Shown here: piece after piece, positions 1-64,000 of the stretch
Position numbering within the stretch: position 1 is the stretch's first letter
How the letters are laid out: each line of letters begins with the position of its first letter
Assembly: GCF_032401055.1 (NCBI RefSeq)
Contig: NZ_CP135529.1
Coordinates: 4,772,501 to 4,836,500 of the forward strand
Direction: 5' to 3'
From: Tardiphaga sp. 709
GTDB lineage: Bacteria > Pseudomonadota > Alphaproteobacteria > Rhizobiales > Xanthobacteraceae
DNA: 64,000 bases
Made by a program: the position numbers and the translations under genes
Notes under the pieces: generated by a model
The model's database searches: none
What the model was told of the DNA's origin: nothing
Seen by the model: the letters and a program-made list of their open reading frames with translations, nothing else

Positions 1-2117
1 GTCTCGTATTTGATCATGGCGTCGAACAGCGTGTAGTCCGGCGTGCGGAGCGTATCCGTGCCGTCCCAGGACTCGCCGATATAACGCACGCCGCCGCCGA
101 GGGTGACGTCGCGCAGACCCAGCGACGTCAAGCGATAGGTGCCCCACAGCGATGCCTGATGATCCGGCACGGTTTCCACATGCTTGCCGACATTGTCGCC
201 GCTTTCAACCTTGGCATCGAGATAGGAGTAGCTGCCAATCAGTCTGAGGTCGGGTGTCACCTGGGTGATGACCTCGAGCTCCACGCCACGGATACGCACC
301 TGTCCGGTCTGGATCGAAGCGATGAAACCATTTGCATCGGGCACGGATCCTGAGGCCAGCCGGTTCTTCTCGACGGTGTCGAAAATAGCGCCGTTGATCG
401 CGGTGCCCGGGAATGGATTGTACTTGAAACCGACCTCGTAGATCTCGCCGCGCTGCGCCTTGCAGATCTCGGCGCAGACATTGGCGCCGAAGATCGGATT
501 GAACGATTGCGCGTAGGTGACGTAGGGATTGAAGCCAACAGGCGTTTCATACATCAGGCCCACGCGGCCCGTTGTGGCCTTGGTGTCTTCGTCGGGGCTG
601 CCTGCGACGCGGTTGCTGACATAGTCCTGTCGAACGCCGACCGTGGCGAGCCAGGGGCCGAGCCGCATCTGGTCCTGCGCGTACAGGCCGAGCTGGCTTT
701 GCCGCACCGCGGGGGTGTCGGACAACACAGGCGCCGTAAGACTGGTGTAGACGGGAGCATAGAGATCGAATGGTGTTGGATCAAAGCCACCGCCTGAACG
801 TGTGCGCTGGTTCAGGTCGCGATAGTCGAGGCCGAACAGCATCTTGTGCGAAACAGGTCCGGTCAGCAGCTTGAGCTGGACATTGTTGTCCATGGTCAGG
901 CTGTCCTTGGCCACTTCCTGGCTGGAGATGTAGCGCGCCACCGTTCGGTGCTCGGGATCCAGAAACGGATTCGAGGGATTTGAGTAGGAATCCGGGTAGG
1001 CTGTCCGATAGATGCCTTCGACATGCGTGAAGCGCAGGTTCTGGGTGATTTTCACGGCATCGTTGAAGCTGTGTTCGAACAGGCTGCTGAAAGCACCGGT
1101 CTCGGTCTGGTATTTGTCGTAGCCGGGATAGCTCGCGAAGCGATTCACCGGAATGAAGCCGTTCGGCCCCGCGAACAGCGTGCCTTCATGCGGCAGGAAC
1201 GCCGTAGAGCTGCCGCTCGTGTCCTTCTGATAGGTGCCGAGCACAGTCCAGTTGGTGTTGTTGGTCGGCCGCCAGGTCAGCGACGGTGCCAGCACGATGC
1301 GGTCGTCCTTAGTGAAGTCGGTCTGCATGTTGCTGTCGCGGAAGACGCCGACGAAGCGATACAACCACTCGCCATCCTTGGTCAGCTTGCCGGTCGTATC
1401 GATCTGCACCTGCTTGCGGTTGAAGCTGCCAAATTGAACGCCGATCTCGCTCGCCGCTTCCGCCTGCGGGCGCTTCGAGATCAGGTTGATCAGGCCCGCC
1501 GTGGACGTGTCGCCGTACAGTACGGACGCCGGTCCGCGCATCACCTCGATGCGCTCGGCCGTATAGGGATCGGGCCGCCATTCGTTGAACCGATAGGCGT
1601 CCGCCGCGCGCGTGCCGTCGAGATAGATATTGGGGTCCTGACCACGGATGCGCGGATAGTCGCCGCGTGAGTCCACACCGTAGGCGTCGGCGAAGACGCC
1701 CGGGATATAGCGCAGGGCATCCTGAACACTCGTCGCGCCCTGATCGGCCATGCGATCGGTCGTGACCACCGTGATCGACTGCGGCGTCTCGCGCAGCGGC
1801 GTGTCGGTTTTCATGCCGGTGGTGCTCTGCCCGGCGAGATAGCCCCGCACAGGGCCGGTGCCGGATTCAAAGGCTGCGGCAGCCGGAGCGGCGGTCGCGG
1901 CCGGCGCCGTCGGCCCCCGCGCTGCAGTTCGACGGCTGGCGGCGGAGCGCGCCGCCTGCGACCGCTGCGGACGTGCTGGCGTGGCACGCGGTTTGGCCTG
2001 TTCGACAACGACGGGCGGAAGCTGGCTCTGCGCCTGCGCCGGAGCTTCGATCGCGAAGGTCATAAGAACTGCGACAGACGCTCCGAAGAGTCGCTGTGAG
2101 GTTTGGGAAATGGCCAC
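1..2117 (-). CDS. TonB-dependent siderophore receptor (3' partial)
   Basis: Outer-membrane TonB-dependent receptor of the ferric-siderophore (FhuA/FoxA-like) type. About 705 codons are present and the C-terminal barrel strands lie off the left edge. The GTG start at 2117 is chosen because AGGAG lies about 7 nt upstream and it opens a signal peptide ending near APAQAQ. A Pro/Ala-rich linker follows. The plug domain then shows a TonB-box-like stretch and siderophore-receptor signatures such as TPLRETPQSITVVT, GVFADAYG, RGQDPNIYLDG, IEVMRGPASVLYGD and GLINLISKRP. Later residues alternate in the manner of a beta barrel. No exchange-system or siderophore-synthesis gene is adjacent. It is transcribed divergently from the GST gene. 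Iron regulation is expected from the family, but I see no convincing Fur/Irr/RirA site; a palindrome sits at the start region. Confidence 0.93.
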   Translation of the reverse strand, partial: MAISQTSQRLFGASVAVLMTFAIEAPAQAQSQLPPVVVEQAKPRATPARPQRSQAARSAASRRTAARGPTAPAATAAPAAAAFESGTGPVRGYLAGQSTTGMKTDTPLRETPQSITVVTTDRMADQGATSVQDALRYIPGVFADAYGVDSRGDYPRIRGQDPNIYLDGTRAADAYRFNEWRPDPYTAERIEVMRGPASVLYGDTSTAGLINLISKRPQAEAASEIGVQFGSFNRKQVQIDTTGKLTKDGEWLYRFVGVFRDSNMQTDFTKDDRIVLAPSLTWRPTNNTNWTVLGTYQKDTSGSSTAFLPHEGTLFAGPNGFIPVNRFASYPGYDKYQTETGAFSSLFEHSFNDAVKITQNLRFTHVEGIYRTAYPDSYSNPSNPFLDPEHRTVARYISSQEVAKDSLTMDNNVQLKLLTGPVSHKMLFGLDYRDLNQRTRSGGGFDPTPFDLYAPVYTSLTAPVLSDTPAVRQSQLGLYAQDQMRLGPWLATVGVRQDYVSNRVAGSPDEDTKATTGRVGLMYETPVGFNPYVTYAQSFNPIFGANVCAEICKAQRGEIYEVGFKYNPFPGTAINGAIFDTVEKNRLASGSVPDANGFIASIQTGQVRIRGVELEVITQVTPDLRLIGSYSYLDAKVESGDNVGKHVETVPDHQASLWGTYRLTSLGLRDVTLGGGVRYIGESWDGTDTLRTPDYTLFDAMIKYE

Positions 2118-2127
2118 GCTTACGCTC

Positions 2128-2148
2128 CTTAGCTAATTTTCAGCTAAG
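2128..2148. promoter_or_regulatory. 7-bp inverted repeat next to the receptor RBS
   Basis: Arms CTTAGCT (2128-2134) and AGCTAAG (2142-2148) are perfect inverted repeats separated by 7 nt, directly abutting the Shine-Dalgarno of the receptor gene. It could be an operator for an iron or other regulator, or an mRNA hairpin affecting translation. It does not match the ICE-box, the IRO motif or a canonical Fur box by eye. The rest of the 2149-2394 divergent spacer shows no clear promoter. Confidence 0.4.
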
Positions 2149-2394
2149 TCGGTAACGCGCGCGTGAGGCAGTGTGAACGGCAAACAACCGTTTCCACAGG
2201 TTGCCAGCTTAGTATCGTTCTACTTTTCGAGCTCTGAATATGTCCAAGGCCCGTATGGAAGGATTTTGGCTCCTCTGTCGCGAAAATGGGCCGATACCTG
2301 TCGGAACGTGTAGGGCTCATTCGTCCTTGGTCGACATCATTCGCCAGGCTCATGCAGCGGCGATGTATTTCATCCATCCCGACTGGAGGTTCCC

Positions 2395-3042
2395 TTGTCC
2401 CTCACACTGCATTTCCATCCGCTGTCGTCCTACTGCTGGAAGACGTTGGTCGCTCTGTACGAGAACGACACGCCGTTTACGCCGCATATGGTCAATCTCG
2501 GCGACGAGGCCGAGCGCGCGGCGCTGTTGAAACTGTGGCCGATCGGAAAATTCCCCGTGCTGCAGGACGATGCGCGCGGCGCGATCGTCCCGGAGTCCTC
2601 CATCGTCATCGAATATCTCGACCGGCATTTCCCCGGCCGCACCAGTTTCATCCCCGACGGCAATCTCGGCCTGCAAACGCGGCTGCGCGATCGCTTTTAC
2701 GATCTCTATGTGCACACGCCGACCCAGAAAATCGTCGGCGACCGTCTGGTGCCGGCCGACAAGAAGGATCCGCACGGCGTCGCCATGGCGCGGGCGCAGC
2801 TCACCACCTCCTACGGCATGATCGACAAGCAGATGGCGACGAACGCGTGGGCAATGGGCACAGCGTTCACGCTCGCCGACTGTGCAGCTGCGCCGGCGCT
2901 CTACTACGCGAACAAGGCGCACCCGTTCGGAGACGCACATCGCAACGTCTCGGCCTATCTGGGCCGGCTGCTGGCGCGTCCATCATTCGCACGGGTGGTG
3001 AAGCAGGCGGAGCCGTACGCGCACATGTTTCCGCGGGAGTGA
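2395..3042 (+). CDS. Glutathione S-transferase family protein
   Basis: A 215-residue cytosolic GST-fold protein, the usual length for the family. The N-terminal thioredoxin-like domain (about 1-80) contains FHPLSSYCWKTLVALYEN, the glutathione-site serine region, and later PESSIVIEYLD, the standard SNAIxxYL-type gamma-glutamyl binding motif. The all-alpha C-terminal domain includes FTLADCAAAPALYY, the N-capping-box region. The start is TTG at 2395, preceded by GGAGG (2385-2389). Substrate cannot be told; members conjugate or reduce electrophiles with glutathione. It is followed 5 nt later by a SnoaL-like gene, so the two are probably co-transcribed. Confidence 0.88.
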   Translation: MSLTLHFHPLSSYCWKTLVALYENDTPFTPHMVNLGDEAERAALLKLWPIGKFPVLQDDARGAIVPESSIVIEYLDRHFPGRTSFIPDGNLGLQTRLRDRFYDLYVHTPTQKIVGDRLVPADKKDPHGVAMARAQLTTSYGMIDKQMATNAWAMGTAFTLADCAAAPALYYANKAHPFGDAHRNVSAYLGRLLARPSFARVVKQAEPYAHMFPRE

Positions 3043-3047
3043 GCATC

Positions 3048-3413
3048 ATGAGTGCCGACAAGGCCGGGATCATTCGAGACCTGTTTGCAGCCTATCTGCG
3101 CAATGACCGCAAGGCCGTCGAAGATGCGTTTACGGACGACTTCACCTTTACGAGCCCGTTCGACGACGGGATCGACAAGGTGACCTATTTCGCCCGCTGC
3201 TGGCGTGTCGCCGACTGGATCGCGCAGCATGATCTTGAGCGTATCGCGGTCGATGGCGATGTGGCTTTCGTGACCTATCGCTGCCTAGCCAAGGACGGCA
3301 AGAGCTTTCGCAACACCGAAGTCTTCGGCTTCGACGGCGATCTCATCCGGTCGATCGATGTGTATTTCGGCGCGACATACAGGAATGGGGTATTTCAGAA
3401 GAAGGTGTCGTAA
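3048..3413 (+). CDS. SnoaL-like / NTF2-fold small protein
   Basis: A 121-residue protein with the NTF2-like cone fold signature: an N-terminal helix (AGIIRDLFAAYLRND), then DAFTDDFTFTSPFDD typical of SnoaL-like polyketide-cyclase/isomerase relatives, and beta strands ending in the DVYFGATY region. Such proteins act as small-molecule isomerases or cyclases, or have no known activity. The ATG at 3048 lies 5 nt after the GST stop codon, pointing to a two-gene transcript. Function is inferred at fold level only. Confidence 0.75.
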   Translation: MSADKAGIIRDLFAAYLRNDRKAVEDAFTDDFTFTSPFDDGIDKVTYFARCWRVADWIAQHDLERIAVDGDVAFVTYRCLAKDGKSFRNTEVFGFDGDLIRSIDVYFGATYRNGVFQKKVS

Positions 3414-3544
3414 GGTCGCATGACCCCGGAAATAATGTCGAAAGAGATGTCGGTCTGCCAAAAGCTCATTCGTCATTCTGGCAGAGCCGGGTTGTGGCGG
3501 GCAATGAATTCCAGTCCGGTCGATGACGTAAACGGGAGAGACAA

Positions 3545-3961
3545 ATGCGTTTCATGGTGATCGTGCATGCAAACAAGGACACCGAAGCCGGCGTGATGCC
3601 GACGACGGAACTGCTGACCGCGATGGGCAAGTTCAATGAGGAGATGTGCAATGCCGGCGTGATGCAGGCCGGCGAGGGGCTACACCCGACGTCGAAAGGC
3701 GCGCGGATCGCCTTTACCGGCAGTGAGCCGGTGGTGAAGCAGGGGCCGTTCGATGTGACGCGCGATCTGATCGCCGGTTTCTGGCTGATCGACGTTGCCT
3801 CGAAGGACGAGGCGATCGCGTGGATGAAGCGCGCGCCATTTGCGGCCGGCGACGAGATCGAGATCCGTCAAGTGTTTGCGGCCGAGGATTTCGGCGACGC
3901 CCTCACACCCGAATTGCGCGAGAAGGAAGAGCGCCTGCGCGCGCAAGCCGCCAGGAAATAA
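3545..3961 (+). CDS. YCII-related DGPF-domain protein 1
   Basis: A 138-residue protein of the DGPF/YCII family (PF03795 type). It begins MRFMVIVHANKDTEAG and carries VVKQGPFDVTRDLIAGFWLIDV, where QGPF takes the place of the family-naming DGPF, followed by a DEAIAWMKRAPF helix. GGGAGAG precedes the ATG. Family members are ferredoxin-like-fold proteins of unknown activity and are usually encoded beside ECF sigma factors of the ECF42 type. The downstream gene is a paralogue, 27 nt away. No sigma factor is present nearby, which is atypical. Confidence 0.85.
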   Translation: MRFMVIVHANKDTEAGVMPTTELLTAMGKFNEEMCNAGVMQAGEGLHPTSKGARIAFTGSEPVVKQGPFDVTRDLIAGFWLIDVASKDEAIAWMKRAPFAAGDEIEIRQVFAAEDFGDALTPELREKEERLRAQAARK

Positions 3962-3988
3962 GCGACGAGATCAACGAGGACCACGACC

Positions 3989-4414
3989 ATGCGATTCATG
4001 ATGCTGATGATCCCCAGTGGCTATGAGACTGCGGCGCCGGGCACCGTGCCGGAGGACGTCGAGCGCGTCGCCGCGATGATGGCCTATAACAAGGCGCTGA
4101 TGGATGCCGGTGTGCTCATCACCTGCGACGGACTGCACCCGCCATCGATGGGCGCGCGGGTGTCCTTTCCATCCGGCAAGCCGGTGGTGACCGACGGGCC
4201 GTTCGCGGAATCCAAGGAAGTGCTCGGCGGCTACTGGATGATCGACGTCGCCTCGCGCGATGAGGCCATCGCCTGGGCCAGTCGCTGCCCGGCGACGCCC
4301 AACGAGGTGATCGAGGTCCGCCAGGTGCAGGAAATGGCCGATTATCCGGAGGACGTGCAGGCTGTCGCCTCGGGATTTGAGGCGATGCAGACCACCGCGA
4401 AGCGGCTCGGCTGA
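3989..4414 (+). CDS. YCII-related DGPF-domain protein 2
   Basis: A 141-residue paralogue of the preceding gene, with the same layout: MRFMMLMIPSGYE at the N terminus, VVTDGPFAESKEVLGGYWMIDV containing an exact DGPF core, then SRDEAIAWASRCP and an EVRQV strand. The pair most likely arose by tandem duplication, and this copy keeps the canonical motif that the first has altered. Biochemical function is unknown. The 3' side carries two overlapping hairpins (4432-4492) that may end the transcript. Confidence 0.87.
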   Translation: MRFMMLMIPSGYETAAPGTVPEDVERVAAMMAYNKALMDAGVLITCDGLHPPSMGARVSFPSGKPVVTDGPFAESKEVLGGYWMIDVASRDEAIAWASRCPATPNEVIEVRQVQEMADYPEDVQAVASGFEAMQTTAKRLG

Positions 4415-4431
4415 GGCAAAATCACTGCGAC

Positions 4432-4492
4432 GGGCATGAAACGGTCGTGTCGCAACACGGCCGCATGCCTGCCGCAGGATTTTCGCATGCGG
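4432..4492 (+). terminator. Mutually exclusive hairpins after the DGPF pair
   Basis: Two stems share a segment. The first pairs GGGCATG (4432-4438) with CATGCC (4464-4469) around an inner stem GGTCGTGT/ACACGGCC. The second pairs CCGCATGC (4461-4468) perfectly with GCATGCGG (4485-4492). They cannot form together. There is no strong U-tract, so this is either a weak terminator or an mRNA-stabilising or attenuator-like structure. Confidence 0.35.
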
Positions 4493-4523
4493 CGGGCGTT
4501 GATTTGTTGAGGGAATTTGCGCC

Positions 4524-4546
4524 GGTCACACCGTTTTGGTGTGACC
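4524..4546. promoter_or_regulatory. Perfect 9-bp palindrome upstream of tetR, likely operator
   Basis: GGTCACACC (4524-4532) and GGTGTGACC (4538-4546) form a perfect inverted repeat with a 5-nt spacer, 31 nt before the TetR start codon. TetR-family proteins usually autoregulate through such sites. Because TTTT follows directly, it could also act as an intrinsic terminator for upstream transcription; both roles are compatible. Confidence 0.55.
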
Positions 4547-4577
4547 TTTTGGCCCGGCTCATGTTAAAGCCCTTCAC

Positions 4578-5282
4578 ATGAGCTGGCGCAAAGACAGCCG
4601 CGGCGAGCGCGGTTATCACCACGGAAATCTGAAAGAGGCCCTGCTGCAGGCGGCGCTGGGGCTGATTGCGGAGAAGGGGCCTGCGGGCTTCACCTTCGCC
4701 GATGCCGCGCGCACGGCCGGCGTCAGCGCGGCCGCGCCCTATCGCCATTTCCGCGATCGCGACGACCTCCTCGCCAGCATCGCGCAGCGTGGCTTCGAGC
4801 AGTTCGAACTGGTGCTGACGGCGGCGTGGGACGATGGCCGGCCGAATACGGTCACGGCCTTCGAGCGGATCGGCAAGGCGTATCTCGCTTTCGCCCGCAC
4901 TGAACCGGCCTTCTATTCGGCGATGTTCGAATCCGGAATCCCCGTAGATTCCAGTCCTGAACTGGCCGCGGCGGGAGAACGTGCCTTCGGTGTGATCCGT
5001 GCGGCGGCAGAACGTTTGGCCGCCTTGACGCCGCCCGGTGTGACGCGTCCGCCGGCGATGATGATGGCGCTGCATATCTGGTCGCTGGCGCACGGCGTGG
5101 CCTCGCTGTTCGGCCGCGGCGATGCCGCGCGGCGCAAATTGCCGATGTCGCCGGACGACCTGCTGGAGGCCGGTGCGCTGATTTATTTGCGCGGGCTGGG
5201 CTTTCCAACCGACCAAAACGTCCACAAGTCCGACACATCCACGGCGCCCAAATCGGGTCCTTGGGGAATCGCCCCAAAATAA
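4578..5282 (+). CDS. TetR/AcrR-family regulator with WHG-type C-terminal domain
   Basis: A 234-residue transcriptional repressor. The N-terminal TetR helix-turn-helix runs over about residues 12-60: YHHGNLKEALLQAALGLI, then the recognition region AARTAGVSAAAPYRHF and DRDDLLASIA. The C-terminal ligand domain contains YLAFARTEPAFYSAMFE, typical of the TetR_C_33/WHG group. A perfect palindrome sits just upstream and a different palindrome lies at the promoter of the next gene, so it may control itself and/or DUF2852. The ligand is unknown. Confidence 0.9.
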   Translation: MSWRKDSRGERGYHHGNLKEALLQAALGLIAEKGPAGFTFADAARTAGVSAAAPYRHFRDRDDLLASIAQRGFEQFELVLTAAWDDGRPNTVTAFERIGKAYLAFARTEPAFYSAMFESGIPVDSSPELAAAGERAFGVIRAAAERLAALTPPGVTRPPAMMMALHIWSLAHGVASLFGRGDAARRKLPMSPDDLLEAGALIYLRGLGFPTDQNVHKSDTSTAPKSGPWGIAPK

Positions 5283-5308
5283 TTCGCAGCGCTCCCCTTG
5301 CGGTCGCC

Positions 5309-5354
5309 TTGACAAAATCCGGCCGTGAGCTACGTATGTAAATGTTATTTACAT
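5309..5354 (+). promoter_or_regulatory. Promoter with overlapping palindromic operator
   Basis: TTGACA at 5309-5314 and TACGTA at 5331-5336 are spaced 16 nt and resemble a sigma70 promoter. Overlapping the -10/+1 region is ATGTAAAT (5336-5343), GTT, ATTTACAT (5347-5354), a perfect 8-bp inverted repeat. TGTAAAT-N3-ATTTACA is a classical geometry for a repressor blocking initiation. It drives the DUF2852 gene. Confidence 0.55.
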
Positions 5355-5389
5355 TCACAAGCGGCATGGTGCCGCTGATGGAGAGGAAA

Positions 5390-5869
5390 ATGGCCAACGC
5401 TGCAGATTACAATCGATGGGGTCCGCCCGCCGATGATCGGGTGTCCTACCAGATGCGCTCACCATGGCACATCATACTGATCGTGCTGGGTTTTATCGTC
5501 TGGTGGCCGGTTGGCCTCGCACTTCTCTTCTTCACACTCGGGAGCAGAAAAATGGGTTGCTGGGATCGTAACGGCCGTTTTGAGAACAAGATGGAGCGGA
5601 TGCAGTACAAGATGGAGCGCATGCGCAACCGCATGGAGCGCTCAGGCTTCGGATCGGGCTTCGGCTTCGGCCCGCCGACCTCGGGCAACCGCGCCTTCGA
5701 CGAATATCGCGTCGAAACCCTGCGCCGCCTCGAGGAAGAACAGCACGAGTTCAAGAACTTCCTCGATCGTCTGCGTCACGCCAAGGACAAGGAAGAGTTC
5801 GACCAGTTCATGGCGCAGCACCGCCCAAAGCCGACCCCGCCATCGGATAACAATCAGCCGCAGGGCTAA
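5390..5869 (+). CDS. DUF2852 membrane protein
   Basis: A 159-residue protein matching the alphaproteobacterial DUF2852 family as I know it. One membrane-spanning segment (about residues 20-45, HIILIVLGFIVWWPVGLALL) is followed by GSRKMGCW. A charged Met/Arg-rich stretch (KMERMQYKMERMRNRMER) comes next, then a coiled-coil-like EYRVETLRRLEEEQHEFKNFLDRLRHAKDKEEFDQFM segment and a Pro-rich tail. The ATG at 5390 is preferred because GGAGAGG precedes it and the earlier in-frame ATGs lie inside the operator region. Function is unknown. It has its own promoter and ends in a strong terminator. Confidence 0.8.
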   Translation: MANAADYNRWGPPADDRVSYQMRSPWHIILIVLGFIVWWPVGLALLFFTLGSRKMGCWDRNGRFENKMERMQYKMERMRNRMERSGFGSGFGFGPPTSGNRAFDEYRVETLRRLEEEQHEFKNFLDRLRHAKDKEEFDQFMAQHRPKPTPPSDNNQPQG

Positions 5870-5927
5870 CAGCCCGGAACTGATAGGCGTCAGGCGGTAG
5901 CGCCCCCTTCGCCCGATGCCGACATCG

Positions 5928-5959
5928 CCGCCCGTCTGATCTTTCAGGCGGGCGGTTTT
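5928..5959 (+). terminator. Intrinsic terminator after DUF2852
   Basis: A 12-bp stem (5928-5939 with 5944-5955, one G-U pair) with a TCTT loop is followed by TTTT. It cleanly separates DUF2852 from the tol operon. Confidence 0.85.
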
Positions 5960-6257
5960 GCTTTGTCACGGGCCCTTCACGAACAAGCGAATACCGCTTC
6001 ATTTCTCGGCCAAAACACGCTTTGGTAACTCCGCATTAACCATGACTGGCGTCTGGTAAAAGCCGCAGAAACGCGTGCAAGCCCTTGTTTTGACATGTTG
6101 GCAGGGAATTTAGGGCCCGGCTTCGGACAAGCCCTCCATGCGACACAACAAGAACATTGCACTGGCGTTCCGCGCCGCGCGCGATGCGTGGCCGCGACAC
6201 CAGCGATGAGCAAGTCGCTGGCAAATTGAGGATTTTTGCGTTGAGAGGATACCGTTC
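5960..6257 (+). other. Leader region upstream of tolQ
   Basis: About 300 bases without a supportable gene. TTGACA at 6090-6095 may be the -35 of the tol promoter, but no good -10 lies at the right distance. There is no ybgC thioesterase gene here, although it often precedes tolQ. Confidence 0.4.
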
Positions 6258-6971
6258 ATGAACCCGGCCGATGTGGCGCAGTCAGCCCTGCCGCTGGCTT
6301 CATCCGACGTTTCGCTGATCGCGCTGTTCCTGCAGGCCCACTGGATCGTGAAAGCGGTCATGCTGGGACTGCTGGGCTGTTCGGTGTGGGTCTGGGCGAT
6401 CGCGATCGACAAGATGTTCCTGTATTCGCGCACACGCCGCGCCATGGACCGGTTCGAGCAGGCGTTCTGGTCCGGCGAGTCCATCGAGGATTTGTACCGC
6501 GCGCTCTCTGCCAAGCCGACGCAGTCGATGGCGGCTTGTTTCGTCGCCGCGATGCGCGAGTGGAAGCGGTCTTTCGAAAGCCAGGCGCGCTCCTTCACCG
6601 GCCTGCAGATGCGCATTGACAAGGTGATGAACGTCTCCATCGCCCGTGAGGTCGAGCGCCTCGAGCGCCGGCTTCTGGTGCTGGCGACGGTCGGTTCGGC
6701 CGGCCCCTTCGTCGGCCTGTTCGGCACCGTCTGGGGCATCATGTCGAGCTTCCAGGCGATCGCGGCGTCCAAGAACACATCGCTGGCGGTGGTCGCGCCG
6801 GGCATCGCGGAAGCGCTGTTTGCCACGGCCATCGGCCTTATCGCCGCCATCCCGGCGACTATTTTCTACAACAAATTTACGTCAGAAGTGAACAAACAGG
6901 CCCAGCGCCTGGAGGGGTTTGCCGACGAGTTTTCAGCGATCCTGTCGCGCCAGATCGACGAGCGCGTCTGA
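6258..6971 (+). CDS. tolQ: Tol-Pal system protein TolQ
   Basis: A 237-residue inner-membrane proton-channel subunit, homologous to MotA/ExbB. It has an N-terminal transmembrane segment (about 30-55, HWIVKAVMLGLLGCSVWVWA). A long cytoplasmic loop holds the AREVERLERRLLVLATVGSAGPFVGLFGTVWGI signature, which enters helix 2. Helix 3 lies around AVVAPGIAEALFATAIGLIAAIPA. TolQ with TolR forms the motor that energises TolA for outer-membrane constriction during division. The ATG has GAGAGGA upstream. It is the first gene of tolQRAB, and tolR starts 37 nt after its stop. Confidence 0.97.
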   Translation: MNPADVAQSALPLASSDVSLIALFLQAHWIVKAVMLGLLGCSVWVWAIAIDKMFLYSRTRRAMDRFEQAFWSGESIEDLYRALSAKPTQSMAACFVAAMREWKRSFESQARSFTGLQMRIDKVMNVSIAREVERLERRLLVLATVGSAGPFVGLFGTVWGIMSSFQAIAASKNTSLAVVAPGIAEALFATAIGLIAAIPATIFYNKFTSEVNKQAQRLEGFADEFSAILSRQIDERV

Positions 6972-7008
6972 TGGGTGACGAATTGAACCTTGAAGTGAGC
7001 ACCCTGTC

Positions 7009-7482
7009 ATGGGGATGAATATGGGCTCGGGCGGTGGTGGCGGAGGTCGGCGCGGGCGCCGGCGTGCTGCCGTCATGGCCGAGATCAACGTCACGCCGAT
7101 GGTCGACGTCATGCTCGTGTTGATGATCATCTTCATGGTGTCGGCGCCGCTGATGACCTCGACCATCGATATCGACCTGCCGATCGCGAGCGGCGGCAAG
7201 TCGATATCGCAGAATGCTCCGCCGCTCACCGTGTCGGTGAAGCGCACGGGCGGCGGCTGTAATTCGGCGGTCGAAATGTATGTCGGCGACGCCCTGGTGC
7301 CGGTGAGTGAGCTCGACGCCAAGATCAAGGCGATCCGGGCGACGCGTTCGGAGACAGACAACACCGTGTTTCTCCGTGGTGACAAGGACGTCTGTTACAC
7401 GGACATGATGAAATTGCTCGGCACCGTTCGCTCTGCCGGATTCAAGGCCAATATCGTGATCCTGCCGGAGCAGGGGACGTAA
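7009..7482 (+). CDS. tolR: Tol-Pal system protein TolR
   Basis: A 157-residue ExbD/TolR-family protein. After a Gly/Arg-rich cytoplasmic start, AEINVTPMVDVMLVLMIIFMV contains the conserved transmembrane Asp that carries protons with TolQ. A periplasmic domain follows, with FLRGDKDVCYTDMMKLLGTV, typical of the ExbD fold. Other ATGs at 7015 and 7021 are possible starts. It lies between tolQ and tolA, and the tolA GTG is only 4 nt after its stop codon, suggesting translational coupling. Confidence 0.96.
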   Translation: MGMNMGSGGGGGGRRGRRRAAVMAEINVTPMVDVMLVLMIIFMVSAPLMTSTIDIDLPIASGGKSISQNAPPLTVSVKRTGGGCNSAVEMYVGDALVPVSELDAKIKAIRATRSETDNTVFLRGDKDVCYTDMMKLLGTVRSAGFKANIVILPEQGT

Positions 7483-7486
7483 GCTC

Positions 7487-8563
7487 GTGGAACAGCCGGT
7501 TGATCTGGGCAGGAGCAGGATTGGAAATCTGATCGTGAAGGTCGACAAGACACTCATCGCATCGGTAGCCCTGCACGTCATCGTGATCGGGTGGGGACTT
7601 CTCACGTTCTCTTCCAAGGCATTGGAAGTGATGCCGGAGGATTCCGTCGGCGTCGACATCAGCGTCGAAAGCCAGTCCATGGTCGGTCAAAAGACCGGCA
7701 AGAAGGAAAATCCGAAGCCGAAGGTGGAGAAGGTCGCCGAGGCCAAGCCGCCGGTCGAGGATACCGTCGGCAAGATCGACGACAAGAAGCCGCCGGTGAT
7801 CACGGAGACGGCGCCGAAGGAACAGCCGAAGACTGACGAGAAAGCGGCGGCCGAAGCAGCGAAGGCGGAGGCTGCGGCAAAAGCTGAGGCTGCAGCGAAA
7901 GCCGCGGCCGATGCCAAGGCAAAGGCCGAAGCCAAAGCGGCGGCGGTTGCCGACGCCAAGGCAGAGGCTGAAGCGAAGGCCGAGGCTGACGCCAAGGCGC
8001 AGGCAGAAGCCAAGGCGAAGGCCGAAGCGCAAGCCAAGGCTAAAGCAGAAGCCAAAGCGAAGGCTGAGGCCAAAGCCAAGGCTGACGCCGATGCGAAGGC
8101 CAAGGCCGAAGCAAAGGCTCAGGCGGAAGCCAAGAAAGCCGAACGCGTGTTCGACCAGTCGAAGATCGCGGCGCTGATCGACAAGCGCGATCCGACACGG
8201 AATTCGGTGACGGGGTCCGACCTCAATCCGAACGAGGCTCTGGGTTTGGCGAAAGGCAATGCGAGCAACAACGTCGCCACTTGGGGCGCAATGTTCAAGT
8301 CGCAGGTCGAGCGCTGCTGGAAGAAGCCCTATGGCGGCATCGAAGCGCAGACGACCGAGTCGATTTTCAGCGTCAAGCTGAAGCGTGACGGGTCGTTGGA
8401 AACGACGCCGGTCGCCATCAGCAATCCATCGACGCCGTATTTCCGCGTCTATCAGGAGAGCGCACTGCGTGCGATCATCGAATGTGCGCCGTATAAACTG
8501 CCTACGGCGTTTTTTGACGAGTGGAAGTTTTTCGAACCCGTTTTCACCGAACGACGGTCATGA
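7487..8563 (+). CDS. tolA: Tol-Pal system protein TolA
   Basis: A 358-residue three-domain protein. One inner-membrane anchor lies near residues 23-47 ([20 protein letters not shown]). A long Ala/Lys/Glu-rich helical arm (about 65-220) is made of degenerate AKAEAKA-type repeats. The C-terminal domain contains [19 protein letters not shown] and binds TolB/Pal in the periplasm. The start is GTG at 7487. The repeats are strongly biased in base composition, so long spurious ORFs appear on the other strand. It transmits proton-motive force from TolQR to the outer-membrane Pal. Confidence 0.96.
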
Positions 8564-8612
8564 GCACGTCACTCCTGGTGACGATTACGAATACCGAGCA
8601 AAGCCCGCAATA

Positions 8613-9965
8613 ATGACCGACAAGAATGGATTGCCCCCGATGTTGTTTCGCCCAAGCCGCCGACAGATCATCACAGGAATGGCGGCGACCGGTCTGCTGA
8701 TGGGCACCAGTGCGCGAACCGCCTTCGGACAGGCGCGCGTACAGATCACGGAAGGTAATGTCGCGCCGCTGCCCATCGCAATCCCCAATTTCTCCGCTGG
8801 CACTGGCGCGGACAATGAGGTGAGCGTCGGCGTTTCGCAGGTCATCACCAACAATCTCAAGCGCAGCGGTCTGTTTGCGCCGATCGATCCGGCGGCCTTT
8901 GTCGAGAAGGCCATCAACATCGACGCGCCGCCGAACTTCGTGAACTGGAAGACCGTCAATGCGCAGGCGCTGGTCACTGGCCGCATGACCCGGCAGGGCG
9001 ATGGTCGCCTGAAGGCCGAATTCCGGCTGTGGGACGTCGCCACCGGTCAGCAACTGGCCGGCCAGCAATATTTCACCTCGCCGGAATACTGGCGTCGTAT
9101 CGCCCACATCATTTCCGACCAGATCTATGAGCGCCTGACCGGCGAGAAGGGCTATTTCGACAGCCGCGTGGTCTTCGTTGACGAAACGGGCTCCAAGGAG
9201 CGCCGCGTCAAGCGACTGGCGCTGATGGATCAGGACGGCGCCAATGTGCGCTACCTGACGCGTGGTGCCGATCTGGTGCTGACGCCGCGGTTCTCGCCGT
9301 CGACGCAAGAGATCACCTATATGGAATTCGGCCAGGGTGATCCCAAGGTCTATCTCTTCAATATCGAGACAGGCCAGCGTGAGGTTGTCGGCAACTTTCC
9401 GGGCATGTCGTTCTCCCCGCGTTTCTCACCCGATGGCCAGCGTGTCATCATGAGCCTGCAGCAGGGCGGCAATTCGAACCTGTTCGTCATGGATCTGCGG
9501 TCGAAGTCGACGACGCGTCTGACTGATACGCCGGCGATCGATACCTCGCCGTCATATTCTCCGGATGGCTCGAAGATCTGCTTCGAATCGGATCGCGGCG
9601 GCAAACCGCAAATCTATACGATGGCGGCCACCGGCGGCGGCGCTCAGCGCATCTCGTTCGGCGAAGGCAGCTATTCGACCCCGGTCTGGTCGCCGCGCGG
9701 CGACTATATCGCCTTTACCAAGCAGGGTGGTGGTCAGTTCTCGATCGGCATCATGAAGCCCGATGGCTCCGGTGAGCGGCTGCTGACGTCGGGCTATCAC
9801 AACGAAGGTCCGACCTTCGCGCCGAACGGCCGCGTGATCATGTTCTTCCGCGATACCGGCGGGGGCCCGTCCCTGTTTACGGTCGACGTGTCCGGCCGCA
9901 ACGAGCTCAAGGTCCCGACGCCTGGCTTCGCGTCCGACCCGGCCTGGTCGCCATTGCTATCGTAA
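8613..9965 (+). CDS. tolB: Tol-Pal system beta-propeller protein TolB
   Basis: A 450-residue periplasmic protein. The N-terminal signal region contains [19 protein letters not shown], a twin-arginine-like pattern. Next comes the TolB N domain ([28 protein letters not shown]), then a six-bladed propeller with repeated FSPDG/YSPDG motifs ([29 protein letters not shown]). It ends in [10 protein letters not shown], as in the family. TolB links TolA and Pal. ATG 8613 is taken; ATG 8640 would still leave a signal peptide. The usual neighbour pal is displaced 3.7 kb downstream by two unrelated genes. Confidence 0.96.
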
Positions 9966-10047
9966 ACAAACGATTGGCGGCGACCGGCGGATTACCGGCT
10001 ATTCCCGGCAAACTTTGCCCACCGCGCTGAAATCACGAGCAGATTTG

Positions 10048-10071
10048 CTGTTTATGCGAATGCGTAAACAG
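10048..10071. promoter_or_regulatory. Inverted repeat upstream of the GGDEF-EAL gene
   Basis: CTGTTTATGC (10048-10057) and GCGTAAACAG (10062-10071) are inverted repeats with one G-T mismatch and a GAAT spacer, about 50 nt before the start codon. It is a plausible operator, or a hairpin in the leader. Confidence 0.35.
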
Positions 10072-10121
10072 TTCGCTAACGATGTTCCCTCAGAAAGACT
10101 TCATCAGGACCCGGTACCAAT

Positions 10122-12434
10122 GTGCGCCTGAACAGGACGCATTTACGCCCGATGCAGCTCGCCGATCACAACCGGACGAATAGCAAATCGATGTCGCCGT
10201 CGATCTACACGGCGCTCGTCGATTCATTGTTCGAGAACCCGATTCCGATGCTGGCCGGTGCGGTCTGTGCCGGGACCGGCGCAGTCATGACTGCGGTGAA
10301 GACCGGCAATCCTTTGCTGTGGCCATGCGCCGCCCTGATCATCGTCATTGGCGCTTTGCGGGCCCTTCAGCTTAGCCGCTATGAAAAGCGCGAGACCGCG
10401 CTGACGCCTGACGAGGCGATCCGCTGGGAATTCAATTACATGGTTGGCGGCTCGCTCTATGCAGCCGCGTTGGGCCTGTGGTGTTGGGTTGTTTTGCTCG
10501 GCAGCGATGATCCGGTCGCGCATATGCTGGGTACGGCAGTGACCGTCGCTTATATCGCGGCCGGTGCCGGCCGAACCTATGGCCGTCCGAAGATCGCGCA
10601 GTTGCAGGTGCTGCTGGCGTGCGGTCCGATGGCGCTGGCGCTGATTATCCACGGTGACTTCTACTATATCGGCTTTGCGTTTCTGAACGTCCTGTTCTTT
10701 GTCGGCCTGCGCCGGATCACGCTTCGTCTGCATGACGTCTACGTCAAGGCGTTGCTGGCCACCGAGCGGGTCGGCTCCATCGCCGGCCAGTTCGATACGG
10801 CGCTGAACAACATGCCCAACGGCCTGTGCATGTTCGGCGCCGATGGTCGGTTGGCGGTGCTCAACAATCGTTTTACCGCGATGATGGAGATTTCAGAGGA
10901 TCTCGTGCAGCGCGGCGTGACTGCTCGCGAAGTCGTCTCGCTCTGCGTCAATGCGGGGACGGTGTCGTCGGCCAGCGCGATGACCATCATCACCGAGATT
11001 GAAAGCTCGAAGGCAGCCGAAATCACGACCCTTGATCATGCCCACGAGAGTGAACGCGCATTGTCGTGGAAGTTTCAGCCGATGGTCGGCGGCGGCACGG
11101 TCGTTCTGCTTGAAGACATTACCGAGCGCCGCAATTCCGAAGCGCGTATCAGCCACATGGCGCGTTTCGACGAATTGACGGGGCTGCCGAACCGGGTCAG
11201 TTTCCGGAACGAAATCGGCCGCATGCTAAAGAGCTCGGACCAATCCACGCTGTCGGCCCTGCTGTTCGTCGATCTCGATCAGTTCAAGCAGGTCAACGAT
11301 ACGCTTGGTCATCCATGCGGCGACCAGCTGTTGTGCATGGTCGCCGATCGGCTGCGCGAAATGTTGCGCGCGGATGACTTCGTGGCTCGTTTTGGCGGTG
11401 ACGAATTTGTCGTGTTCCAACGCGCCATCAAGACAAATCATGATGCAGCCGATCTGGCGCGTCGCATCGTCGAACGGCTCAGTGAACGCTACGAGGTCGA
11501 CAATCATCAGGTCGAGATCGGCGCCAGCGTCGGCATCGCCTTGACGGAACCCGATGTCAGCGCTGACAACCTTTTGAAGAACGCCGATATGGCGTTGTAT
11601 CGTGCGAAGGCCTCCGGCCGTGGCACCTTCTGCTTCTTCCGCGACGAGATGGCCCAGACGGTCGAGGCGCGCCGCGTGCTCGAACTGGATCTGCGCCAGG
11701 CGCTCGCCAATGAAGAATTCGAGATTTACTACCAGCCGCTGGTCAATCTGAAGTCGGGACGCATCTCGACCTGCGAAGCGCTGCTGCGCTGGAATCATCC
11801 TGTCCGCGGCACTGTTTCGCCGGTCGATATTATTCCCGTCGCAGAAGACATGGGTCTGATCGTCGATCTTGGCCGCTGGATTTTGCGCAAGGCATGTATC
11901 GAATGCATGAAGTGGCCGGACGCGGTCAGCGTTGCCGTCAACTTCTCGTCACAGCAGTTTCATCAGCGCGACGTGTTGAGCGAGGTACGCTACGCCCTCG
12001 ACGTGTCCGGTCTGCCGGCGCGTCGTCTTGAAATCGAGATCACCGAATCGTCCCTGCTGCGTAACACGCAGTGGACCCACGATGCCCTCGCGCAGCTTCA
12101 CGCAGCAGGTTGCCGGATTTCGCTCGACGATTTCGGTACCGGCTATTCGAGCCTGAGCTATCTGCACAATTTCCCGCTGCAGAAGGTGAAGATCGATCGC
12201 TCATTCCTCGAAGGGATCGATACGGACCGTCCGTTGACGCTGCTGCGCGGCGTCGCGCGCCTCAGTGCCGATCTGGGAATGACGGTTGTCGTCGAAGGCA
12301 TCGAGACCAACGAGCAGCTCGAGCTGATCAGTGCCGACGGCACGATCAGCGAGGCCCAGGCTATCTGTTCAGCCGCCCGGTGCCTGCGACCCGGATCAGG
12401 CAGCTCCTGGACGCGTCCCACGGACGTCGCGTGA
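10122..12434 (+). CDS. PAS-GGDEF-EAL membrane protein (frameshifted 3' end)
   Basis: A 770-residue cyclic-di-GMP enzyme. Four to five N-terminal membrane segments (about 30-190) are followed by a PAS-like sensor (ALNNMPNGLCMFGADGRL). The diguanylate cyclase domain carries ARFGGDEFVVF, an intact catalytic GGDEF. The phosphodiesterase domain has CEALLRWNHP (EAL), EITESSLL and SLDDFGTGYSSLSYL, so both activities look possible. The start is GTG 10122 or ATG 10152. Near 12357-12361 the frame departs from the near-invariant QGYLFSRP motif of EAL domains: one G is missing, and restoring it gives the expected tail to a stop at 12478. This is either a real frameshift or a sequencing error. The gene sits between tolB and the FeeM-like gene. 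Confidence 0.92.
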   Translation: MRLNRTHLRPMQLADHNRTNSKSMSPSIYTALVDSLFENPIPMLAGAVCAGTGAVMTAVKTGNPLLWPCAALIIVIGALRALQLSRYEKRETALTPDEAIRWEFNYMVGGSLYAAALGLWCWVVLLGSDDPVAHMLGTAVTVAYIAAGAGRTYGRPKIAQLQVLLACGPMALALIIHGDFYYIGFAFLNVLFFVGLRRITLRLHDVYVKALLATERVGSIAGQFDTALNNMPNGLCMFGADGRLAVLNNRFTAMMEISEDLVQRGVTAREVVSLCVNAGTVSSASAMTIITEIESSKAAEITTLDHAHESERALSWKFQPMVGGGTVVLLEDITERRNSEARISHMARFDELTGLPNRVSFRNEIGRMLKSSDQSTLSALLFVDLDQFKQVNDTLGHPCGDQLLCMVADRLREMLRADDFVARFGGDEFVVFQRAIKTNHDAADLARRIVERLSERYEVDNHQVEIGASVGIALTEPDVSADNLLKNADMALYRAKASGRGTFCFFRDEMAQTVEARRVLELDLRQALANEEFEIYYQPLVNLKSGRISTCEALLRWNHPVRGTVSPVDIIPVAEDMGLIVDLGRWILRKACIECMKWPDAVSVAVNFSSQQFHQRDVLSEVRYALDVSGLPARRLEIEITESSLLRNTQWTHDALAQLHAAGCRISLDDFGTGYSSLSYLHNFPLQKVKIDRSFLEGIDTDRPLTLLRGVARLSADLGMTVVVEGIETNEQLELISADGTISEAQAICSAARCLRPGSGSSWTRPTDVA

Positions 12435-12478
12435 TCGAGCCCGGCGCCAATGTCGAGGCCACGCGCGCGCCGGCCTGA
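12359..12478 (+). pseudogene. Out-of-frame tail of the EAL domain
   Basis: Reading codons from 12359 gives GYLFSRPVPATRIRQLLDA, the conserved end of EAL proteins, then a short tail ending at TGA 12476-12478. This segment belongs to the preceding gene but is shifted by -1, at a GG that would need to be GGG. Confidence 0.75.
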
Positions 12479-12639
12479 CCAGCCGCGGGCCACACTCTCG
12501 AACTTCCATTTCCATTCGTTTCGCGCGCCGAATAGCCCAAAAGGGTTAACCACATTGTGGCAGAACCTTTGACAACTTTTAAGAAAGCTTTAACCTTTCC
12601 TTACTCGCGTAGTCATGGCGTTGGTGCGTAGGAGACGGA

Positions 12640-13380
12640 ATGATGGCTTCGGCCGATCAAGCGACTGAAGCTTCGAAGCGCAGCGATATTCTCGACCGGG
12701 TTGACTACCGTCTTGCCGAAACCGAAGCTGAGAAAGAGGCGATCTATAGCCTGCGCTATAGAGCCTATCTCCATGAGGGGGCCATCGAGCCTCGGGCGGA
12801 TCGCCGTCTCGCCGACCGTTTCGATGATTTGCCGAATTCATGGACTTTCGGGATATTCGTTGATGGCGAGCTCGCCAGCTCATTGCGCGTCAGCGTAGCG
12901 ACGCCGGATAATCCGGAAACGCCCGCTGTCGATGCATTCGGAGACTTGCTGCGTCCCGAGCTGGACAAAGGGAAGATCATCGTCGACCCGAACCGCTTCG
13001 TGGCCGACCCGAACAACCGCACCAAGTTTCCTGAACTGCCCTATATGACGGTTCGGCTGGGCTATGTCGCCTGCGGCTATTTCAAAGCCGATATCGGGAC
13101 GGCAACCGTGCGCGCCGAGCATCGCGCGTTCTATCGCAAGGTTTTCCTGCAGACGCCGATGTGCGAGCCGCGGCCTTATCCGACGCTGACCAAGCCGCTA
13201 TGCCTGATGGCGGCCGACTACGCCGCGGTGCGCGAACGCATTTTTATGCGCTACCCGCATTTCCGCTCCAGTCTCTTCGAGCAGCGGGCTCTGTTCGAGC
13301 GCAAGAGCGAACCCCTGGCGCCGGATCTCCATTCATCCGAGTTCCATATCGCTCAGGCCGCGGTGTTGCCCCGCAGCTGA
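12640..13380 (+). CDS. FeeM-like N-acyl amino acid synthase (GNAT fold)
   Basis: A 246-residue protein resembling the N-acyl amino acid synthase FeeM group, a GNAT-related fold shared with acyl-homoserine-lactone synthases. Supporting motifs are VDYRLAETEAEKEAIYSLRYRAY (the N-terminal RYRVY-like segment), FGIFVDGELASSLRVSV, IVDPNRFVADP and a VRAEHRAFYRKVF helix. Known relatives use acyl-ACP to acylate an amino acid, giving signalling or membrane lipids; the substrate here is inferred only. The ATG at 12640 has GGAG upstream. It lies between the GGDEF-EAL gene and pal. TTGACA at about 12568 may be part of its own promoter. Confidence 0.68.
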   Translation: MMASADQATEASKRSDILDRVDYRLAETEAEKEAIYSLRYRAYLHEGAIEPRADRRLADRFDDLPNSWTFGIFVDGELASSLRVSVATPDNPETPAVDAFGDLLRPELDKGKIIVDPNRFVADPNNRTKFPELPYMTVRLGYVACGYFKADIGTATVRAEHRAFYRKVFLQTPMCEPRPYPTLTKPLCLMAADYAAVRERIFMRYPHFRSSLFEQRALFERKSEPLAPDLHSSEFHIAQAAVLPRS

Positions 13381-13651
13381 GGGCGAAGGGCGGCGGCGAT
13401 CCCATCGCCAGCCATTGCTGACTTTCTCAGCAGTCCCTGCAGTGGGATTCTGCCTAAAACCAGCTGCTTTCTCAGAACCTTCACCGTCGCGCCACATTTG
13501 CCAACCATTAACCACGTCGTTGCTTTTTCGCGGCCTGTGGCTTTTGATCGGTTTTGGCAACACCTCATCAAGGTTGACGGAACGTTCGCTTAACCAACGC
13601 CCTGTAGACCGAATGACAGTTGGGTAAAGCGTGAGCGTGGAGGCTCCGGGA
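13381..13651 (+). other. Spacer upstream of pal
   Basis: About 270 bases with no supportable gene. It holds TTGACG near 13574 and several TTAACCA-like stretches that could belong to a pal promoter, but no clear pair of promoter boxes. Pal may therefore be transcribed separately from tolB. Confidence 0.35.
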
Positions 13652-14146
13652 ATGAAGCATCAGATGCGTATCCTCCAGGGATTAAAACTGGCTGCAGTGC
13701 TGGCCGTGGCGCTGTCGATGGGCGCCTGCGCCAACAAGAATGGTTTGGGTGGCGATGGCGCGATGGCCAATGCTGCCACGCCGGGTAGCCAGCAGGACTT
13801 CGTCGTCAATGTCGGCGATCGCGTGTTCTTCGAGAGCGATCAGACCGAACTGTCGCCGCAGGCGATCGCGACCCTGGACAAGCAGGCGCAGTGGCTGCAG
13901 CAGTACAACCGCTATTCCTTCACCATCGAAGGTCATGCGGACGAGCGCGGCACCCGCGAATACAACATTGCGCTGGGCGCTCGCCGTGCCCAGTCGGTTC
14001 GCACCTTCTTGGCCTCGCGCGGTATCGATGCCAGCCGGATGCGCACCATCTCTTACGGCAAGGAACGTCCGGTCGCGGTGTGTAACGACATCTCGTGCTG
14101 GTCGCAGAATCGCCGTGCGGTCACTGTGCTGAACGCCGGCGCGTAA
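13652..14146 (+). CDS. pal: Peptidoglycan-associated lipoprotein Pal
   Basis: A 164-residue outer-membrane lipoprotein. The ATG at 13652 is preferred over the upstream GTG because GGAGG lies 8 nt before it. The signal peptide ends at the lipobox-like SMGAC, with the Cys at about residue 27. The OmpA-like domain has the peptidoglycan-binding signature SFTIEGHADERGTREYNIALG with ARRAQSVRTFL, and SYGKERPVA at the end. Pal anchors the outer membrane to peptidoglycan and is relocalised by TolA/TolB at division. It is followed by a strong terminator. Confidence 0.97.
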   Translation: MKHQMRILQGLKLAAVLAVALSMGACANKNGLGGDGAMANAATPGSQQDFVVNVGDRVFFESDQTELSPQAIATLDKQAQWLQQYNRYSFTIEGHADERGTREYNIALGARRAQSVRTFLASRGIDASRMRTISYGKERPVAVCNDISCWSQNRRAVTVLNAGA

Positions 14147-14160
14147 GCGACGTCTGATAT

Positions 14161-14204
14161 CAAACAAAACGGCGTCTGTCCCCGGGCAGGCGCCGTTTTT
14201 GTTT
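14161..14204 (+). terminator. Intrinsic terminator after pal
   Basis: CAAACAAAACGGCG (14161-14174) pairs with CGCCGTTTTTGTTTG (14191-14205). This gives a GC stem with flanking A/T arms, so it may work in both directions. Confidence 0.8.
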
Positions 14205-14309
14205 GGGGCAGGCGCCTTTGTCGCTGTCGAAAGTCACATTTTTGGCGTAGTGAAATCCTCATCGTGATGCGCGCCGATGGGGCGCGAAACCGGTCATTTT
14301 CAGGCTCAA

Positions 14310-15323
14310 ATGTCATCCAGATCTCATTCGCTCGCCGGCGCTGCGTTATTGTCTGTCCTGCTCGTGACGGCATCGCCCGTATCCGCGCAGTTGTTTGGTC
14401 AGCCGGCTCCCCGTCAGCAGGGCTACGGCCAGCAATCGGGCGACGACGATGCCGATCAGGGCTTGCAGATCGAGCGATTGCAGAACCAGCTGCGGCAGCT
14501 CACCGGCCAGAATGAAGAACTGCAATTCCGTAACCGCCAGCTCGAAGATCAGCTTCGGCAGCTGCAGGTCGGCGCCGCCCCAGCGGGCGCAGGAGGCCGT
14601 CCCAATGTCGCTGCCGCGCCGGTCCAGCAGCCGCCGATGCAGCAGGCTCCCGTGCAACAGCCGGGCTACAACCAGCAACAGCCGCAGATCGCGGCACCCG
14701 CACCAATTGCTCAGGATCCCGCGCCGGCTCCTCGCGCTGGCCGACGCAACGATGCGTTCGATCCCAATGCAAACCCCAATGCGCCGGGCGTGCCGCGCGC
14801 GCTGGGTGGCGGGCAGCAGCCGATGCCCGCAAACGCGCCGGTCGGTGCACAGGGCGGTCGTGGGGCCGGCGAGCCGCTCCCGCTGGGCAATGCCGCCCCG
14901 GGCGGAGCAGCACCAGCACTGACGACCTTACCGCCGGGCGCGACCCCGAAGGACGAGTTCGATCTCGGCATCGGCTATATGCAGCGTCGTGATTACGCGC
15001 TGGCCGAAGAGACCATGCGCAACTTCGCTCAGAAATATCCCGGCGATCCAATGATTGCGGATTCGCAGTATTGGCTCGGCGAGAGCTTCTTCCAGCGTCA
15101 GAAATATCGCGATGCCGCCGAGATATTCCTGGGCGTGACCACGAAATACGACACCTCCGCCAAGGCGCCTGATGCGTTGCTGCGGCTTGGCCAGTCGCTG
15201 GCCGCGCTGAAGGAAAAGGAAGCGGCCTGTGCCGCTTTCGGTGAAGTGACGCGGAAATATCCCCGTGCCTCGGCCGGCGTGAAACAGGGCGTGGATCGCG
15301 AGCAAAAACGCGTTAAGTGCTAG
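14310..15323 (+). CDS. cpoB: Cell division coordinator CpoB (YbgF)
   Basis: A 337-residue periplasmic protein. The signal peptide (to about PVSAQ) is followed by a coiled coil (QIERLQNQLRQLTGQNEEL...LEDQLRQLQ), then a long Pro/Gln/Ala-rich linker. The C-terminal TPR domain begins DEFDLGIGYMQRRDYALAEE and includes DSQYWLGESFFQRQKYRDAAEIF and PDALLRLGQSLAALKEKEAACAAF. CpoB couples Tol-Pal with PBP1b-type peptidoglycan synthesis at the septum. ATG 14310 gives the most typical signal peptide; 14277 is an alternative. The linker is unusually long and low-complexity. Confidence 0.92.
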   Translation: MSSRSHSLAGAALLSVLLVTASPVSAQLFGQPAPRQQGYGQQSGDDDADQGLQIERLQNQLRQLTGQNEELQFRNRQLEDQLRQLQVGAAPAGAGGRPNVAAAPVQQPPMQQAPVQQPGYNQQQPQIAAPAPIAQDPAPAPRAGRRNDAFDPNANPNAPGVPRALGGGQQPMPANAPVGAQGGRGAGEPLPLGNAAPGGAAPALTTLPPGATPKDEFDLGIGYMQRRDYALAEETMRNFAQKYPGDPMIADSQYWLGESFFQRQKYRDAAEIFLGVTTKYDTSAKAPDALLRLGQSLAALKEKEAACAAFGEVTRKYPRASAGVKQGVDREQKRVKC

Positions 15324-15370
15324 GTGATCGATCCGGACAATCAGCCGGGTCGCAACCGGTTCTGACGCGC

Positions 15371-16402
15371 ATGTCCGACGACGACCAGTCGCCGATTTCG
15401 GCCCAGATGGCGAAACAGCTATTCGCTGACTGGGCGTCCGCGCCAGCATTGGTCCTTGCCGTGTCCGGCGGTCCTGATTCCGTCGCCCTGATGTGGCTCG
15501 CCGCGCGTTGGCGGCGTGCGCTCAAACGCGGCCCCGACCTTATTGCCGTGACCATCGACCATGGTTTACGGCCTGAAGCGGCCCGCGAGGCCCGCGACGT
15601 GAAGCGGCTCGCGGCATCTCTCGATATTCCTCACCGCACTCTCCGCTGGACCGGCGCCAAGCCGAAAACCGGGCTGCCTGCCGCGGCCCGCGATGCGCGC
15701 TATCTGCTGCTGGCCAAGGCCGCACGCAGCGTCGGTGCATTCCATGTACTGACTGCCCATACCCGCGACGATCAGGCCGAGACCCTGCTGATGCGGATGG
15801 CGCGCGGCAGCGGCATCGCCGGCCTCGCGGGCATGGCGCGACTGACCGAGCGCGACGGCATCCAGCTCGCGCGTCCCTTTTTGCACATCGCGAAAGTGCA
15901 ACTTGTTGCGACGCTGACCAAAGCGAAAATCGGCTTCGTGACCGATCCGAGTAACTCAGATTCGAACTACACCCGTCCGCGGCTGCGGGCTCTGATGCCA
16001 GCGCTGTCGTCCGAGGGCTTCGATTCGCGAAATCTCGCCCGGCTGGCAACGCGGCTGCGGCGTGCCGATGCCGCGCTGGAACTGATGGTCGACGGGGCAG
16101 AGCGGTTTCTGGCGCTGCACAGTCCGGGGAGGGTGCCCGAAGCCATCGATGCAGGAGCATTTGCGGGGCTGGCGGAGGAAATTCGCGTTCGGTTGTTGCT
16201 GCGGATGATCGATCAGGTCGGGCACGAAGGGCCGGCCGAGCTCGGCAAGGTCGAAACGCTCGTATTCGCCATGTTTCAGGCCGCGCGATCGGGCGGAAAA
16301 GGTATTCTGCTGAAGCAGACGCTCGCCGGTGCCATGATCACGCTGACTCAGGACCGCCTGAGAATCGTTCCTGCGCCGCCGAGGCGTCGCCGCGCCCATT
16401 GA
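15371..16402 (+). CDS. tilS: tRNA(Ile)-lysidine synthase TilS
   Basis: A 343-residue ATP-dependent enzyme that converts the CAU anticodon wobble C of tRNA-Ile2 to lysidine. The PP-loop motif is visible as VLAVSGGPDSVALMWLA (about residues 28-44), followed by VTIDHGLRPEAAREA and VLTAHTRDDQAETLLMRMARGSG, the family signature. FVTDPSNSDSNYTRPRLR is the TilS-specific region. A GTG at 15317 would overlap the cpoB stop and extend it by 18 residues; ATG 15371 is preferred by similarity. TilS next to ftsH is a widespread arrangement. Confidence 0.93.
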   Translation: MSDDDQSPISAQMAKQLFADWASAPALVLAVSGGPDSVALMWLAARWRRALKRGPDLIAVTIDHGLRPEAAREARDVKRLAASLDIPHRTLRWTGAKPKTGLPAAARDARYLLLAKAARSVGAFHVLTAHTRDDQAETLLMRMARGSGIAGLAGMARLTERDGIQLARPFLHIAKVQLVATLTKAKIGFVTDPSNSDSNYTRPRLRALMPALSSEGFDSRNLARLATRLRRADAALELMVDGAERFLALHSPGRVPEAIDAGAFAGLAEEIRVRLLLRMIDQVGHEGPAELGKVETLVFAMFQAARSGGKGILLKQTLAGAMITLTQDRLRIVPAPPRRRRAH

Positions 16403-16521
16403 GTGCAAAGACCTACCTGTGGCCCCACAGTACCTTAACCACCGTGGGAAAACCCTGTCAGCACTGCCATTATTTGAACCGGAAATGCGCGTAGATGCGT
16501 TAAATAGTCCATCCCAGTTCC

Positions 16522-16550
16522 CTTGGCAGCGCCCTCGGTCGCACCTAGAT
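16522..16550 (+). promoter_or_regulatory. Possible RpoH-type promoter of ftsH
   Basis: CTTG at 16522-16525, an 18-nt spacer, then CCTAGAT at 16544-16550, resembling the alphaproteobacterial heat-shock consensus CTTG-N17/18-CYTATNT. ftsH is heat-shock controlled in many bacteria, which supports but does not prove the call. Confidence 0.4.
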
Positions 16551-16574
16551 TGTATCCGACCGACCCAGGGTGAA

Positions 16575-16620
16575 CCCTTGTGGCGACCCACAAGGGAATA
16601 AGGCCGCGATTTCGCGCGGC
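16575..16620 (+). promoter_or_regulatory. Two hairpins in the ftsH 5' leader
   Basis: CCCTTGTGG (16575-16583) pairs perfectly with CCACAAGGG (16588-16596) around CGAC. A second GC-rich stem, GCCGCG with CGCGGC, lies at about 16603-16620, ending a few bases before the Shine-Dalgarno. There is no U-tract, so a leader structure is more likely than termination. Confidence 0.45.
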
Positions 16621-16635
16621 GACGAAGGAAGATCG

Positions 16636-18552
<1,917 letters not shown>

Positions 18553-18574
18553 AGTCGTTCACACGCAAATATGC

Positions 18575-18603
18575 AAAACGCGGCCGAAAGGCCGCGTTTT
18601 TTG
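18575..18603 (+). terminator. Intrinsic terminator after ftsH
   Basis: AAAACGCGGCC, a GAAA tetraloop and GGCCGCG followed by six T. This is a textbook rho-independent terminator. Confidence 0.93.
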
Positions 18604-18718
18604 TTATCTGTAGCTCAAATGGAGCGAGGCCCGATCTGGGGACCACGTCCCACTTAAACCTTCCTCAAACTTCCCTCGGCACTGTCGCCCGGCGCCCTTG
18701 ATGCGCATTGGGGACCCT

Positions 18719-19915
18719 ATGCCAGCGCCGCTCACGATGACTTCGACACCCGAGCGTGGCCCAATTCCGCCGGCGCTGCTGATTGTCTGCATCATCCTGG
18801 CGATGTTGCATCTCGCCTTCTTCCCGACCTTCTACGGTCGCGGCTGGATCTATGAAGACGGCCTCGGCTCGCCCACCGATTTCGTCAATGTGTGGTCTGC
18901 CGGGCGATTGGTGCTCGATGGTCATCCGGCCTGGGCCTATGACTGGGACATCCAGAAAAAGGTCCAGATCGCTGTTCTCGGTCAGAGCTATCCCGGCAAT
19001 TTCGCCTGGCACTATCCGCCGCCGTTCCTGTTCATCGCGGCACTGCTCGCAAAGCTGCCTTATGCCGTGGCCTTTGCCGGCTGGGCTGCAGTCAGCTTCG
19101 TGCCGTATCTGGCGGCGATGCGTGCGATCGTCGGTCGTCCCTTTGGCCTTTTATTGGCTGCGGCTTTTCCGGTGGTGATGACCAACGGCCTTGTCGGGCA
19201 GAACGGATTTCTGACAGCGGCGCTGATCGGCGGCATGCTGGTGCTGCTGCCGACGCGGCCGATCCTGTCGGGGATCTGTCTGGGCCTGCTCAGCTACAAG
19301 CCGCAATACGGATTTCTGTTTCCGCTGATGCTGATCGCGGTGTCACAATGGAAGGCGTTCGTCAGCGCAGGCATCACCACCGTGCTGCTGGCCGCGGTGT
19401 CGTGGCTCGCTTTCGGCACCGAGAGTTGGCAGGCCTTTATTCACTGGATGCCGATGTTCTCGCAGGCCTTCCTTACCGAAGGCCGCGCGCCATGGGGCAA
19501 GATGCAGAGCATCTTCGCACTGGTGCGCTATTTCGACGGTAGCGAGCCGCTGGCCTGGACGTTTCAGTGGATCATGATTGGTGCTGTCGTAGCGGCGCTG
19601 GTGCCGGTGTGGCGCAGCAGCGTGCGCTACGAGCTGAAAGCCGCTGCGCTGGCAGTCGGCGCCTTGCTCACGACGCCCTACCTTTTCCTGTACGACGTGA
19701 TGGTGCTTGCGATTGCCATCGGCTTCATCGCCCGTATAGGTCTCGCGGAAGGCTTTCGCCGTCACGAACTGCCGGTGCTCGGTCTCGCTGCTGCGCTGCT
19801 GATCGCCTATCCATTTCTCGGCGCGCCAACTGGCTTCGGCGCAACGCTGCTGGTGGCAGCGTTGATCGCCATGCGTGTGCGGGAGGCTATTCGCTCCACG
19901 CCGAGTTCAGAATGA
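18719..19915 (+). CDS. GT87-type (DUF2029) polytopic membrane protein
   Basis: A 398-residue multi-pass protein with roughly ten hydrophobic segments. Short conserved polar signatures fit the DUF2029/GT87 polyprenol-phosphate-mannose-dependent mannosyltransferase family: DFVNVWSAGRLVLDG near the N terminus (with the acidic residue after the first helix), NFAWHYPPPFLF, NGLVGQNGFLTAAL and LLSYKPQYGFLFPLML. ATG 18719 is chosen for GGGGA 5 nt upstream; an in-frame TTG/ATG pair lies at 18698-18701. The acceptor is unknown. It converges with the HD-domain gene and overlaps its 3' end by 29 nt. Confidence 0.8.
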   Translation: MPAPLTMTSTPERGPIPPALLIVCIILAMLHLAFFPTFYGRGWIYEDGLGSPTDFVNVWSAGRLVLDGHPAWAYDWDIQKKVQIAVLGQSYPGNFAWHYPPPFLFIAALLAKLPYAVAFAGWAAVSFVPYLAAMRAIVGRPFGLLLAAAFPVVMTNGLVGQNGFLTAALIGGMLVLLPTRPILSGICLGLLSYKPQYGFLFPLMLIAVSQWKAFVSAGITTVLLAAVSWLAFGTESWQAFIHWMPMFSQAFLTEGRAPWGKMQSIFALVRYFDGSEPLAWTFQWIMIGAVVAALVPVWRSSVRYELKAAALAVGALLTTPYLFLYDVMVLAIAIGFIARIGLAEGFRRHELPVLGLAAALLIAYPFLGAPTGFGATLLVAALIAMRVREAIRSTPSSE

Positions 19916-20528
19916 TGCTGCAGAAATTCGCGCGCTTGTAAGTGGGGTCGCGGAGGTCGAGCACGTCGGCCTTGACGTTGCCGAAGGTGGTCTCGGGCTT
20001 GTGGATCGTCCCTGCAGCGAATGCATCGATGATGCCGTTCTTGAAGTCATGGCCGCGCGGATGGCAGGCACACACTTCGTGGCGCTGATGATCGGTGAAG
20101 GCGTCGTACTCAAGACCCAGCACATCCATCTCGACACCCGCTGTCACGAGCGCCACCACGGGCCGCTTGTGCTTGGGAATGCCCGGTGTCGTGTGAAGCG
20201 CGATGGCGTCCCAGACATCGTCGATGTCGCGCTCATCAATCCTGTGGTTGCGTAGAAAGTCCGCGGCAGCATTCGCGCCATCGACCTCGAAGCGTTCCTC
20301 CTTGCTCGCATAAGGCGCCTGCAGGCCCATGTCGTGAAACATCGCGCCGACATAAAGTAACTCGGAATCGACCTTGAGACCCTTGCGCTGCCCGGCGAGC
20401 GCGCCGAACAGGAAAACCCGATTGGAGTGATGATACAGAAGATCGCTTTCGGTATCGCGCACCAGTTGATCGATTTGGCGGGCGAGGGCGCTGTCTGGCA
20501 CTTTGATGCCGGCTATGGTCTTGCTCAT
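19887..20528 (-). CDS. HD-domain phosphohydrolase
   Basis: A 213-residue HD-superfamily protein. The metal-binding pattern is visible as LYHHSNRVFLFGAL, VGAMFHDMGLQAPY (the HD pair) and DAIALHTTPGIPKHK. This family includes nucleotide phosphohydrolases, but the substrate is unknown. ATG 20528 is chosen because AAGGAG precedes it; a longer frame upstream lacks a ribosome-binding site. It is divergent from the GlxA-type regulator 172 nt away, which may control it, and its 3' end overlaps the GT87 gene. Confidence 0.82.
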   Translation of the reverse strand: MSKTIAGIKVPDSALARQIDQLVRDTESDLLYHHSNRVFLFGALAGQRKGLKVDSELLYVGAMFHDMGLQAPYASKEERFEVDGANAAADFLRNHRIDERDIDDVWDAIALHTTPGIPKHKRPVVALVTAGVEMDVLGLEYDAFTDHQRHEVCACHPRGHDFKNGIIDAFAAGTIHKPETTFGNVKADVLDLRDPTYKRANFCSIILNSAWSE

Positions 20529-20700
20529 GGGATGCTCCTTGCAATCTGGATTGTCATCCACCCTTGTCGCCCCGGCGCGTTGTATCCTCAATCGCCCGGC
20601 CACCTTCGAGACTGCCATTCACCCGTGATTTCCTGCCGCAAGACGACTATCTGTTCAGAATGACCTGGGCCTGTCCTCGCCATTGGAATGAAGCCTCACC

Positions 20701-21660
20701 ATGAAGAGCGTTGCCCTCGCGATATTCCCCGGCGTCCAGTCGCTGGATGTGGCCGGTCCGCTCGATGTGTTCATGGAGGCCAATGGCTTCGTCGCGCCGG
20801 GCGACGGCTACGACATCACACTTGTCGCTGCAGACTGCGCGCCGCTGCGTGCATCGAACGGCCTGAGGATGTCCGCTGATCTGACGTTCAGTGACGCGGA
20901 CAAACCCTGGGATCTGGTTCTGATGGCCGGCGGGCCAGGGCTGCCGACGGCTGAAGCCGATCCGCAGCTTACACAGTGGCTGGCCAATGCGGCGCTCCAT
21001 GCGGAGCGTTATGGTTCGGTGTGCACCGGGGCATTCGCGCTCGGCCATGCAGGCTTGCTCGACGACAAGACGGTGACGACACACTGGCAGAATGCGCCGC
21101 TATTGGCGCTGCGTTTCCCCAAAGCGCATGTGGAGTTCGACCGCATCTATAGTCGTGACGGCGCCCTGGTGACGTCGGCCGGCGTCACCGCAGGCATCGA
21201 TCTGGGTCTTGCTCTGGTCCAGGAAGATCATGGCGCGGAGGTCGCGCTGGCCGTGGCCAAGCGTCTTGTCGTTGTCGCGCAGCGCCAGGGTGGTCAGTCG
21301 CAATTCAGTCCCTATCTGGTGCCGCCGGCCGAGTCGGGCTCGCCGATCGCGCGAGTTCATGCCCATGTGATGGCCCATCTGCGCGATGCGCACAGCGTGG
21401 ACGAACTGGCCGATGTGGCGGGCATGAGCGCGCGGACTTTCGCGCGGACATTCAAGCAGGAAACAAGGATGACTCCGGCGGATTTTGTCGAAGGCGCTAG
21501 GATCGACACGGCGCGTAACCGCCTCGAAGGCAGCGATCTGCCGCTGAAAGTCGTGGCTTATGAATCCGGTTTCACCACCGCCGAACATATGCGTCAGGTG
21601 GTCGTACGACGGCTCGGCCTGACGCCCAGCCAGTATCGGGCCAGCTTTCGCGCGGTCTGA
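20701..21660 (+). CDS. GlxA-family AraC-type regulator with DJ-1/PfpI domain
   Basis: A 319-residue transcription factor. The N-terminal DJ-1/PfpI-like domain (about 1-190) has ALAIFPGVQSLDVAGPLDVF and SVCTGAFALGHAGLL, including the nucleophile-elbow Cys. The C-terminal AraC DNA-binding domain (about 215-315) has VDELADVAGMSARTFARTFKQE and LPLKVVAYESGFTTAEHMRQVV, the two HTH motifs. Such proteins often respond to amino acid or amine metabolites. ATG 20701 opens the frame directly. Its likely target is the divergent HD gene or itself. Confidence 0.9.
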   Translation: MKSVALAIFPGVQSLDVAGPLDVFMEANGFVAPGDGYDITLVAADCAPLRASNGLRMSADLTFSDADKPWDLVLMAGGPGLPTAEADPQLTQWLANAALHAERYGSVCTGAFALGHAGLLDDKTVTTHWQNAPLLALRFPKAHVEFDRIYSRDGALVTSAGVTAGIDLGLALVQEDHGAEVALAVAKRLVVVAQRQGGQSQFSPYLVPPAESGSPIARVHAHVMAHLRDAHSVDELADVAGMSARTFARTFKQETRMTPADFVEGARIDTARNRLEGSDLPLKVVAYESGFTTAEHMRQVVVRRLGLTPSQYRASFRAV

Positions 21661-21666
21661 TTCTGC

Positions 21667-21852
21667 TCAGGCGAGTTGCAGCGAAGAAATCGGATCGCTG
21701 GCGGGGAAGCTGTCCATCAGCGCCTCGTTCAGCATCTCGTCGAGCCGGCGCCGGGCGGTCTGCTCCGTCGTCTCGAACGCCGCGAGTGCGCCCGGATGCT
21801 CGACGAAAGCGTTGAGTTTGATCCTCTCAGTGGTCGTTACCAGGTTGCGCAT
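21667..21852 (-). CDS. Small protein with SFPASDP motif
   Basis: A 61-residue protein without a signal peptide. The start at 21852 is supported by GGAGG at 21858-21862 on the coding strand. It is mostly helical and ends LDEMLNEALMDSFPASDPIS, the E-x-FPASDP motif I recognise from many short uncharacterised proteobacterial proteins. Function is unknown. It converges with the GlxA-type gene, with 6 nt between the stops. Confidence 0.65.
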   Translation of the reverse strand: MRNLVTTTERIKLNAFVEHPGALAAFETTEQTARRRLDEMLNEALMDSFPASDPISSLQLA

Positions 21853-21864
21853 CGCATCCTCCAT

Positions 21865-22019
21865 CGGTTGATGACGGTGTTTTGCGCCTCACGGTCCTTT
21901 CGGACAACGAATCGCATCGTTCAGAAACGGCCAACGACCCCGCGGTTTCCGCCACGCAAGCGGTTGTCCACTGAACCAACAGCCCTACCGAATTTGTTGC
22001 GTTCGGCGCCAATGCTCGC
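21865..22019 (+). other. Spacer before the nrdAB promoter
   Basis: About 155 bases with no supportable gene. I looked for NrdR boxes and found no convincing pair by eye. Confidence 0.3.
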
Positions 22020-22048
22020 TTGACACTTCACCGCAGGTCACACCAAAT
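22020..22048 (+). promoter_or_regulatory. Candidate promoter of the nrdAB transcript
   Basis: TTGACA at 22020-22025 and CCAAAT at 22043-22048 with 17-nt spacing. The -35 is perfect and the -10 is weak. Its position just before the riboswitch fits the expected transcription start. Confidence 0.45.
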
Positions 22049-22059
22049 GTAGACGTCAC

Positions 22060-22245
22060 GGTCCGCCCTGTCGCAAGACTTGGTGGCTAAGAGGGAAGCC
22101 GGTAAAGACGTTGTTTTGCGTCATATTCCGGCGCTGCCCCCGCAACTGTAAGCAGTGAGTCTGTTTCGATTGAAGTCACTGATGCGCAAGCATCGGGAAG
22201 GCTGAAACAGACATTGACCTGCGAGCCAGGAGACCTGCCGCGACA
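22060..22245 (+). ncRNA. Cobalamin riboswitch upstream of nrdA
   Basis: Conserved cobalamin-aptamer segments occur in the right order. GGTGGCTAAGAGGGAAGCCG begins near 22082. GCGCTGCCCCCGCAACTGTAAGC follows at about 22131-22153. GTCACTG, then CATCGGGAAGGC, lie near 22175-22203. The B12 box GAGCCAGGAGACCTGCC is at about 22223-22239. Adenosylcobalamin binding normally represses the downstream gene. Here the downstream gene is class I ribonucleotide reductase, about 130 nt further on. GGCGGA-TC-TCCGCC near 22296-22309 could belong to the expression platform. Confidence 0.93.
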
Positions 22246-22375
22246 CCAGAACGTCCATGGGCGGGGTGTCCCAGCGGTCGCTTGCAGGCAATGCCGGCGG
22301 ATCTCCGCCGTGTATTTTGCAGCGTCCTTTCGGCCCCAGCCCCCATTGCTTGATGCATCACACGGGGTCTTGCCG

Positions 22376-25309
<2,934 letters not shown>

Positions 25310-25331
25310 GGCTTGCTGCACCATACACAGT

Positions 25332-25433
25332 CCTCATCCTGAGGAGCGGCCTCTTGGCCGCGTCTCGAAGGATGAGTGACGACACACTCATGGTTCGAGA
25401 TGCCCGCTGAAGAAGCGGGCTCCTCACCATGAG
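25332..25433. repeat. Palindromic repeat pair between nrdA and nrdB
   Basis: Two hairpin units occupy the intergenic space. 25332-25376 runs CTCATCCTGAGGAG ... TCTCGAAGGATGAG around GGCC(N)GGCC-type arms. 25387-25433 runs CTCATGGTTCGAGA ... TCCTCACCATGAG around GCCCGCT/AGCGGGC. They are related to each other in inverted orientation and resemble short interspersed palindromes of Bradyrhizobium-type genomes. They may modulate the nrdA:nrdB ratio. Confidence 0.7.
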
Positions 25434-25461
25434 AGCCGACACAGAATTCAAAGGAACACCC

Positions 25462-26586
25462 ATGCTCGACTGGTCCGATACCTCATCCGCCCCCAAGGCG
25501 CCCGCCTTCATCCCGCTCCCTGAAACATCCATCGATCAAACCGGCCTCGGCACCATCGATCGCTCCGGCGGCCGCGTCTCGGTGGACGAGAAGCGCATGA
25601 TCAACTGCCGCGCCGACGTCAATCAGCTGCTGCCGCTGAAATACAAGTGGGCGTGGGAGAAGTATCTCGCCGGCTGCAACAATCATTGGATGCCCACCGA
25701 AGTCTCGATGCAGGCTGATATTGCACTGTGGAAGTCGCGCGACGGCCTCACCGAAGACGAACGCCGCGCGATCAAGCGCAATCTCGGCTTTTTCGCAGCA
25801 TCGGAGAGTCTCGTTGCCAACAACATCGTGCTGGCGATCTATCGCCACCTCACCAATCCGGAATGCCGCCAGTATCTGCTGCGACAGTCCTTCGAGGAAG
25901 CCGTGCATACGCACACGTTCCAGTACATCGTGGAAAGCCTCGGCCTCGATGAGGGCGAGCTGTTCAACATGTATCGCGAGGTGCCCTCGATCACCGAGAA
26001 GGCCGCTTGGGCGCTCAAGCACACCCAGCATCTCGACGATCCCGATTTCAAGACCGGCACGCCCGAAACCGATCAGGCCTTCATGCGCGATCTCGTGGCC
26101 TTCTATGTGATCTTCGAGGGCATGTGGTTCTATACGGGCTTTGCGCAGATCCTGTCGCTCGGCCGTCGTAACAAGATGGTCGGGATCGCTGAACAGTATC
26201 AATACATCCTGCGCGATGAATCGATCCACCTGAACTTCGGCATCGACGTCATCAACCAGATCAAGATCGAGAATCCGCACCTCTGGACAAAAGCGTTCCA
26301 GGAGGAAATCCGCGACATGATCCGCACGGCCGCCGAGCTCGAGGCGGCCTATGGGCGGGACACCATGCCGCGCGGCTTCCTCGGACTGAATGCGGCGCTG
26401 TGCGAAACCTATATGCACTTCATCGCCAACCGCCGCTGCGCGCAGATCGGTCTCGCGCCTGTTTTCAACGAGACGGAAAACCCATTCCCATGGATGTCGG
26501 AAGCGATGGATCTGAAGAAGGAGAAGAACTTCTTCGAAACGCGTGTGATCGAGTACCAGAACGGCGGCGCGCTGAACTGGGAGTAG
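25462..26586 (+). CDS. nrdB: Class I ribonucleotide reductase beta subunit, class Ic-like
   Basis: A 374-residue R2 protein that generates the oxidant for NrdA. By alignment with E. coli and Chlamydia R2, the metal ligands are E115, E146, H149, E219, E253 and H256. The first ligand is Glu, not the Asp of E. coli. The position of the radical Tyr (E. coli Tyr122) is Phe153 in [12 protein letters not shown], codon TTC at 25918-25920. Both features match chlamydial class Ic R2, which uses a Mn(IV)/Fe(III) cofactor and no tyrosyl radical. The C-terminal relay Tyr (Y365) is kept in [11 protein letters not shown] 25462 follows AAAGGA. Metal content is inferred. Confidence 0.94.
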
Positions 26587-26698
26587 TCTTTGGTCTCATA
26601 TCCGCCGCTGCATGGCGCATATGAATCCGCATCACTTGACCTGATCGCGTGAGATCCGCAGGCATGATCTCGCCTTTCGGCATCACGCGGATCAGTCG

Positions 26699-27448
26699 AT
26701 GCACGCCACCCACATCCTTAAAGCACCGGCCTATTGGTCGAAGGCCGCCATCGTGCCTGGCATCATTGCCATCGGCCCGATGCTGCCCGGCACGCTCGCT
26801 TTCGGCATGGCGTTCGGTGCGCTGTGCGCGCAGAAGAACCTCTCGCTTGCCGAAGTCGAGGTGATGATGGCGACGGTCTATGGCGGCTTGTCGCAATTTG
26901 TTGCGGTGCAGTCGTGGCCGGATGTTTTGACGCCGGGGGCGATCGCGACGCTGGCGCTGCTGACACTCACCGTGAACATCCGCTTCTTCCTGATGAGCGC
27001 GACGCTGCGGCCGTGGTTCGGGACGCTGCCGGCCTGGCAGGCCTATCCGTCGATGCTGCTGGTCACCGATGGCGGCTGGCTCGCGGCCATGCGCTACCGC
27101 GATCATGGCGGGGCCGACGCGGCGTTCTATCTCGGCGGCGGCATCGTGCTGTATTTCACCTGGCTGTTCTCGGCGATCCCGGGCTTCCTGCTGGCCGAAC
27201 AACTCACTGACCCGAGAAAGTACGGCGTCGATCTGGTGATGCCGGCCTTCTATGCCGCGATGCTGGTGCCTGCCTGGAAGGGGCGCCGCCGTGCCATTCC
27301 TTGGCTCGTGTCGGGCGTCATTGCCCTCGCGGTGCATTGGTTGGTGCCGGGCTGGTGGTTTATCATCGCCGGCGCGCTATCGGGAGCGATCAGTGCCGGG
27401 CTCATGGACGAACCCGAACCGCAGCATCCGGCGGGTGTGTCCGCATGA
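26699..27448 (+). CDS. azlC: AzlC-family branched-chain amino acid exporter subunit
   Basis: A 249-residue membrane protein of the AzlC family, the large subunit of an exporter of branched-chain or analogous amino acids. GIIAIGPMLPGTLAFGMAFGAL and VYGGLSQFVAVQSW in the first helices and TLTVNIRFFLMSATLRPW are recognisable family segments. About 6-7 membrane helices are visible. The start codon of the small subunit overlaps its stop (ATGA), as is typical of azlCD. The 112-nt upstream spacer contains an imperfect TCATAT...ATATGA inverted repeat (26595-26624). Confidence 0.88.
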   Translation: MHATHILKAPAYWSKAAIVPGIIAIGPMLPGTLAFGMAFGALCAQKNLSLAEVEVMMATVYGGLSQFVAVQSWPDVLTPGAIATLALLTLTVNIRFFLMSATLRPWFGTLPAWQAYPSMLLVTDGGWLAAMRYRDHGGADAAFYLGGGIVLYFTWLFSAIPGFLLAEQLTDPRKYGVDLVMPAFYAAMLVPAWKGRRRAIPWLVSGVIALAVHWLVPGWWFIIAGALSGAISAGLMDEPEPQHPAGVSA

Positions 27449-27762
27449 CGGAATTTTTGCGCAGTGATGTGATAATCGCCTTCGCGGTCATGACCGCGGT
27501 CACGGTGGCTTCGCGCCTCGGAGGCTACTGGCTGATGGGCTACGTCAACGTCACGCCGCGGGTGCGGCGGATGCTCGATGCATTGCCGGGCTCGATCATC
27601 GTCGCCGCCGCGCTGCCCGTGGCCGTCAATGGCGGGCCGGTCGTGGTTTTCGCGATCCTCGCCGCAATGGCCGTGACCATCATCCGCCGTAACGACTTCA
27701 TTGCCGTCATCACCGGCATGGCAGTGGCTGCGGCCGCCCGCGCGCTCGGATTCGGCGGCTAG
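27445..27762 (+). CDS. azlD: AzlD-family exporter small subunit
   Basis: A 105-residue membrane protein with about four hydrophobic helices and the AzlD-type pattern AVTVASRLGGYWLMGYV, then RMLDALPGSIIVAAALPVAV and a final AVITGMAVAAAARALG helix. Its ATG overlaps the azlC stop codon by 4 nt, so the two are translationally coupled. AzlC and AzlD act together in the inner membrane. Confidence 0.87.
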   Translation: MTEFLRSDVIIAFAVMTAVTVASRLGGYWLMGYVNVTPRVRRMLDALPGSIIVAAALPVAVNGGPVVVFAILAAMAVTIIRRNDFIAVITGMAVAAAARALGFGG

Positions 27763-27814
27763 GCCTACCCGAAAAGTTGAATCCCGCTATGCGCAAAATA
27801 CCTTGTCAATGAGT

Positions 27815-27830
27815 CTGAACTAGTGTTCAG
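27815..27830. promoter_or_regulatory. Palindrome upstream of second tetR
   Basis: CTGAAC (27815-27820), TAGT, GTTCAG (27825-27830): a perfect inverted repeat about 100 nt before the TetR start. It is a candidate autoregulatory operator. Confidence 0.45.
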
Positions 27831-27933
27831 TTCTTATCGCGAGCACCTCGGAGCTCGCTCAAAACCTTGAAGTTACGCGCCTTATTTGTGACAGCCGTCA
27901 GGTTGGCCAAGGGGTGCCGGGGATGAGACGCTC

Positions 27934-28608
27934 ATGGTTTACCGACGGACCCATCAAGTCGTGAAGCGGCTTGCGGCGCGGCGCAGCGCCATTCTGGCGG
28001 CGGCACGCGAAACCTGTGCCGAAGGTGGCATGGCGGCGGTTCAGATCGCGCCGGTTGCGGTTCGCGCCAATGTCGCAGCGGGCACGGTTTATCGGTATTT
28101 CCCGTCCAAGGCCGACCTGATTTCCGAACTCATCGCTGACGTCTCGCGCGATGAACTGGCCGCGATCCGCCGGGCTGCGGATGCTGCGCCGGGACCGTCA
28201 TCGGCGCTCGCCGCTGCGGTGACCACAGTGGCCGTGCATGTCGTCTCTCACCGCAAATTGTCGTGGGGCATCCTGGCCGAGCCGGTCGAGGTCGATGTGA
28301 CGGAGTCGCGGCTGGCCAGCCGCCGCGAGATCGCCGGCGAAGTCGAATCCCGCATTGCGGCTGCTATTCGCGCCGGTCATCTGCCGGCGCAGGACACGGC
28401 GCTCGCAGCCGCTGCACTGCTCGGCGCGTTGCATGAAGCGCTGGTCGGGCCGATGGCGCCTGACAATCTCGAAGATCAGGCCAAGCTGCGCGACGCGGTG
28501 CAGACCGTCACGCTGCTGGCGCTGCGCGCCGTCGGCGTGATGGATGCCCGCGCCCGCGGCCTCGTCGTGCAGGCGGTACTGCCGACCAAGATGGCGGCCG
28601 GCGCCTAG
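27934..28608 (+). CDS. TetR-family transcriptional regulator
   Basis: A 224-residue TetR repressor. The HTH is at about residues 15-60: RRSAILAAARETCAEGG, then AAGTVYRYFPSKADLISELI, the standard recognition helix and following helix. The C-terminal all-alpha domain is Ala-rich and not assignable to a ligand class. Its start lies 171 nt after azlD with a palindrome between them, so autoregulation is likely and azlCD control is possible. A dispersed repeat begins immediately after its stop. Confidence 0.87.
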   Translation: MVYRRTHQVVKRLAARRSAILAAARETCAEGGMAAVQIAPVAVRANVAAGTVYRYFPSKADLISELIADVSRDELAAIRRAADAAPGPSSALAAAVTTVAVHVVSHRKLSWGILAEPVEVDVTESRLASRREIAGEVESRIAAAIRAGHLPAQDTALAAAALLGALHEALVGPMAPDNLEDQAKLRDAVQTVTLLALRAVGVMDARARGLVVQAVLPTKMAAGA

Positions 28609-28661
28609 CGCGTTTTCAAGCGCAGTGGGCACCGGTTCGCATCGAGAAGCCGCGTCAAACC
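28609..28661. repeat. Dispersed repeat A, copy 1
   Basis: The sequence from GCGTTTTCAAGCGCAGTGGG through CGCGTCAAAC matches the segment at 36062-36112 over about 52 bases with few differences. Both copies begin right after a stop codon. In this copy the terminal inverted repeat is degenerate. Confidence 0.8.
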
Positions 28662-28676
28662 AAAAGACTTCAGCGC

Positions 28677-29072
28677 TTACGGCTTGATTTTGCCGTCCTT
28701 GTCGAACTGCGCGAGGAAGGCCCAGAGGTCGTTGACCTCGGATTCCTTCTTGATGCCGGCAAAGGCCATCTTGGTGCCCGGGATCTTGGCTTTCGGGTCC
28801 TTGATGTATTCCTTGAACGTCGCTTCATCCCAGGTGATGCCGGAATTCTTGTTGGCGTCCGAATAGGAATAGCCCTCGGCGGTGCCGGATTTGCGGCCGT
28901 TCAACCCGTTGAGTTCCGGACCGACCTTGTTCTTGGCGTTTTCGCCGACGGCGTGGCAGGCGAGGCACTTGTTGAAGGAGGATTTCCCGGCGGCGACGTC
29001 CTGTGCAAGTGCGAAGGAGGAGGCGGTCGAGGCGGCAAGGACGATCAGGGCGCCGAAAGTGACAGACTTCAT
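28677..29072 (-). CDS. Class I c-type cytochrome
   Basis: A 131-residue exported cytochrome c. The signal peptide ends around SFALA-QD. The haem-binding motif is KCLACHAVGE, and the sixth ligand is probably the Met in KIPGTKMAFAG. NKVGPELNGLNGRKSG and ELW-type C-terminal helix residues (DLWAFLAQF) fit the cytochrome c2/c550 group. It works as a periplasmic electron carrier. ATG 29072 is preferred since longer frames lack a signal peptide. It is divergent from glcD, so it might accept electrons from that system, but this is only positional. Confidence 0.92.
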   Translation of the reverse strand: MKSVTFGALIVLAASTASSFALAQDVAAGKSSFNKCLACHAVGENAKNKVGPELNGLNGRKSGTAEGYSYSDANKNSGITWDEATFKEYIKDPKAKIPGTKMAFAGIKKESEVNDLWAFLAQFDKDGKIKP

Positions 29073-29265
29073 GGATGGCTCTTTTTGTTGGTTGGCTTTC
29101 CAGCTTAGTTTGTTGCACACGCTCCGAGTAGTCCACAAGTGCGATGGCGAATGCCGCGCGTCCCGGCACGTCACACTTTGGTAAGCTACCCAAAGCCGCA
29201 TGGACGTGGTTGATTCATGACAAAGCAGCCGAGTGATCGCTGCGATCTTCGGGAGTGCGCGTTCA

Positions 29266-30759
29266 ATGACCATCATGATGCCCGCGCCGGATCAGGCTGT
29301 CCTCGCAAGGCGCGAGGCCATTGTCGCTGCGCTGCACAAGCTGGTGCCGGGCGAGGGCGTGATCTCCAGCGCTGCAGAAATGCTGCCCTATGAGTCGGAT
29401 GGGCTGATGGCCTATCGTCAGCCGCCGATGGTCGTCGTTTTGCCCGATACGACAGAGCAGGTCTCAAAAGTTCTAAAATACTGTCACGAGAACGGCATCA
29501 AGGTGGTGCCGCGCGGCTCGGGCACGTCACTATCCGGTGGCGCGCTGCCGCTGGCCGACGCGGTGCTGCTTGGTCTCGGCAAGTTCAAGCGCGTGCGCGA
29601 GATCGATTTCGACAACCGCGCCGTCGTCGTCGAGCCCGGCGTCACCAATCTCGCCATCAGCCAGGCGGTGGCGCATGCCGGCTTCTACTACGCGCCGGAT
29701 CCGTCATCGCAGATCGCCTGTTCGATCGGCGGCAATGTTGCGGAGAATTCCGGCGGCGTGCACAGCCTCAAATACGGCATGACCACCAACAATCTGCTCG
29801 GCTGCGAGATCGTATTGATGTCGGGCGAAGTCATTCGCGTTGGCGGCAAGACGGCGGAGACATCGGGCTACGACCTGATGGGGATCATCACCGGCTCCGA
29901 AGGTCTGCTGGGTGTCATCACCGAAATCACCGTGCGCATCTTGCAGAAGCCGGAAACGGCGCGTGCGCTGATGATCGGCTTTGCCGAGGTCGAGCACGCC
30001 GGCCAATGCGTTGCCGATGTCATCAGCGCCGGCATCATTCCCGGCGGCATGGAGATGATGGACAAGCCCGCCATTCACGCGGCGGAAGCATTCGTTCATG
30101 CCGGTTATCCGCTCGATGTCGAAGCGCTCTTAATTATTGAACTTGATGGCCCTGGCGTCGAGGTCGACGAACTTATCAAGCGCGTCGAGAAGATAGCGCT
30201 CGGCTGCGGCTCGACCACCTGCCAGATATCGACCTCCGAACAGGAACGCCTGCTGTTCTGGTCTGGCCGCAAGGCGGCATTCCCTGCCGTGGGTCGTATC
30301 TCGCCGGATTATCTCTGCATGGACGGCACGATCCCTCGCGCGGCCTTGCCGCTGGTGCTGCGCCGCATGAAGGAGATGTCTGCCAAATACGGTCTTGGCG
30401 TCGCGAACGTGTTTCATGCCGGCGACGGTAATCTGCATCCGTTGATCCTGTACGATGCGAACAAGCCCGGCGAGTTGCAGCTCGCAGAGGATTTCGGCGC
30501 AGATATTCTGAGACTGTGCGTCGAGGTCGGCGGCGTGCTGACCGGCGAGCACGGCGTCGGCATCGAGAAACGCGACCTGATGCCGGAGATGTTCAGCGAG
30601 GTCGATCTCAACCAGCAGCAGCGCATCAAATGCGCCTTCGACGCGCAGGGTCTGCTCAATCCCGGCAAGGTGTTCCCGACATTGCATCGTTGTGCCGAAC
30701 TCGGCCGTGTGCATGTGCATGGTGGCAAGCTCGCTTTCCCTGATTTGCCACGATTTTAG
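29266..30759 (+). CDS. glcD: Glycolate oxidase subunit GlcD (FAD-linked)
   Basis: A 497-residue FAD-dependent dehydrogenase subunit, close to the E. coli GlcD length. The PCMH-type FAD domain shows VVPRGSGTSLSGGALPLAD, SIGGNVAENSGGVHSLKYG and IITGSEGLLGVITEITVRI. The C-terminal domain has NVFHAGDGNLHPLILYD and LTGEHGVGIEKRDLM, with the metal/substrate histidines. With GlcE and GlcF it oxidises glycolate (or D-lactate) to the 2-oxo acid. ATG 29266 is taken, with 29275 as an alternative. The next ORF frame begins directly at its stop codon. Confidence 0.95.
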   Translation: MTIMMPAPDQAVLARREAIVAALHKLVPGEGVISSAAEMLPYESDGLMAYRQPPMVVVLPDTTEQVSKVLKYCHENGIKVVPRGSGTSLSGGALPLADAVLLGLGKFKRVREIDFDNRAVVVEPGVTNLAISQAVAHAGFYYAPDPSSQIACSIGGNVAENSGGVHSLKYGMTTNNLLGCEIVLMSGEVIRVGGKTAETSGYDLMGIITGSEGLLGVITEITVRILQKPETARALMIGFAEVEHAGQCVADVISAGIIPGGMEMMDKPAIHAAEAFVHAGYPLDVEALLIIELDGPGVEVDELIKRVEKIALGCGSTTCQISTSEQERLLFWSGRKAAFPAVGRISPDYLCMDGTIPRAALPLVLRRMKEMSAKYGLGVANVFHAGDGNLHPLILYDANKPGELQLAEDFGADILRLCVEVGGVLTGEHGVGIEKRDLMPEMFSEVDLNQQQRIKCAFDAQGLLNPGKVFPTLHRCAELGRVHVHGGKLAFPDLPRF

Positions 30760-30771
30760 TTGGACGCATCC

Positions 30772-32010
30772 GTGGATATTTTGAAAGTCAGAGACGCTCA
30801 GGACGTCGAGCAGGCGGTGCGCGCGGCGATTGCCAGCGAGCAGCCGCTGGAGATCATCGGTCATGGCAGCAAGCGCATGATCGGCCAGCCCATTGCGACC
30901 AATGCGGTGCTTGATCTGTCGGCGCTCAATGCGGTGACGTCCTATGAGCCGAACGAATTGATCCTCACCGTACAGGCAGGCGCTCCGATGGCCGACGTGC
31001 TGTCGCTGATCGATTCCAAGAACCAGCAATTCTCCTTTGAGCCGATGAACACGTCACAGCTTCTGGGCACGCCGGATATCGGCACGATCGGCGGCATGAT
31101 CTCGGCCGGGCTCGCCGGGCCACGGCGCATTCAGGCCGGCGGTGCGCGCGATCATCTGCTTGGCCTGCATGCGGTGTCCGGCTTTGGCGACAGCTACAAG
31201 GCTGGCGGCCGGGTAGTGAAGAACGTCACCGGCTATGATGTCTGCAAGCTGCTCGCCGGCGCGTGGGGCACGCTGTCCGTGATGACGGAAGTGACCCTCA
31301 AGGTGATGCCGCGGGCGGAGAGCGAGCGCACGCTGGTGCTGCGCGGACTCGATGATATCGCAGCGAACAAGGCGATGACCGTGGCGCTGGGGTCGCCCTT
31401 CGATGTGTCAGGTGCCGCGCATCTGCCCGGCTCGGCGTTGCGCACCACGCAGGGCGCGCTTGGCGAAATCGGGTCGCCCGACCAGTCGGCCACGCTGATC
31501 CGCCTTGAAGGCATCACCCCGTCCGCGTCGCAGCGTGCGGTGTCACTGAGCGCGACGCTGAAGCCATTCGGCGTGGCTGGGATACTTGAAGACGCTGCGT
31601 CCGCGGTATTGTGGGCGGCTGTCCGTGACGTAACGCCATTCGCAGCGAGCGGGCCGCGTGCGATGTGGCCGGTCTGGCGCATCGTGACGCCGCCGGCATC
31701 CGGCGGTGCGCTTGGCCAAGCTATCGCCAAAGGCTCGCAAGGCGAGGTCATCTATGACTGGGGCGGCGGGTTGATTTGGGCGGCACTACCGCCATCGGCC
31801 GATGCGCAAGCAGCGCAACTCCGCAAGCTGGTCAATGCAGCCGGTGGCCATGCGACGCTGATCCGCGCGCCGGAAGATGTGCGCCGTGCCATTGACGTGT
31901 TTCATCCGCAGCCCAAAGGCATCGCGGCGCTCGGCGAGCGCGTGCGTAACAGTTTCGATCCGAAGACCATTCTCAATCGCGGCCGGATGTCGCGTGGCCT
32001 TGGTACTTGA
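30772..32010 (+). CDS. glcE: Glycolate oxidase FAD-binding subunit GlcE
   Basis: A 412-residue second flavin subunit. FAD-binding features include PLEIIGHGSKRMIG, VQAGAPMADVLSLID, GTIGGMISAGLAGPRRIQAGGARDHLLGL and GRVVKNVTGYDVCKLLAGAWG. GTG 30772 is chosen because it starts MDILKVRDA, the usual N terminus; TTG 30760 directly abuts the glcD stop and is possible. Together with GlcD and GlcF it forms the membrane-associated complex. Spacing to glcF is 12 nt. Confidence 0.92.
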   Translation: MDILKVRDAQDVEQAVRAAIASEQPLEIIGHGSKRMIGQPIATNAVLDLSALNAVTSYEPNELILTVQAGAPMADVLSLIDSKNQQFSFEPMNTSQLLGTPDIGTIGGMISAGLAGPRRIQAGGARDHLLGLHAVSGFGDSYKAGGRVVKNVTGYDVCKLLAGAWGTLSVMTEVTLKVMPRAESERTLVLRGLDDIAANKAMTVALGSPFDVSGAAHLPGSALRTTQGALGEIGSPDQSATLIRLEGITPSASQRAVSLSATLKPFGVAGILEDAASAVLWAAVRDVTPFAASGPRAMWPVWRIVTPPASGGALGQAIAKGSQGEVIYDWGGGLIWAALPPSADAQAAQLRKLVNAAGGHATLIRAPEDVRRAIDVFHPQPKGIAALGERVRNSFDPKTILNRGRMSRGLGT

Positions 32011-32022
32011 AAGACTTGCGAC

Positions 32023-33336
32023 ATGAAAACCGAATTCACCCCGACCCAACTGGCCGATCCGGATATTGCCGAGGCCGACAAGATCCTGCGCAAATGCGTG
32101 CATTGCGGTTTCTGCACGGCGACCTGTCCGACCTATGTGCTGCTTGGCGACGAACTCGATAGTCCGCGCGGCCGTATCTACCTGATCAAGGAGATGCTGG
32201 AAAAGGATCAGAAGCCGACGCAGGAGGTGGTCAAGCATGTCGATCGTTGCCTCTCTTGCCTCGCCTGCATGACGACCTGCCCGTCCGGCGTGAATTACAT
32301 GCATCTGGTCGATCAGGCGCGGGTGAAGATCGAGAAGGACTACAGACGGCCGCTCTCCGAGCGGTTGCTGCGTGACGTGCTGGCCTGGGTGCTGCCGCGT
32401 CCCGGTCTGTTTCGCCTGAGCATGACCATGGCCCGGCTGGCGCGGCCGCTGGGGGCGCTGCTGCCCTCGACCAGCAAGCAATCCAACCCGAACCTGCTTA
32501 GCCGCGTGAAGGCGATGCTGACCATGGCGCCGAAGCAGTTACCCGCCGCCGGTCCATCGGGTGGCAGCGTTTTTCCCGCGATCGGTGCTCGCCGTGGCCG
32601 GGTCGCACTCCTGCAGGGCTGTGCCCAGCAGGTGCTGGCGCCGCGAATCAACCAGGCTGCTATCAGCCTTTTGACCCGTCATGGCGTCGAGGTCGTGCTG
32701 GTCCGGGACGAACAGTGCTGCGGTGCGCTGACCCATCATCTCGGCCGCGACCGGGATGCGCTGGCGCGGGCCAGGGCCAATATCGGCGTCTGGCTCGGGG
32801 AGGCAGACCGGGGCGGTCTCGACGCCATCCTGGTCACGGCGTCCGGCTGTGGAACCGTTATCAAGGACTATGGCTACATGCTGCGCGAGGATCCGGAGTT
32901 TGCCGCGCCGGCCGCCAAGGTCTCTGCGCTGGCGAAGGATATCAGCGAGTATGTCAGCGCCATGGATCTGCCGAAGCCTGACAAACAAAGCGACCTCGTC
33001 GTCGCCTATCACTCGGCGTGTTCGCTGCAGCATGGGCAGAAAATCACACACGCTCCCAAAGAATTGCTTTCCAAGAATGGATTCGTGGTGAAAGATATCC
33101 CAGAGAGCCATTTGTGTTGCGGTTCGGCGGGGACGTACAACATTCTCCAGCCTGATATTGCGAGCCGGTTGCGCGATCGAAAGGTCGCCAACATCGCGAT
33201 GGTCAAGCCGGATATCATCGCTGCGGGCAACATCGGCTGCATGGTTCAGATCGCCGGAGGGACGTCAGTCCCGGTCGTACATACGATTGAGCTACTCGAT
33301 TGGGCGACAGGCGGTCCCAGGCCAGGATTGAACTGA
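32023..33336 (+). CDS. glcF: Glycolate oxidase iron-sulfur subunit GlcF
   Basis: A 437-residue iron-sulfur subunit. Two 4Fe-4S motifs are present: CVHCGFCTATCPTY (about residue 25-38) and CLSCLACMTTCPSG (about 75-88). Two cysteine-rich CCG domains follow (EQCCGALTHH and HLCCGSAGTYN), as in heterodisulfide-reductase-like electron-transfer subunits. It passes electrons from the GlcDE flavins to the quinone pool. It is the last gene of glcDEF. Confidence 0.95.
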   Translation: MKTEFTPTQLADPDIAEADKILRKCVHCGFCTATCPTYVLLGDELDSPRGRIYLIKEMLEKDQKPTQEVVKHVDRCLSCLACMTTCPSGVNYMHLVDQARVKIEKDYRRPLSERLLRDVLAWVLPRPGLFRLSMTMARLARPLGALLPSTSKQSNPNLLSRVKAMLTMAPKQLPAAGPSGGSVFPAIGARRGRVALLQGCAQQVLAPRINQAAISLLTRHGVEVVLVRDEQCCGALTHHLGRDRDALARARANIGVWLGEADRGGLDAILVTASGCGTVIKDYGYMLREDPEFAAPAAKVSALAKDISEYVSAMDLPKPDKQSDLVVAYHSACSLQHGQKITHAPKELLSKNGFVVKDIPESHLCCGSAGTYNILQPDIASRLRDRKVANIAMVKPDIIAAGNIGCMVQIAGGTSVPVVHTIELLDWATGGPRPGLN

Positions 33337-33341
33337 TCTAA

Positions 33342-33364
33342 TTGTGACACCTATTTGTGACACC
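33342..33364. repeat. TTGTGACACC direct repeat upstream of the H1-like gene
   Basis: TTGTGACACC occurs at 33342-33351 and 33355-33364, a 13-bp period. It sits about 85 nt before the next gene and could be a paired regulator site. Confidence 0.4.
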
Positions 33365-33449
33365 GGCCCCGCGTTAAACTGGCCATGTGCTGGCGCGGAA
33401 GACTTGAAACGCCGGTCCCTTTTGGATCGGCGCCAACAGGAGGACCACG

Positions 33450-34019
33450 ATGGCTAAAGGCAAGAAGTCGAAGAAGGACAAGAAAAAGCAGAAGAAGCTT
33501 TTGACGGCGGCGAAACCCGCGAAGAAGTCCTCCAAGAAGTCAGTCAAGAAATCCGCGAAGAAGGCTGCGAAGAAATCAGCCAAGAAGACGGTGAAGAAGG
33601 CGGCCAAGAAAGCCACCAAGAAGACTGTCAAGAAAGCCGCGAAGAAATCTGCCAAGAAGGCGCCGAAGAAAGCTCCGGCCAAGAAGGCAGTGAAGAAGGC
33701 TGCGCCGAAAAAGGCTGCCAAGAAAGCAACGCCGAAGAAAGCTGCCAAGAAGTCCGTGAAGGTTCCTTCTACGCTGTTGTCGAGCACGGCGCCCGCACCC
33801 GCTGTGACAGAAGCTCCAGCGCCGGTTGCGCTGCCGCCGAAGCCGCCGCGCAAGCCGCGTGCTCCCAAGCCCAAGCCGGTCGCACCGGCAATCGCTGAGA
33901 CACCGAGCTGGGCGACGCCGGAGCCTGATCCGTCACCGGTCGAAGGACATTCTTCAGGCGAGACGACGGCAATCGAATCTCCTGGCGATACGTCGCCCGA
34001 TCACGACGAAACCAGATAG
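33450..34019 (+). CDS. Histone H1-like Lys/Ala-rich protein
   Basis: A 189-residue very basic protein. Residues 1-110 are nearly all Lys, Ala and Ser in repeated KKSAKKA / KKAAKKA units, like eukaryotic H1 tails and bacterial HctB/AlgP-type proteins. Residues 110-189 are a Pro/Ala/Thr-rich, more acidic tail (KPPRKPRAPKPKP). The good Shine-Dalgarno GGAGG precedes ATG 33450. A nucleoid-binding role is inferred from composition; no folded domain is visible. It is followed by a terminator. Confidence 0.8.
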   Translation: MAKGKKSKKDKKKQKKLLTAAKPAKKSSKKSVKKSAKKAAKKSAKKTVKKAAKKATKKTVKKAAKKSAKKAPKKAPAKKAVKKAAPKKAAKKATPKKAAKKSVKVPSTLLSSTAPAPAVTEAPAPVALPPKPPRKPRAPKPKPVAPAIAETPSWATPEPDPSPVEGHSSGETTAIESPGDTSPDHDETR

Positions 34020-34065
34020 TCGGACCGGATCAAGTCGGCGTTCCTGACTCGCCAATAAACTCCGG

Positions 34066-34095
34066 AAAACCGCAGCGCTCGCCGCTGCGGTTTTT
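34066..34095 (+). terminator. Intrinsic terminator after the H1-like gene
   Basis: AAAACCGCAGC pairs with GCTGCGGTTTTT, giving a GC stem with a five-T tail. Confidence 0.88.
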
Positions 34096-34486
34096 GCTTG
34101 GTCTGGCTCTGTCGCGCATGCGTATTTCAACCGATGCCCGGGTGTCCTGAATTTGCAGGCGATTCGACTGGTCGTCGGCCCGGAGGCTCTGACCGGGCAC
34201 CTGTTAACCGCTCCAGGGACGGCAATCCACAATTCCCAGTCAGTGGTAATTCCCCGTGGTGGTATTTTCGGGCTGGAATCCCTCCAAAAACGTTGTGCTT
34301 TTGCAACACCGCGCCACAACCTCTTACGGAAACGTCAGAACGCCTATTTAGGCGGCACTTGCTCGTTTTTTTTCCTTCACCACTCCGGCTTTGCGCCTCA
34401 AAGTTGCGTTCAGTCGATGAATTTCGCGGTCTCGCCGTCTTTCGGACACGGAACTGCCTCTGGTTTCAAAAGTGATGGGGAATGTC
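34096..34486 (+). other. 390-base leader before the porin gene
   Basis: No supportable gene. CGCCTATTTAGGCG at 34341-34354 is a short perfect hairpin, and eight T follow at about 34366-34373, which could be a terminator or attenuator in the porin leader. No clear promoter. Confidence 0.35.
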
Positions 34487-35479
34487 ATGAAGAAGATTGT
34501 TGTCGCCTCTGCTGCGGTGCTCGCCATGGGGATGAGCTCGGCTTCCGCAGCCGATCTGGGCGCGAAGATGTACAAGAAGGCGCCGCCGATCGTGGCTGCC
34601 TACGATCCTTGGGACATCGCGTTCGGCAGCGCGATCATGAGCAACTACGTGTTCCGTGGTATCACCCAGTCCAACGGCCAGAAGGGCTCAGTCGCAGCTT
34701 ACTTCGAGCCGCGCTACAACATCACCAAGGACGTTCAGATCTACGCTGGTGTCGCCGGTGAGAGCATCTCGTTCACCAACCGCGCTTCCATGGAGCTCGA
34801 CGGCTACTTCGGTATCCGCCCGACCTGGGGCGCAGCCGCGTTCGACTTCGGCTTCTGGTACTACGGTTATCCGGGTGGCCAGTGCATCGACTCCGTCGTT
34901 GGCGGCGGCGGCGTGTGCCCGGTCGGCTCGAACGTTGCTGGTCCTGCCTTCAACGTCATGAAGAAGAACGTCAGCTTCTACGAGGGTTACGCGAAGGTGA
35001 ACTACACCTTCAACGACTACTTCTCGCTCGGCGGTAACGCTTTCTACTCGCCGAACTTCCTGAACACCGGCGCTGATGGCACCTACGCTTCGATCACCGG
35101 TAAGGTGATCGCGCCGTCGACCTGGTTCGGTTCGACCGGCATCGGCTCCTACGTCTCGGGTGAGTTCGGTCGTCAGTGGCTGGGCACCTCAGATGCCTTC
35201 TACGGTACCGCTCAGTTCCCGAACGGCATCAAGTACGCCGACTACAACACCTGGAACATCGGCATCGGCTTCACCTACAAGGTCTTCACGCTGGACCTGC
35301 GTTACTCGGACACCAACCTGTCCAAGGGTGATTGCAACGCTTTCACCTCGGACTTCACTGCTTCGGGCACGAACAACGTGACCGCGATCAACCCGTCGGG
35401 CGCTGGCTCGAGCTGGTGCGGCGCGACCGGCATCGTCAAGCTCTCGGCTGACCTGACCGCGATGTCGAACCTGAAGTAA
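34487..35479 (+). CDS. TorF-family putative porin
   Basis: A 330-residue outer-membrane barrel protein. The signal peptide ends MSSASAADLGAK, and the mature protein begins with AYDPWDIAFGSAIMSNYVFRGITQSNGQ, the typical first strand of the TorF / Gcw_chp family. Later strands are rich in aromatic residues (FDFGFWYYGYPGG, GGNAFYSPNF, FTLDLRYSDTNL). Two short loops contain Cys pairs. ATG 34487 is preferred for GGGGAA 5 nt upstream. Codon use is markedly biased to a small set of codons, suggesting strong expression. Confidence 0.85.
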   Translation: MKKIVVASAAVLAMGMSSASAADLGAKMYKKAPPIVAAYDPWDIAFGSAIMSNYVFRGITQSNGQKGSVAAYFEPRYNITKDVQIYAGVAGESISFTNRASMELDGYFGIRPTWGAAAFDFGFWYYGYPGGQCIDSVVGGGGVCPVGSNVAGPAFNVMKKNVSFYEGYAKVNYTFNDYFSLGGNAFYSPNFLNTGADGTYASITGKVIAPSTWFGSTGIGSYVSGEFGRQWLGTSDAFYGTAQFPNGIKYADYNTWNIGIGFTYKVFTLDLRYSDTNLSKGDCNAFTSDFTASGTNNVTAINPSGAGSSWCGATGIVKLSADLTAMSNLK

Positions 35480-35497
35480 GAACTTCGACTGAGATCG

Positions 35498-35534
35498 AAG
35501 GGGCGGCAGAGCAATCTGCCGCCCCTTTTCTTTT
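35498..35534 (+). terminator. Intrinsic terminator after the porin gene
   Basis: AAGGGGCGGCAG pairs with CTGCCGCCCCTT around AGCAAT, followed by a T-rich tail. Confidence 0.9.
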
Positions 35535-35548
35535 GGGATAGGGCTTCC

Positions 35549-36061
35549 ATGAATCGGGACTGGTTGCGGCGCGCAGCGAAGACGATCCGTCGCAACAATC
35601 ATCGCAATGCGCTGGCCGGCGCCGTTGCCGGGCTGGGGGCGGGGATTGCCATCGGTGTGATGGAGTTCTTCTCGGCCGTTGCGCATTATCCGCTGGTCAT
35701 CATCCCTTTTGCGACCTCGATCGTCCTCGTGATCGGCTCACCCGAAGCCGAGCCGGCGCAGCCGCGCGCTTTGGTCGGCGGACACATCGTCGCGACGCTG
35801 GTAGGGCTCGCGGTGCTCAAGCTGACTGGCCCCCATGCCTGGGCCGCCGCCATGGCAGTCGGCCTCGCCGTGCTGGCGATGTATGTCACCGGCACATTCC
35901 ACCCGCCTGCCGGGATCAATCCGTTGCTTGTCGTGTCTCACGCACTACCGTGGACGTTCCTGCTCGCGCCGGTGCTGGTCGGCGCGCTGCTGCTCGCGAG
36001 CTTCACGTTTGTCTGGCATCGCTATGCGGCAGGCCGCGACTGGCCGCGGCACTGGCTTTAG
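35549..36061 (+). CDS. HPP-family membrane protein
   Basis: A 170-residue protein with four or five membrane helices. HPPAGINPLL near residue 118 is the motif that names the HPP family, and PFATSIVLVIGSPEAEPAQPRALVGGHI is the other conserved stretch. Cyanobacterial relatives have been linked to nitrite transport, but the role here is unknown. The start is ATG 35549, shortly after the porin terminator. A dispersed repeat starts at its stop codon. Confidence 0.85.
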   Translation: MNRDWLRRAAKTIRRNNHRNALAGAVAGLGAGIAIGVMEFFSAVAHYPLVIIPFATSIVLVIGSPEAEPAQPRALVGGHIVATLVGLAVLKLTGPHAWAAAMAVGLAVLAMYVTGTFHPPAGINPLLVVSHALPWTFLLAPVLVGALLLASFTFVWHRYAAGRDWPRHWL

Positions 36062-36160
36062 AGCGTTTTCGAGCGAAGTGGGTATCGGTTCGCGTTAAGA
36101 AAACGCGTCAAACAAGAAGCTAGAGCCCCGTTCCGATTCCATCGGAACGGAAAGGCTCTA
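36062..36160. repeat. Dispersed repeat A, copy 2, with attached hairpin
   Basis: 36062-36112 is the second copy of the repeat seen at 28609-28661, here with perfect terminal arms GCGTTTTC/GAAAACGC. It is followed by TAGAGCC ... GGCTCTA enclosing CCGTTCCGAT/ATCGGAACGG (36121-36160), a strong hairpin. Confidence 0.8.
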
Positions 36161-36177
36161 GCGGGGCGTGTCACGCC

Positions 36178-37923
36178 TCAGGCGGTTTCCGTCCTGGCCC
36201 TTGCATCTCCCAGCGCGAAATGATCGCCGGACCGCGTTAGCGACACCTTGCGCCGATGCAAGTCATCGAGCGTGTTGCGGTGGCCGATCGAAACGATGGT
36301 CGTGCCAGGCAGCTTGTCTTCCAGCAGCTGGTACAAAGCCGCTTCCGATGGTTCGTCGAGCGATGCGGTAGCCTCGTCAAGGAAGAGATATTGCGGCTTT
36401 TGCAGCAGCGCACGGGCGACACCGAGACGCTGTTGTTCACCGAGCGACAGCATGCGATTCCAGTGGCCATCTTCGTCAAGCCGGGTCGCCAGCGCAGGCA
36501 GACCCACGGCCCTGACTGCATCGGCGACTTCCTCTGGGCTGAACGCGTCGGTCCCGGCAGGATAAGCCACCGCATCCTGCAGCGTGCCGACCGGGAAATA
36601 CGGCCGCTGCGGCAGCATCATGATCGCCGCATCCGCGGGGATCGAGATCTTGCCCTTGCCGAATGGCCAGATGCCGGCGATGGCGCGAAACAGCGTGGAT
36701 TTTCCGGAGCCCGATGGGCCCGTAAACAGCGTGCGTTCCCCGCGGCGGAAGCTGAAGCCCGGCGTCTGCACCATGGGAGCGCCATTGGGGAGGGTGAGCG
36801 TCAGATCGCTCAGTGCGATGTCACTGGTGCCGGTCTCAGTGGCGTGAACGATATCAGCCTTGGTCGTCAGCGCCTGTACATTGGCAATGGCTGTCTCGAA
36901 GCCATCAAGGCGCATCACGCCGGACTGCCATTCCGCCAGTGTGCGATAGGCCGTGACGAAGAATGAAAGCGCACCCTGCACGGTGCCGAACGCATCCGCG
37001 GTCTGCATCACGGCGCCGAGCTGGACCTTCTCCGCAAAATAGGCCGGTGCGACCAGAACATAGGGCAGGATGATCGCGATCTGCTGATAGCTGACCGTGA
37101 AGGATGTCAGCTTCTTGGTGCGGCGCATGATGTCGATCCAGTTGCCGACGACCAGCTGGAAGCGGGTCGAGAGTCGCTGGCGCTCGACCGGTTCGCCGCG
37201 CAGCAGAGCGATCTGCTCGGCATTTTCGCGCGCACGCACCAGATTGAAGCGGAAGTCCGCTTCATAGCGCTGCTGCTGGAAATTCAGTGCCATCAATGGC
37301 GCGCCGATATAGTGCGTCAGCGCAGTGCCGATCACGGCATAGACGAGTGCGCCCCAGACGAGATAGCCGGGGATCGGGATATCCCGACCGAACACATGCA
37401 GCGGTGCCGCGTCGGACAGGCCCCACAGGATGATCACGAAGGAGAACAGCGTGACGACCGAACTCAGCAGGCCGATGCCGATGTCGAGCGTCTTCTCCAC
37501 GAACAGCTTCACGTCTTCGGCGATGCGCTGATCCGGGTTGTCGGCAGCGTCGCCCTGCAGCTGCATGCGATAGTGGTTGGCGTCGGCGAGCCAGTTGCCG
37601 AGATAGCGCTCGGTCATCCAGCGCCGCCAGCGGATCTGGAGCCACTGGTTGAGGTAGAGCTGATAGACCTTGAGTGCGATGTTGATCGCCGCAAGCACGC
37701 TGAAGTAAGCGAGCTGATAGGTGAAGACGTCGAGGTTTCTGTCCTGCAGTGCGTTGTAGAAGGTGTTGTTCCAGCGATTGAACAAAACGCTGAGACCGAC
37801 CACCGCCAGCTCGATGGCGATCACCGCCGTGAGGAGGCCGAGTCCCGCCCATTTGTCCTCGGAACGAAAATAAGGAACCGCGATCCGCCAAACGGTCGCG
37901 AGCGTGGAGCGGATGTTATTCAC
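36178..37923 (-). CDS. BacA/SbmA-like ABC transporter with fused ATPase
   Basis: A 581-residue exporter/importer half-transporter of the YddA / BclA type. The N-terminal membrane domain (about 1-330) is SbmA_BacA-like: NRWNNTFYNALQDRNLDVF, LNQWLQIRWRRWMTERYL, NPDQRIAEDVKLFVEKTLD and YEADFRFNLVRARENAEQIALL. The C-terminal ATPase has Walker A GPSGSGKST, signature LSLGEQQRLGVARALL and Walker B YLFLDEATASLD. In Bradyrhizobium, BclA imports antimicrobial peptides including NCR peptides. That role is possible here but unproven, and the substrate could be other peptides. The start is ATG 37923, divergent from lctP. Confidence 0.87.
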   Translation of the reverse strand: MNNIRSTLATVWRIAVPYFRSEDKWAGLGLLTAVIAIELAVVGLSVLFNRWNNTFYNALQDRNLDVFTYQLAYFSVLAAINIALKVYQLYLNQWLQIRWRRWMTERYLGNWLADANHYRMQLQGDAADNPDQRIAEDVKLFVEKTLDIGIGLLSSVVTLFSFVIILWGLSDAAPLHVFGRDIPIPGYLVWGALVYAVIGTALTHYIGAPLMALNFQQQRYEADFRFNLVRARENAEQIALLRGEPVERQRLSTRFQLVVGNWIDIMRRTKKLTSFTVSYQQIAIILPYVLVAPAYFAEKVQLGAVMQTADAFGTVQGALSFFVTAYRTLAEWQSGVMRLDGFETAIANVQALTTKADIVHATETGTSDIALSDLTLTLPNGAPMVQTPGFSFRRGERTLFTGPSGSGKSTLFRAIAGIWPFGKGKISIPADAAIMMLPQRPYFPVGTLQDAVAYPAGTDAFSPEEVADAVRAVGLPALATRLDEDGHWNRMLSLGEQQRLGVARALLQKPQYLFLDEATASLDEPSEAALYQLLEDKLPGTTIVSIGHRNTLDDLHRRKVSLTRSGDHFALGDARARTETA

Positions 37924-38200
37924 AGGTCGTCTCCGGGAGGAGGGCTCTAAGCCCTTAAGATCAGAAATGAATTCCAGCGTTTAGACTAAAGTAGCTGGTT
38001 TGATGGCCTGCGGCACCTTGTCGCGAAACTGTGATTCACCCTAGCATCACCAAAAGCGAGGCATGGGGGCCTCGCCTTCGCGTAGCTTATGGGCGCTATC
38101 GGCTTTGACCGATCGTGGATGCCCTCGCAAGTGAACAATCAGCAATTTGCCGATCGATAACGATCGAGCCGCTGCAATAATATAAAGGGGGAGAACGACC
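37924..38200. promoter_or_regulatory. Divergent regulatory region upstream of lctP
   Basis: CGATCG occurs three times (38110-38115, 38151-38156, 38161-38166); the last two form a perfect inverted pair around ATAA. GCGAGGC (38056-38062) and GCCTCGC (38069-38075) form a hairpin. Possibly regulator sites for lactate permease; no promoter is clear. Confidence 0.35.
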
Positions 38201-39868
38201 ATGTGGAATCAGGTCTACAATCCATTCAATAGCTCCGCGATCTCGACGCTTGTAGCCGCGATACCGGTGGTCGTCCTGCTGGTGCTGATCGCCACCAACA
38301 AGGTCAAGGCGCATATCGCAGCGATCATTGCGCTGGTGCTCGCCAATCTTGTGGCGATCTACGCATTCACGATGCCCGCCAACATGTCGCTTCGCGCATC
38401 GGCACTTGGCGTCGTGACCGGTTTCTTCCCGATCGGCTGGATCGTCCTCAACGTCATCTTCATGTATCGCCTCACGGTGGACAGCGGCCGTTTCGAGGTA
38501 CTGCAGCGCGCCATAGGCGGCGTCACCAATGATCGGCGTCTGCAGATCCTGCTGATCGCGTTTTCGTTCGGCGCATTCTTCGAAGGCGCGTCGGGCTTCG
38601 GTACGCCGGTGGCCGTCACCGGCGCCGTGCTGATCGGCCTCGGCTTCTCGCCGCTGGCAGCATCCGGCCTGTCGCTGATCGCCAATACTGCGCCCGTCGC
38701 CTATGGCGCGCTCGGCACTCCGATCCAGGGCCTTGCCACCGTCACCGGCTTCGACCCCTTCATTCTGGGCGCGATGGTCGGTCGGCAGTTGCCGGTCTTC
38801 TCCATGATCGTCCCGTTCTGGGTGGTCTGGGCCTTTGCCGGCTGGAAGGGCATGAAGGAAGTCTGGCCTGCCATCCTCGTTACCGCGCTCTCCTTCGCGA
38901 TCCCGCAATTCGTGATCTCGAACTTCATCAATCCGTGGATCGTCGACATCGGCGCCTCGCTGATCTCCATGGGCGCGTTGATCCTGTTCCTGAAGGTCTG
39001 GCAGCCCAAGACGATCTGGACCTCGGCCGCGCTGCGCCAGCATGACGACTCGGCGTCGACCGTGCCACCGGTGAAGCCGATGAGCACGGAGAAGCTGACC
39101 TCGGCTCAGGTCTGGAGCGCACTGACCCCATGGATCATCCTGTGCGTCATCCTGCTGGTCTGGGGCACCAACTGGTTCAAGGGGATCGTCAATCCGATCT
39201 TCTCCTGGAATTTTCCAGTGCCTGAGCTGCACAACATGATCAACAAGGTGCCGCCGGTGGCCGCCAAGCCGACGCCGGAAGGCGCGGTGTTCGCGTTCAC
39301 CTACGTCTCCTATACTGGCAGCGGCATGTTGCTGGCTGCGATCATCTCCGGTTTCATCATGGGCTTCTCGCCTGCGAAGATGATTGTGGAATATGGCCGC
39401 ACCATCAAGATCTGCGCCTATTCGCTGATCACCATCTCGGCGATGCTGGCCATAGGCACGCTCACGCGCCTGTCGGGTGTCGACGCGACGCTCGGTCTGG
39501 CTTTCGCTGCCACCGGTGTGCTGTACCCGTTCTTCGGCACACTGCTTGGCTGGCTCGGCGTGGCGCTCACCGGTTCGGATACTGCATCGAACGTGCTGTT
39601 TGGCAACCTGCAGAGGATCACGTCCGAACAGCTCGGTCTGTCGCCGATCCTGATGAGCGCGGCGAACTCGTCCGGTGGCGTGATGGGCAAGATGATCGAC
39701 GCGCAATCGATCGTTGTGGCGTCCACCGCGACCAACTGGTTCGGGCATGAGGGCACAATCCTGCGCTTCGTGTTCTGGCACTCGATCGTGCTGGCCTGCA
39801 TGGTCGGCCTGTTCGTGATGCTGCAGGCCTATGTCTATCCGTTTACGCTGATGGTTCTGGCGCCGTAG
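38201..39868 (+). CDS. lctP: L-lactate permease family transporter
   Basis: A 555-residue polytopic membrane protein of the LctP/GlcA family, importing lactate or glycolate with protons. Diagnostic segments include MWNQVYNPFNSSAISTLVAAIP at the start, GAFFEGASGFGTPVAVTGAVL and NTAPVAYGALGTPIQ, and ALTGSDTASNVLFGNLQ near the end. About 13 membrane helices. GGGGGAG precedes the ATG. GlcDEF, whose substrates it could supply, lies 5 kb upstream, and no lactate dehydrogenase gene is adjacent. Confidence 0.94.
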   Translation: MWNQVYNPFNSSAISTLVAAIPVVVLLVLIATNKVKAHIAAIIALVLANLVAIYAFTMPANMSLRASALGVVTGFFPIGWIVLNVIFMYRLTVDSGRFEVLQRAIGGVTNDRRLQILLIAFSFGAFFEGASGFGTPVAVTGAVLIGLGFSPLAASGLSLIANTAPVAYGALGTPIQGLATVTGFDPFILGAMVGRQLPVFSMIVPFWVVWAFAGWKGMKEVWPAILVTALSFAIPQFVISNFINPWIVDIGASLISMGALILFLKVWQPKTIWTSAALRQHDDSASTVPPVKPMSTEKLTSAQVWSALTPWIILCVILLVWGTNWFKGIVNPIFSWNFPVPELHNMINKVPPVAAKPTPEGAVFAFTYVSYTGSGMLLAAIISGFIMGFSPAKMIVEYGRTIKICAYSLITISAMLAIGTLTRLSGVDATLGLAFAATGVLYPFFGTLLGWLGVALTGSDTASNVLFGNLQRITSEQLGLSPILMSAANSSGGVMGKMIDAQSIVVASTATNWFGHEGTILRFVFWHSIVLACMVGLFVMLQAYVYPFTLMVLAP

Positions 39869-39892
39869 GGCGCACGCAACGTCACAATGACG

Positions 39893-39926
39893 AATCCCCG
39901 TGGCTGCAAGGCCGCGGGGATTTTTC
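39893..39926 (+). terminator. Intrinsic terminator after lctP
   Basis: AATCCCCG and CGGGGATT arms around a 12-nt loop, ending in five T. Confidence 0.85.
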
Positions 39927-40026
39927 GTTGTCGCGCCATATTGTTTCCCGACGGTTCTGGTCAACCAGCGCCGCCGCGCGTAGAACCGCGGCCATTGTCG
40001 CCGATCCCATCACGCCGAGAATTCAT

Positions 40027-40431
40027 ATGACTGCCATGACCACTTTGCTGCGGGCCACTCTTGCCGGTGCTGCGTTTCTGATTGCCGTCCCTGTGCATGC
40101 CGCCGACGAGTTTCCATTCGGCATGGAAATGACTCTGGATGCGCAACGTCAGCCCGGCTCGAAGCGAATTCCCAATCTGGAAATCGGCGACGCCGGCGAG
40201 GCGCGGGTGGAGTTGTGGTGCAAGGGCGGAAAGGGCCAGTTCTCGGTCGCCGGCAACACCGTCGTCTTCGTCGCCGGCGCGATGGAGAACCGCAGTTGCT
40301 CGGACGCACAGGCCACGATGGACGATCAGTTGCTCGCCGATCTCGGCGCGGCCGCCAACTGGCAGCGGCGGGGCGACGTTGTGACATTCGTCGGACCGAA
40401 GTCGCTGCGGTTTCGGCTGAATACGAACTGA
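40027..40431 (+). CDS. Exported META/HslJ-like small protein
   Basis: A 134-residue protein with a signal peptide ending PVHAADE. The mature part has repeated short beta strands (EARVELWCKGGKGQFSVAG, VVFVAGAMENRSCSD, DVVTFVGPKSLRFRL), which resemble the META/HslJ fold. Two Cys may form a disulfide. ATG 40027 (or 40036) is preferred for the signal peptide. Function unknown. Confidence 0.6.
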   Translation: MTAMTTLLRATLAGAAFLIAVPVHAADEFPFGMEMTLDAQRQPGSKRIPNLEIGDAGEARVELWCKGGKGQFSVAGNTVVFVAGAMENRSCSDAQATMDDQLLADLGAAANWQRRGDVVTFVGPKSLRFRLNTN

Positions 40432-40444
40432 TAGCACGGGCGTT

Positions 40445-40622
40445 TCCTCCCTCGCCCCCCCCCGCGGAGCGTAGCTCCGCGAGGTGGGAGAGGGTGGATC
40501 GAACCGCAAAGCGGTTCGAGACGGGAGAGGGGGCGCCACGAACTCCGGCCCTCTCCCGCCTTCGCTGCGCTCAGGCACCCTCTCCCGCGGCGCGCAGCTT
40601 TGCTGCGCTGGGGGAGAGGGGA
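40445..40622. repeat. GC-rich palindromic repeat region D
   Basis: A block of CCCTCTCCC / GGGAGAGGG arms with local hairpins: GCGGAGC-GTA-GCTCCGC, CCGCAAAGCGG and GCGCAGC-TTT-GCTGCGC. It starts with a nine-C run (40455-40463). It is typical of intergenic palindromic repeats in this bacterial group. No gene is supportable in it. Confidence 0.7.
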
Positions 40623-40646
40623 AGAAAGAGCGCTTAGTCTTACGTG

Positions 40647-41855
40647 CTACTTCCAGTTCGAATTATCTGCATCCCAACGCTGTGCCTTGAACTCCGCCGC
40701 GACGGCTGCAACCGCGCCGTTGTCATCGCGCGGATCGCTTTCTTCATCGGCGGTCGGCGAATCCGCGAGAGCCAGCTTCGCACCCGAAGTCTCATCCGCG
40801 GTCGTTACTGACGGTGTGCTGACCCACAGGATGAGCTTATCCGTCGTGCCGGGCTTGTCGGGAGCGATGATCGCGCTGACCTCGACCGTCTCGGTCAATT
40901 CTAGCGCGGGCAGAACCTGACTCGGACGCTTGAAGGTCAGCTTGAGCTTTCCGGTCTCGTCGTCCCATGACGTGGCGGCAGGTTTGCCGGACATGGTCCT
41001 GGCGAGCACATTCGCCAGCGTGGTCGCAACCTTGTCGCGATTGATCTTGTCGCCATCGCGCCAGTCGGCGGCTGCAAAGCGCACGGTACGATCCATGTCG
41101 ATAGCGCCCGTGGTCCAGCCGACATTGACGACGCCGGGATAGGTCTTGGTTTTGGCGACGAACGCTGCAGCGCGTTCCGGATCGATGGCGAGGCTGATGA
41201 CCTGCTCGCCGGCACGTAGCGCGTCGCAGGAGACTGTCAGACTGTTCAATGCGACTTCGACATTCTGCCCGCGCAGCGTGCGCACGAAATCGAGCGCCGC
41301 TTCGAGCTTGATCTTCACCGCGATGGCTTCTGGCGAGACTTCGGTGAAATCCTTCGGCGCGGGCGCGATGTTGTCGTCGGTGGACTGATTGTCCTGGAAT
41401 TCCTTCTCGCTCTGATCGGAATTGTCCGAGGAGGTCACGTTGTTGTTGGTCTGACCGACCGAGATCTGTCCCTTGAACTCGAACGTGTCGCCGGTCGGCC
41501 GGCGGTTCAGCTTGATGGTCACCGGCAGCTTGTCGACCTGGGTCTGCGTTGCGCCGGTGAGCGTCGAACCACTGACTGTGAGATTGGCGACGAAGCGATC
41601 CTTGCGGTCGCTGCCCTTCTCGGCGGGATAGCAGACATCAAGCGTCGCGGCTGTGACGGCCTTGCCCTGCCGCGTCTCCCGCAGGATGACGTCGGCATTG
41701 CCGTTCATGACGCCGTCGATCGAGGTGAAATAGCGTGTCTCGGGGCCTGCCGGCTGGCTCTTCGGCGCGGCTTTCACCTGCGCGAAAGCGTGGTGGACGG
41801 TTCCAACCGAGGCGGTGACCGTAAGGCCGAGCAGACAAAGATGAAGCGCGCGCAT
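40647..41855 (-). CDS. Conserved exported protein of unknown function
   Basis: A 402-residue protein not recognised. It begins with a signal peptide (MRALHLCLLGLTVTASVGTVHHAFAQ). The following region, RYFTSIDGVMNGNADVILRETRQG, looks like beta-sheet. A polar, disordered stretch (TSSDNSDQSEKEFQDNQSTDDN) lies near residue 145-165. The C terminus is charged and ends ADNSNWK. ATG 41855 is preferred over an upstream TTG. It lies between repeat region D and groEL, on the same strand as groESL. Confidence 0.65.
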   Translation of the reverse strand: MRALHLCLLGLTVTASVGTVHHAFAQVKAAPKSQPAGPETRYFTSIDGVMNGNADVILRETRQGKAVTAATLDVCYPAEKGSDRKDRFVANLTVSGSTLTGATQTQVDKLPVTIKLNRRPTGDTFEFKGQISVGQTNNNVTSSDNSDQSEKEFQDNQSTDDNIAPAPKDFTEVSPEAIAVKIKLEAALDFVRTLRGQNVEVALNSLTVSCDALRAGEQVISLAIDPERAAAFVAKTKTYPGVVNVGWTTGAIDMDRTVRFAAADWRDGDKINRDKVATTLANVLARTMSGKPAATSWDDETGKLKLTFKRPSQVLPALELTETVEVSAIIAPDKPGTTDKLILWVSTPSVTTADETSGAKLALADSPTADEESDPRDDNGAVAAVAAEFKAQRWDADNSNWK

Positions 41856-41993
41856 TTCCAAAGTCCCTGGACGTTATCGACGTGTCTCCGGGCGGATTTA
41901 TCTGATTCCGCCCATGCGAGATTAATCACGGGATTGAATCAGAACCGCGACCAAGGCGAAAGGCCATAAGTCGCAGGCGCATTGTATCAGGGC

Positions 41994-42022
41994 AAAAAAG
42001 AAGGCCGCCCGGAGGCGGCCTT
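41994..42022 (-). terminator. Intrinsic terminator after groEL
   Basis: On the minus strand, AAGGCCGCC and GGGCGGCCTT form a long stem with a short loop, followed by CTTTTTTG. Confidence 0.9.
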
Positions 42023-42055
42023 CGATCACAATACAGTTGAGCGTGAAAGCAGGGC

Positions 42056-43834
<1,779 letters not shown>

Positions 43835-43860
43835 CGTGTGGGGAGGCTGAAGCGAGTCGC

Positions 43861-44157
43861 TTAGGCGATCACGCCCATGATGTCCGACTCCTTCATGATG
43901 AGGAGTTCTTCGCCGTCGAGTTTGATCTCGGTGCCCGACCACTTGCCGAACAGAACCTTGTCGCCGACCTTGATGTCGATCGGGATCAGCTTGCCCGCTT
44001 CGTCGCGGCCGCCAGGGCCCACGCCGACGACTTCGCCTTCAGACGGCTTTTCCTTGGCGCTGTCCGGGATGATGATGCCGCCCTTGGTCTTCTCGTCGGC
44101 GACGATGCGCTTGACGACGACGCGGTCGTGCAGCGGGCGGAATTTGGTCTTGGCCAT
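43861..44157 (-). CDS. groES: Co-chaperonin GroES
   Basis: A 98-residue Hsp10. [36 protein letters not shown] is the typical first half, with the mobile loop [16 protein letters not shown] that docks Gro[30 protein letters not shown] closes the fold. It forms the lid of the GroEL chamber. Upstream there is a CIRCE operator and a likely RpoH promoter, so the operon appears under dual HrcA and heat-shock sigma control. Confidence 0.98.
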
Positions 44158-44249
44158 GGGAGTGTCCCTTTAGGGTTTGCGATTTCGTTGCCATCTCGGA
44201 GGCGGGCGGGAATCCAGCCGGAACGCTCGGGGGCGGCCGGCTCATTCCC

Positions 44250-44276
44250 TTAGCAATCGCGCTCCGGGAGTGCTAA
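44250..44276 (-). promoter_or_regulatory. CIRCE operator (HrcA site) of groESL
   Basis: TTAGCAATC (44250-44258), 9-nt spacer, GAGTGCTAA (44268-44276). This matches the consensus TTAGCACTC-N9-GAGTGCTAA with a single substitution. HrcA binding represses groESL. Confidence 0.93.
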
Positions 44277-44291
44277 TTGAGCGTCCGGGAA

Positions 44292-44318
44292 ATATGGCCA
44301 GACGCTTTTTGAGTCAAG
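44292..44318 (-). promoter_or_regulatory. RpoH-type promoter of groESL
   Basis: On the minus strand, CTTG (44318-44315), a 17-nt spacer, then CCATAT (44297-44292). This fits the alphaproteobacterial heat-shock consensus CTTG-N17/18-CYTATNT and lies just upstream of the CIRCE. Confidence 0.7.
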
Positions 44319-44469
44319 CGAGGCCTTAAGGCCTTGGTGAGGCCAATATAGGATGATCTGGAAACCATAATGGAGAGTCGGCGTAATTCTGCCGACCTCA
44401 TTGCGCCGTCAGGTGTTTTGCGCTTGGCTGCCGGGACGGGCAGCCGGGGAATTTGCTCTAGGGGATAAT

Positions 44470-44997
44470 ATGATCAGGTCACGCTACGCCCGCACGGTTG
44501 CCCATCTGGCGATCGTTTCAACTTTGGCGCTGTCATTGGGCGGGTGCGGCACGTCTGGTGGATTGGGCGGGTTCAGCTTTGGGAACTCGCAGCCGACACC
44601 GCCGCCGGAGCCCCCGCCGGCGCCGGAACTGCCAGCCTCGATCCGCTCGGAAGAACTCGTCGGCCGCTGGGGTCTGGCGTCCTACATGAATCCCAACGAT
44701 CGCGTTCGCACCGAGAATGCCGCGCGCGGCCAGTGCAAGCAGCCCTATATCATCGGCCAGGGCGCCACTGGCGGGGTCATCATGCATCTCGCCGACGAGG
44801 CGACGCCGCAGGAATTGCGCCTCAAGGGCTCGCCGAGCGGCAAGAACTATATCGGCCCGCCCGGTCCCGCCGGTGGCGAGAAGGATCGCGAGATCGTCTC
44901 CTTCGACGGTCGGATTCTGGTCACGCGCTTCATCGACAAGGACGCTGCGGTTCGCTACGGCAACATGGTCTATGTCCGTTGCGCACCCAAGGCCTGA
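44470..44997 (+). CDS. Putative outer-membrane lipoprotein
   Basis: A 175-residue lipoprotein: signal peptide with lipobox LSLGGC, then a Gly- and Pro-rich linker (PTPPPEPPPAPELP) and a compact domain beginning SEELVGRWGLASYM. The conserved ELVGRWGL segment is seen in other rhizobial proteins of unknown function. ATG 44470 follows AGGGGAT. A 7-bp hairpin (GGCTGCC/GGCAGCC, 44426-44445) lies upstream. The stop codon lies inside a 15-bp tandem repeat. Confidence 0.75.
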   Translation: MIRSRYARTVAHLAIVSTLALSLGGCGTSGGLGGFSFGNSQPTPPPEPPPAPELPASIRSEELVGRWGLASYMNPNDRVRTENAARGQCKQPYIIGQGATGGVIMHLADEATPQELRLKGSPSGKNYIGPPGPAGGEKDREIVSFDGRILVTRFIDKDAAVRYGNMVYVRCAPKA

Positions 44998-45033
44998 CCT
45001 GACAAGGCCTGACCTGACAAGGCCTGACCTGAG
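44989..45033. repeat. 15-bp tandem repeat spanning the lipoprotein stop
   Basis: AAGGCCTGACCTGAC occurs at 44989-45003 and 45004-45018, and with one final change at 45019-45033. The first unit contains the stop codon of the upstream gene. Because the unit is 15 nt, copy-number change would not shift frame but only add stop copies. Confidence 0.85.
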
Positions 45034-45074
45034 GCGTAAGGCGGGCCCCGCCACTCCCTTGAAGACGTGAACCC

Positions 45075-46283
45075 ATGCACCGATTGCGCGACCTTGTTTT
45101 CGGACCGGGCCGCGCGGTCCTTGTGCTGGCATTCACCCAGATCCTGACCTGGGGCATCCTGATCTATCCACCGGTGCTGACCATGCCGCATGTCACGGCG
45201 GCGCATGGCTGGTCGCTGGCCTTCGGCATGGCGGGCTTTTCGCTGGGCCTGATCGTATCGGGACTGCTGTCGCCGGTGGTTGGTGGATTGATCGACCGCC
45301 ACGGCGGTAATGTCGTCATGGCATCGGGCGCATTGGCCGGTGCCTTGGGCCTCGCTCTATTTTCAGTAGCCGATCATCCCGCGACCTATCTGGCCTGCTG
45401 GCTGTTGCTCGGCGCTGCAATGTCTGCGTCGCTCTACGATCCCGCCTTCGCCACGCTGACGCGCATCTTCGGTGCCTCGGCGCGGCGGCAGATCACCTTC
45501 GTGACCTTTGCAGGTGGCTTCGCCTCGACGGTCGGCTGGCCGGCGACCCATCTTCTGCTTGAGGCTGTCGGCTGGCGCGGGACGTATCTGACCTTCGCAG
45601 CGATCTTCGCCTTTGTCGTTGCGCCGCTTCATGCTTTTGCATTGCCGCGCCACGTCGCCGTCGCGCCTCTGCCCGTGGCGGACGCCGTTGTCGTCCCCCA
45701 GCAGGCAACCCTGCGCCCGGAAGGCTGGCCGTTCATCCTGCTGGCGGCGGCGTTCTCGCTTTACAGCTTCATTCTGTCGGGCGTGACGTCGAACCTGCTG
45801 GCGCTGCTGGAGCGCGGCGGGCTCAGTGCTGCAACGGCAGTGACCATCGGTGCGATGTTCGGTCCGGCGCAAGTGGCATCGCGGTTGGCAGACTTCATGC
45901 TGGCGGGGCGCACCCATCCGCTGTGGATCGCGCGCGGGGCGGTGGTGCTGGTAGTATCGGCCTTCGCAATGCTGGCCTTTGCAGGGATTTCGTTTCCGCT
46001 GGCGGCCTTGTTCGCTATCGGCTTCGGCGCGGCCAATGGCGTCATGACCATCGCGCGCGGTGCGCTGCCGCTTCTGATGTTCGGTCCGGTCGGGTATGGG
46101 CGCGTCATCGGCCGTATCGCGCGGCCGGCTCTGTTCGTGCAGGCCTTTGCACCGTTCGTGGTGGCATCCGCGGTCGAGACGCTGTCGGACCGCACTGTAC
46201 TGCTGCTCGGGACGGCGGGAGCGTTGATCGTACTGGTCTGCTTCGTGATGATAAAAACGCCGGGCGTTGCGGCCCGGCGTTAA
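45075..46283 (+). CDS. MFS transporter
   Basis: A 402-residue major facilitator with about 12 hydrophobic helices. GGLIDRHGGNVVMASGAL is the loop 2-3 signature (G-x-x-x-D-R-x-G). The N terminus begins RAVLVLAFTQILTWGILIYPPVL, typical of the RhlL/oxalate-formate-like subgroup of small MFS proteins. The substrate is unknown. ATG 45075 is the first in frame. Its last nine codons form a perfect 10-bp hairpin that works as a terminator for the converging cheZ. Confidence 0.87.
   Translation: MHRLRDLVFGPGRAVLVLAFTQILTWGILIYPPVLTMPHVTAAHGWSLAFGMAGFSLGLIVSGLLSPVVGGLIDRHGGNVVMASGALAGALGLALFSVADHPATYLACWLLLGAAMSASLYDPAFATLTRIFGASARRQITFVTFAGGFASTVGWPATHLLLEAVGWRGTYLTFAAIFAFVVAPLHAFALPRHVAVAPLPVADAVVVPQQATLRPEGWPFILLAAAFSLYSFILSGVTSNLLALLERGGLSAATAVTIGAMFGPAQVASRLADFMLAGRTHPLWIARGAVVLVVSAFAMLAFAGISFPLAALFAIGFGAANGVMTIARGALPLLMFGPVGYGRVIGRIARPALFVQAFAPFVVASAVETLSDRTVLLLGTAGALIVLVCFVMIKTPGVAARR
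46252..46281 (-). terminator. cheZ terminator embedded in the MFS coding end
   Basis: AACGCCGGGC (46256-46265) and GCCCGGCGTT (46272-46281) form a perfect 10-bp stem, with loop GTTGCG. On the minus strand TTTTTAT follows. It lies inside the converging MFS gene. Confidence 0.85.
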
Positions 46284-46315
46284 GTCGTTTCTAACCTTGC
46301 GCGCAGGTTTCGGCG

Positions 46316-47089
46316 TTAGCCGAACAGCGCGTCGATATCGTCCTGCGAAGCGTGGCCGACGTCGCCGTCCAGCTTCGGGCCGTTGAGCAGCTTGTCGTCT
46401 TCGCTGCGGTCATCGACCTTGGCCGGCGCATGCGCCTTGATCTCATCGACGCCACCCCAGATGTCCATCATCGCAGTAATGCGGTTTTCGATGAACTTCA
46501 TCGTGGTCATCACCTTGCTGATGCGCTGGCCGGTGAGGTCCTGGAAGTTACAGGCTTCGAAGATCGCGACGACGTTATCGCCGATCTCTTCCAGCATCTG
46601 CTTCTGCTGATCGGGTGAGGTCACCTTGCCGAGCGCTGTCGATGCATTATCGATGGCTTCGGCTGCGGCGAGAATCTGCTGCGTGGCTTCTTCGGTGCCG
46701 CCGACGACGGCGCCGAGTTCACCGTTGACCTTCGCCATTTCGTCGCCTTCGAAGCTCTTTCCGTGAAGAACTGCGATTTCCATCTTGGTGCGGGTAATGG
46801 CGTCGTGGATCAGATCGAGTTCGATCTTGAGCTTTTCGCACTGCTCGATCTGAGCGCGGTAGGTTGCGAGCAGAGCCTGTGCTTCCGCAACCTGCTGATC
46901 GGCGGCGGCGCCGACCTGATCTGTCACGGCGTTGCGGGCCGGCGCTCCCATCTGCGCGCGGATCGCGCGGAGCTCAGCCATGATTTCGCGATGCATTGGC
47001 ATCGGCTCGCTGCTGCCCACCACTTCATTGGGCATAGGTGCAGTACCGAAAACTTCTTCAATGCGAAATCGCTTGCGACGAACAGACAT
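46316..47089 (-). CDS. cheZ: Protein phosphatase CheZ
   Basis: A 257-residue CheZ-family phosphatase that dephosphorylates CheY-P. The long helical hairpin holds EACNFQDLTGQRISKVM, the active-site region with the catalytic Gln. The C terminus ends SQDDIDALFG, a CheY-binding-like motif. ATG 47089 follows GGGGGA. No other chemotaxis gene is nearby, so it works with a cluster elsewhere. It terminates in the 3' end of the MFS gene. Confidence 0.92.
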   Translation of the reverse strand: MSVRRKRFRIEEVFGTAPMPNEVVGSSEPMPMHREIMAELRAIRAQMGAPARNAVTDQVGAAADQQVAEAQALLATYRAQIEQCEKLKIELDLIHDAITRTKMEIAVLHGKSFEGDEMAKVNGELGAVVGGTEEATQQILAAAEAIDNASTALGKVTSPDQQKQMLEEIGDNVVAIFEACNFQDLTGQRISKVMTTMKFIENRITAMMDIWGGVDEIKAHAPAKVDDRSEDDKLLNGPKLDGDVGHASQDDIDALFG

Positions 47090-47385
47090 CAGGTCCCCCA
47101 ACGTTCAATCAATCCCCCGTTCGTATACCTATGAGTTTAACGTGAAGTTCACGCGGGAACATCGCACCGATAGCCGATAATCGCTGTGCAAACTGTTAGT
47201 TAACCATGGGGCTTTCGCGTTCATTCAAAATAAACGCTACCAAATAGAACTGCGCCGTTTGACGACGTGGTGAATCCAAACGGCGATTGTGTTTACCAAA
47301 CCGAGGCGATTTTAACCTTAAGTCGGAGTGTGCAAAGCGCTTCTCAGGTGAGAACGCGCACGACGAAACAGTGCAGAGTACGTCG
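47090..47385. other. Divergent region between cheZ and the L,D-transpeptidase gene
   Basis: About 300 bases without a gene. CGTGAAGTTCACG (47141-47153) is a perfect short palindrome. TTAACC-type AT-rich stretches near 47198 and 47311 may contain promoters, but I cannot define them. Confidence 0.35.
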
Positions 47386-48177
47386 ATGTTCAGAAAGTTC
47401 TCTCTCACGCTTCTTGCCAGCGCATCTTTCATCGCCGCTGGATCGCATCAGACGCTTGCGGTGGAAGCCGCGGCGCAGTTCGCCGAGCCTCCGGTGGTCT
47501 ATGCGCAGCAGCCGCAGCGCCCGATGCAGCGCACGGCCTATGCCGAACGCTCGCGCATGGGCGGCGGCTTCATCGAGTTTCTGTTCAGCGATGGTCCGGC
47601 GCAGCAGGGCCAGCGTTATCAGCAACAGCCGGACTACTCTTACGAGCAGCGCCGCTCGCTGCTGCCGCCGATGGATCCGCAACAACGCGTCTATCGGCAG
47701 GAAGAGACGGCAGATCCCGCGCGTCCCACGCTCGATCCCAAGTATCAACCGCAGATGGTCGAATATCAGGGCAGCGAGAGCGCCGGCACCATCGTCGTCG
47801 ATACGCCGAACAAGTTTCTGTTCCTGGTGCAGGGTGGCGGCAGGGCGATGCGCTACGGCATCGGCGTCGGCCGGCCGGGCTTCACCTGGTCCGGTGTAAA
47901 GACGATCACTGCGAAGAAGGAATGGCCGTCATGGACGCCGCCGAAGGAAATGCTGGCGCGCCGTCCTGATCTGCCGCGCTATATGGAAGGCGGTCCGGAA
48001 AATCCGCTCGGCGCACGCGCGATGTATCTTGGTTCGACCCTGTACCGTATTCACGGCTCCAACGAGCCATGGACAATCGGCACCAATGTTTCCTCAGGCT
48101 GCATCCGCATGCGCAACGAGGACGTCATCGATCTCTATGGCCGCGTCGGCGTCGGCGCCCGGGTTGTCGTGATCTGA
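47386..48177 (+). CDS. L,D-transpeptidase (YkuD domain)
   Basis: A 263-residue exported peptidoglycan cross-linking enzyme. The signal peptide (MFRKFSLTLLASASFIAAGSH) is followed by a Gln/Pro-rich region. The YkuD domain follows, with IVVDTPNKFLFLVQGGG, LGARAMYLGSTLYRIHGSN and the catalytic TNVSSGCIRMRNEDV (Cys nucleophile in SGC). It makes 3-3 cross-links or attaches lipoproteins/outer-membrane proteins to peptidoglycan. ATG 47386 is chosen because it opens the signal peptide. Confidence 0.95.
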   Translation: MFRKFSLTLLASASFIAAGSHQTLAVEAAAQFAEPPVVYAQQPQRPMQRTAYAERSRMGGGFIEFLFSDGPAQQGQRYQQQPDYSYEQRRSLLPPMDPQQRVYRQEETADPARPTLDPKYQPQMVEYQGSESAGTIVVDTPNKFLFLVQGGGRAMRYGIGVGRPGFTWSGVKTITAKKEWPSWTPPKEMLARRPDLPRYMEGGPENPLGARAMYLGSTLYRIHGSNEPWTIGTNVSSGCIRMRNEDVIDLYGRVGVGARVVVI

Positions 48178-48195
48178 TTGATCTCCCGTCACATG

Positions 48196-48227
48196 AAAAC
48201 GGCCGCTCGTGAGAGCGGCCGTTTTTG
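48196..48227. terminator. Bidirectional terminator between converging genes
   Basis: AAAACGGCCGCTC, GTGA, GAGCGGCCGTTTTT: a perfect stem with A and T flanks, serving the L,D-transpeptidase (+) and the DUF2076 gene (-). Confidence 0.93.
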
Positions 48228-48245
48228 TGTTGCTGGTCTAAACGA

Positions 48246-49052
48246 TCAGGCCAAATCGCTGTCGTCGGAATCCATATCCATGGCGTCGTAATCGCCCTCG
48301 TCCTGGTCTTGATCCTGGTCCTGATCGGCATCGGCCTGCGCCTGATCGAACGATCCGGCGCGGGAGCCGCTGGACGAACCGATATCATTGACGCCGGCCT
48401 GATTGCCGAGGCTGCCGCCGGACGAATCCGAACCGGAGCTCCACGGGCTCTTGCTCTCGCTGGCATTGGCGGCGTCGCCGAAACCTTGCTGATGGCTGCC
48501 GCCCATCATCGAACGGATGCTGCCGAGCAATAGTGAGCCACCGACCACGCCGGCTGCGGCCGCCGCTGCGGTACCCAGAAACGAACCGCCACCGCCAGCC
48601 TGAGGTTGCTGCTGGCCGAACTGTCCCGGCGCCTGACCTTGGCCATATCCGCCCTGACCATAGCCACCCTGTAGCTGTGGCTGGCCGATGACCTGCCCGG
48701 TGTTCCAGGCAGGACGGCTCGGCTCGGGCGGGCGAACGCTCGGCACGGAGCCGCGCGGCTGGTTCGGGCTCTGGCCCTGACCGAACAGGGCGTCCCGCAT
48801 CGAATCGAGGAAACCGCCCTGAGCAGCCTGTTCGGGGGCGCCGTTGCCTTCCAGTTGCTGGATGCGCTCATGGGCGCGCTTCAGCGCTTCGTCCTGCAGC
48901 AATACGGTCTGCACCAGCGCATACAGCGCATTGGGGGCGCGGCGCTGGCCCTGCGCAATGGCGTCGAGCGCGTCTGGATCGCGTGGCGCGCCTTCGACCT
49001 TGCTGAGCCGGTCAAAGAGATCGTCAACCAGTTGGCGTTCTTGCGGTGTCAT
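48246..49052 (-). CDS. DUF2076 family protein
   Basis: A 268-residue protein of the DUF2076 family. The N-terminal helices MTPQERQLVDDLFDRLSKVEG and NALYALVQTVLLQDEALKRAHERIQQLE are characteristic. The middle is Gly/Gln/Pro-rich, followed by a hydrophobic GTAAAAAAGVVGGSLLLGSI segment and a Ser-rich then highly acidic tail (QDQDQDQDEG). Function unknown. ATG 49052 follows AGAGGA. It is the single gene between the terminator and the LysR gene. Confidence 0.85.
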   Translation of the reverse strand: MTPQERQLVDDLFDRLSKVEGAPRDPDALDAIAQGQRRAPNALYALVQTVLLQDEALKRAHERIQQLEGNGAPEQAAQGGFLDSMRDALFGQGQSPNQPRGSVPSVRPPEPSRPAWNTGQVIGQPQLQGGYGQGGYGQGQAPGQFGQQQPQAGGGGSFLGTAAAAAAGVVGGSLLLGSIRSMMGGSHQQGFGDAANASESKSPWSSGSDSSGGSLGNQAGVNDIGSSSGSRAGSFDQAQADADQDQDQDQDEGDYDAMDMDSDDSDLA

Positions 49053-49188
49053 GGCGTCCTCTGTCTTCAAAGCGCGCTTGCTTTGCGCGCTGGAGATGTA
49101 GTGACGCTTTGTGTCGCAATAAGTGCCGCCTGGATTAAATTTAGTTATGCGACAAAACGACCGGCAGGCCTTGTCGTGCTTCCTCTTG

Positions 49189-50094
49189 TCATGCTTCCAG
49201 CGCGTAGCGTGCCAGATTGGCCTTCAGCATGTCGAGAATCTGATCCCGTGCCGGATCGCGGGTCCCTCTGACCCACGCCGCGGCGAGCGGAAGCCTGTTC
49301 ATTGCCGCCATGCCTAGCGGCATATAGCGAACGCCGCGTGCGGGCATGCGGGAGGTCCAGCGTGGCACGATCGCCAGTCCGATTTCGGCGGCGACGAGAT
49401 TGACGATGGTCTGCTTCTCGTCGGCGATCTGCACGACATTGGCCTGCAGCCCGGATTCCGCAAACAGCTTCATCGTCAGGTCGTGACTGTGCGGCCGCGA
49501 CCGTCGCTCCGGCACGATCAGAGGCTCGTCGGCGATATCGGCGATCGTCAGATGCGTGCGCGACGCCAGCGGATGGCGCTCGGAGACGGCCACGACGGCT
49601 GTCTCGTGAAACAGAAACATGAATTCCAGCCGCTTGTCGGCACTCTCGGGCGGCCGGACAAAAGCGAGATCGAGCCGGCCCGACAGCAGGCGCGGCAGCA
49701 GCCGGATCGTCTTGTCTTCATCCAGCTTGATGGCAACGTCAGGGGCGCGTTCGCGAAGATCGTGAAGCAGCGCCGGCAGAAGCCCGGCGGCGGCGCTGTC
49801 GATTGCGCCGACGCGGATCGTGGCTGCACGGGCACGCACGCGTGCGCGGAAGGACGACGCAATCTGATCCGCGCGGGCGAGCAGGTCGCGTGCCTGTTTC
49901 AGAAACTCGACGCCGTCATCGGTCAGGGCAACGCTGCGCGTCGTGCGCGTCAGCAGGCGTGTGCCGAGATCGTCCTCGAGGAGGCGGATATAGCGGCCGA
50001 GTGCCGACGGCATCATCTCGAGCCGCTGCGCCGCGCGGCCGAAATGCAGTTCGTCCGCCGCCGTCACGAAACAGCGCAACTGGTGCAGATCCAT
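49189..50094 (-). CDS. LysR-family transcriptional regulator
   Basis: A 301-residue LysR protein. The winged HTH (1-60) has [44 protein letters not shown]. The effector domain follows ([30 protein letters not shown] and the [20 protein letters not shown] segment). ATG 50094 is chosen as the usual LysR start. It lies divergently from the tartrate-dehydrogenase-like gene, with repeat B between them, and probably regulates that gene. Confidence 0.92.
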
Positions 50095-50108
50095 CGGTGG
50101 TCCCTCTT

Positions 50109-50193
50109 CGTCATGCCCGGCCTTGTGCCGGGCATCCACGTCTTGGCCACACCGAAGAAAGGCGTGGATGGCCGGGACAGGCCCGGCCATGAC
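50109..50193. repeat. Dispersed repeat B, copy 2
   Basis: Left half CGTCATGCCCGGCCTTGTGC...ATCCACG (50109-50140) and right half GGCGTGGATGGCCGGGACAGGCCCGGCCATGAC (50161-50193) match the 43747-43834 copy in layout. It sits in the divergent promoter region of the LysR gene. Confidence 0.8.
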
Positions 50194-50300
50194 AAGTACA
50201 AACCATTATATCATTTATTTGTATAAACAACCGCGATTGAGCCGGGAGCGGCTCGCCTGCAGGGTGGCGAGAGCCAGTTCAACCCAGCAGAGACCTCACC

Positions 50301-51374
50301 ATGCGCGAATATTCCATCGCGGCCATTCCGGCCGACGGGATCGGACCCGAAGTCATCGCCGCCGGCACTCGTGTGCTCGACGCCCTGCAGAAACGGGTCG
50401 GCGACGTCACCTTCAATGTCGAGACCTTCGACTGGGGCTCTGCCTATTACCGCAAGCACGGCGTCATGATGCCGGCCGACGGCCTGCCGAAGCTGAAGAA
50501 GTTCGATGCCATCTATTTCGGTGCGGTGGGCGCGCCCGACGTGCCCGACCACATCACGCTGTGGGGCCTGCGGCTGCCGATCTGCCAGGGCTTCGACCAA
50601 TACGCCAATGTGCGCCCGACCAAAATCCTGCCCGGCATCACCTCGCCACTGCGCGGTGTCGAAACCGGCGATCTCGACTGGGTGATCGTGCGCGAAAATT
50701 CCGAAGGCGAATATGCCGGCTGCGGCGGCCGCGTGCATCGCGGGCTGCCGGAGGAAGTCGGCACCGAAGTGTCGGTGTTCACCCGGGTCGGCGTGATCAG
50801 GATTATGCGCTACGCGTTCAAGCTCGCGCAGTCACGTCCGCGCAAACTCCTCACCGTGGTCACCAAGTCGAATGCCCAGCGCCACGGCATGGTGATGTGG
50901 GATGAGATTGCCGACGAAGTGTCGAAGGACTTCCCTGACGTCACCTGGGACAAGATGCTGGTCGATGCCATGACCGTGCGCATGACGCTGAAGCCGCAGA
51001 GCCTCGACACCATCGTCGCGACCAACCTTCACGCTGACATTCTCTCTGACCTCGCCGGCGCGCTGGCCGGCAGCCTCGGCGTTGCGCCGACGGCGAATAT
51101 CGATCCGGAGCGCCGCTTTCCCTCGATGTTCGAGCCGATCCACGGCTCGGCCTTCGACATCACCGGCAAGGGGATCGCCAATCCTGTGGCCAGCTTCTGG
51201 ACTGCGGCACAGATGCTCGATCACCTTGGCGAACCCGATGCGTCCGCGCGGTTAATGCGTGCGGTGGAGAAGGTCTGCGAAGCCGGCATCATCACGCCGG
51301 ATGTCGGTGGCAAGGCCACGACGAAAGAAGTGACCGACGCCGTGGTGGACGCGATCCATAGTTCGAATGTCTGA
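50301..51374 (+). CDS. Tartrate dehydrogenase / isopropylmalate-dehydrogenase-like
   Basis: A 357-residue NAD- and metal-dependent beta-decarboxylating dehydrogenase. IAAIPADGIGPEVIAAG is the N-terminal nucleotide-site region, VRENSEGEYAGCGGR and DAMTVRMTLKPQ form the substrate region, and NLHADILSDLAGALAGSLGVAPTANI with FEPIHGSAFDITGKGIANPVASFWTAAQML is the family signature. The IANP...TAAQML variant resembles TtuC tartrate dehydrogenase/decarboxylase rather than leucine-pathway LeuB. Substrate inferred. A Bug-type binding protein follows. Confidence 0.85.
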   Translation: MREYSIAAIPADGIGPEVIAAGTRVLDALQKRVGDVTFNVETFDWGSAYYRKHGVMMPADGLPKLKKFDAIYFGAVGAPDVPDHITLWGLRLPICQGFDQYANVRPTKILPGITSPLRGVETGDLDWVIVRENSEGEYAGCGGRVHRGLPEEVGTEVSVFTRVGVIRIMRYAFKLAQSRPRKLLTVVTKSNAQRHGMVMWDEIADEVSKDFPDVTWDKMLVDAMTVRMTLKPQSLDTIVATNLHADILSDLAGALAGSLGVAPTANIDPERRFPSMFEPIHGSAFDITGKGIANPVASFWTAAQMLDHLGEPDASARLMRAVEKVCEAGIITPDVGGKATTKEVTDAVVDAIHSSNV

Positions 51375-51383
51375 CGCGATTTC

Positions 51384-51412
51384 CGAACGCCCCGGCCTCA
51401 CCGGGGCGTTCG
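51384..51412 (+). terminator. Hairpin between the dehydrogenase and Bug genes
   Basis: CGAACGCCCCGG and CCGGGGCGTTCG form a perfect 12-bp stem around CCTCA. There is no T-tract, so it may be an RNA-stabilising element that lets the binding protein be expressed at a different level. Confidence 0.6.
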
Positions 51413-51449
51413 CCTTCAATAAATCAAAACAATATTCAGGGAGGATCTC

Positions 51450-52418
51450 ATGAAAGCCACAGCTACACTTGCGTTTGCGATTACGCTGGCAAGCTCCGCT
51501 GCCTTCGCGCAGGGCTATCCCAACAGGCCGATCACCATGCTGGTGCCGTTCGCGGCCGGGGGGGCCACCGACACCGTCGCGCGCGTCACCGCTGCGACAA
51601 TGTCGAAGATCCTCGGCCAGACCATCATCATCGAAAACGCCACAGGCGCCGGCGGCACCATCGCGGCCGCCCGCGCGGCCCGCGCCGAGCCGGACGGCTA
51701 CACGATCCTGATCCATCACATCGGAATTTCTACGGCTGCGACGCTGTATCGCAAACTGCCTTACGACACCAAGACCGCCTTCGCGCCGATCGGCCTCGTC
51801 ACCAATGCGCCGATGACCATCATCTCCAGGCCGAACCTGCCGCCGAACACGCTCGCCGAGCTGATCACCTATATCAAAGCCAACGGCGACAAGATGACCT
51901 TCGGCAATGCCGGCCTCGGCGCGGCCTCGCAGCTCTGCGGCCTGATGTTCATGAATGCCATCGACAAGCAGATCTTGTCAGTGCCCTACAAGGGCAACGG
52001 CCCCGTCATGAACGACCTGATCGCCGGCCAGATCGATCTCACTTGTGATCAGACTACCAACACCACCGGCCCGATCGCAGCCAAGCTGGTGAAGAGCTAC
52101 GCCATCACGACGAAGACGCGCCTGTCGTCGATGCCGGACCTGCCCACCGCCGACGAAGCCGGCCTGAAGGGGTTCGAGGCCGGCGCCTGGCACGGCATCT
52201 ATGCGCCGAAGGGCACGCCGGATGACATCGTGCAGAAGCTGGCGAAGACACTGCAGGAATCGCTGCGCGATCCCGAGCTGATCAAGCGCTTCAACGACAT
52301 CAACACCGATCCGGTGCCCCAGGATCAGGCGACGCCGCAGGCATTGAAGAAGCAGCTCGACAGCGAGGTCGATCGCTGGGCGCCGATCATCAAGGCGAGC
52401 GGGCAGTTCGCGGACTAG
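51450..52418 (+). CDS. Bug/TctC-family solute-binding protein
   Basis: A 322-residue periplasmic binding protein. The signal peptide ends AAFAQGYPN. PITMLVPFAAGGATDTVARVTAATMSKILGQTIIIENATGAGGT is the classical Bug N-terminal signature. Such proteins bind carboxylates or similar acids for tripartite tricarboxylate transporters, but tctA and tctB are not present here. GGAGG precedes the ATG. Its location after the tartrate-type dehydrogenase suggests a 2-hydroxy-dicarboxylate ligand. Confidence 0.9.
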   Translation: MKATATLAFAITLASSAAFAQGYPNRPITMLVPFAAGGATDTVARVTAATMSKILGQTIIIENATGAGGTIAAARAARAEPDGYTILIHHIGISTAATLYRKLPYDTKTAFAPIGLVTNAPMTIISRPNLPPNTLAELITYIKANGDKMTFGNAGLGAASQLCGLMFMNAIDKQILSVPYKGNGPVMNDLIAGQIDLTCDQTTNTTGPIAAKLVKSYAITTKTRLSSMPDLPTADEAGLKGFEAGAWHGIYAPKGTPDDIVQKLAKTLQESLRDPELIKRFNDINTDPVPQDQATPQALKKQLDSEVDRWAPIIKASGQFAD

Positions 52419-53260
52419 CGCGCCAGCGTGACGTTGTTTGCCACCAGCAATTGCGCGAAGGCATCGCTAGCCAGATACTGATATTCGCGCTCGCGCTGGT
52501 CGGTGAACGGATCGAGGTCGATCAGGATTTCATCGACATGACCCGGGTGGCACATCACGAGCCCGCCATCCGGAAGGTCGTTGAGGAAACCGGCCATGAG
52601 CGCGCCGAAGTCGGCGTGCTTCGTGAAATCGTAGGCGCCGGCGAAGCCCGGATTGAACGTCACGCCGGCGCGCGTCGCACGTCGGCGGAACGTGGCGCTG
52701 AGCGTGTCGAGCAGCAGCGCCTTGGGATTATCGAGGCGTTGGCCTAACGGCAGCACACGGCCGGATTGGCGGACCCAGGCCTTCGGCGCATTTTTCTTCA
52801 CTGCGGCGAGGAGTGCATCGCGCACCTGCGGGAAGGTCTGCACGTGCTGGTGTCCGTCGACATAGTCGGGGGCGCGCCCGAACAGGGTCACAAACTTCGC
52901 GATCTGCGTAGTCAGTTCGGTTTCGATGGCTTCGCGATCAAGTTTTCGCAACAGGCTGAAGCGCAGCATCTTGCCGAGCGGCAGAAACAGTTCATCGAGC
53001 AGCGGCCGGTAGTGCATCGTTAGCGGATGAAACGGGGCGGTCAGTGTCGCGTGGAGCCCGATCTCGCAATTCGGCTTCTTGGCGACGGCGTCCTGCAACG
53101 CACTCACGTCATCGCGCAAAATCGCTGGACCGACCACCATCACGGATGTGGCGTTGAGGCGTCCAAGCGCAATGAGTTCGCGGATGCCCTGATTGACGCC
53201 GGGGCTGATGCCGTAATCGTCGGCGCAGAGTGTGATGCGGCGCAGGGCTGCGCCGGTCAT
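52415..53260 (-). CDS. ChbG/YdjC-family carbohydrate deacetylase-like protein
   Basis: A 281-residue protein of the ChbG/YdjC (HpnK) family. ITLCADDYGISPGVNQGI carries the Asp-Asp metal site, GLHATLTAPF a conserved His, VDGHQHVQTFP the second His motif, and VMCHPGHVDE the third. Family members deacetylate N-acetylated sugars. It overlaps the start of the glycosyltransferase gene by 4 nt (upstream on this strand), so the two are coupled and may modify one lipid-linked sugar. Its 3' end overlaps the Bug gene stop by 4 nt. Confidence 0.87.
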   Translation of the reverse strand: MTGAALRRITLCADDYGISPGVNQGIRELIALGRLNATSVMVVGPAILRDDVSALQDAVAKKPNCEIGLHATLTAPFHPLTMHYRPLLDELFLPLGKMLRFSLLRKLDREAIETELTTQIAKFVTLFGRAPDYVDGHQHVQTFPQVRDALLAAVKKNAPKAWVRQSGRVLPLGQRLDNPKALLLDTLSATFRRRATRAGVTFNPGFAGAYDFTKHADFGALMAGFLNDLPDGGLVMCHPGHVDEILIDLDPFTDQREREYQYLASDAFAQLLVANNVTLAR

Positions 53261-54303
53261 TCGGCAGCGGTCCGGTCGGTGGTTTGCCCCACGCTATCGG
53301 GAGTGTTGCGCTTCACGCTGTGCTCGGCGACGAAATAGATCGGCCGCGCTTTCAGCTCAGACAGGATCTTGCCGATATATTCGCCGAGCACGCCGATCAT
53401 GATCAGCTGCACGCCGCCGAGGGTCATCAGGCCGACGACCAGCGATGGATAGCCCGGTACCGACTTGCCCGACACCCATGTCTCCCACAGGATCGACAGA
53501 CCGAACAGAAACGCGCCGAAGGCGAGCAGCAGACCGAGCAGGCTGGCGAACCGCAAAGGCGCCACCGAGAACGAGGTCAGGCCTTCGATCGACAGGCCGA
53601 TCAGTTGCTTGGGATTGAAAGACGTCACGCCATGTTCGCGTGCGGCCGGTTCATAGTCGACGCGGAGCTGGCGGAAGCCGATCCAGGTGGCCAGTCCCTT
53701 GAAGAACCGGTTGCGCTCCGGCAGTTGGCGCAGCGCCGCCGCGGCACGCGGTGACAGCAAACGGAAATCGCCGGCGTCTTCCGGGATTTTCTGCCGCGCG
53801 CCCCAGTTGATCAGCGCATAGAAGCCGCGCACGGCCTGGCGGCGCAGGAAGGACTCGTTGTCGCGATGCGCCTTGGCGGTATAGACGACGTCATAGCCTT
53901 CGACGATCCAGTGGCGCACCAGCTGTTCGACCAGCGACGGTGGATGCTGGCCATCGCCATCCATGAACAGCACCGCGCCCTTGGTGACATGGTCGAGCCC
54001 CGCCATCAGCGCGGCTTCCTTGCCGAAATTGCGCGACAGCGACACGACCTGAACGTCGAGCGACGTCGCTTGGAGGCTGCGCGCAACCGCCAGCGTGCCA
54101 TCGGCGCTGCCGTCATCGATATAGACGACTTCGCAGGCGAGGCCGTGGCGTTCTTTCAGTGTAGTCGCAAGCTCGGCCAGCCGCTCGTGAAACAAAGCAA
54201 GGCCGGGCGCCTCGTTGTAAACAGGCACAACGATCGACAGGCCTTGTGCCGCGGCGGTCGCGGCATCGGTCGATAGGCTCGATACGTCGCTGCCCAGCAT
54301 CAT
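53257..54303 (-). CDS. GT2 glycosyltransferase (ArnC/GtrB-like)
   Basis: A 348-residue polyprenyl-phosphate sugar transferase. GLSIVVPVYNEAPGLALFHERL opens the GT-A fold. VVYIDDGSADGTLAVARSL, LSRNFGKEAALMAGLDHV and AVLFMDGDGQHPPSLVEQL hold the nucleotide and metal sites (DGDGQHP variant of DxD). Two C-terminal membrane helices (about 240-310) place it in the inner membrane. The gene ends MTLGG...EYIGKI..ELKARPIY, typical of this family. It forms a pair with the downstream YdjC gene. Confidence 0.92.
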   Translation of the reverse strand: MMLGSDVSSLSTDAATAAAQGLSIVVPVYNEAPGLALFHERLAELATTLKERHGLACEVVYIDDGSADGTLAVARSLQATSLDVQVVSLSRNFGKEAALMAGLDHVTKGAVLFMDGDGQHPPSLVEQLVRHWIVEGYDVVYTAKAHRDNESFLRRQAVRGFYALINWGARQKIPEDAGDFRLLSPRAAAALRQLPERNRFFKGLATWIGFRQLRVDYEPAAREHGVTSFNPKQLIGLSIEGLTSFSVAPLRFASLLGLLLAFGAFLFGLSILWETWVSGKSVPGYPSLVVGLMTLGGVQLIMIGVLGEYIGKILSELKARPIYFVAEHSVKRNTPDSVGQTTDRTAAE

Positions 54304-54393
54304 CGATCAGATTCCGATATCCAAAATATGCTCATGAATCATATGGTAATCAGCCGGTGCGTCCGCCAGCAAGGCGAAACGCTGTGCTGCGCG

Positions 54394-55371
54394 TTACTGC
54401 CGCAAGAACGCCTCAAGTTTGGCGAACAGCGGATTCTCGCGATCCATCACATAGTCGAGCGAGGCGACCGAGACGGTATCTGCGCCGTTGGCACGCAGGA
54501 AGCTGCTCAGCGCGTAAAGCTGCGCCGGCGGGCAGTGCAGCGTGATCATGCCCGACGAGGTCGGGCCGCCGAACGGCGACACCACGCCGAAACGGTTATG
54601 AGCCTCGGTGAGGAGCGCCTGATTGCAGCCGGCGAAGCGGGTGCGCACTTCCTTATATTTGCTGGCGCGGGCGCGCGCGGCAATGTGGTCGAGAATGATG
54701 CGCGCGGTTTCCAGAGACTGCGGCGACCAGTCGGCGGCGCGCGAGGCGACAAGATTGGCCTGGCTGCGCAGGATGACGCCGTCATCGAGTACCTTGAGGC
54801 CGTTGGCGACGAGGGTCGCGCCGGTGGTGGTGATGTCGACGATCAGTTCGGCGGTGCCGGTGGCCGGTGCGCCTTCGGTGGCGCCGGCGCTTTCGACGAT
54901 GCGATAGTCGACCACGCCGTGGGACGCGAAGAAGTTGCGCGTCAGGTTGATATACTTCGTGGCAACGCGCATGCGGCGATTGTGCTGCGCGCGGAAGCCG
55001 GTGGTGACGTCGTCGAGATCGGCCATGGTGCGGACGTCGATCCAGGCCTGCGGCACGGCAACGACCACATTGGCGCTGCCGAAGCCGAGACCTTCGATCA
55101 AGGCGACCTTCTTGTCGGCGTCCGGGATGCTTTCACGCAGCAGATCTTCGCCGGTGATGCCGAGATGCACGGCACCGCGCGCCAGGTTCGAGGCGATCTC
55201 GCTGGCCGAGAGATAGGCGATTTCGACATTGTCGAAGCCGGCGATGGTGCCGCGGTAATCGCGCACGCCGCCCGGCTTCGCCAGCGTCAGGCCGGCGCGG
55301 GTGAAGAAGGCTTCGGCGTTTTCCTGCAGCCGTCCCTTGGACGGAACGGCGAGGACGAATGGTGCGGTCAT
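54394..55371 (-). CDS. hisG: ATP phosphoribosyltransferase HisG (long form)
   Basis: A 325-residue enzyme catalysing the first step of histidine synthesis. [17 protein letters not shown] opens the catalytic domain and [13 protein letters not shown] is the PRPP-loop region. [21 protein letters not shown] continues the catalytic region. About 90 residues follow, including [33 protein letters not shown], which looks like the HisG_C regulatory domain. Long-form HisG normally works alone, yet here hisZ lies directly upstream, overlapping by 4 nt. Confidence 0.92.
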
Positions 55372-56534
55372 GACGCGCTCCCGGAAACGAGCGCCGAGGA
55401 GGCGTGTTGGGTCAAGGTTTCGATCCAGACCGAGAAACCAACCGCGGGGATTGGCGTGGCGGAGCCGAGCTGCGTCAGCAGTCCGTCGTAGCGTCCGCCG
55501 GCTACCAGCGGCTCGGTGCCATTGCCCTTGCGGTGCAGTTCGAATTCGAAGCCGGTGTAGTAGTCGACGCCGCGGCCGAATGACGTCGAGAAACGCGTCT
55601 TGGTGGTATCGATACCACGCGCCGCCATGAAGCCGATGCGGCTTTCGAATTCGTCGATGGCGGCCGTGATGTTGAGTTTGGCATCCGAGGCGAGCTTGCG
55701 CAGTTGCTGCAGAGCGTCGTCAGGGTCGCCGGAGATAGCGAGAAAGCGCTTGATCAGCACCAACGCATCGCGCGGCAGTGCGCCGCCTTTCAGCGTCGAC
55801 TGTTCGAGGAAGCGATCGGCGATTTCTGCCACCGAACGGCCGCCCACATTGGTGGCACCGGCGATCGACATCAGGTCGGTGACCAGTGCCAGCGCCGCTT
55901 TGCGGTCGGAGCCCGCGAGAGCGGCGAGTACGCCTTCATATTCGTTGCGGACCGGCGACTCCGCGAGGGTCAGCCGATCGAGGTCGTGGGTCAGGCTGAT
56001 CTTGCGGTTGAAGTCCTTCATCAGCCGGCGCTTCCACACCGGATAGAGGTCGAGCGCCTCGATCAGCGCCGCGAACAGCGCGACGTCGCCGGTGCGGATC
56101 TCGATATCGCTGAGGCCGAAGGCAGCTGTCGCCTCGAGGCCCAGTGCCAGCATTTCGGCGTCGGCGGCTGCGCGGTCCTGACGGCCGAAGGATTCGATGC
56201 CGGCTTGCTGGAATTCGCTGGGCGTGCCCTGCCGATAGCGGAACACCGGGCCGAGATAGCTGAAGCCCGCAGGCTGGCCGGCCTGCGGTGAGGCGAGATA
56301 ATCGCGCGCCACGGGGATCGTGAGATCCGGCCGCAGACACAGTTCTTCGCCCGATGCGTCGGTCGTCAGATACAGGCTCTTGCGGATGTCTTCGCCGGAC
56401 ATATCGAGGAACGGATCGGCCGGCTGCAGGATCGCCGGCTCGGCATGGGCGTAGCCGGCCTCAGCAAACGACAACAGCAGCGCATCCGCCCAGGCGGCGG
56501 ATCCGGTCGCGCGAGGGGCGGCGGGTTTGGTCAT
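55368..56534 (-). CDS. hisZ: ATP phosphoribosyltransferase regulatory subunit HisZ
   Basis: A 388-residue histidyl-tRNA-synthetase paralogue with no aminoacylation role. It has [17 protein letters not shown] and [46 protein letters not shown] (motif 2 region) and [18 protein letters not shown] (motif 3-like). It activates and feedback-regulates HisG. ATG 56534 is chosen over an upstream frame that lacks an RBS. It overlaps hisG by 4 nt and is first in a two-gene operon. Confidence 0.92.
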
Positions 56535-56647
56535 CTCGAAGTCCAGCAATCTCAACAGAGTGGTCGTTGGCGCAGCCCATAGCATGGCGGTTGCGACGTT
56601 TCGACCACCATCGCCCGGCGGCCTTAATGTCGGGTCATGGCAGTGGG

Positions 56648-57412
56648 CTATTTGCCTACCTGGTTACCATTCCAGTCACCAAGGGCCGTTTGCACCAGCG
56701 CCAGAGCGGCCACCGCCGCCGTATCGGCCCGCATGATCCGCGGGCCCAGCGCCAGCCGGAGAATATTAGCCTGTTTCAGCAGCAAAGCCCGTTCCTCGTC
56801 GGCAAAGCCGCCCTCCGGACCGATCAACACGTCGATTCCGGCGGAGGCGGCCGTCCGGGCGCCCGTCAGCGCGGTCACGGGATCGGCCACCTCGGCGGCC
56901 TCATCGCAGAAGATCAGCAGCCGTTTGGCATCCCGCTGATCGAGATATTTGGGCAGGTTCAGCGGCTCGGCGACAGCGGCCACGCTCAGAATTCCGCATT
57001 GTTCGGCCGCCTCGACCACATTGGCGCGCATCCGCTCGGTATTCACCCGGCTGGCTTGGGTAAAGCGCGTCATCACCGGCTGCAGCGCTGCCGCGCCCAT
57101 TTCGATGGCCTTCTGCACCATGTAATCGAGCCGGGCATGTTTCAGCGGCGCGAACACGTAGGTCACATCGGGCAGGCGGTCCTGCGGCCGGACCTGGGTC
57201 AGCAGGGTCAGGCGGTCTGCCCGCTTGCCGCCGGAAATGGCAGCCTGCCATTCGCCATCCTTGCCGTTGAACACCAGCACCGAGGCGCCGGAGCCTAGCC
57301 GCAGCACATTGCCGAGGTAATTGCTCTGGTTGCGGTCGAGCGAAATGGTCGCGTCGGCTGCAAAAGGCGCATCGACAAACAGGCGGGGACTGCGGAAATC
57401 GGCTTGCGGCAT
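56648..57412 (-). CDS. rsmE: 16S rRNA (uracil-1498-N3)-methyltransferase RsmE
   Basis: A 254-residue SPOUT methyltransferase. The N-terminal PUA-like domain begins RSPRLFVDAPFAADATISLDRNQSNYLGNVLRL. The trefoil-knot domain has QKAIEMGAAALQPVMTRFTQ, LIGPEGGFADEE and LRLALGPRIMRADTAAVAAL, the SAM-binding knot. It methylates U1498 of 16S rRNA. The spacer to hisZ is 113 nt. The gene is transcribed leftward, together with hisZG. Confidence 0.94.
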   Translation of the reverse strand: MPQADFRSPRLFVDAPFAADATISLDRNQSNYLGNVLRLGSGASVLVFNGKDGEWQAAISGGKRADRLTLLTQVRPQDRLPDVTYVFAPLKHARLDYMVQKAIEMGAAALQPVMTRFTQASRVNTERMRANVVEAAEQCGILSVAAVAEPLNLPKYLDQRDAKRLLIFCDEAAEVADPVTALTGARTAASAGIDVLIGPEGGFADEERALLLKQANILRLALGPRIMRADTAAVAALALVQTALGDWNGNQVGK

Positions 57413-57551
57413 CGTTCATGTTCCATTCAGAGGGCGAGCTTTAGCCCAACTGCGACGAATTATCATGCGGGAACGCGGGTTTGCGCCGTGCTGCCGCCCG
57501 AATCCGCGTGCTCTTGGTGGGTTGTTAAGGCTTGGCAGGAATCGTAGAAAG

Positions 57552-57590
57552 TCCTGAATCAGGATGGGCTTCGCCCCCGATCAATCGGGG
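57552..57590 (+). promoter_or_regulatory. Two hairpins before the exported protein gene
   Basis: TCCTGAATCAGGA (57552-57564) is a perfect palindrome, followed by CCCCGAT-CA-ATCGGGG (57575-57590), 10 nt before the CCGGAGGAAT ribosome-binding site. Confidence 0.4.
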
Positions 57591-57614
57591 CACTGAGCTG
57601 CCGGAGGAATATCT

Positions 57615-58325
57615 GTGATCATCCGTCGTTTGATTGTGCCGCTGTCCATGGCCCTATTCGCCATGCAGGCTATCGAAGTTCACGCCCAGGGCGCGTTTCC
57701 CGCGCCGCTGCCGGGCAACAGCTCGGCTGCGCCTGCGAGTTCGTCGCCGTTCCCGCCGGTGAACGGCGCGCCTGCCAGCGCATCGCCATTTCCGCCGGTC
57801 AATGGTGCAGCGGCTGCGCCCAGCGCGTTTCCCTCCAATGGCGCCGCGCCAATCGGTGGCGGCGGCTTCGGCGCTCCTCCGCAGCAGCAGGCAGGTCCGC
57901 CCGGCGGCGAAGATTGCATGAAGGGCTTTCTGCCCCTGCGCCAGGACGCCGAAAAGAAGGGCGCTGCCATCAAGGCTGCGAGCGAACGCCGCGCGCCTCC
58001 GGACGAGGCCTGCAAGCTGATCACCTCTTTCTCGCAGACCGAAGTCAAGATGATCAAATACATCGAGGCGAATGCGCAGAAGTGCGGCATCCCGCCCAAT
58101 GTCGGCGAACAGATGAAGACCGGCCACAAGAACACCGAAGGCATGCGGCAGAAGGTCTGCAGCGTCGCGCAGCAACAACGGGGTGGTGGTGGTGGCGGCC
58201 CGGCGGCTGCGCCGCGTCTGAGCGATGTACTCGGCTCGTCGGCATCGCTGCCGGAAGCGAACAATGCGCGCAAGAGCGGCGGCACCACCTTCGATACGCT
58301 GAACGGCAACGTGCTCACCCGATGA
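57615..58325 (+). CDS. Exported Ala/Pro-rich protein of unknown function
   Basis: A 236-residue protein. GTG 57615 is supported by CCGGAGGAAT at 57601-57610. The signal peptide ends EVHAQGAF. The region 25-90 repeats SPFPPVNGAPA-type units. A compact helical domain with four Cys follows (GGEDCMKGFLPLRQDAEKKG, ACKLITSFSQTEVKMIKYIEANAQKCGIPP). The C terminus is disordered. I know similar proteins only as hypothetical ones in Bradyrhizobium relatives. It is followed by ubiA. Confidence 0.72.
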   Translation: MIIRRLIVPLSMALFAMQAIEVHAQGAFPAPLPGNSSAAPASSSPFPPVNGAPASASPFPPVNGAAAAPSAFPSNGAAPIGGGGFGAPPQQQAGPPGGEDCMKGFLPLRQDAEKKGAAIKAASERRAPPDEACKLITSFSQTEVKMIKYIEANAQKCGIPPNVGEQMKTGHKNTEGMRQKVCSVAQQQRGGGGGGPAAAPRLSDVLGSSASLPEANNARKSGGTTFDTLNGNVLTR

Positions 58326-58350
58326 TCGGGTGGCAGATCATTCTGTTCCG

Positions 58351-59283
58351 ATGAGCGACGCGGCCGCCCGCGTTGCGGATGCGACCGGCAACTGGGTCGA
58401 TCGCTCGGCGCCGTTGTGGTCGCGGCCCTATCTGCGGTTGTCGCGCTTCGACCGTCCGATCGGCTCATGGTTGCTGCTGATGCCATGCTGGTGGTCGGCG
58501 GCGCTCGCCTCCGGCATGGCGCATGATATTCATCAACTGCCCAAGATGATCGCGCTGTTCTTCATCGGCGCCTTCGTCATGCGCGGTGCCGGCTGCACCT
58601 GGAACGACATCACCGATCGCGACCTCGACGCGAAGGTGGAGCGCACGCGCTCGCGGCCGATTCCGGCTGGGCAGGTTACGGCGAAACAGGCTTTTGCATT
58701 TCTGGTGCTGCAGGCACTGATCGGCCTTGTGGTGTTGCTGCAGTTCAACACTTTCGCCATCGCTACCGGCATCGCCTCGCTTGGCATCGTTGCCGCCTAT
58801 CCTTTCATGAAGCGCGTTACCTACTGGCCGCAGAGCGTGCTGGGTCTTGCCTTCTCATGGGGCGCGCTGATGGGCTTCGCCGTGGTGTTCGGCCGCATCG
58901 ATGCGACGGCGCTGCTGCTCTATGCCGGTTCGATCTGCTGGGTGATCGCCTATGATACCCTCTATGCCCACCAGGACACCGAGGACGACGCGCTGATCGG
59001 CGTGAAGTCGACCGCGCTGTTGTTTGGGGAGCGCACTCAAGCCGCGCTGACGCTGTTCTACGGGCTTGCCGTGTTGCTGATCGGAGTGGCGCTGTTGTTG
59101 GCAGGCGCACGCTGGCCGGCATGGCTTGGCCTCGCGGCATTCGCGGTGCATCTGGCCTGGCAGGTCGCACGCACCGATATCAGCGACTCCGCGCTGTGCC
59201 TGCGGCTGTTCAAATCCAACCGCGACGCGGGGCTGCTGCTGTTTGCAGGATTGCTCGTGGATGCCATCATGCGGGCGGCGTAA
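58351..59283 (+). CDS. ubiA: 4-hydroxybenzoate polyprenyltransferase UbiA
   Basis: A 310-residue membrane prenyltransferase in ubiquinone biosynthesis. The first Asp-rich motif is AGCTWNDITDRDLDAKVERTRSRPIP and the second is AYDTLYAHQDTEDDALIGVKST, with about eight membrane helices between and after. RLSRFDRPIGSWLLLMPCWW is a typical start. ATG 58351 is preferred; GTG 58330 in frame lies 5 nt after the preceding stop and would add 7 residues. Confidence 0.94.
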   Translation: MSDAAARVADATGNWVDRSAPLWSRPYLRLSRFDRPIGSWLLLMPCWWSAALASGMAHDIHQLPKMIALFFIGAFVMRGAGCTWNDITDRDLDAKVERTRSRPIPAGQVTAKQAFAFLVLQALIGLVVLLQFNTFAIATGIASLGIVAAYPFMKRVTYWPQSVLGLAFSWGALMGFAVVFGRIDATALLLYAGSICWVIAYDTLYAHQDTEDDALIGVKSTALLFGERTQAALTLFYGLAVLLIGVALLLAGARWPAWLGLAAFAVHLAWQVARTDISDSALCLRLFKSNRDAGLLLFAGLLVDAIMRAA

Positions 59284-59316
59284 TCGCGCCGTCTGAAGCA
59301 CTGGTGGACCACAGAG

Positions 59317-60255
59317 ATGGACGTCGCACAGCTCAAGACACTCATCCACGTGGCCGAACTGGGAAGCCTGAGCAAGGCCGCCGATCGCCTGCGCATCGCG
59401 CAGCCAGCCCTGAGCCGGCAAATCAGACTGCTGGAAAAAGAACTTGGCGCCGTGCTGTTCGAACGGCACGGGCGCGGCATGGTCATCACCGAGATCGGCC
59501 GCGAAGTTCTCAACCACGCGACCCGCGTGATGACCGAGCTCGATGCCATCCGCAATGTCACATCCGAAGAGAGCGCCTCGTTCAAGGGCCTCGTTTCCAT
59601 CGGTACGACGCCGACCGTGGCCGAGATCGTCACCGTTCCCCTAGTGAAGAAGATCAAGGAGGTGCATCCGCAGCTCTCGATCCGCCTGTCGTCGGCTTTC
59701 ACCGGGCATCTGCTCGACTGGCTCCAGCGCGGCGAACTCGAGCTCGCGGTGTCCTACGATCCGCAGCCGCTGCGTTCACTGCGCATCGTGCCGGTCATGA
59801 TGGAGAACCTGCTATTCGTCAGCGCCGGCGGCAAGGGATTGCGCATGGATCGGCCCGTTCCATTCGCGGCGCTGGCTCACGAAGAGCTGGTTCTCCCCAG
59901 CCTGCGCCATGGCTTGCGCGGGATCATGGAGGAATGCGCGCGGCAGGCGGGCATCCAACTGCGTGGCAGTGTCGAAGCGGACTCCTTCGGTGCGATGATC
60001 GATCTCGTGCGCAACGGCGTCGGCTCAACGGCTTTGCCGCTTGCGCCGATCCATGCGCTGGTCGAGAGCGGCGTGCTCTGTGCGGCGCCGCTGATCGATC
60101 CCACGCCGGCGCGCAAGCTGGTGCTGGCCTATCCGGCAGACCGCTCGGTCAGCGCGGCGGCGCGCTTCGTCGGCGATACATTCACGGAGATCGCGGCCGA
60201 TCTCGTCGCCCGGAATATCTGGGTCGGCCACATGATCGATCCCAGGAAAACGTAG
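59317..60255 (+). CDS. LysR-family regulator of the right-hand cluster
   Basis: A 312-residue LysR protein. MDVAQLKTLIHVAELGSLSKAADRLRIAQPALSRQIRLLEKELG is the DNA-binding domain. The effector domain has VSIGTTPTVAEIVTVPLVKKIKEVHPQL and GVGSTALPLAPIHAL. It stands 33 nt after ubiA on the same strand and is followed by the ThDP-enzyme genes, so it probably activates them. LysR proteins of this subtype respond to organic acids or aromatics. Confidence 0.92.
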   Translation: MDVAQLKTLIHVAELGSLSKAADRLRIAQPALSRQIRLLEKELGAVLFERHGRGMVITEIGREVLNHATRVMTELDAIRNVTSEESASFKGLVSIGTTPTVAEIVTVPLVKKIKEVHPQLSIRLSSAFTGHLLDWLQRGELELAVSYDPQPLRSLRIVPVMMENLLFVSAGGKGLRMDRPVPFAALAHEELVLPSLRHGLRGIMEECARQAGIQLRGSVEADSFGAMIDLVRNGVGSTALPLAPIHALVESGVLCAAPLIDPTPARKLVLAYPADRSVSAAARFVGDTFTEIAADLVARNIWVGHMIDPRKT

Positions 60256-60402
60256 CTGCGTCGCACCATTCGCGCGCTGTCGAGTGCTGCAACGCCAGAG
60301 ATCAAATCTCGGCATATCTCATCAAGCAAATCTGTATGCGTTGCGCGGTCTGCTTTGGGCTAAGCGTGAGTCAGCGCTATGCTGCAAGCAACGGAGACTG
60401 GA

Positions 60403-60945
60403 ATGTCAGACGCAGGGCCCATGCCCGGTTCACAGGTGGATTGGCGGCACGATGTGTTCCGCATCCTGAAGGAGGCCGACGTCAAGCACATCGTCTATGT
60501 GCCCGATGCCGGCCATTCCACGGCGATCCGTCTCGCCGACGAAGACAATGCGATCAATTCCGTGGTGCTGACCACCGAGGAAGAAGGCATCGGCTATCTC
60601 GCAGGCGCCTGGCTCGGCGGCGAGCGCGGTGCGCTGCTGATGCAGTCCAGTGGTGTCGGCAATTGTATCAACACGCTGGCGCTGCAGGCCTGCACGCGCT
60701 TCCCGCTTCTGATGGTCGTGACCATGCGCGGCGACTGGGCCGAATTCAATGCGTGGCAGAACCCGATGGGGCAGGCGACGGAGAAGGCGCTCAACCTGAT
60801 GGGTGTGCTGACCTGGCGCGCCGATGAGCCGCAAGATGTCGCACCGCTGTTGCACGGTGCCGCGTCGATGGCATTCAATGGCGATGCAGCCTGTGCATTG
60901 CTCCTGGGGCAGCGTTTGATCGGAGAGAAGCAGTGGGTCAAGTAA
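60403..60945 (+). CDS. ThDP-dependent decarboxylase, alpha (ComD-like) subunit
   Basis: A 180-residue protein equivalent to the pyrimidine-binding domain of ThDP enzymes. HIVYVPDAGHSTAIRLADE and VVLTTEEEGIGYLAGAWLGG hold the conserved Glu that activates the cofactor. LLMQSSGVGNCINTLALQ and FPLLMVVTMRGDW match the sulfopyruvate/phosphonopyruvate decarboxylase family. Size matches split ComD subunits (about 170-180). ATG 60403 follows GGAG. It overlaps the next gene by 13 nt. Confidence 0.82.
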   Translation: MSDAGPMPGSQVDWRHDVFRILKEADVKHIVYVPDAGHSTAIRLADEDNAINSVVLTTEEEGIGYLAGAWLGGERGALLMQSSGVGNCINTLALQACTRFPLLMVVTMRGDWAEFNAWQNPMGQATEKALNLMGVLTWRADEPQDVAPLLHGAASMAFNGDAACALLLGQRLIGEKQWVK

Positions 60946-61529
60946 ACGCAAGCGGCGCGCTCGACCGCCGCGAGGTCGTGCAGAAGCTGCTGGCCGGCCG
61001 CAAGGATCTGCTTGTTGTGACCGGCTTGGGCTCACCGTCCTATGACGTTATGGCTGTTGGCGATCACGACAACAACTACTATCTCTGGGCGGCAATGGGC
61101 AGCGCCGCCGTGGTCGGGCTCGGGCTGGCGACGGCGAAGCCCGATCATTCGGTGCTGGTCGTCACCGGCGATGGCGAGATGCTGATGGGCATGGGCGGCC
61201 TCGCCACCATCGCCACGCGCAAACCTGCCAATCTGACGATTGCCATCCTCGACAACGGGCATTTCGGCGAAACCGGCATGCAGGTCAGCCACGCCGGGCT
61301 CGGCGTCAATCTCGATCGCGTGGCGCAGGCCTGCGGCTTCGGTTGGACGCGCGAGATTCGCGACATGGCCGGCGTGGAGGATCTGCACGGTCGCCTGTCG
61401 TCGCGCGATGGCGTCAAGCTCGCGACCATCAAAGTGAAAGCGGAAAACCCGCCGCGTGTGCTGCCGCCGCGTGATGGTGTCTATGTGAAGAACCGATTCC
61501 GCGCAGCGCTCGGACACGCGCCGCTCTGA
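60933..61529 (+). CDS. ThDP-dependent decarboxylase, beta (ComE-like) subunit
   Basis: A 198-residue ThDP-binding subunit. VVTGLGSPSYDVMAVGDHDNNYYLWAAMGSA precedes the cofactor motif GDGEMLMGMGGLATIAT...ILDNG (GDG-x-N), which binds diphosphate via Mg. It pairs with the alpha subunit, as in ComDE sulfopyruvate decarboxylase. The real 2-oxo acid is unknown. GTG 60933 lies within the end of the alpha gene, suggesting coupled translation in equal amounts. Confidence 0.85.
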   Translation: MGQVNASGALDRREVVQKLLAGRKDLLVVTGLGSPSYDVMAVGDHDNNYYLWAAMGSAAVVGLGLATAKPDHSVLVVTGDGEMLMGMGGLATIATRKPANLTIAILDNGHFGETGMQVSHAGLGVNLDRVAQACGFGWTREIRDMAGVEDLHGRLSSRDGVKLATIKVKAENPPRVLPPRDGVYVKNRFRAALGHAPL

Positions 61530-61536
61530 ACAAACG

Positions 61537-61571
61537 GAAGGGCGCCCATCGATGTAGATGCGGCGCCCTTC
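61537..61571 (+). terminator. Hairpin between decarboxylase and Bug genes
   Basis: GAAGGGCGCC (61537-61546) pairs perfectly with GGCGCCCTTC (61562-61571). No T-tract follows; probable transcript-stability element or weak terminator. Confidence 0.55.
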
Positions 61572-61644
61572 TGACTATCGTTGGGAGACCCAATGCTGGA
61601 AAACCAGTGTGGGAAACAAAAACATCATCAAGGGTAGGGAAACA

Positions 61645-62640
61645 ATGGCGAGCAAGATTACGCGCCGCACGTTCTGCCGCTCGGCAGCCGTAGCGGCGTC
61701 TAGCATGATGATTCCTAGTACCCATGCCTGGGCGCAGGCCGAATTGCCGAAAGGTCCGATCACGCTGGTCGTGCCTTTCGCCGCAGGCGGGGCAACCGAC
61801 ATCGTGAGCCGGCATGTCGCCAAGAAGGTCTCCGACCAACTCGGGCAAACGATCCTCATTGAGAATGTCGGCGGCGCTGGCGGCGTGGTCGGCGCCACGC
61901 GGGTCGCGCGCGCCAAGCCCGATGGGCTGACATTGTTGATGGGCACCATCTCCACCCATACGATCAACCCGCTGATGGCGAAGGTGCCGCCTTACGATCC
62001 GGTGAAGGATTTCACGGCGATCTCGATGCTGGTTACGGTGCCCAACGTGCTGATGGTGTCCAAGCAGGTGAAGGCGACCACCGTCGGCGAGCTTATCGCG
62101 CTGCTCAAGGCCGAGCCGACCAAATATAGTTACGGGTCGTCCGGCGTGGGAACGCCACCAAATCTGTCCGGAGAACTGTTCAAGGTGCAGGCGGGCGTGA
62201 AGATGGAGCACGTGCCCTATCGCGGCGGTGCGCCGGCCATGAACGACCTGATGGGCGGACAGATCCCGGTTCTGTTCGACGTGTTGAGCGGTGCGGCGCC
62301 GTTCATCAAGGCGGGCTCAATCCGCACGCTCGCCGTCACCACCAAGAAGCGCTCGCCGTCCTTCCCGGACATCCCGACGATCGCGGAGTCCGGCCTGCCT
62401 GATTACGAGACCTACACGTGGAACGCGGTGTTCGCCCCGCCCGGCATGGCGCCGGCGCTGGCCGAACGGTTGAGTTCGGAGTTCCGCAAGGCGGTTGCGG
62501 ATCCCGAAGTGGCAAAGAGTCTGCGCGAGCTGAGCGGAGATCCGGTGGGCTCGACCGGCGCGGAGCTCGAAGCACAGGTCAAGGCCGAGGGCGTGAAGTG
62601 GGGCCCGATCATTCAGGCCGCCGGTCTGAAGTCGGAATAG
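61645..62640 (+). CDS. Bug/TctC-family binding protein with Tat signal
   Basis: A 331-residue periplasmic binding protein. The signal sequence has ITRRTFCRSAAVAASSMMIP, a twin-arginine motif. The mature part contains ITLVVPFAAGGATDIVSRHVAKKVSDQLGQTILIENVGGAGG, YGSSGVGTPPNLSGELF and VPYRGGAPAMNDLMGGQIPVLFD, all standard for Bug proteins. ATG 61645 follows GGTAGGGA. It presumably binds the substrate of the adjacent decarboxylase and dehydrogenase. No tctAB genes are within view. Confidence 0.92.
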   Translation: MASKITRRTFCRSAAVAASSMMIPSTHAWAQAELPKGPITLVVPFAAGGATDIVSRHVAKKVSDQLGQTILIENVGGAGGVVGATRVARAKPDGLTLLMGTISTHTINPLMAKVPPYDPVKDFTAISMLVTVPNVLMVSKQVKATTVGELIALLKAEPTKYSYGSSGVGTPPNLSGELFKVQAGVKMEHVPYRGGAPAMNDLMGGQIPVLFDVLSGAAPFIKAGSIRTLAVTTKKRSPSFPDIPTIAESGLPDYETYTWNAVFAPPGMAPALAERLSSEFRKAVADPEVAKSLRELSGDPVGSTGAELEAQVKAEGVKWGPIIQAAGLKSE

Positions 62641-62660
62641 ACAGTCGAAAGGATCGCCTT

Positions 62661-64000
62661 TTGCCTCTTACGGATAGCGAACGCGCAGCGTTTCTGCAGG
62701 CGCTGGCGGCAATCATCGGCGACAAATATGTGCGAACCGGCGTGGATGCCGAACCGTATCAGCAGGACTGGCGTGCGCGCTATCGCGGCGAGGCCGTGGC
62801 TGTCGCGTTGCCTGCGAGTACCGACGAGGTATCGGCGGTGGTTCGCCTGTGCGGTGAAAGCGGCGTCGCCATCGTACCGCAGGCCGGCAATACTGGCTTG
62901 ACCGGTGGTGCCATCGTTCCGGATGGCGTGGCGGCGCTGATCGTCAATGTGTCGCGACTCAACCGCGTGCGCCACCTCGATCCGCTCAACAATGCGGTGA
63001 CGCTGGAAGCTGGCTGCATTCTGGCGGATGTACGTGCGCTGGCGGACCAGCATGATCGCCAGTTCCCTGTGCTGCTCGGCAGCGTCGGCAGTTGCGAGAT
63101 CGGCGGGCTGATCTCCACCAATGCCGGCGGCACCGGCGTGCTGCGTTACGGCAACATGCGCGAGCAGGTGCTCGGGCTGGAAGTGGTGCTGGCAGACGGG
63201 CGTGTCTGGAACGGTCTCAAGGCGCTGCGCAAGGATAATACCGGCTACGACCTGAAACAGCTCTTCATCGGCGCCGAGGGCACGCTCGGCATCGTCACTG
63301 CCGCTGTGCTGAAACTGTATCCGAAGCTCGTCGTTTCGGCGACGGCAATGGTGTCGATGGACGAGGTCGGCCAGGCGATTGCGCTCTTGCAGTATCTGCA
63401 GCGCACGACGGGCGGTCGTGTCGAGGCCTTTGAGCTGATGTCGCAGAGCCAATTGCAGATCGTGCTGCGTCATGGTTCGGGGAGTGGAAGTCCGATGGCG
63501 GACGAGGCGCCATGGTATGTGTTGCTTGAACTGGCCGACAGTGCCGCGGACTGGAATGCGGTGGAAAGCCTCGAGACCGCACTGGCCGCAGCGATGGAGG
63601 ACGGGCTCATCGGCGATGCGGTGATCGCCACCGATCAGGCCAAGGCCGACCGGATCTGGAACCTGCGTCACACGATTTCGGAATCCAACAAGCGCGAAGG
63701 CTTCACCGTGTCGAACGATACGTCGGTGCCGATCTCGGCGCTTCCGGAATTTATCGATCGCGTCACGCGTCGGCTGCAGCGCGAGTTGCCGAATGCACAG
63801 GTCGCGCATTGCGGGCATGTCGGTGACGGCAATGTGCATGTGATCGTCGTATTTCCCTATGACATCGGCGATGCACAGGTGCGCGAGGCTGCGGCGCATG
63901 AGGCCAACACCATCGTGCACCAGGAAAGCGTGGCTTGTGGCGGCAGTATCAGCGCCGAGCATGGCATCGGCCGCATGCATATCGATCGGCTGCCGCTTTA
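62661..64000 (+). CDS. GlcD-like FAD-dependent 2-hydroxy-acid dehydrogenase (5' part)
   Basis: About 446 codons, running off the right edge. The TTG start at 62661 has AAAGGA at 62648-62653. The FAD-binding domain shows IVPQAGNTGLTGGAIVPDG, LLGSVGSCEIGGLISTNAGGTG and LFIGAEGTLGIVTAAVLKLYP. The C-terminal domain has VAHCGHVGDGNVHVIVVFP and ISAEHGIGRMHIDRL with conserved metal histidines. This is the D-2-hydroxyglutarate/D-lactate dehydrogenase branch of the GlcD family. It probably oxidises a 2-hydroxy acid to the 2-oxo acid used by the ThDP enzyme. Nearly complete but the last residues are missing. Confidence 0.9.
   Translation, partial: MPLTDSERAAFLQALAAIIGDKYVRTGVDAEPYQQDWRARYRGEAVAVALPASTDEVSAVVRLCGESGVAIVPQAGNTGLTGGAIVPDGVAALIVNVSRLNRVRHLDPLNNAVTLEAGCILADVRALADQHDRQFPVLLGSVGSCEIGGLISTNAGGTGVLRYGNMREQVLGLEVVLADGRVWNGLKALRKDNTGYDLKQLFIGAEGTLGIVTAAVLKLYPKLVVSATAMVSMDEVGQAIALLQYLQRTTGGRVEAFELMSQSQLQIVLRHGSGSGSPMADEAPWYVLLELADSAADWNAVESLETALAAAMEDGLIGDAVIATDQAKADRIWNLRHTISESNKREGFTVSNDTSVPISALPEFIDRVTRRLQRELPNAQVAHCGHVGDGNVHVIVVFPYDIGDAQVREAAAHEANTIVHQESVACGGSISAEHGIGRMHIDRLPL

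Follow-up and report, generated by a model that had tools for sequence, protein, structure and literature searches.

Class Ic ribonucleotide reductases (RNRs) and their cofactor have been established for Chlamydia, as far as the accessible parts of two articles go (PMC8463856, PMC4118035). In the accessible sections of the second, a 2014 review, the Chlamydia beta subunit R2c is described as highly active with a mixed-metal centre only, roles are given to its residues W51, Y222 and F197, and the identity of the metals is said not to be readable from the ligand set of an R2 (PMC4118035). The same sections report that R2-like oxidases (R2lox) also bind Mn/Fe, that Mn/Fe in vivo had been shown for no R2c, that studies of R2c had been confined to the protein of C. 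trachomatis, and that the class Ic group was tied to pathogens and extremophiles (PMC4118035). The C. trachomatis R2 scaffold is described, again in a partly accessible text, as prone to mis-metallation (PMC8463856). The structure of the R2 of Saccharopolyspora erythraea has been reported as well (PMC7467353), and is described in the available passages of that article without metal identity.

Control of class I RNR genes by vitamin B12 is also on record. In the available portions of the respective sources, the nrdAB genes of Cutibacterium (Propionibacterium) acnes are described as B12-controlled (PMC3848588), and B12 control of Streptomyces nrdABS is attributed to Borovok 2006, as cited in PMC5962746.

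This study concerns a locus of Tardiphaga sp. 709 that carries an nrdB gene of the apparent class Ic type together with a cobalamin riboswitch. The window, that is, the whole stretch of DNA analysed, comprises 64,000 nucleotides, and all positions refer to it.

The class Ic type beta subunit and its relatives

The nrdB gene (25462..26586; all genes, residues and leader elements given here lie on the forward strand) encodes a 374-residue class I RNR beta subunit, which matched the RNR beta equivalog NF005550 at 681.6 bits (cut-off 309) and PF00268 at 316 bits, as against at most 53 bits for R2lox models in the same family-model search. It is the single R2 detected in the host genome.

The first-pass annotation of this DNA had placed a Phe at the position of the radical tyrosine, in the motif EEAVHTHTF, had named a Glu in place of Asp as the first metal ligand, and had pointed to the same pair of changes in chlamydial R2. 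The open reading frame, the frame and the residues proved to be as claimed. The motif is present in the translation, Phe153 is encoded by TTC (25918..25920) and Glu115, where class Ia has Asp, by GAG (25804..25806), and the remaining ligands, namely Glu146 and His149 (25897..25908), Glu219 (26116..26118), and Glu253 and His256 (26218..26229), are all present in both the translation and the alignment. NrdB and the C. trachomatis R2c chain share 60% identity and are colinear over 340 residues, with the ligand equivalences E115=E89, E146=E120, H149=H123, E219=E193, E253=E227 and H256=H230 (Chlamydia residue numbers were taken from the printed alignment). Phe153 does fall at the radical position, opposite F127 of the C. 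trachomatis chain, where homologues of the class Ia type have Tyr, and the chlamydial chain thus has the same pair, F127 and E89. Also kept are W76=W51, Y248=Y222, F223=F197 and Y365=Y338, the last of which is presumably a radical-transfer residue.

Among the solved structures, the best match of NrdB was 6y2n, the S. erythraea R2 (683.9 bits, 85% identity), followed by the C. trachomatis R2 chains at 463 bits and then, with a drop to 151 bits, by the next group. At the very position aligned to F153, chain 2ani from the same list carries Tyr and 1syy Phe, so the register of the alignment is plain there. A radical tyrosine near a di-iron site, as in class Ia, was not found in NrdB, which has Phe153 instead.

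The sequence of NrdB supports its identification as a class Ic RNR beta subunit, a kind already known: the Phe/Glu pair, the complete ligand set, the residues of radical transfer and a similarity to Chlamydia R2c along the full length all concur. The Mn/Fe cofactor that the first-pass annotation proposed is, by homology, the likeliest guess. The lower iron and radical-scavenger sensitivity that it also expected is a published hypothesis about R2c.

The pattern EEHFEEH (the six ligands, with the Phe in fourth place) was found in 129 of 129 listed entries at least 77.9% identical to NrdB, a set that includes the window's own locus four times and at least six loci twice; the named carriers of the pattern belong to the Alphaproteobacteria, Actinomycetota and Acidobacteriota. 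Being common to all of these close entries, the Phe/Glu pair is neither a sequencing error nor a chance occurrence. Relatives from other Pseudomonadota at 60–70% identity had DEHYEEH in all 29 loci read (L195–L214, L216–L224), so that the combinations in this part of the tree are Glu with Phe or Asp with Tyr. The residues Glu, Thr and Phe at positions 115, 152 and 153 were kept in 40/40 aligned rows with Glu and Phe (E/F rows, which include Chlamydia and one haloarchaeon) and were different in 20/20 near rows with Asp and Tyr (D/Y rows). Positions 57, 79, 240 and 318 nearly separate the same two sets, and W76, Y248 and Y365 are invariant in the 40 E/F rows and likewise in the 20 Tyr-type rows. 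Glu as the first ligand is not diagnostic alone, since four distant R2s from another family of the order (L021–L024, family code f51, 27–29% identical) combine it with Tyr at the radical site; this mix was absent from the nearer relatives read.

Other records were observed in the same searches. A putative viral contig (L241, IMGVR_UViG_3300009703_001194, match 1971–2924) has an R2 that is 50% identical to NrdB and shows EEHVEEH, that is, Glu with Val, and thus lacks the radical tyrosine. Glu/Phe R2s were seen beside an annotated nrdA on plasmids of four halophilic archaea (L215, L262, L263, L264), and the R2 in Acinetobacter phage MD-2021a records (phage hits H31, H32) is 67% identical.

The Glu/Phe pair may have arisen once or twice, as the four trees disagree or are weak. 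NrdB is 65–66% identical to two near Tyr-type relatives, compared with 60% to Chlamydia R2c. In a quick tree, a branch with SH-aLRT 79 separated the E/F rows from the rest; after removal of the 7ail row, the free tree had three state changes, and one E/F clade had the higher likelihood (p-AU 0.762). A careful tree with a far outgroup gave two state changes and one E/F clade in 0% of bootstraps; in this tree Chlamydia was grouped with Tyr-type rows (98/92), and the outgroup joined inside the E/F rows with a branch length of 10. The careful tree with more taxa, built after removing columns 115, 152 and 153, separated the E/F rows from the rest by a branch with 58/39 support, a split seen in 48% of bootstraps. 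Two lineages were firm in it, the bacterial E/F lineage (99/96) and that of Chlamydia, haloarchaea and viruses (100/99), which has long branches. As one and two origins are both compatible with the trees, the transfer of Mn/Fe to NrdB by homology is likely, though uncertain. The Glu/Phe R2s of two Pseudomonadota from outside the class (L193 and L194, family code f94) stood among actinobacterial rows, and this placement suggests horizontal transfer.

The nrdAB operon and B12 genes of the host

The nrdA gene (22376..25309, with the ATG at 22376 as the inferred start) encodes a class I RNR alpha subunit of 977 residues with N-terminal ATP cones, which matched the equivalog NF005544 at 1725.3 bits (cut-off 965) and contains PF02867, PF00317 and two ATP-cone stretches. 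NrdA has cysteines at positions 379, 593 and 608 as well as the motif CxxxxxxCxxC at its C-terminus and YY at 909, all of which we take to be functional residues of an RNR alpha subunit. The spacer between nrdA and nrdB (25310..25461) holds an inverted-repeat-like element (CATCCTGAGGAGC...TCGAAGGATGAG) at 25335-25428, and a piece related to this element was observed at 3800 in the window.

Upstream of nrdA lies a full-length cobalamin (B12) riboswitch aptamer (22042..22256), which matched RF00174 at 129.9 bits (gathering 31.5) over positions 1–189 of the 189 in the model. The first-pass annotation, whose class Ic-like part stands, overlooked both this riboswitch and the B12-dependent RNR of the same genome. 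The aptamer ends 119 bases before the likely start codon, and the leader thus delimited (22257..22375) is the proposed expression platform. When folded as a single sequence, the leader paired a CCCC run with the GGGG that lies further downstream, ahead of the ATG (z -1.60), which hinted at a Shine-Dalgarno hairpin; the consensus fold of 13 sequences, obtained by aligning the leader with 12 relatives, differs from the single-sequence fold and has 0 covarying pairs, so that the hairpin is a possible platform only. A loose pattern revealed no NrdR boxes near nrdA in 21701–22400.

The host genome also encodes NrdJ, the B12-dependent class II RNR (G000:C1:658482-662267; NF005736, 2350.8 bits, cut-off 1737), as well as a MetH B12-methyltransferase domain and CobN. 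It contains five cobalamin riboswitches, which precede a TonB-type receptor gene, a second TonB receptor gene with an ORF cut short (its best model is the B12 receptor, below the cut-off), a short ORF with a cobU-type gene behind it, a metE whose ORF is cut short, and nrdAB. The sensor thus precedes the genes of both isoenzymes that do without B12, MetE and NrdAB. Both features looked for in a backup RNR were found: the nrdAB leader contains a cobalamin riboswitch, and the genome encodes a B12-dependent RNR. Together they point to an enzyme made under B12 or cobalt shortage rather than under iron or radical stress.

Distribution of the riboswitch, NrdJ and R2c

The riboswitch was found upstream of nrdAB in 42 of the 44 assessable R2c-positive genomes of the order. 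The search covered 45 genomes, namely all 15 from elsewhere in the order and, from the family, a selection of 30 out of 81 further genomes with a full-length R2c, in which high scorers predominate; 39 of the 45 had the riboswitch in the first listing, three more were confirmed afterwards, and G436 was left out of the count as its contig ends too soon. The exceptions are G413, with a divergent riboswitch only, and G064, with a riboswitch only downstream of nrdB. A scan of contigs yielded at least 580 relatives, the best 80 of which were kept and read. Of these 80, 67 loci were scanned and two were too short; the riboswitch lies upstream in 48 of the remaining 65 named loci (Alphaproteobacteria 31/37, Acidobacteriota 6/6, Actinomycetota 11/22) and is missing from 17, and some genomes may be in both this set and that of the order.

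A search with the N-terminal part of the host MetE revealed metE in the nrdAB flank of 11 of 83 loci (L075, L078, L079, L082, L083, L085, L087, L095, L100, L112 and L145), and metE is annotated near nrdAB on a Methylocella plasmid (L265). The metE genes of L075, L078, L082, L100, L112 (divergent) and L145 have a riboswitch of their own. Where metE and nrdAB stand together, they form a small neighbourhood of B12-free isoenzymes. At one locus (L154, G428:C6:1067332-1068451), nrdB is split over two frames with the riboswitch retained, and short nrdB remnants were seen in G379 and G237; we regard these as signs of gene decay.

A link between the riboswitch and class Ic in particular was ruled out by a control within the host family, the Xanthobacteraceae. 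All 15 Tyr-type class I operons tested there have the riboswitch upstream, two of these matches being weak (34.2 and 40.6 bits) and G443, G425 and G418 being left out of the control. The riboswitch therefore does not single out class Ic, and the B12-free backup slot appears to be filled by either enzyme type. In two of these operons, an alpha gene between the riboswitch and the Tyr-type nrdB was confirmed (NF006577). Outside the family, the riboswitch lies upstream of a Tyr-type R2 in G146 and G116 and only downstream in G005; none was found near the Tyr-type R2 in G154, G164 and four f51 genomes.

Of 296 genomes of the host family, 82 have an R2c of full or nearly full length, three more have a partial or split one, and two have remnants. 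R2c is present in 11 of the 18 genomes of the window's genus; in even draws, 19 of the 199 genomes from the order had a close R2c (82% or more), and 10 of the 398 from the phylum had an R2 that matched along most of its length with at least 75% identity. By this distribution, the R2c gene is accessory.

The occurrence of NrdJ was compared with that of the riboswitch. In the family, 77 of the 82 R2c genomes have at least three alpha-barrel matches among the matches listed, which corresponds to the pattern of NrdA plus split NrdJ in the host genome. Among riboswitch-bearing R2c loci with a searched genome, a B12-dependent RNR was found in 27/30. The riboswitch occurs in 27 of 39 genomes with NrdJ and in three of nine without it (p = 0.063); the corresponding counts were 11/13 and 2/7 in the Alphaproteobacteria (p = 0.022, kinship uncorrected) and 16/26 and 1/2 outside them (p = 1), and a tree-aware comparison contained only three independent pairs on starred branches, a number insufficient for testing. 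L120, with its upstream sequence cut off, and L107 were left out of this table. When any second alpha barrel was counted as NrdJ, the counts became 28/42 and 2/6 (p = 0.18), or 12/16 and 1/4 in the Alphaproteobacteria (p = 0.10).

Class-specific models identified the short second barrels of G493 (L094) and G497 (L114) as class I alpha and not NrdJ, and the long second barrels of G500, G505, G507 and G512 as NrdJ; G498 (L117) was grouped with G493 and G497 by its short pattern, and the remaining NrdJ calls were made by match pattern. G493 (L094, L277) and G497 (L114, L274) thus have a class Ic nrdAB and, in place of NrdJ, a short class I alpha of the NF006577 type. The riboswitch is kept without NrdJ at L084, L094 and L144 and likewise in G424 (94% complete, no NrdJ seen), and it is missing despite NrdJ in 12 of the 39 genomes and likewise in G413. 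G331, which is 99% complete and whose locus is also listed as L081, has NrdA, with neither NrdJ nor the riboswitch detected. The idea that the riboswitch is lost wherever NrdJ is lost thus found no more than a trend in these counts (27/39 versus 3/9), and the tie between the two is loose.

Proposed role and comparison with known systems

The gene, its residues, the riboswitch, NrdJ, MetH, metE and CobN are present in one genome, and the arrangement is conserved. We consider it probable that nrdAB is a B12-free backup RNR, probably with a Mn/Fe oxidant; the Mn/Fe loading, the repression by B12 and the backup role are what we infer from this arrangement. The nrdA and nrdB genes would encode an oxygen-dependent class I RNR with a beta subunit of the class Ic type, in which the metal centre itself is the probable oxidant, the radical-site tyrosine being absent. 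With O2, the R2c would most likely form Mn(IV)/Fe(III), as in Chlamydia, and the oxidant would act through the conserved aromatic chain on the NrdA cysteine. When B12, and hence cobalt, is sufficient, NrdJ would make the deoxyribonucleotides and the riboswitch would hold nrdAB down, with cobalamin binding lowering its translation or transcription. When B12 is short, nrdAB would be expressed and would take over from NrdJ.

The nature of the metals could be read differently. The oxidant may be metal-based yet di-iron or di-manganese, with the Phe merely removing the tyrosine radical; consistent with this are the accessible statements that a ligand set does not reveal metal identity (PMC4118035) and that the C. 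trachomatis scaffold is easily mis-metallated (PMC8463856), as well as the higher overall identity of NrdB to Tyr-type relatives than to Chlamydia R2c. We nevertheless think this unlikely, as positions 115, 152 and 153 hold Glu, Thr and Phe in every one of the 40 E/F rows and other residues in the 20 near Tyr-type rows, and as Chlamydia R2c, according to the available sections of the review, is highly active with the mixed-metal centre only (PMC4118035). R2lox proteins bind Mn/Fe too, as the same sections note (PMC4118035), but that NrdB is an R2lox, or a decayed R2 no longer serving an RNR, can hardly be credited: its top family is the RNR beta equivalog, far above the best R2lox model (681.6 versus 53 bits), an intact nrdA adjoins nrdB, the residues Y248, Y365 and F223 are retained, and sequence conservation extends over three bacterial phyla.

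The role of the enzyme is a separate matter. If nrdAB were the everyday aerobic RNR, with the riboswitch serving only for fine-tuning, one could explain the R2c without detected NrdJ in G331 and some other genomes, six of nine of which lack the riboswitch, and its absence from 17 of the 65 named R2c loci. The host genome speaks against such an arrangement, having NrdJ and a full riboswitch ahead of nrdAB. R2c is also absent from seven of the 18 genomes of the genus and is thus dispensable, and in three R2c-negative genomes of the genus with 99–100% completeness the only barrel matches are two of NrdJ strength. We accordingly give the everyday role little weight and retain that of a B12-free backup RNR.

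A broader proposal is offered tentatively, and we lean somewhat against it: the riboswitch might bring about a metal swap at a single essential step, with the cobalt-cofactor RNR giving way under cobalamin shortage to a Mn/Fe RNR that lacks the tyrosine. If true, this arrangement, found in soil alphaproteobacteria, actinobacteria and acidobacteria and not in pathogens, would be a common natural context for class Ic, and the Glu/Phe pair of this bacterial lineage is perhaps of separate origin from the chlamydial and haloarchaeal one. The class Ic residue pattern does occur in many environmental bacteria (at least 580 relatives, the best 80 read). The riboswitch context provides a testable reason for the use of the enzyme, and non-pathogenic hosts are suited to tests of Mn/Fe loading in vivo.

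Among the known systems, the R2c of C. trachomatis (PDB 1syy, 4d8f) has the same Phe for Tyr, the same Glu for Asp and the same six ligands, and the equivalents of its W51, Y222, F197 and Y338 are likewise kept in Tardiphaga NrdB, whereas the Tardiphaga locus differs by 40% of the sequence, the B12 riboswitch and the co-resident NrdJ. The S. erythraea R2 (PDB 6y2n) shows the same EEHFEEH pattern in an actinobacterial host. The Tyr-type nrdAB of the same family (G266, G349, G400 and others) has a B12 riboswitch upstream too, but has DEHYEEH, about 30% identity and a shorter distance from riboswitch to nrdB than the Tardiphaga locus. Streptomyces with nrdABS presumably also has a B12-dependent NrdJ in the same genome.

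In the open-licence literature searched, which was covered in part, no report was found of B12-riboswitch control of a class Ic RNR. As far as the accessible text of the sources shows, the nrdAB of Cutibacterium acnes likewise has a cobalamin riboswitch in the leader and NrdJ in the same genome (PMC3848588), and Streptomyces nrdABS likewise has a cobalamin riboswitch, in an operon that the title of the cited study calls class Ia, in contrast to the class Ic type here (PMC5962746). B12 control of nrdAB has thus already been published, and its combination with class Ic in the Tardiphaga locus is a modest addition to these systems.
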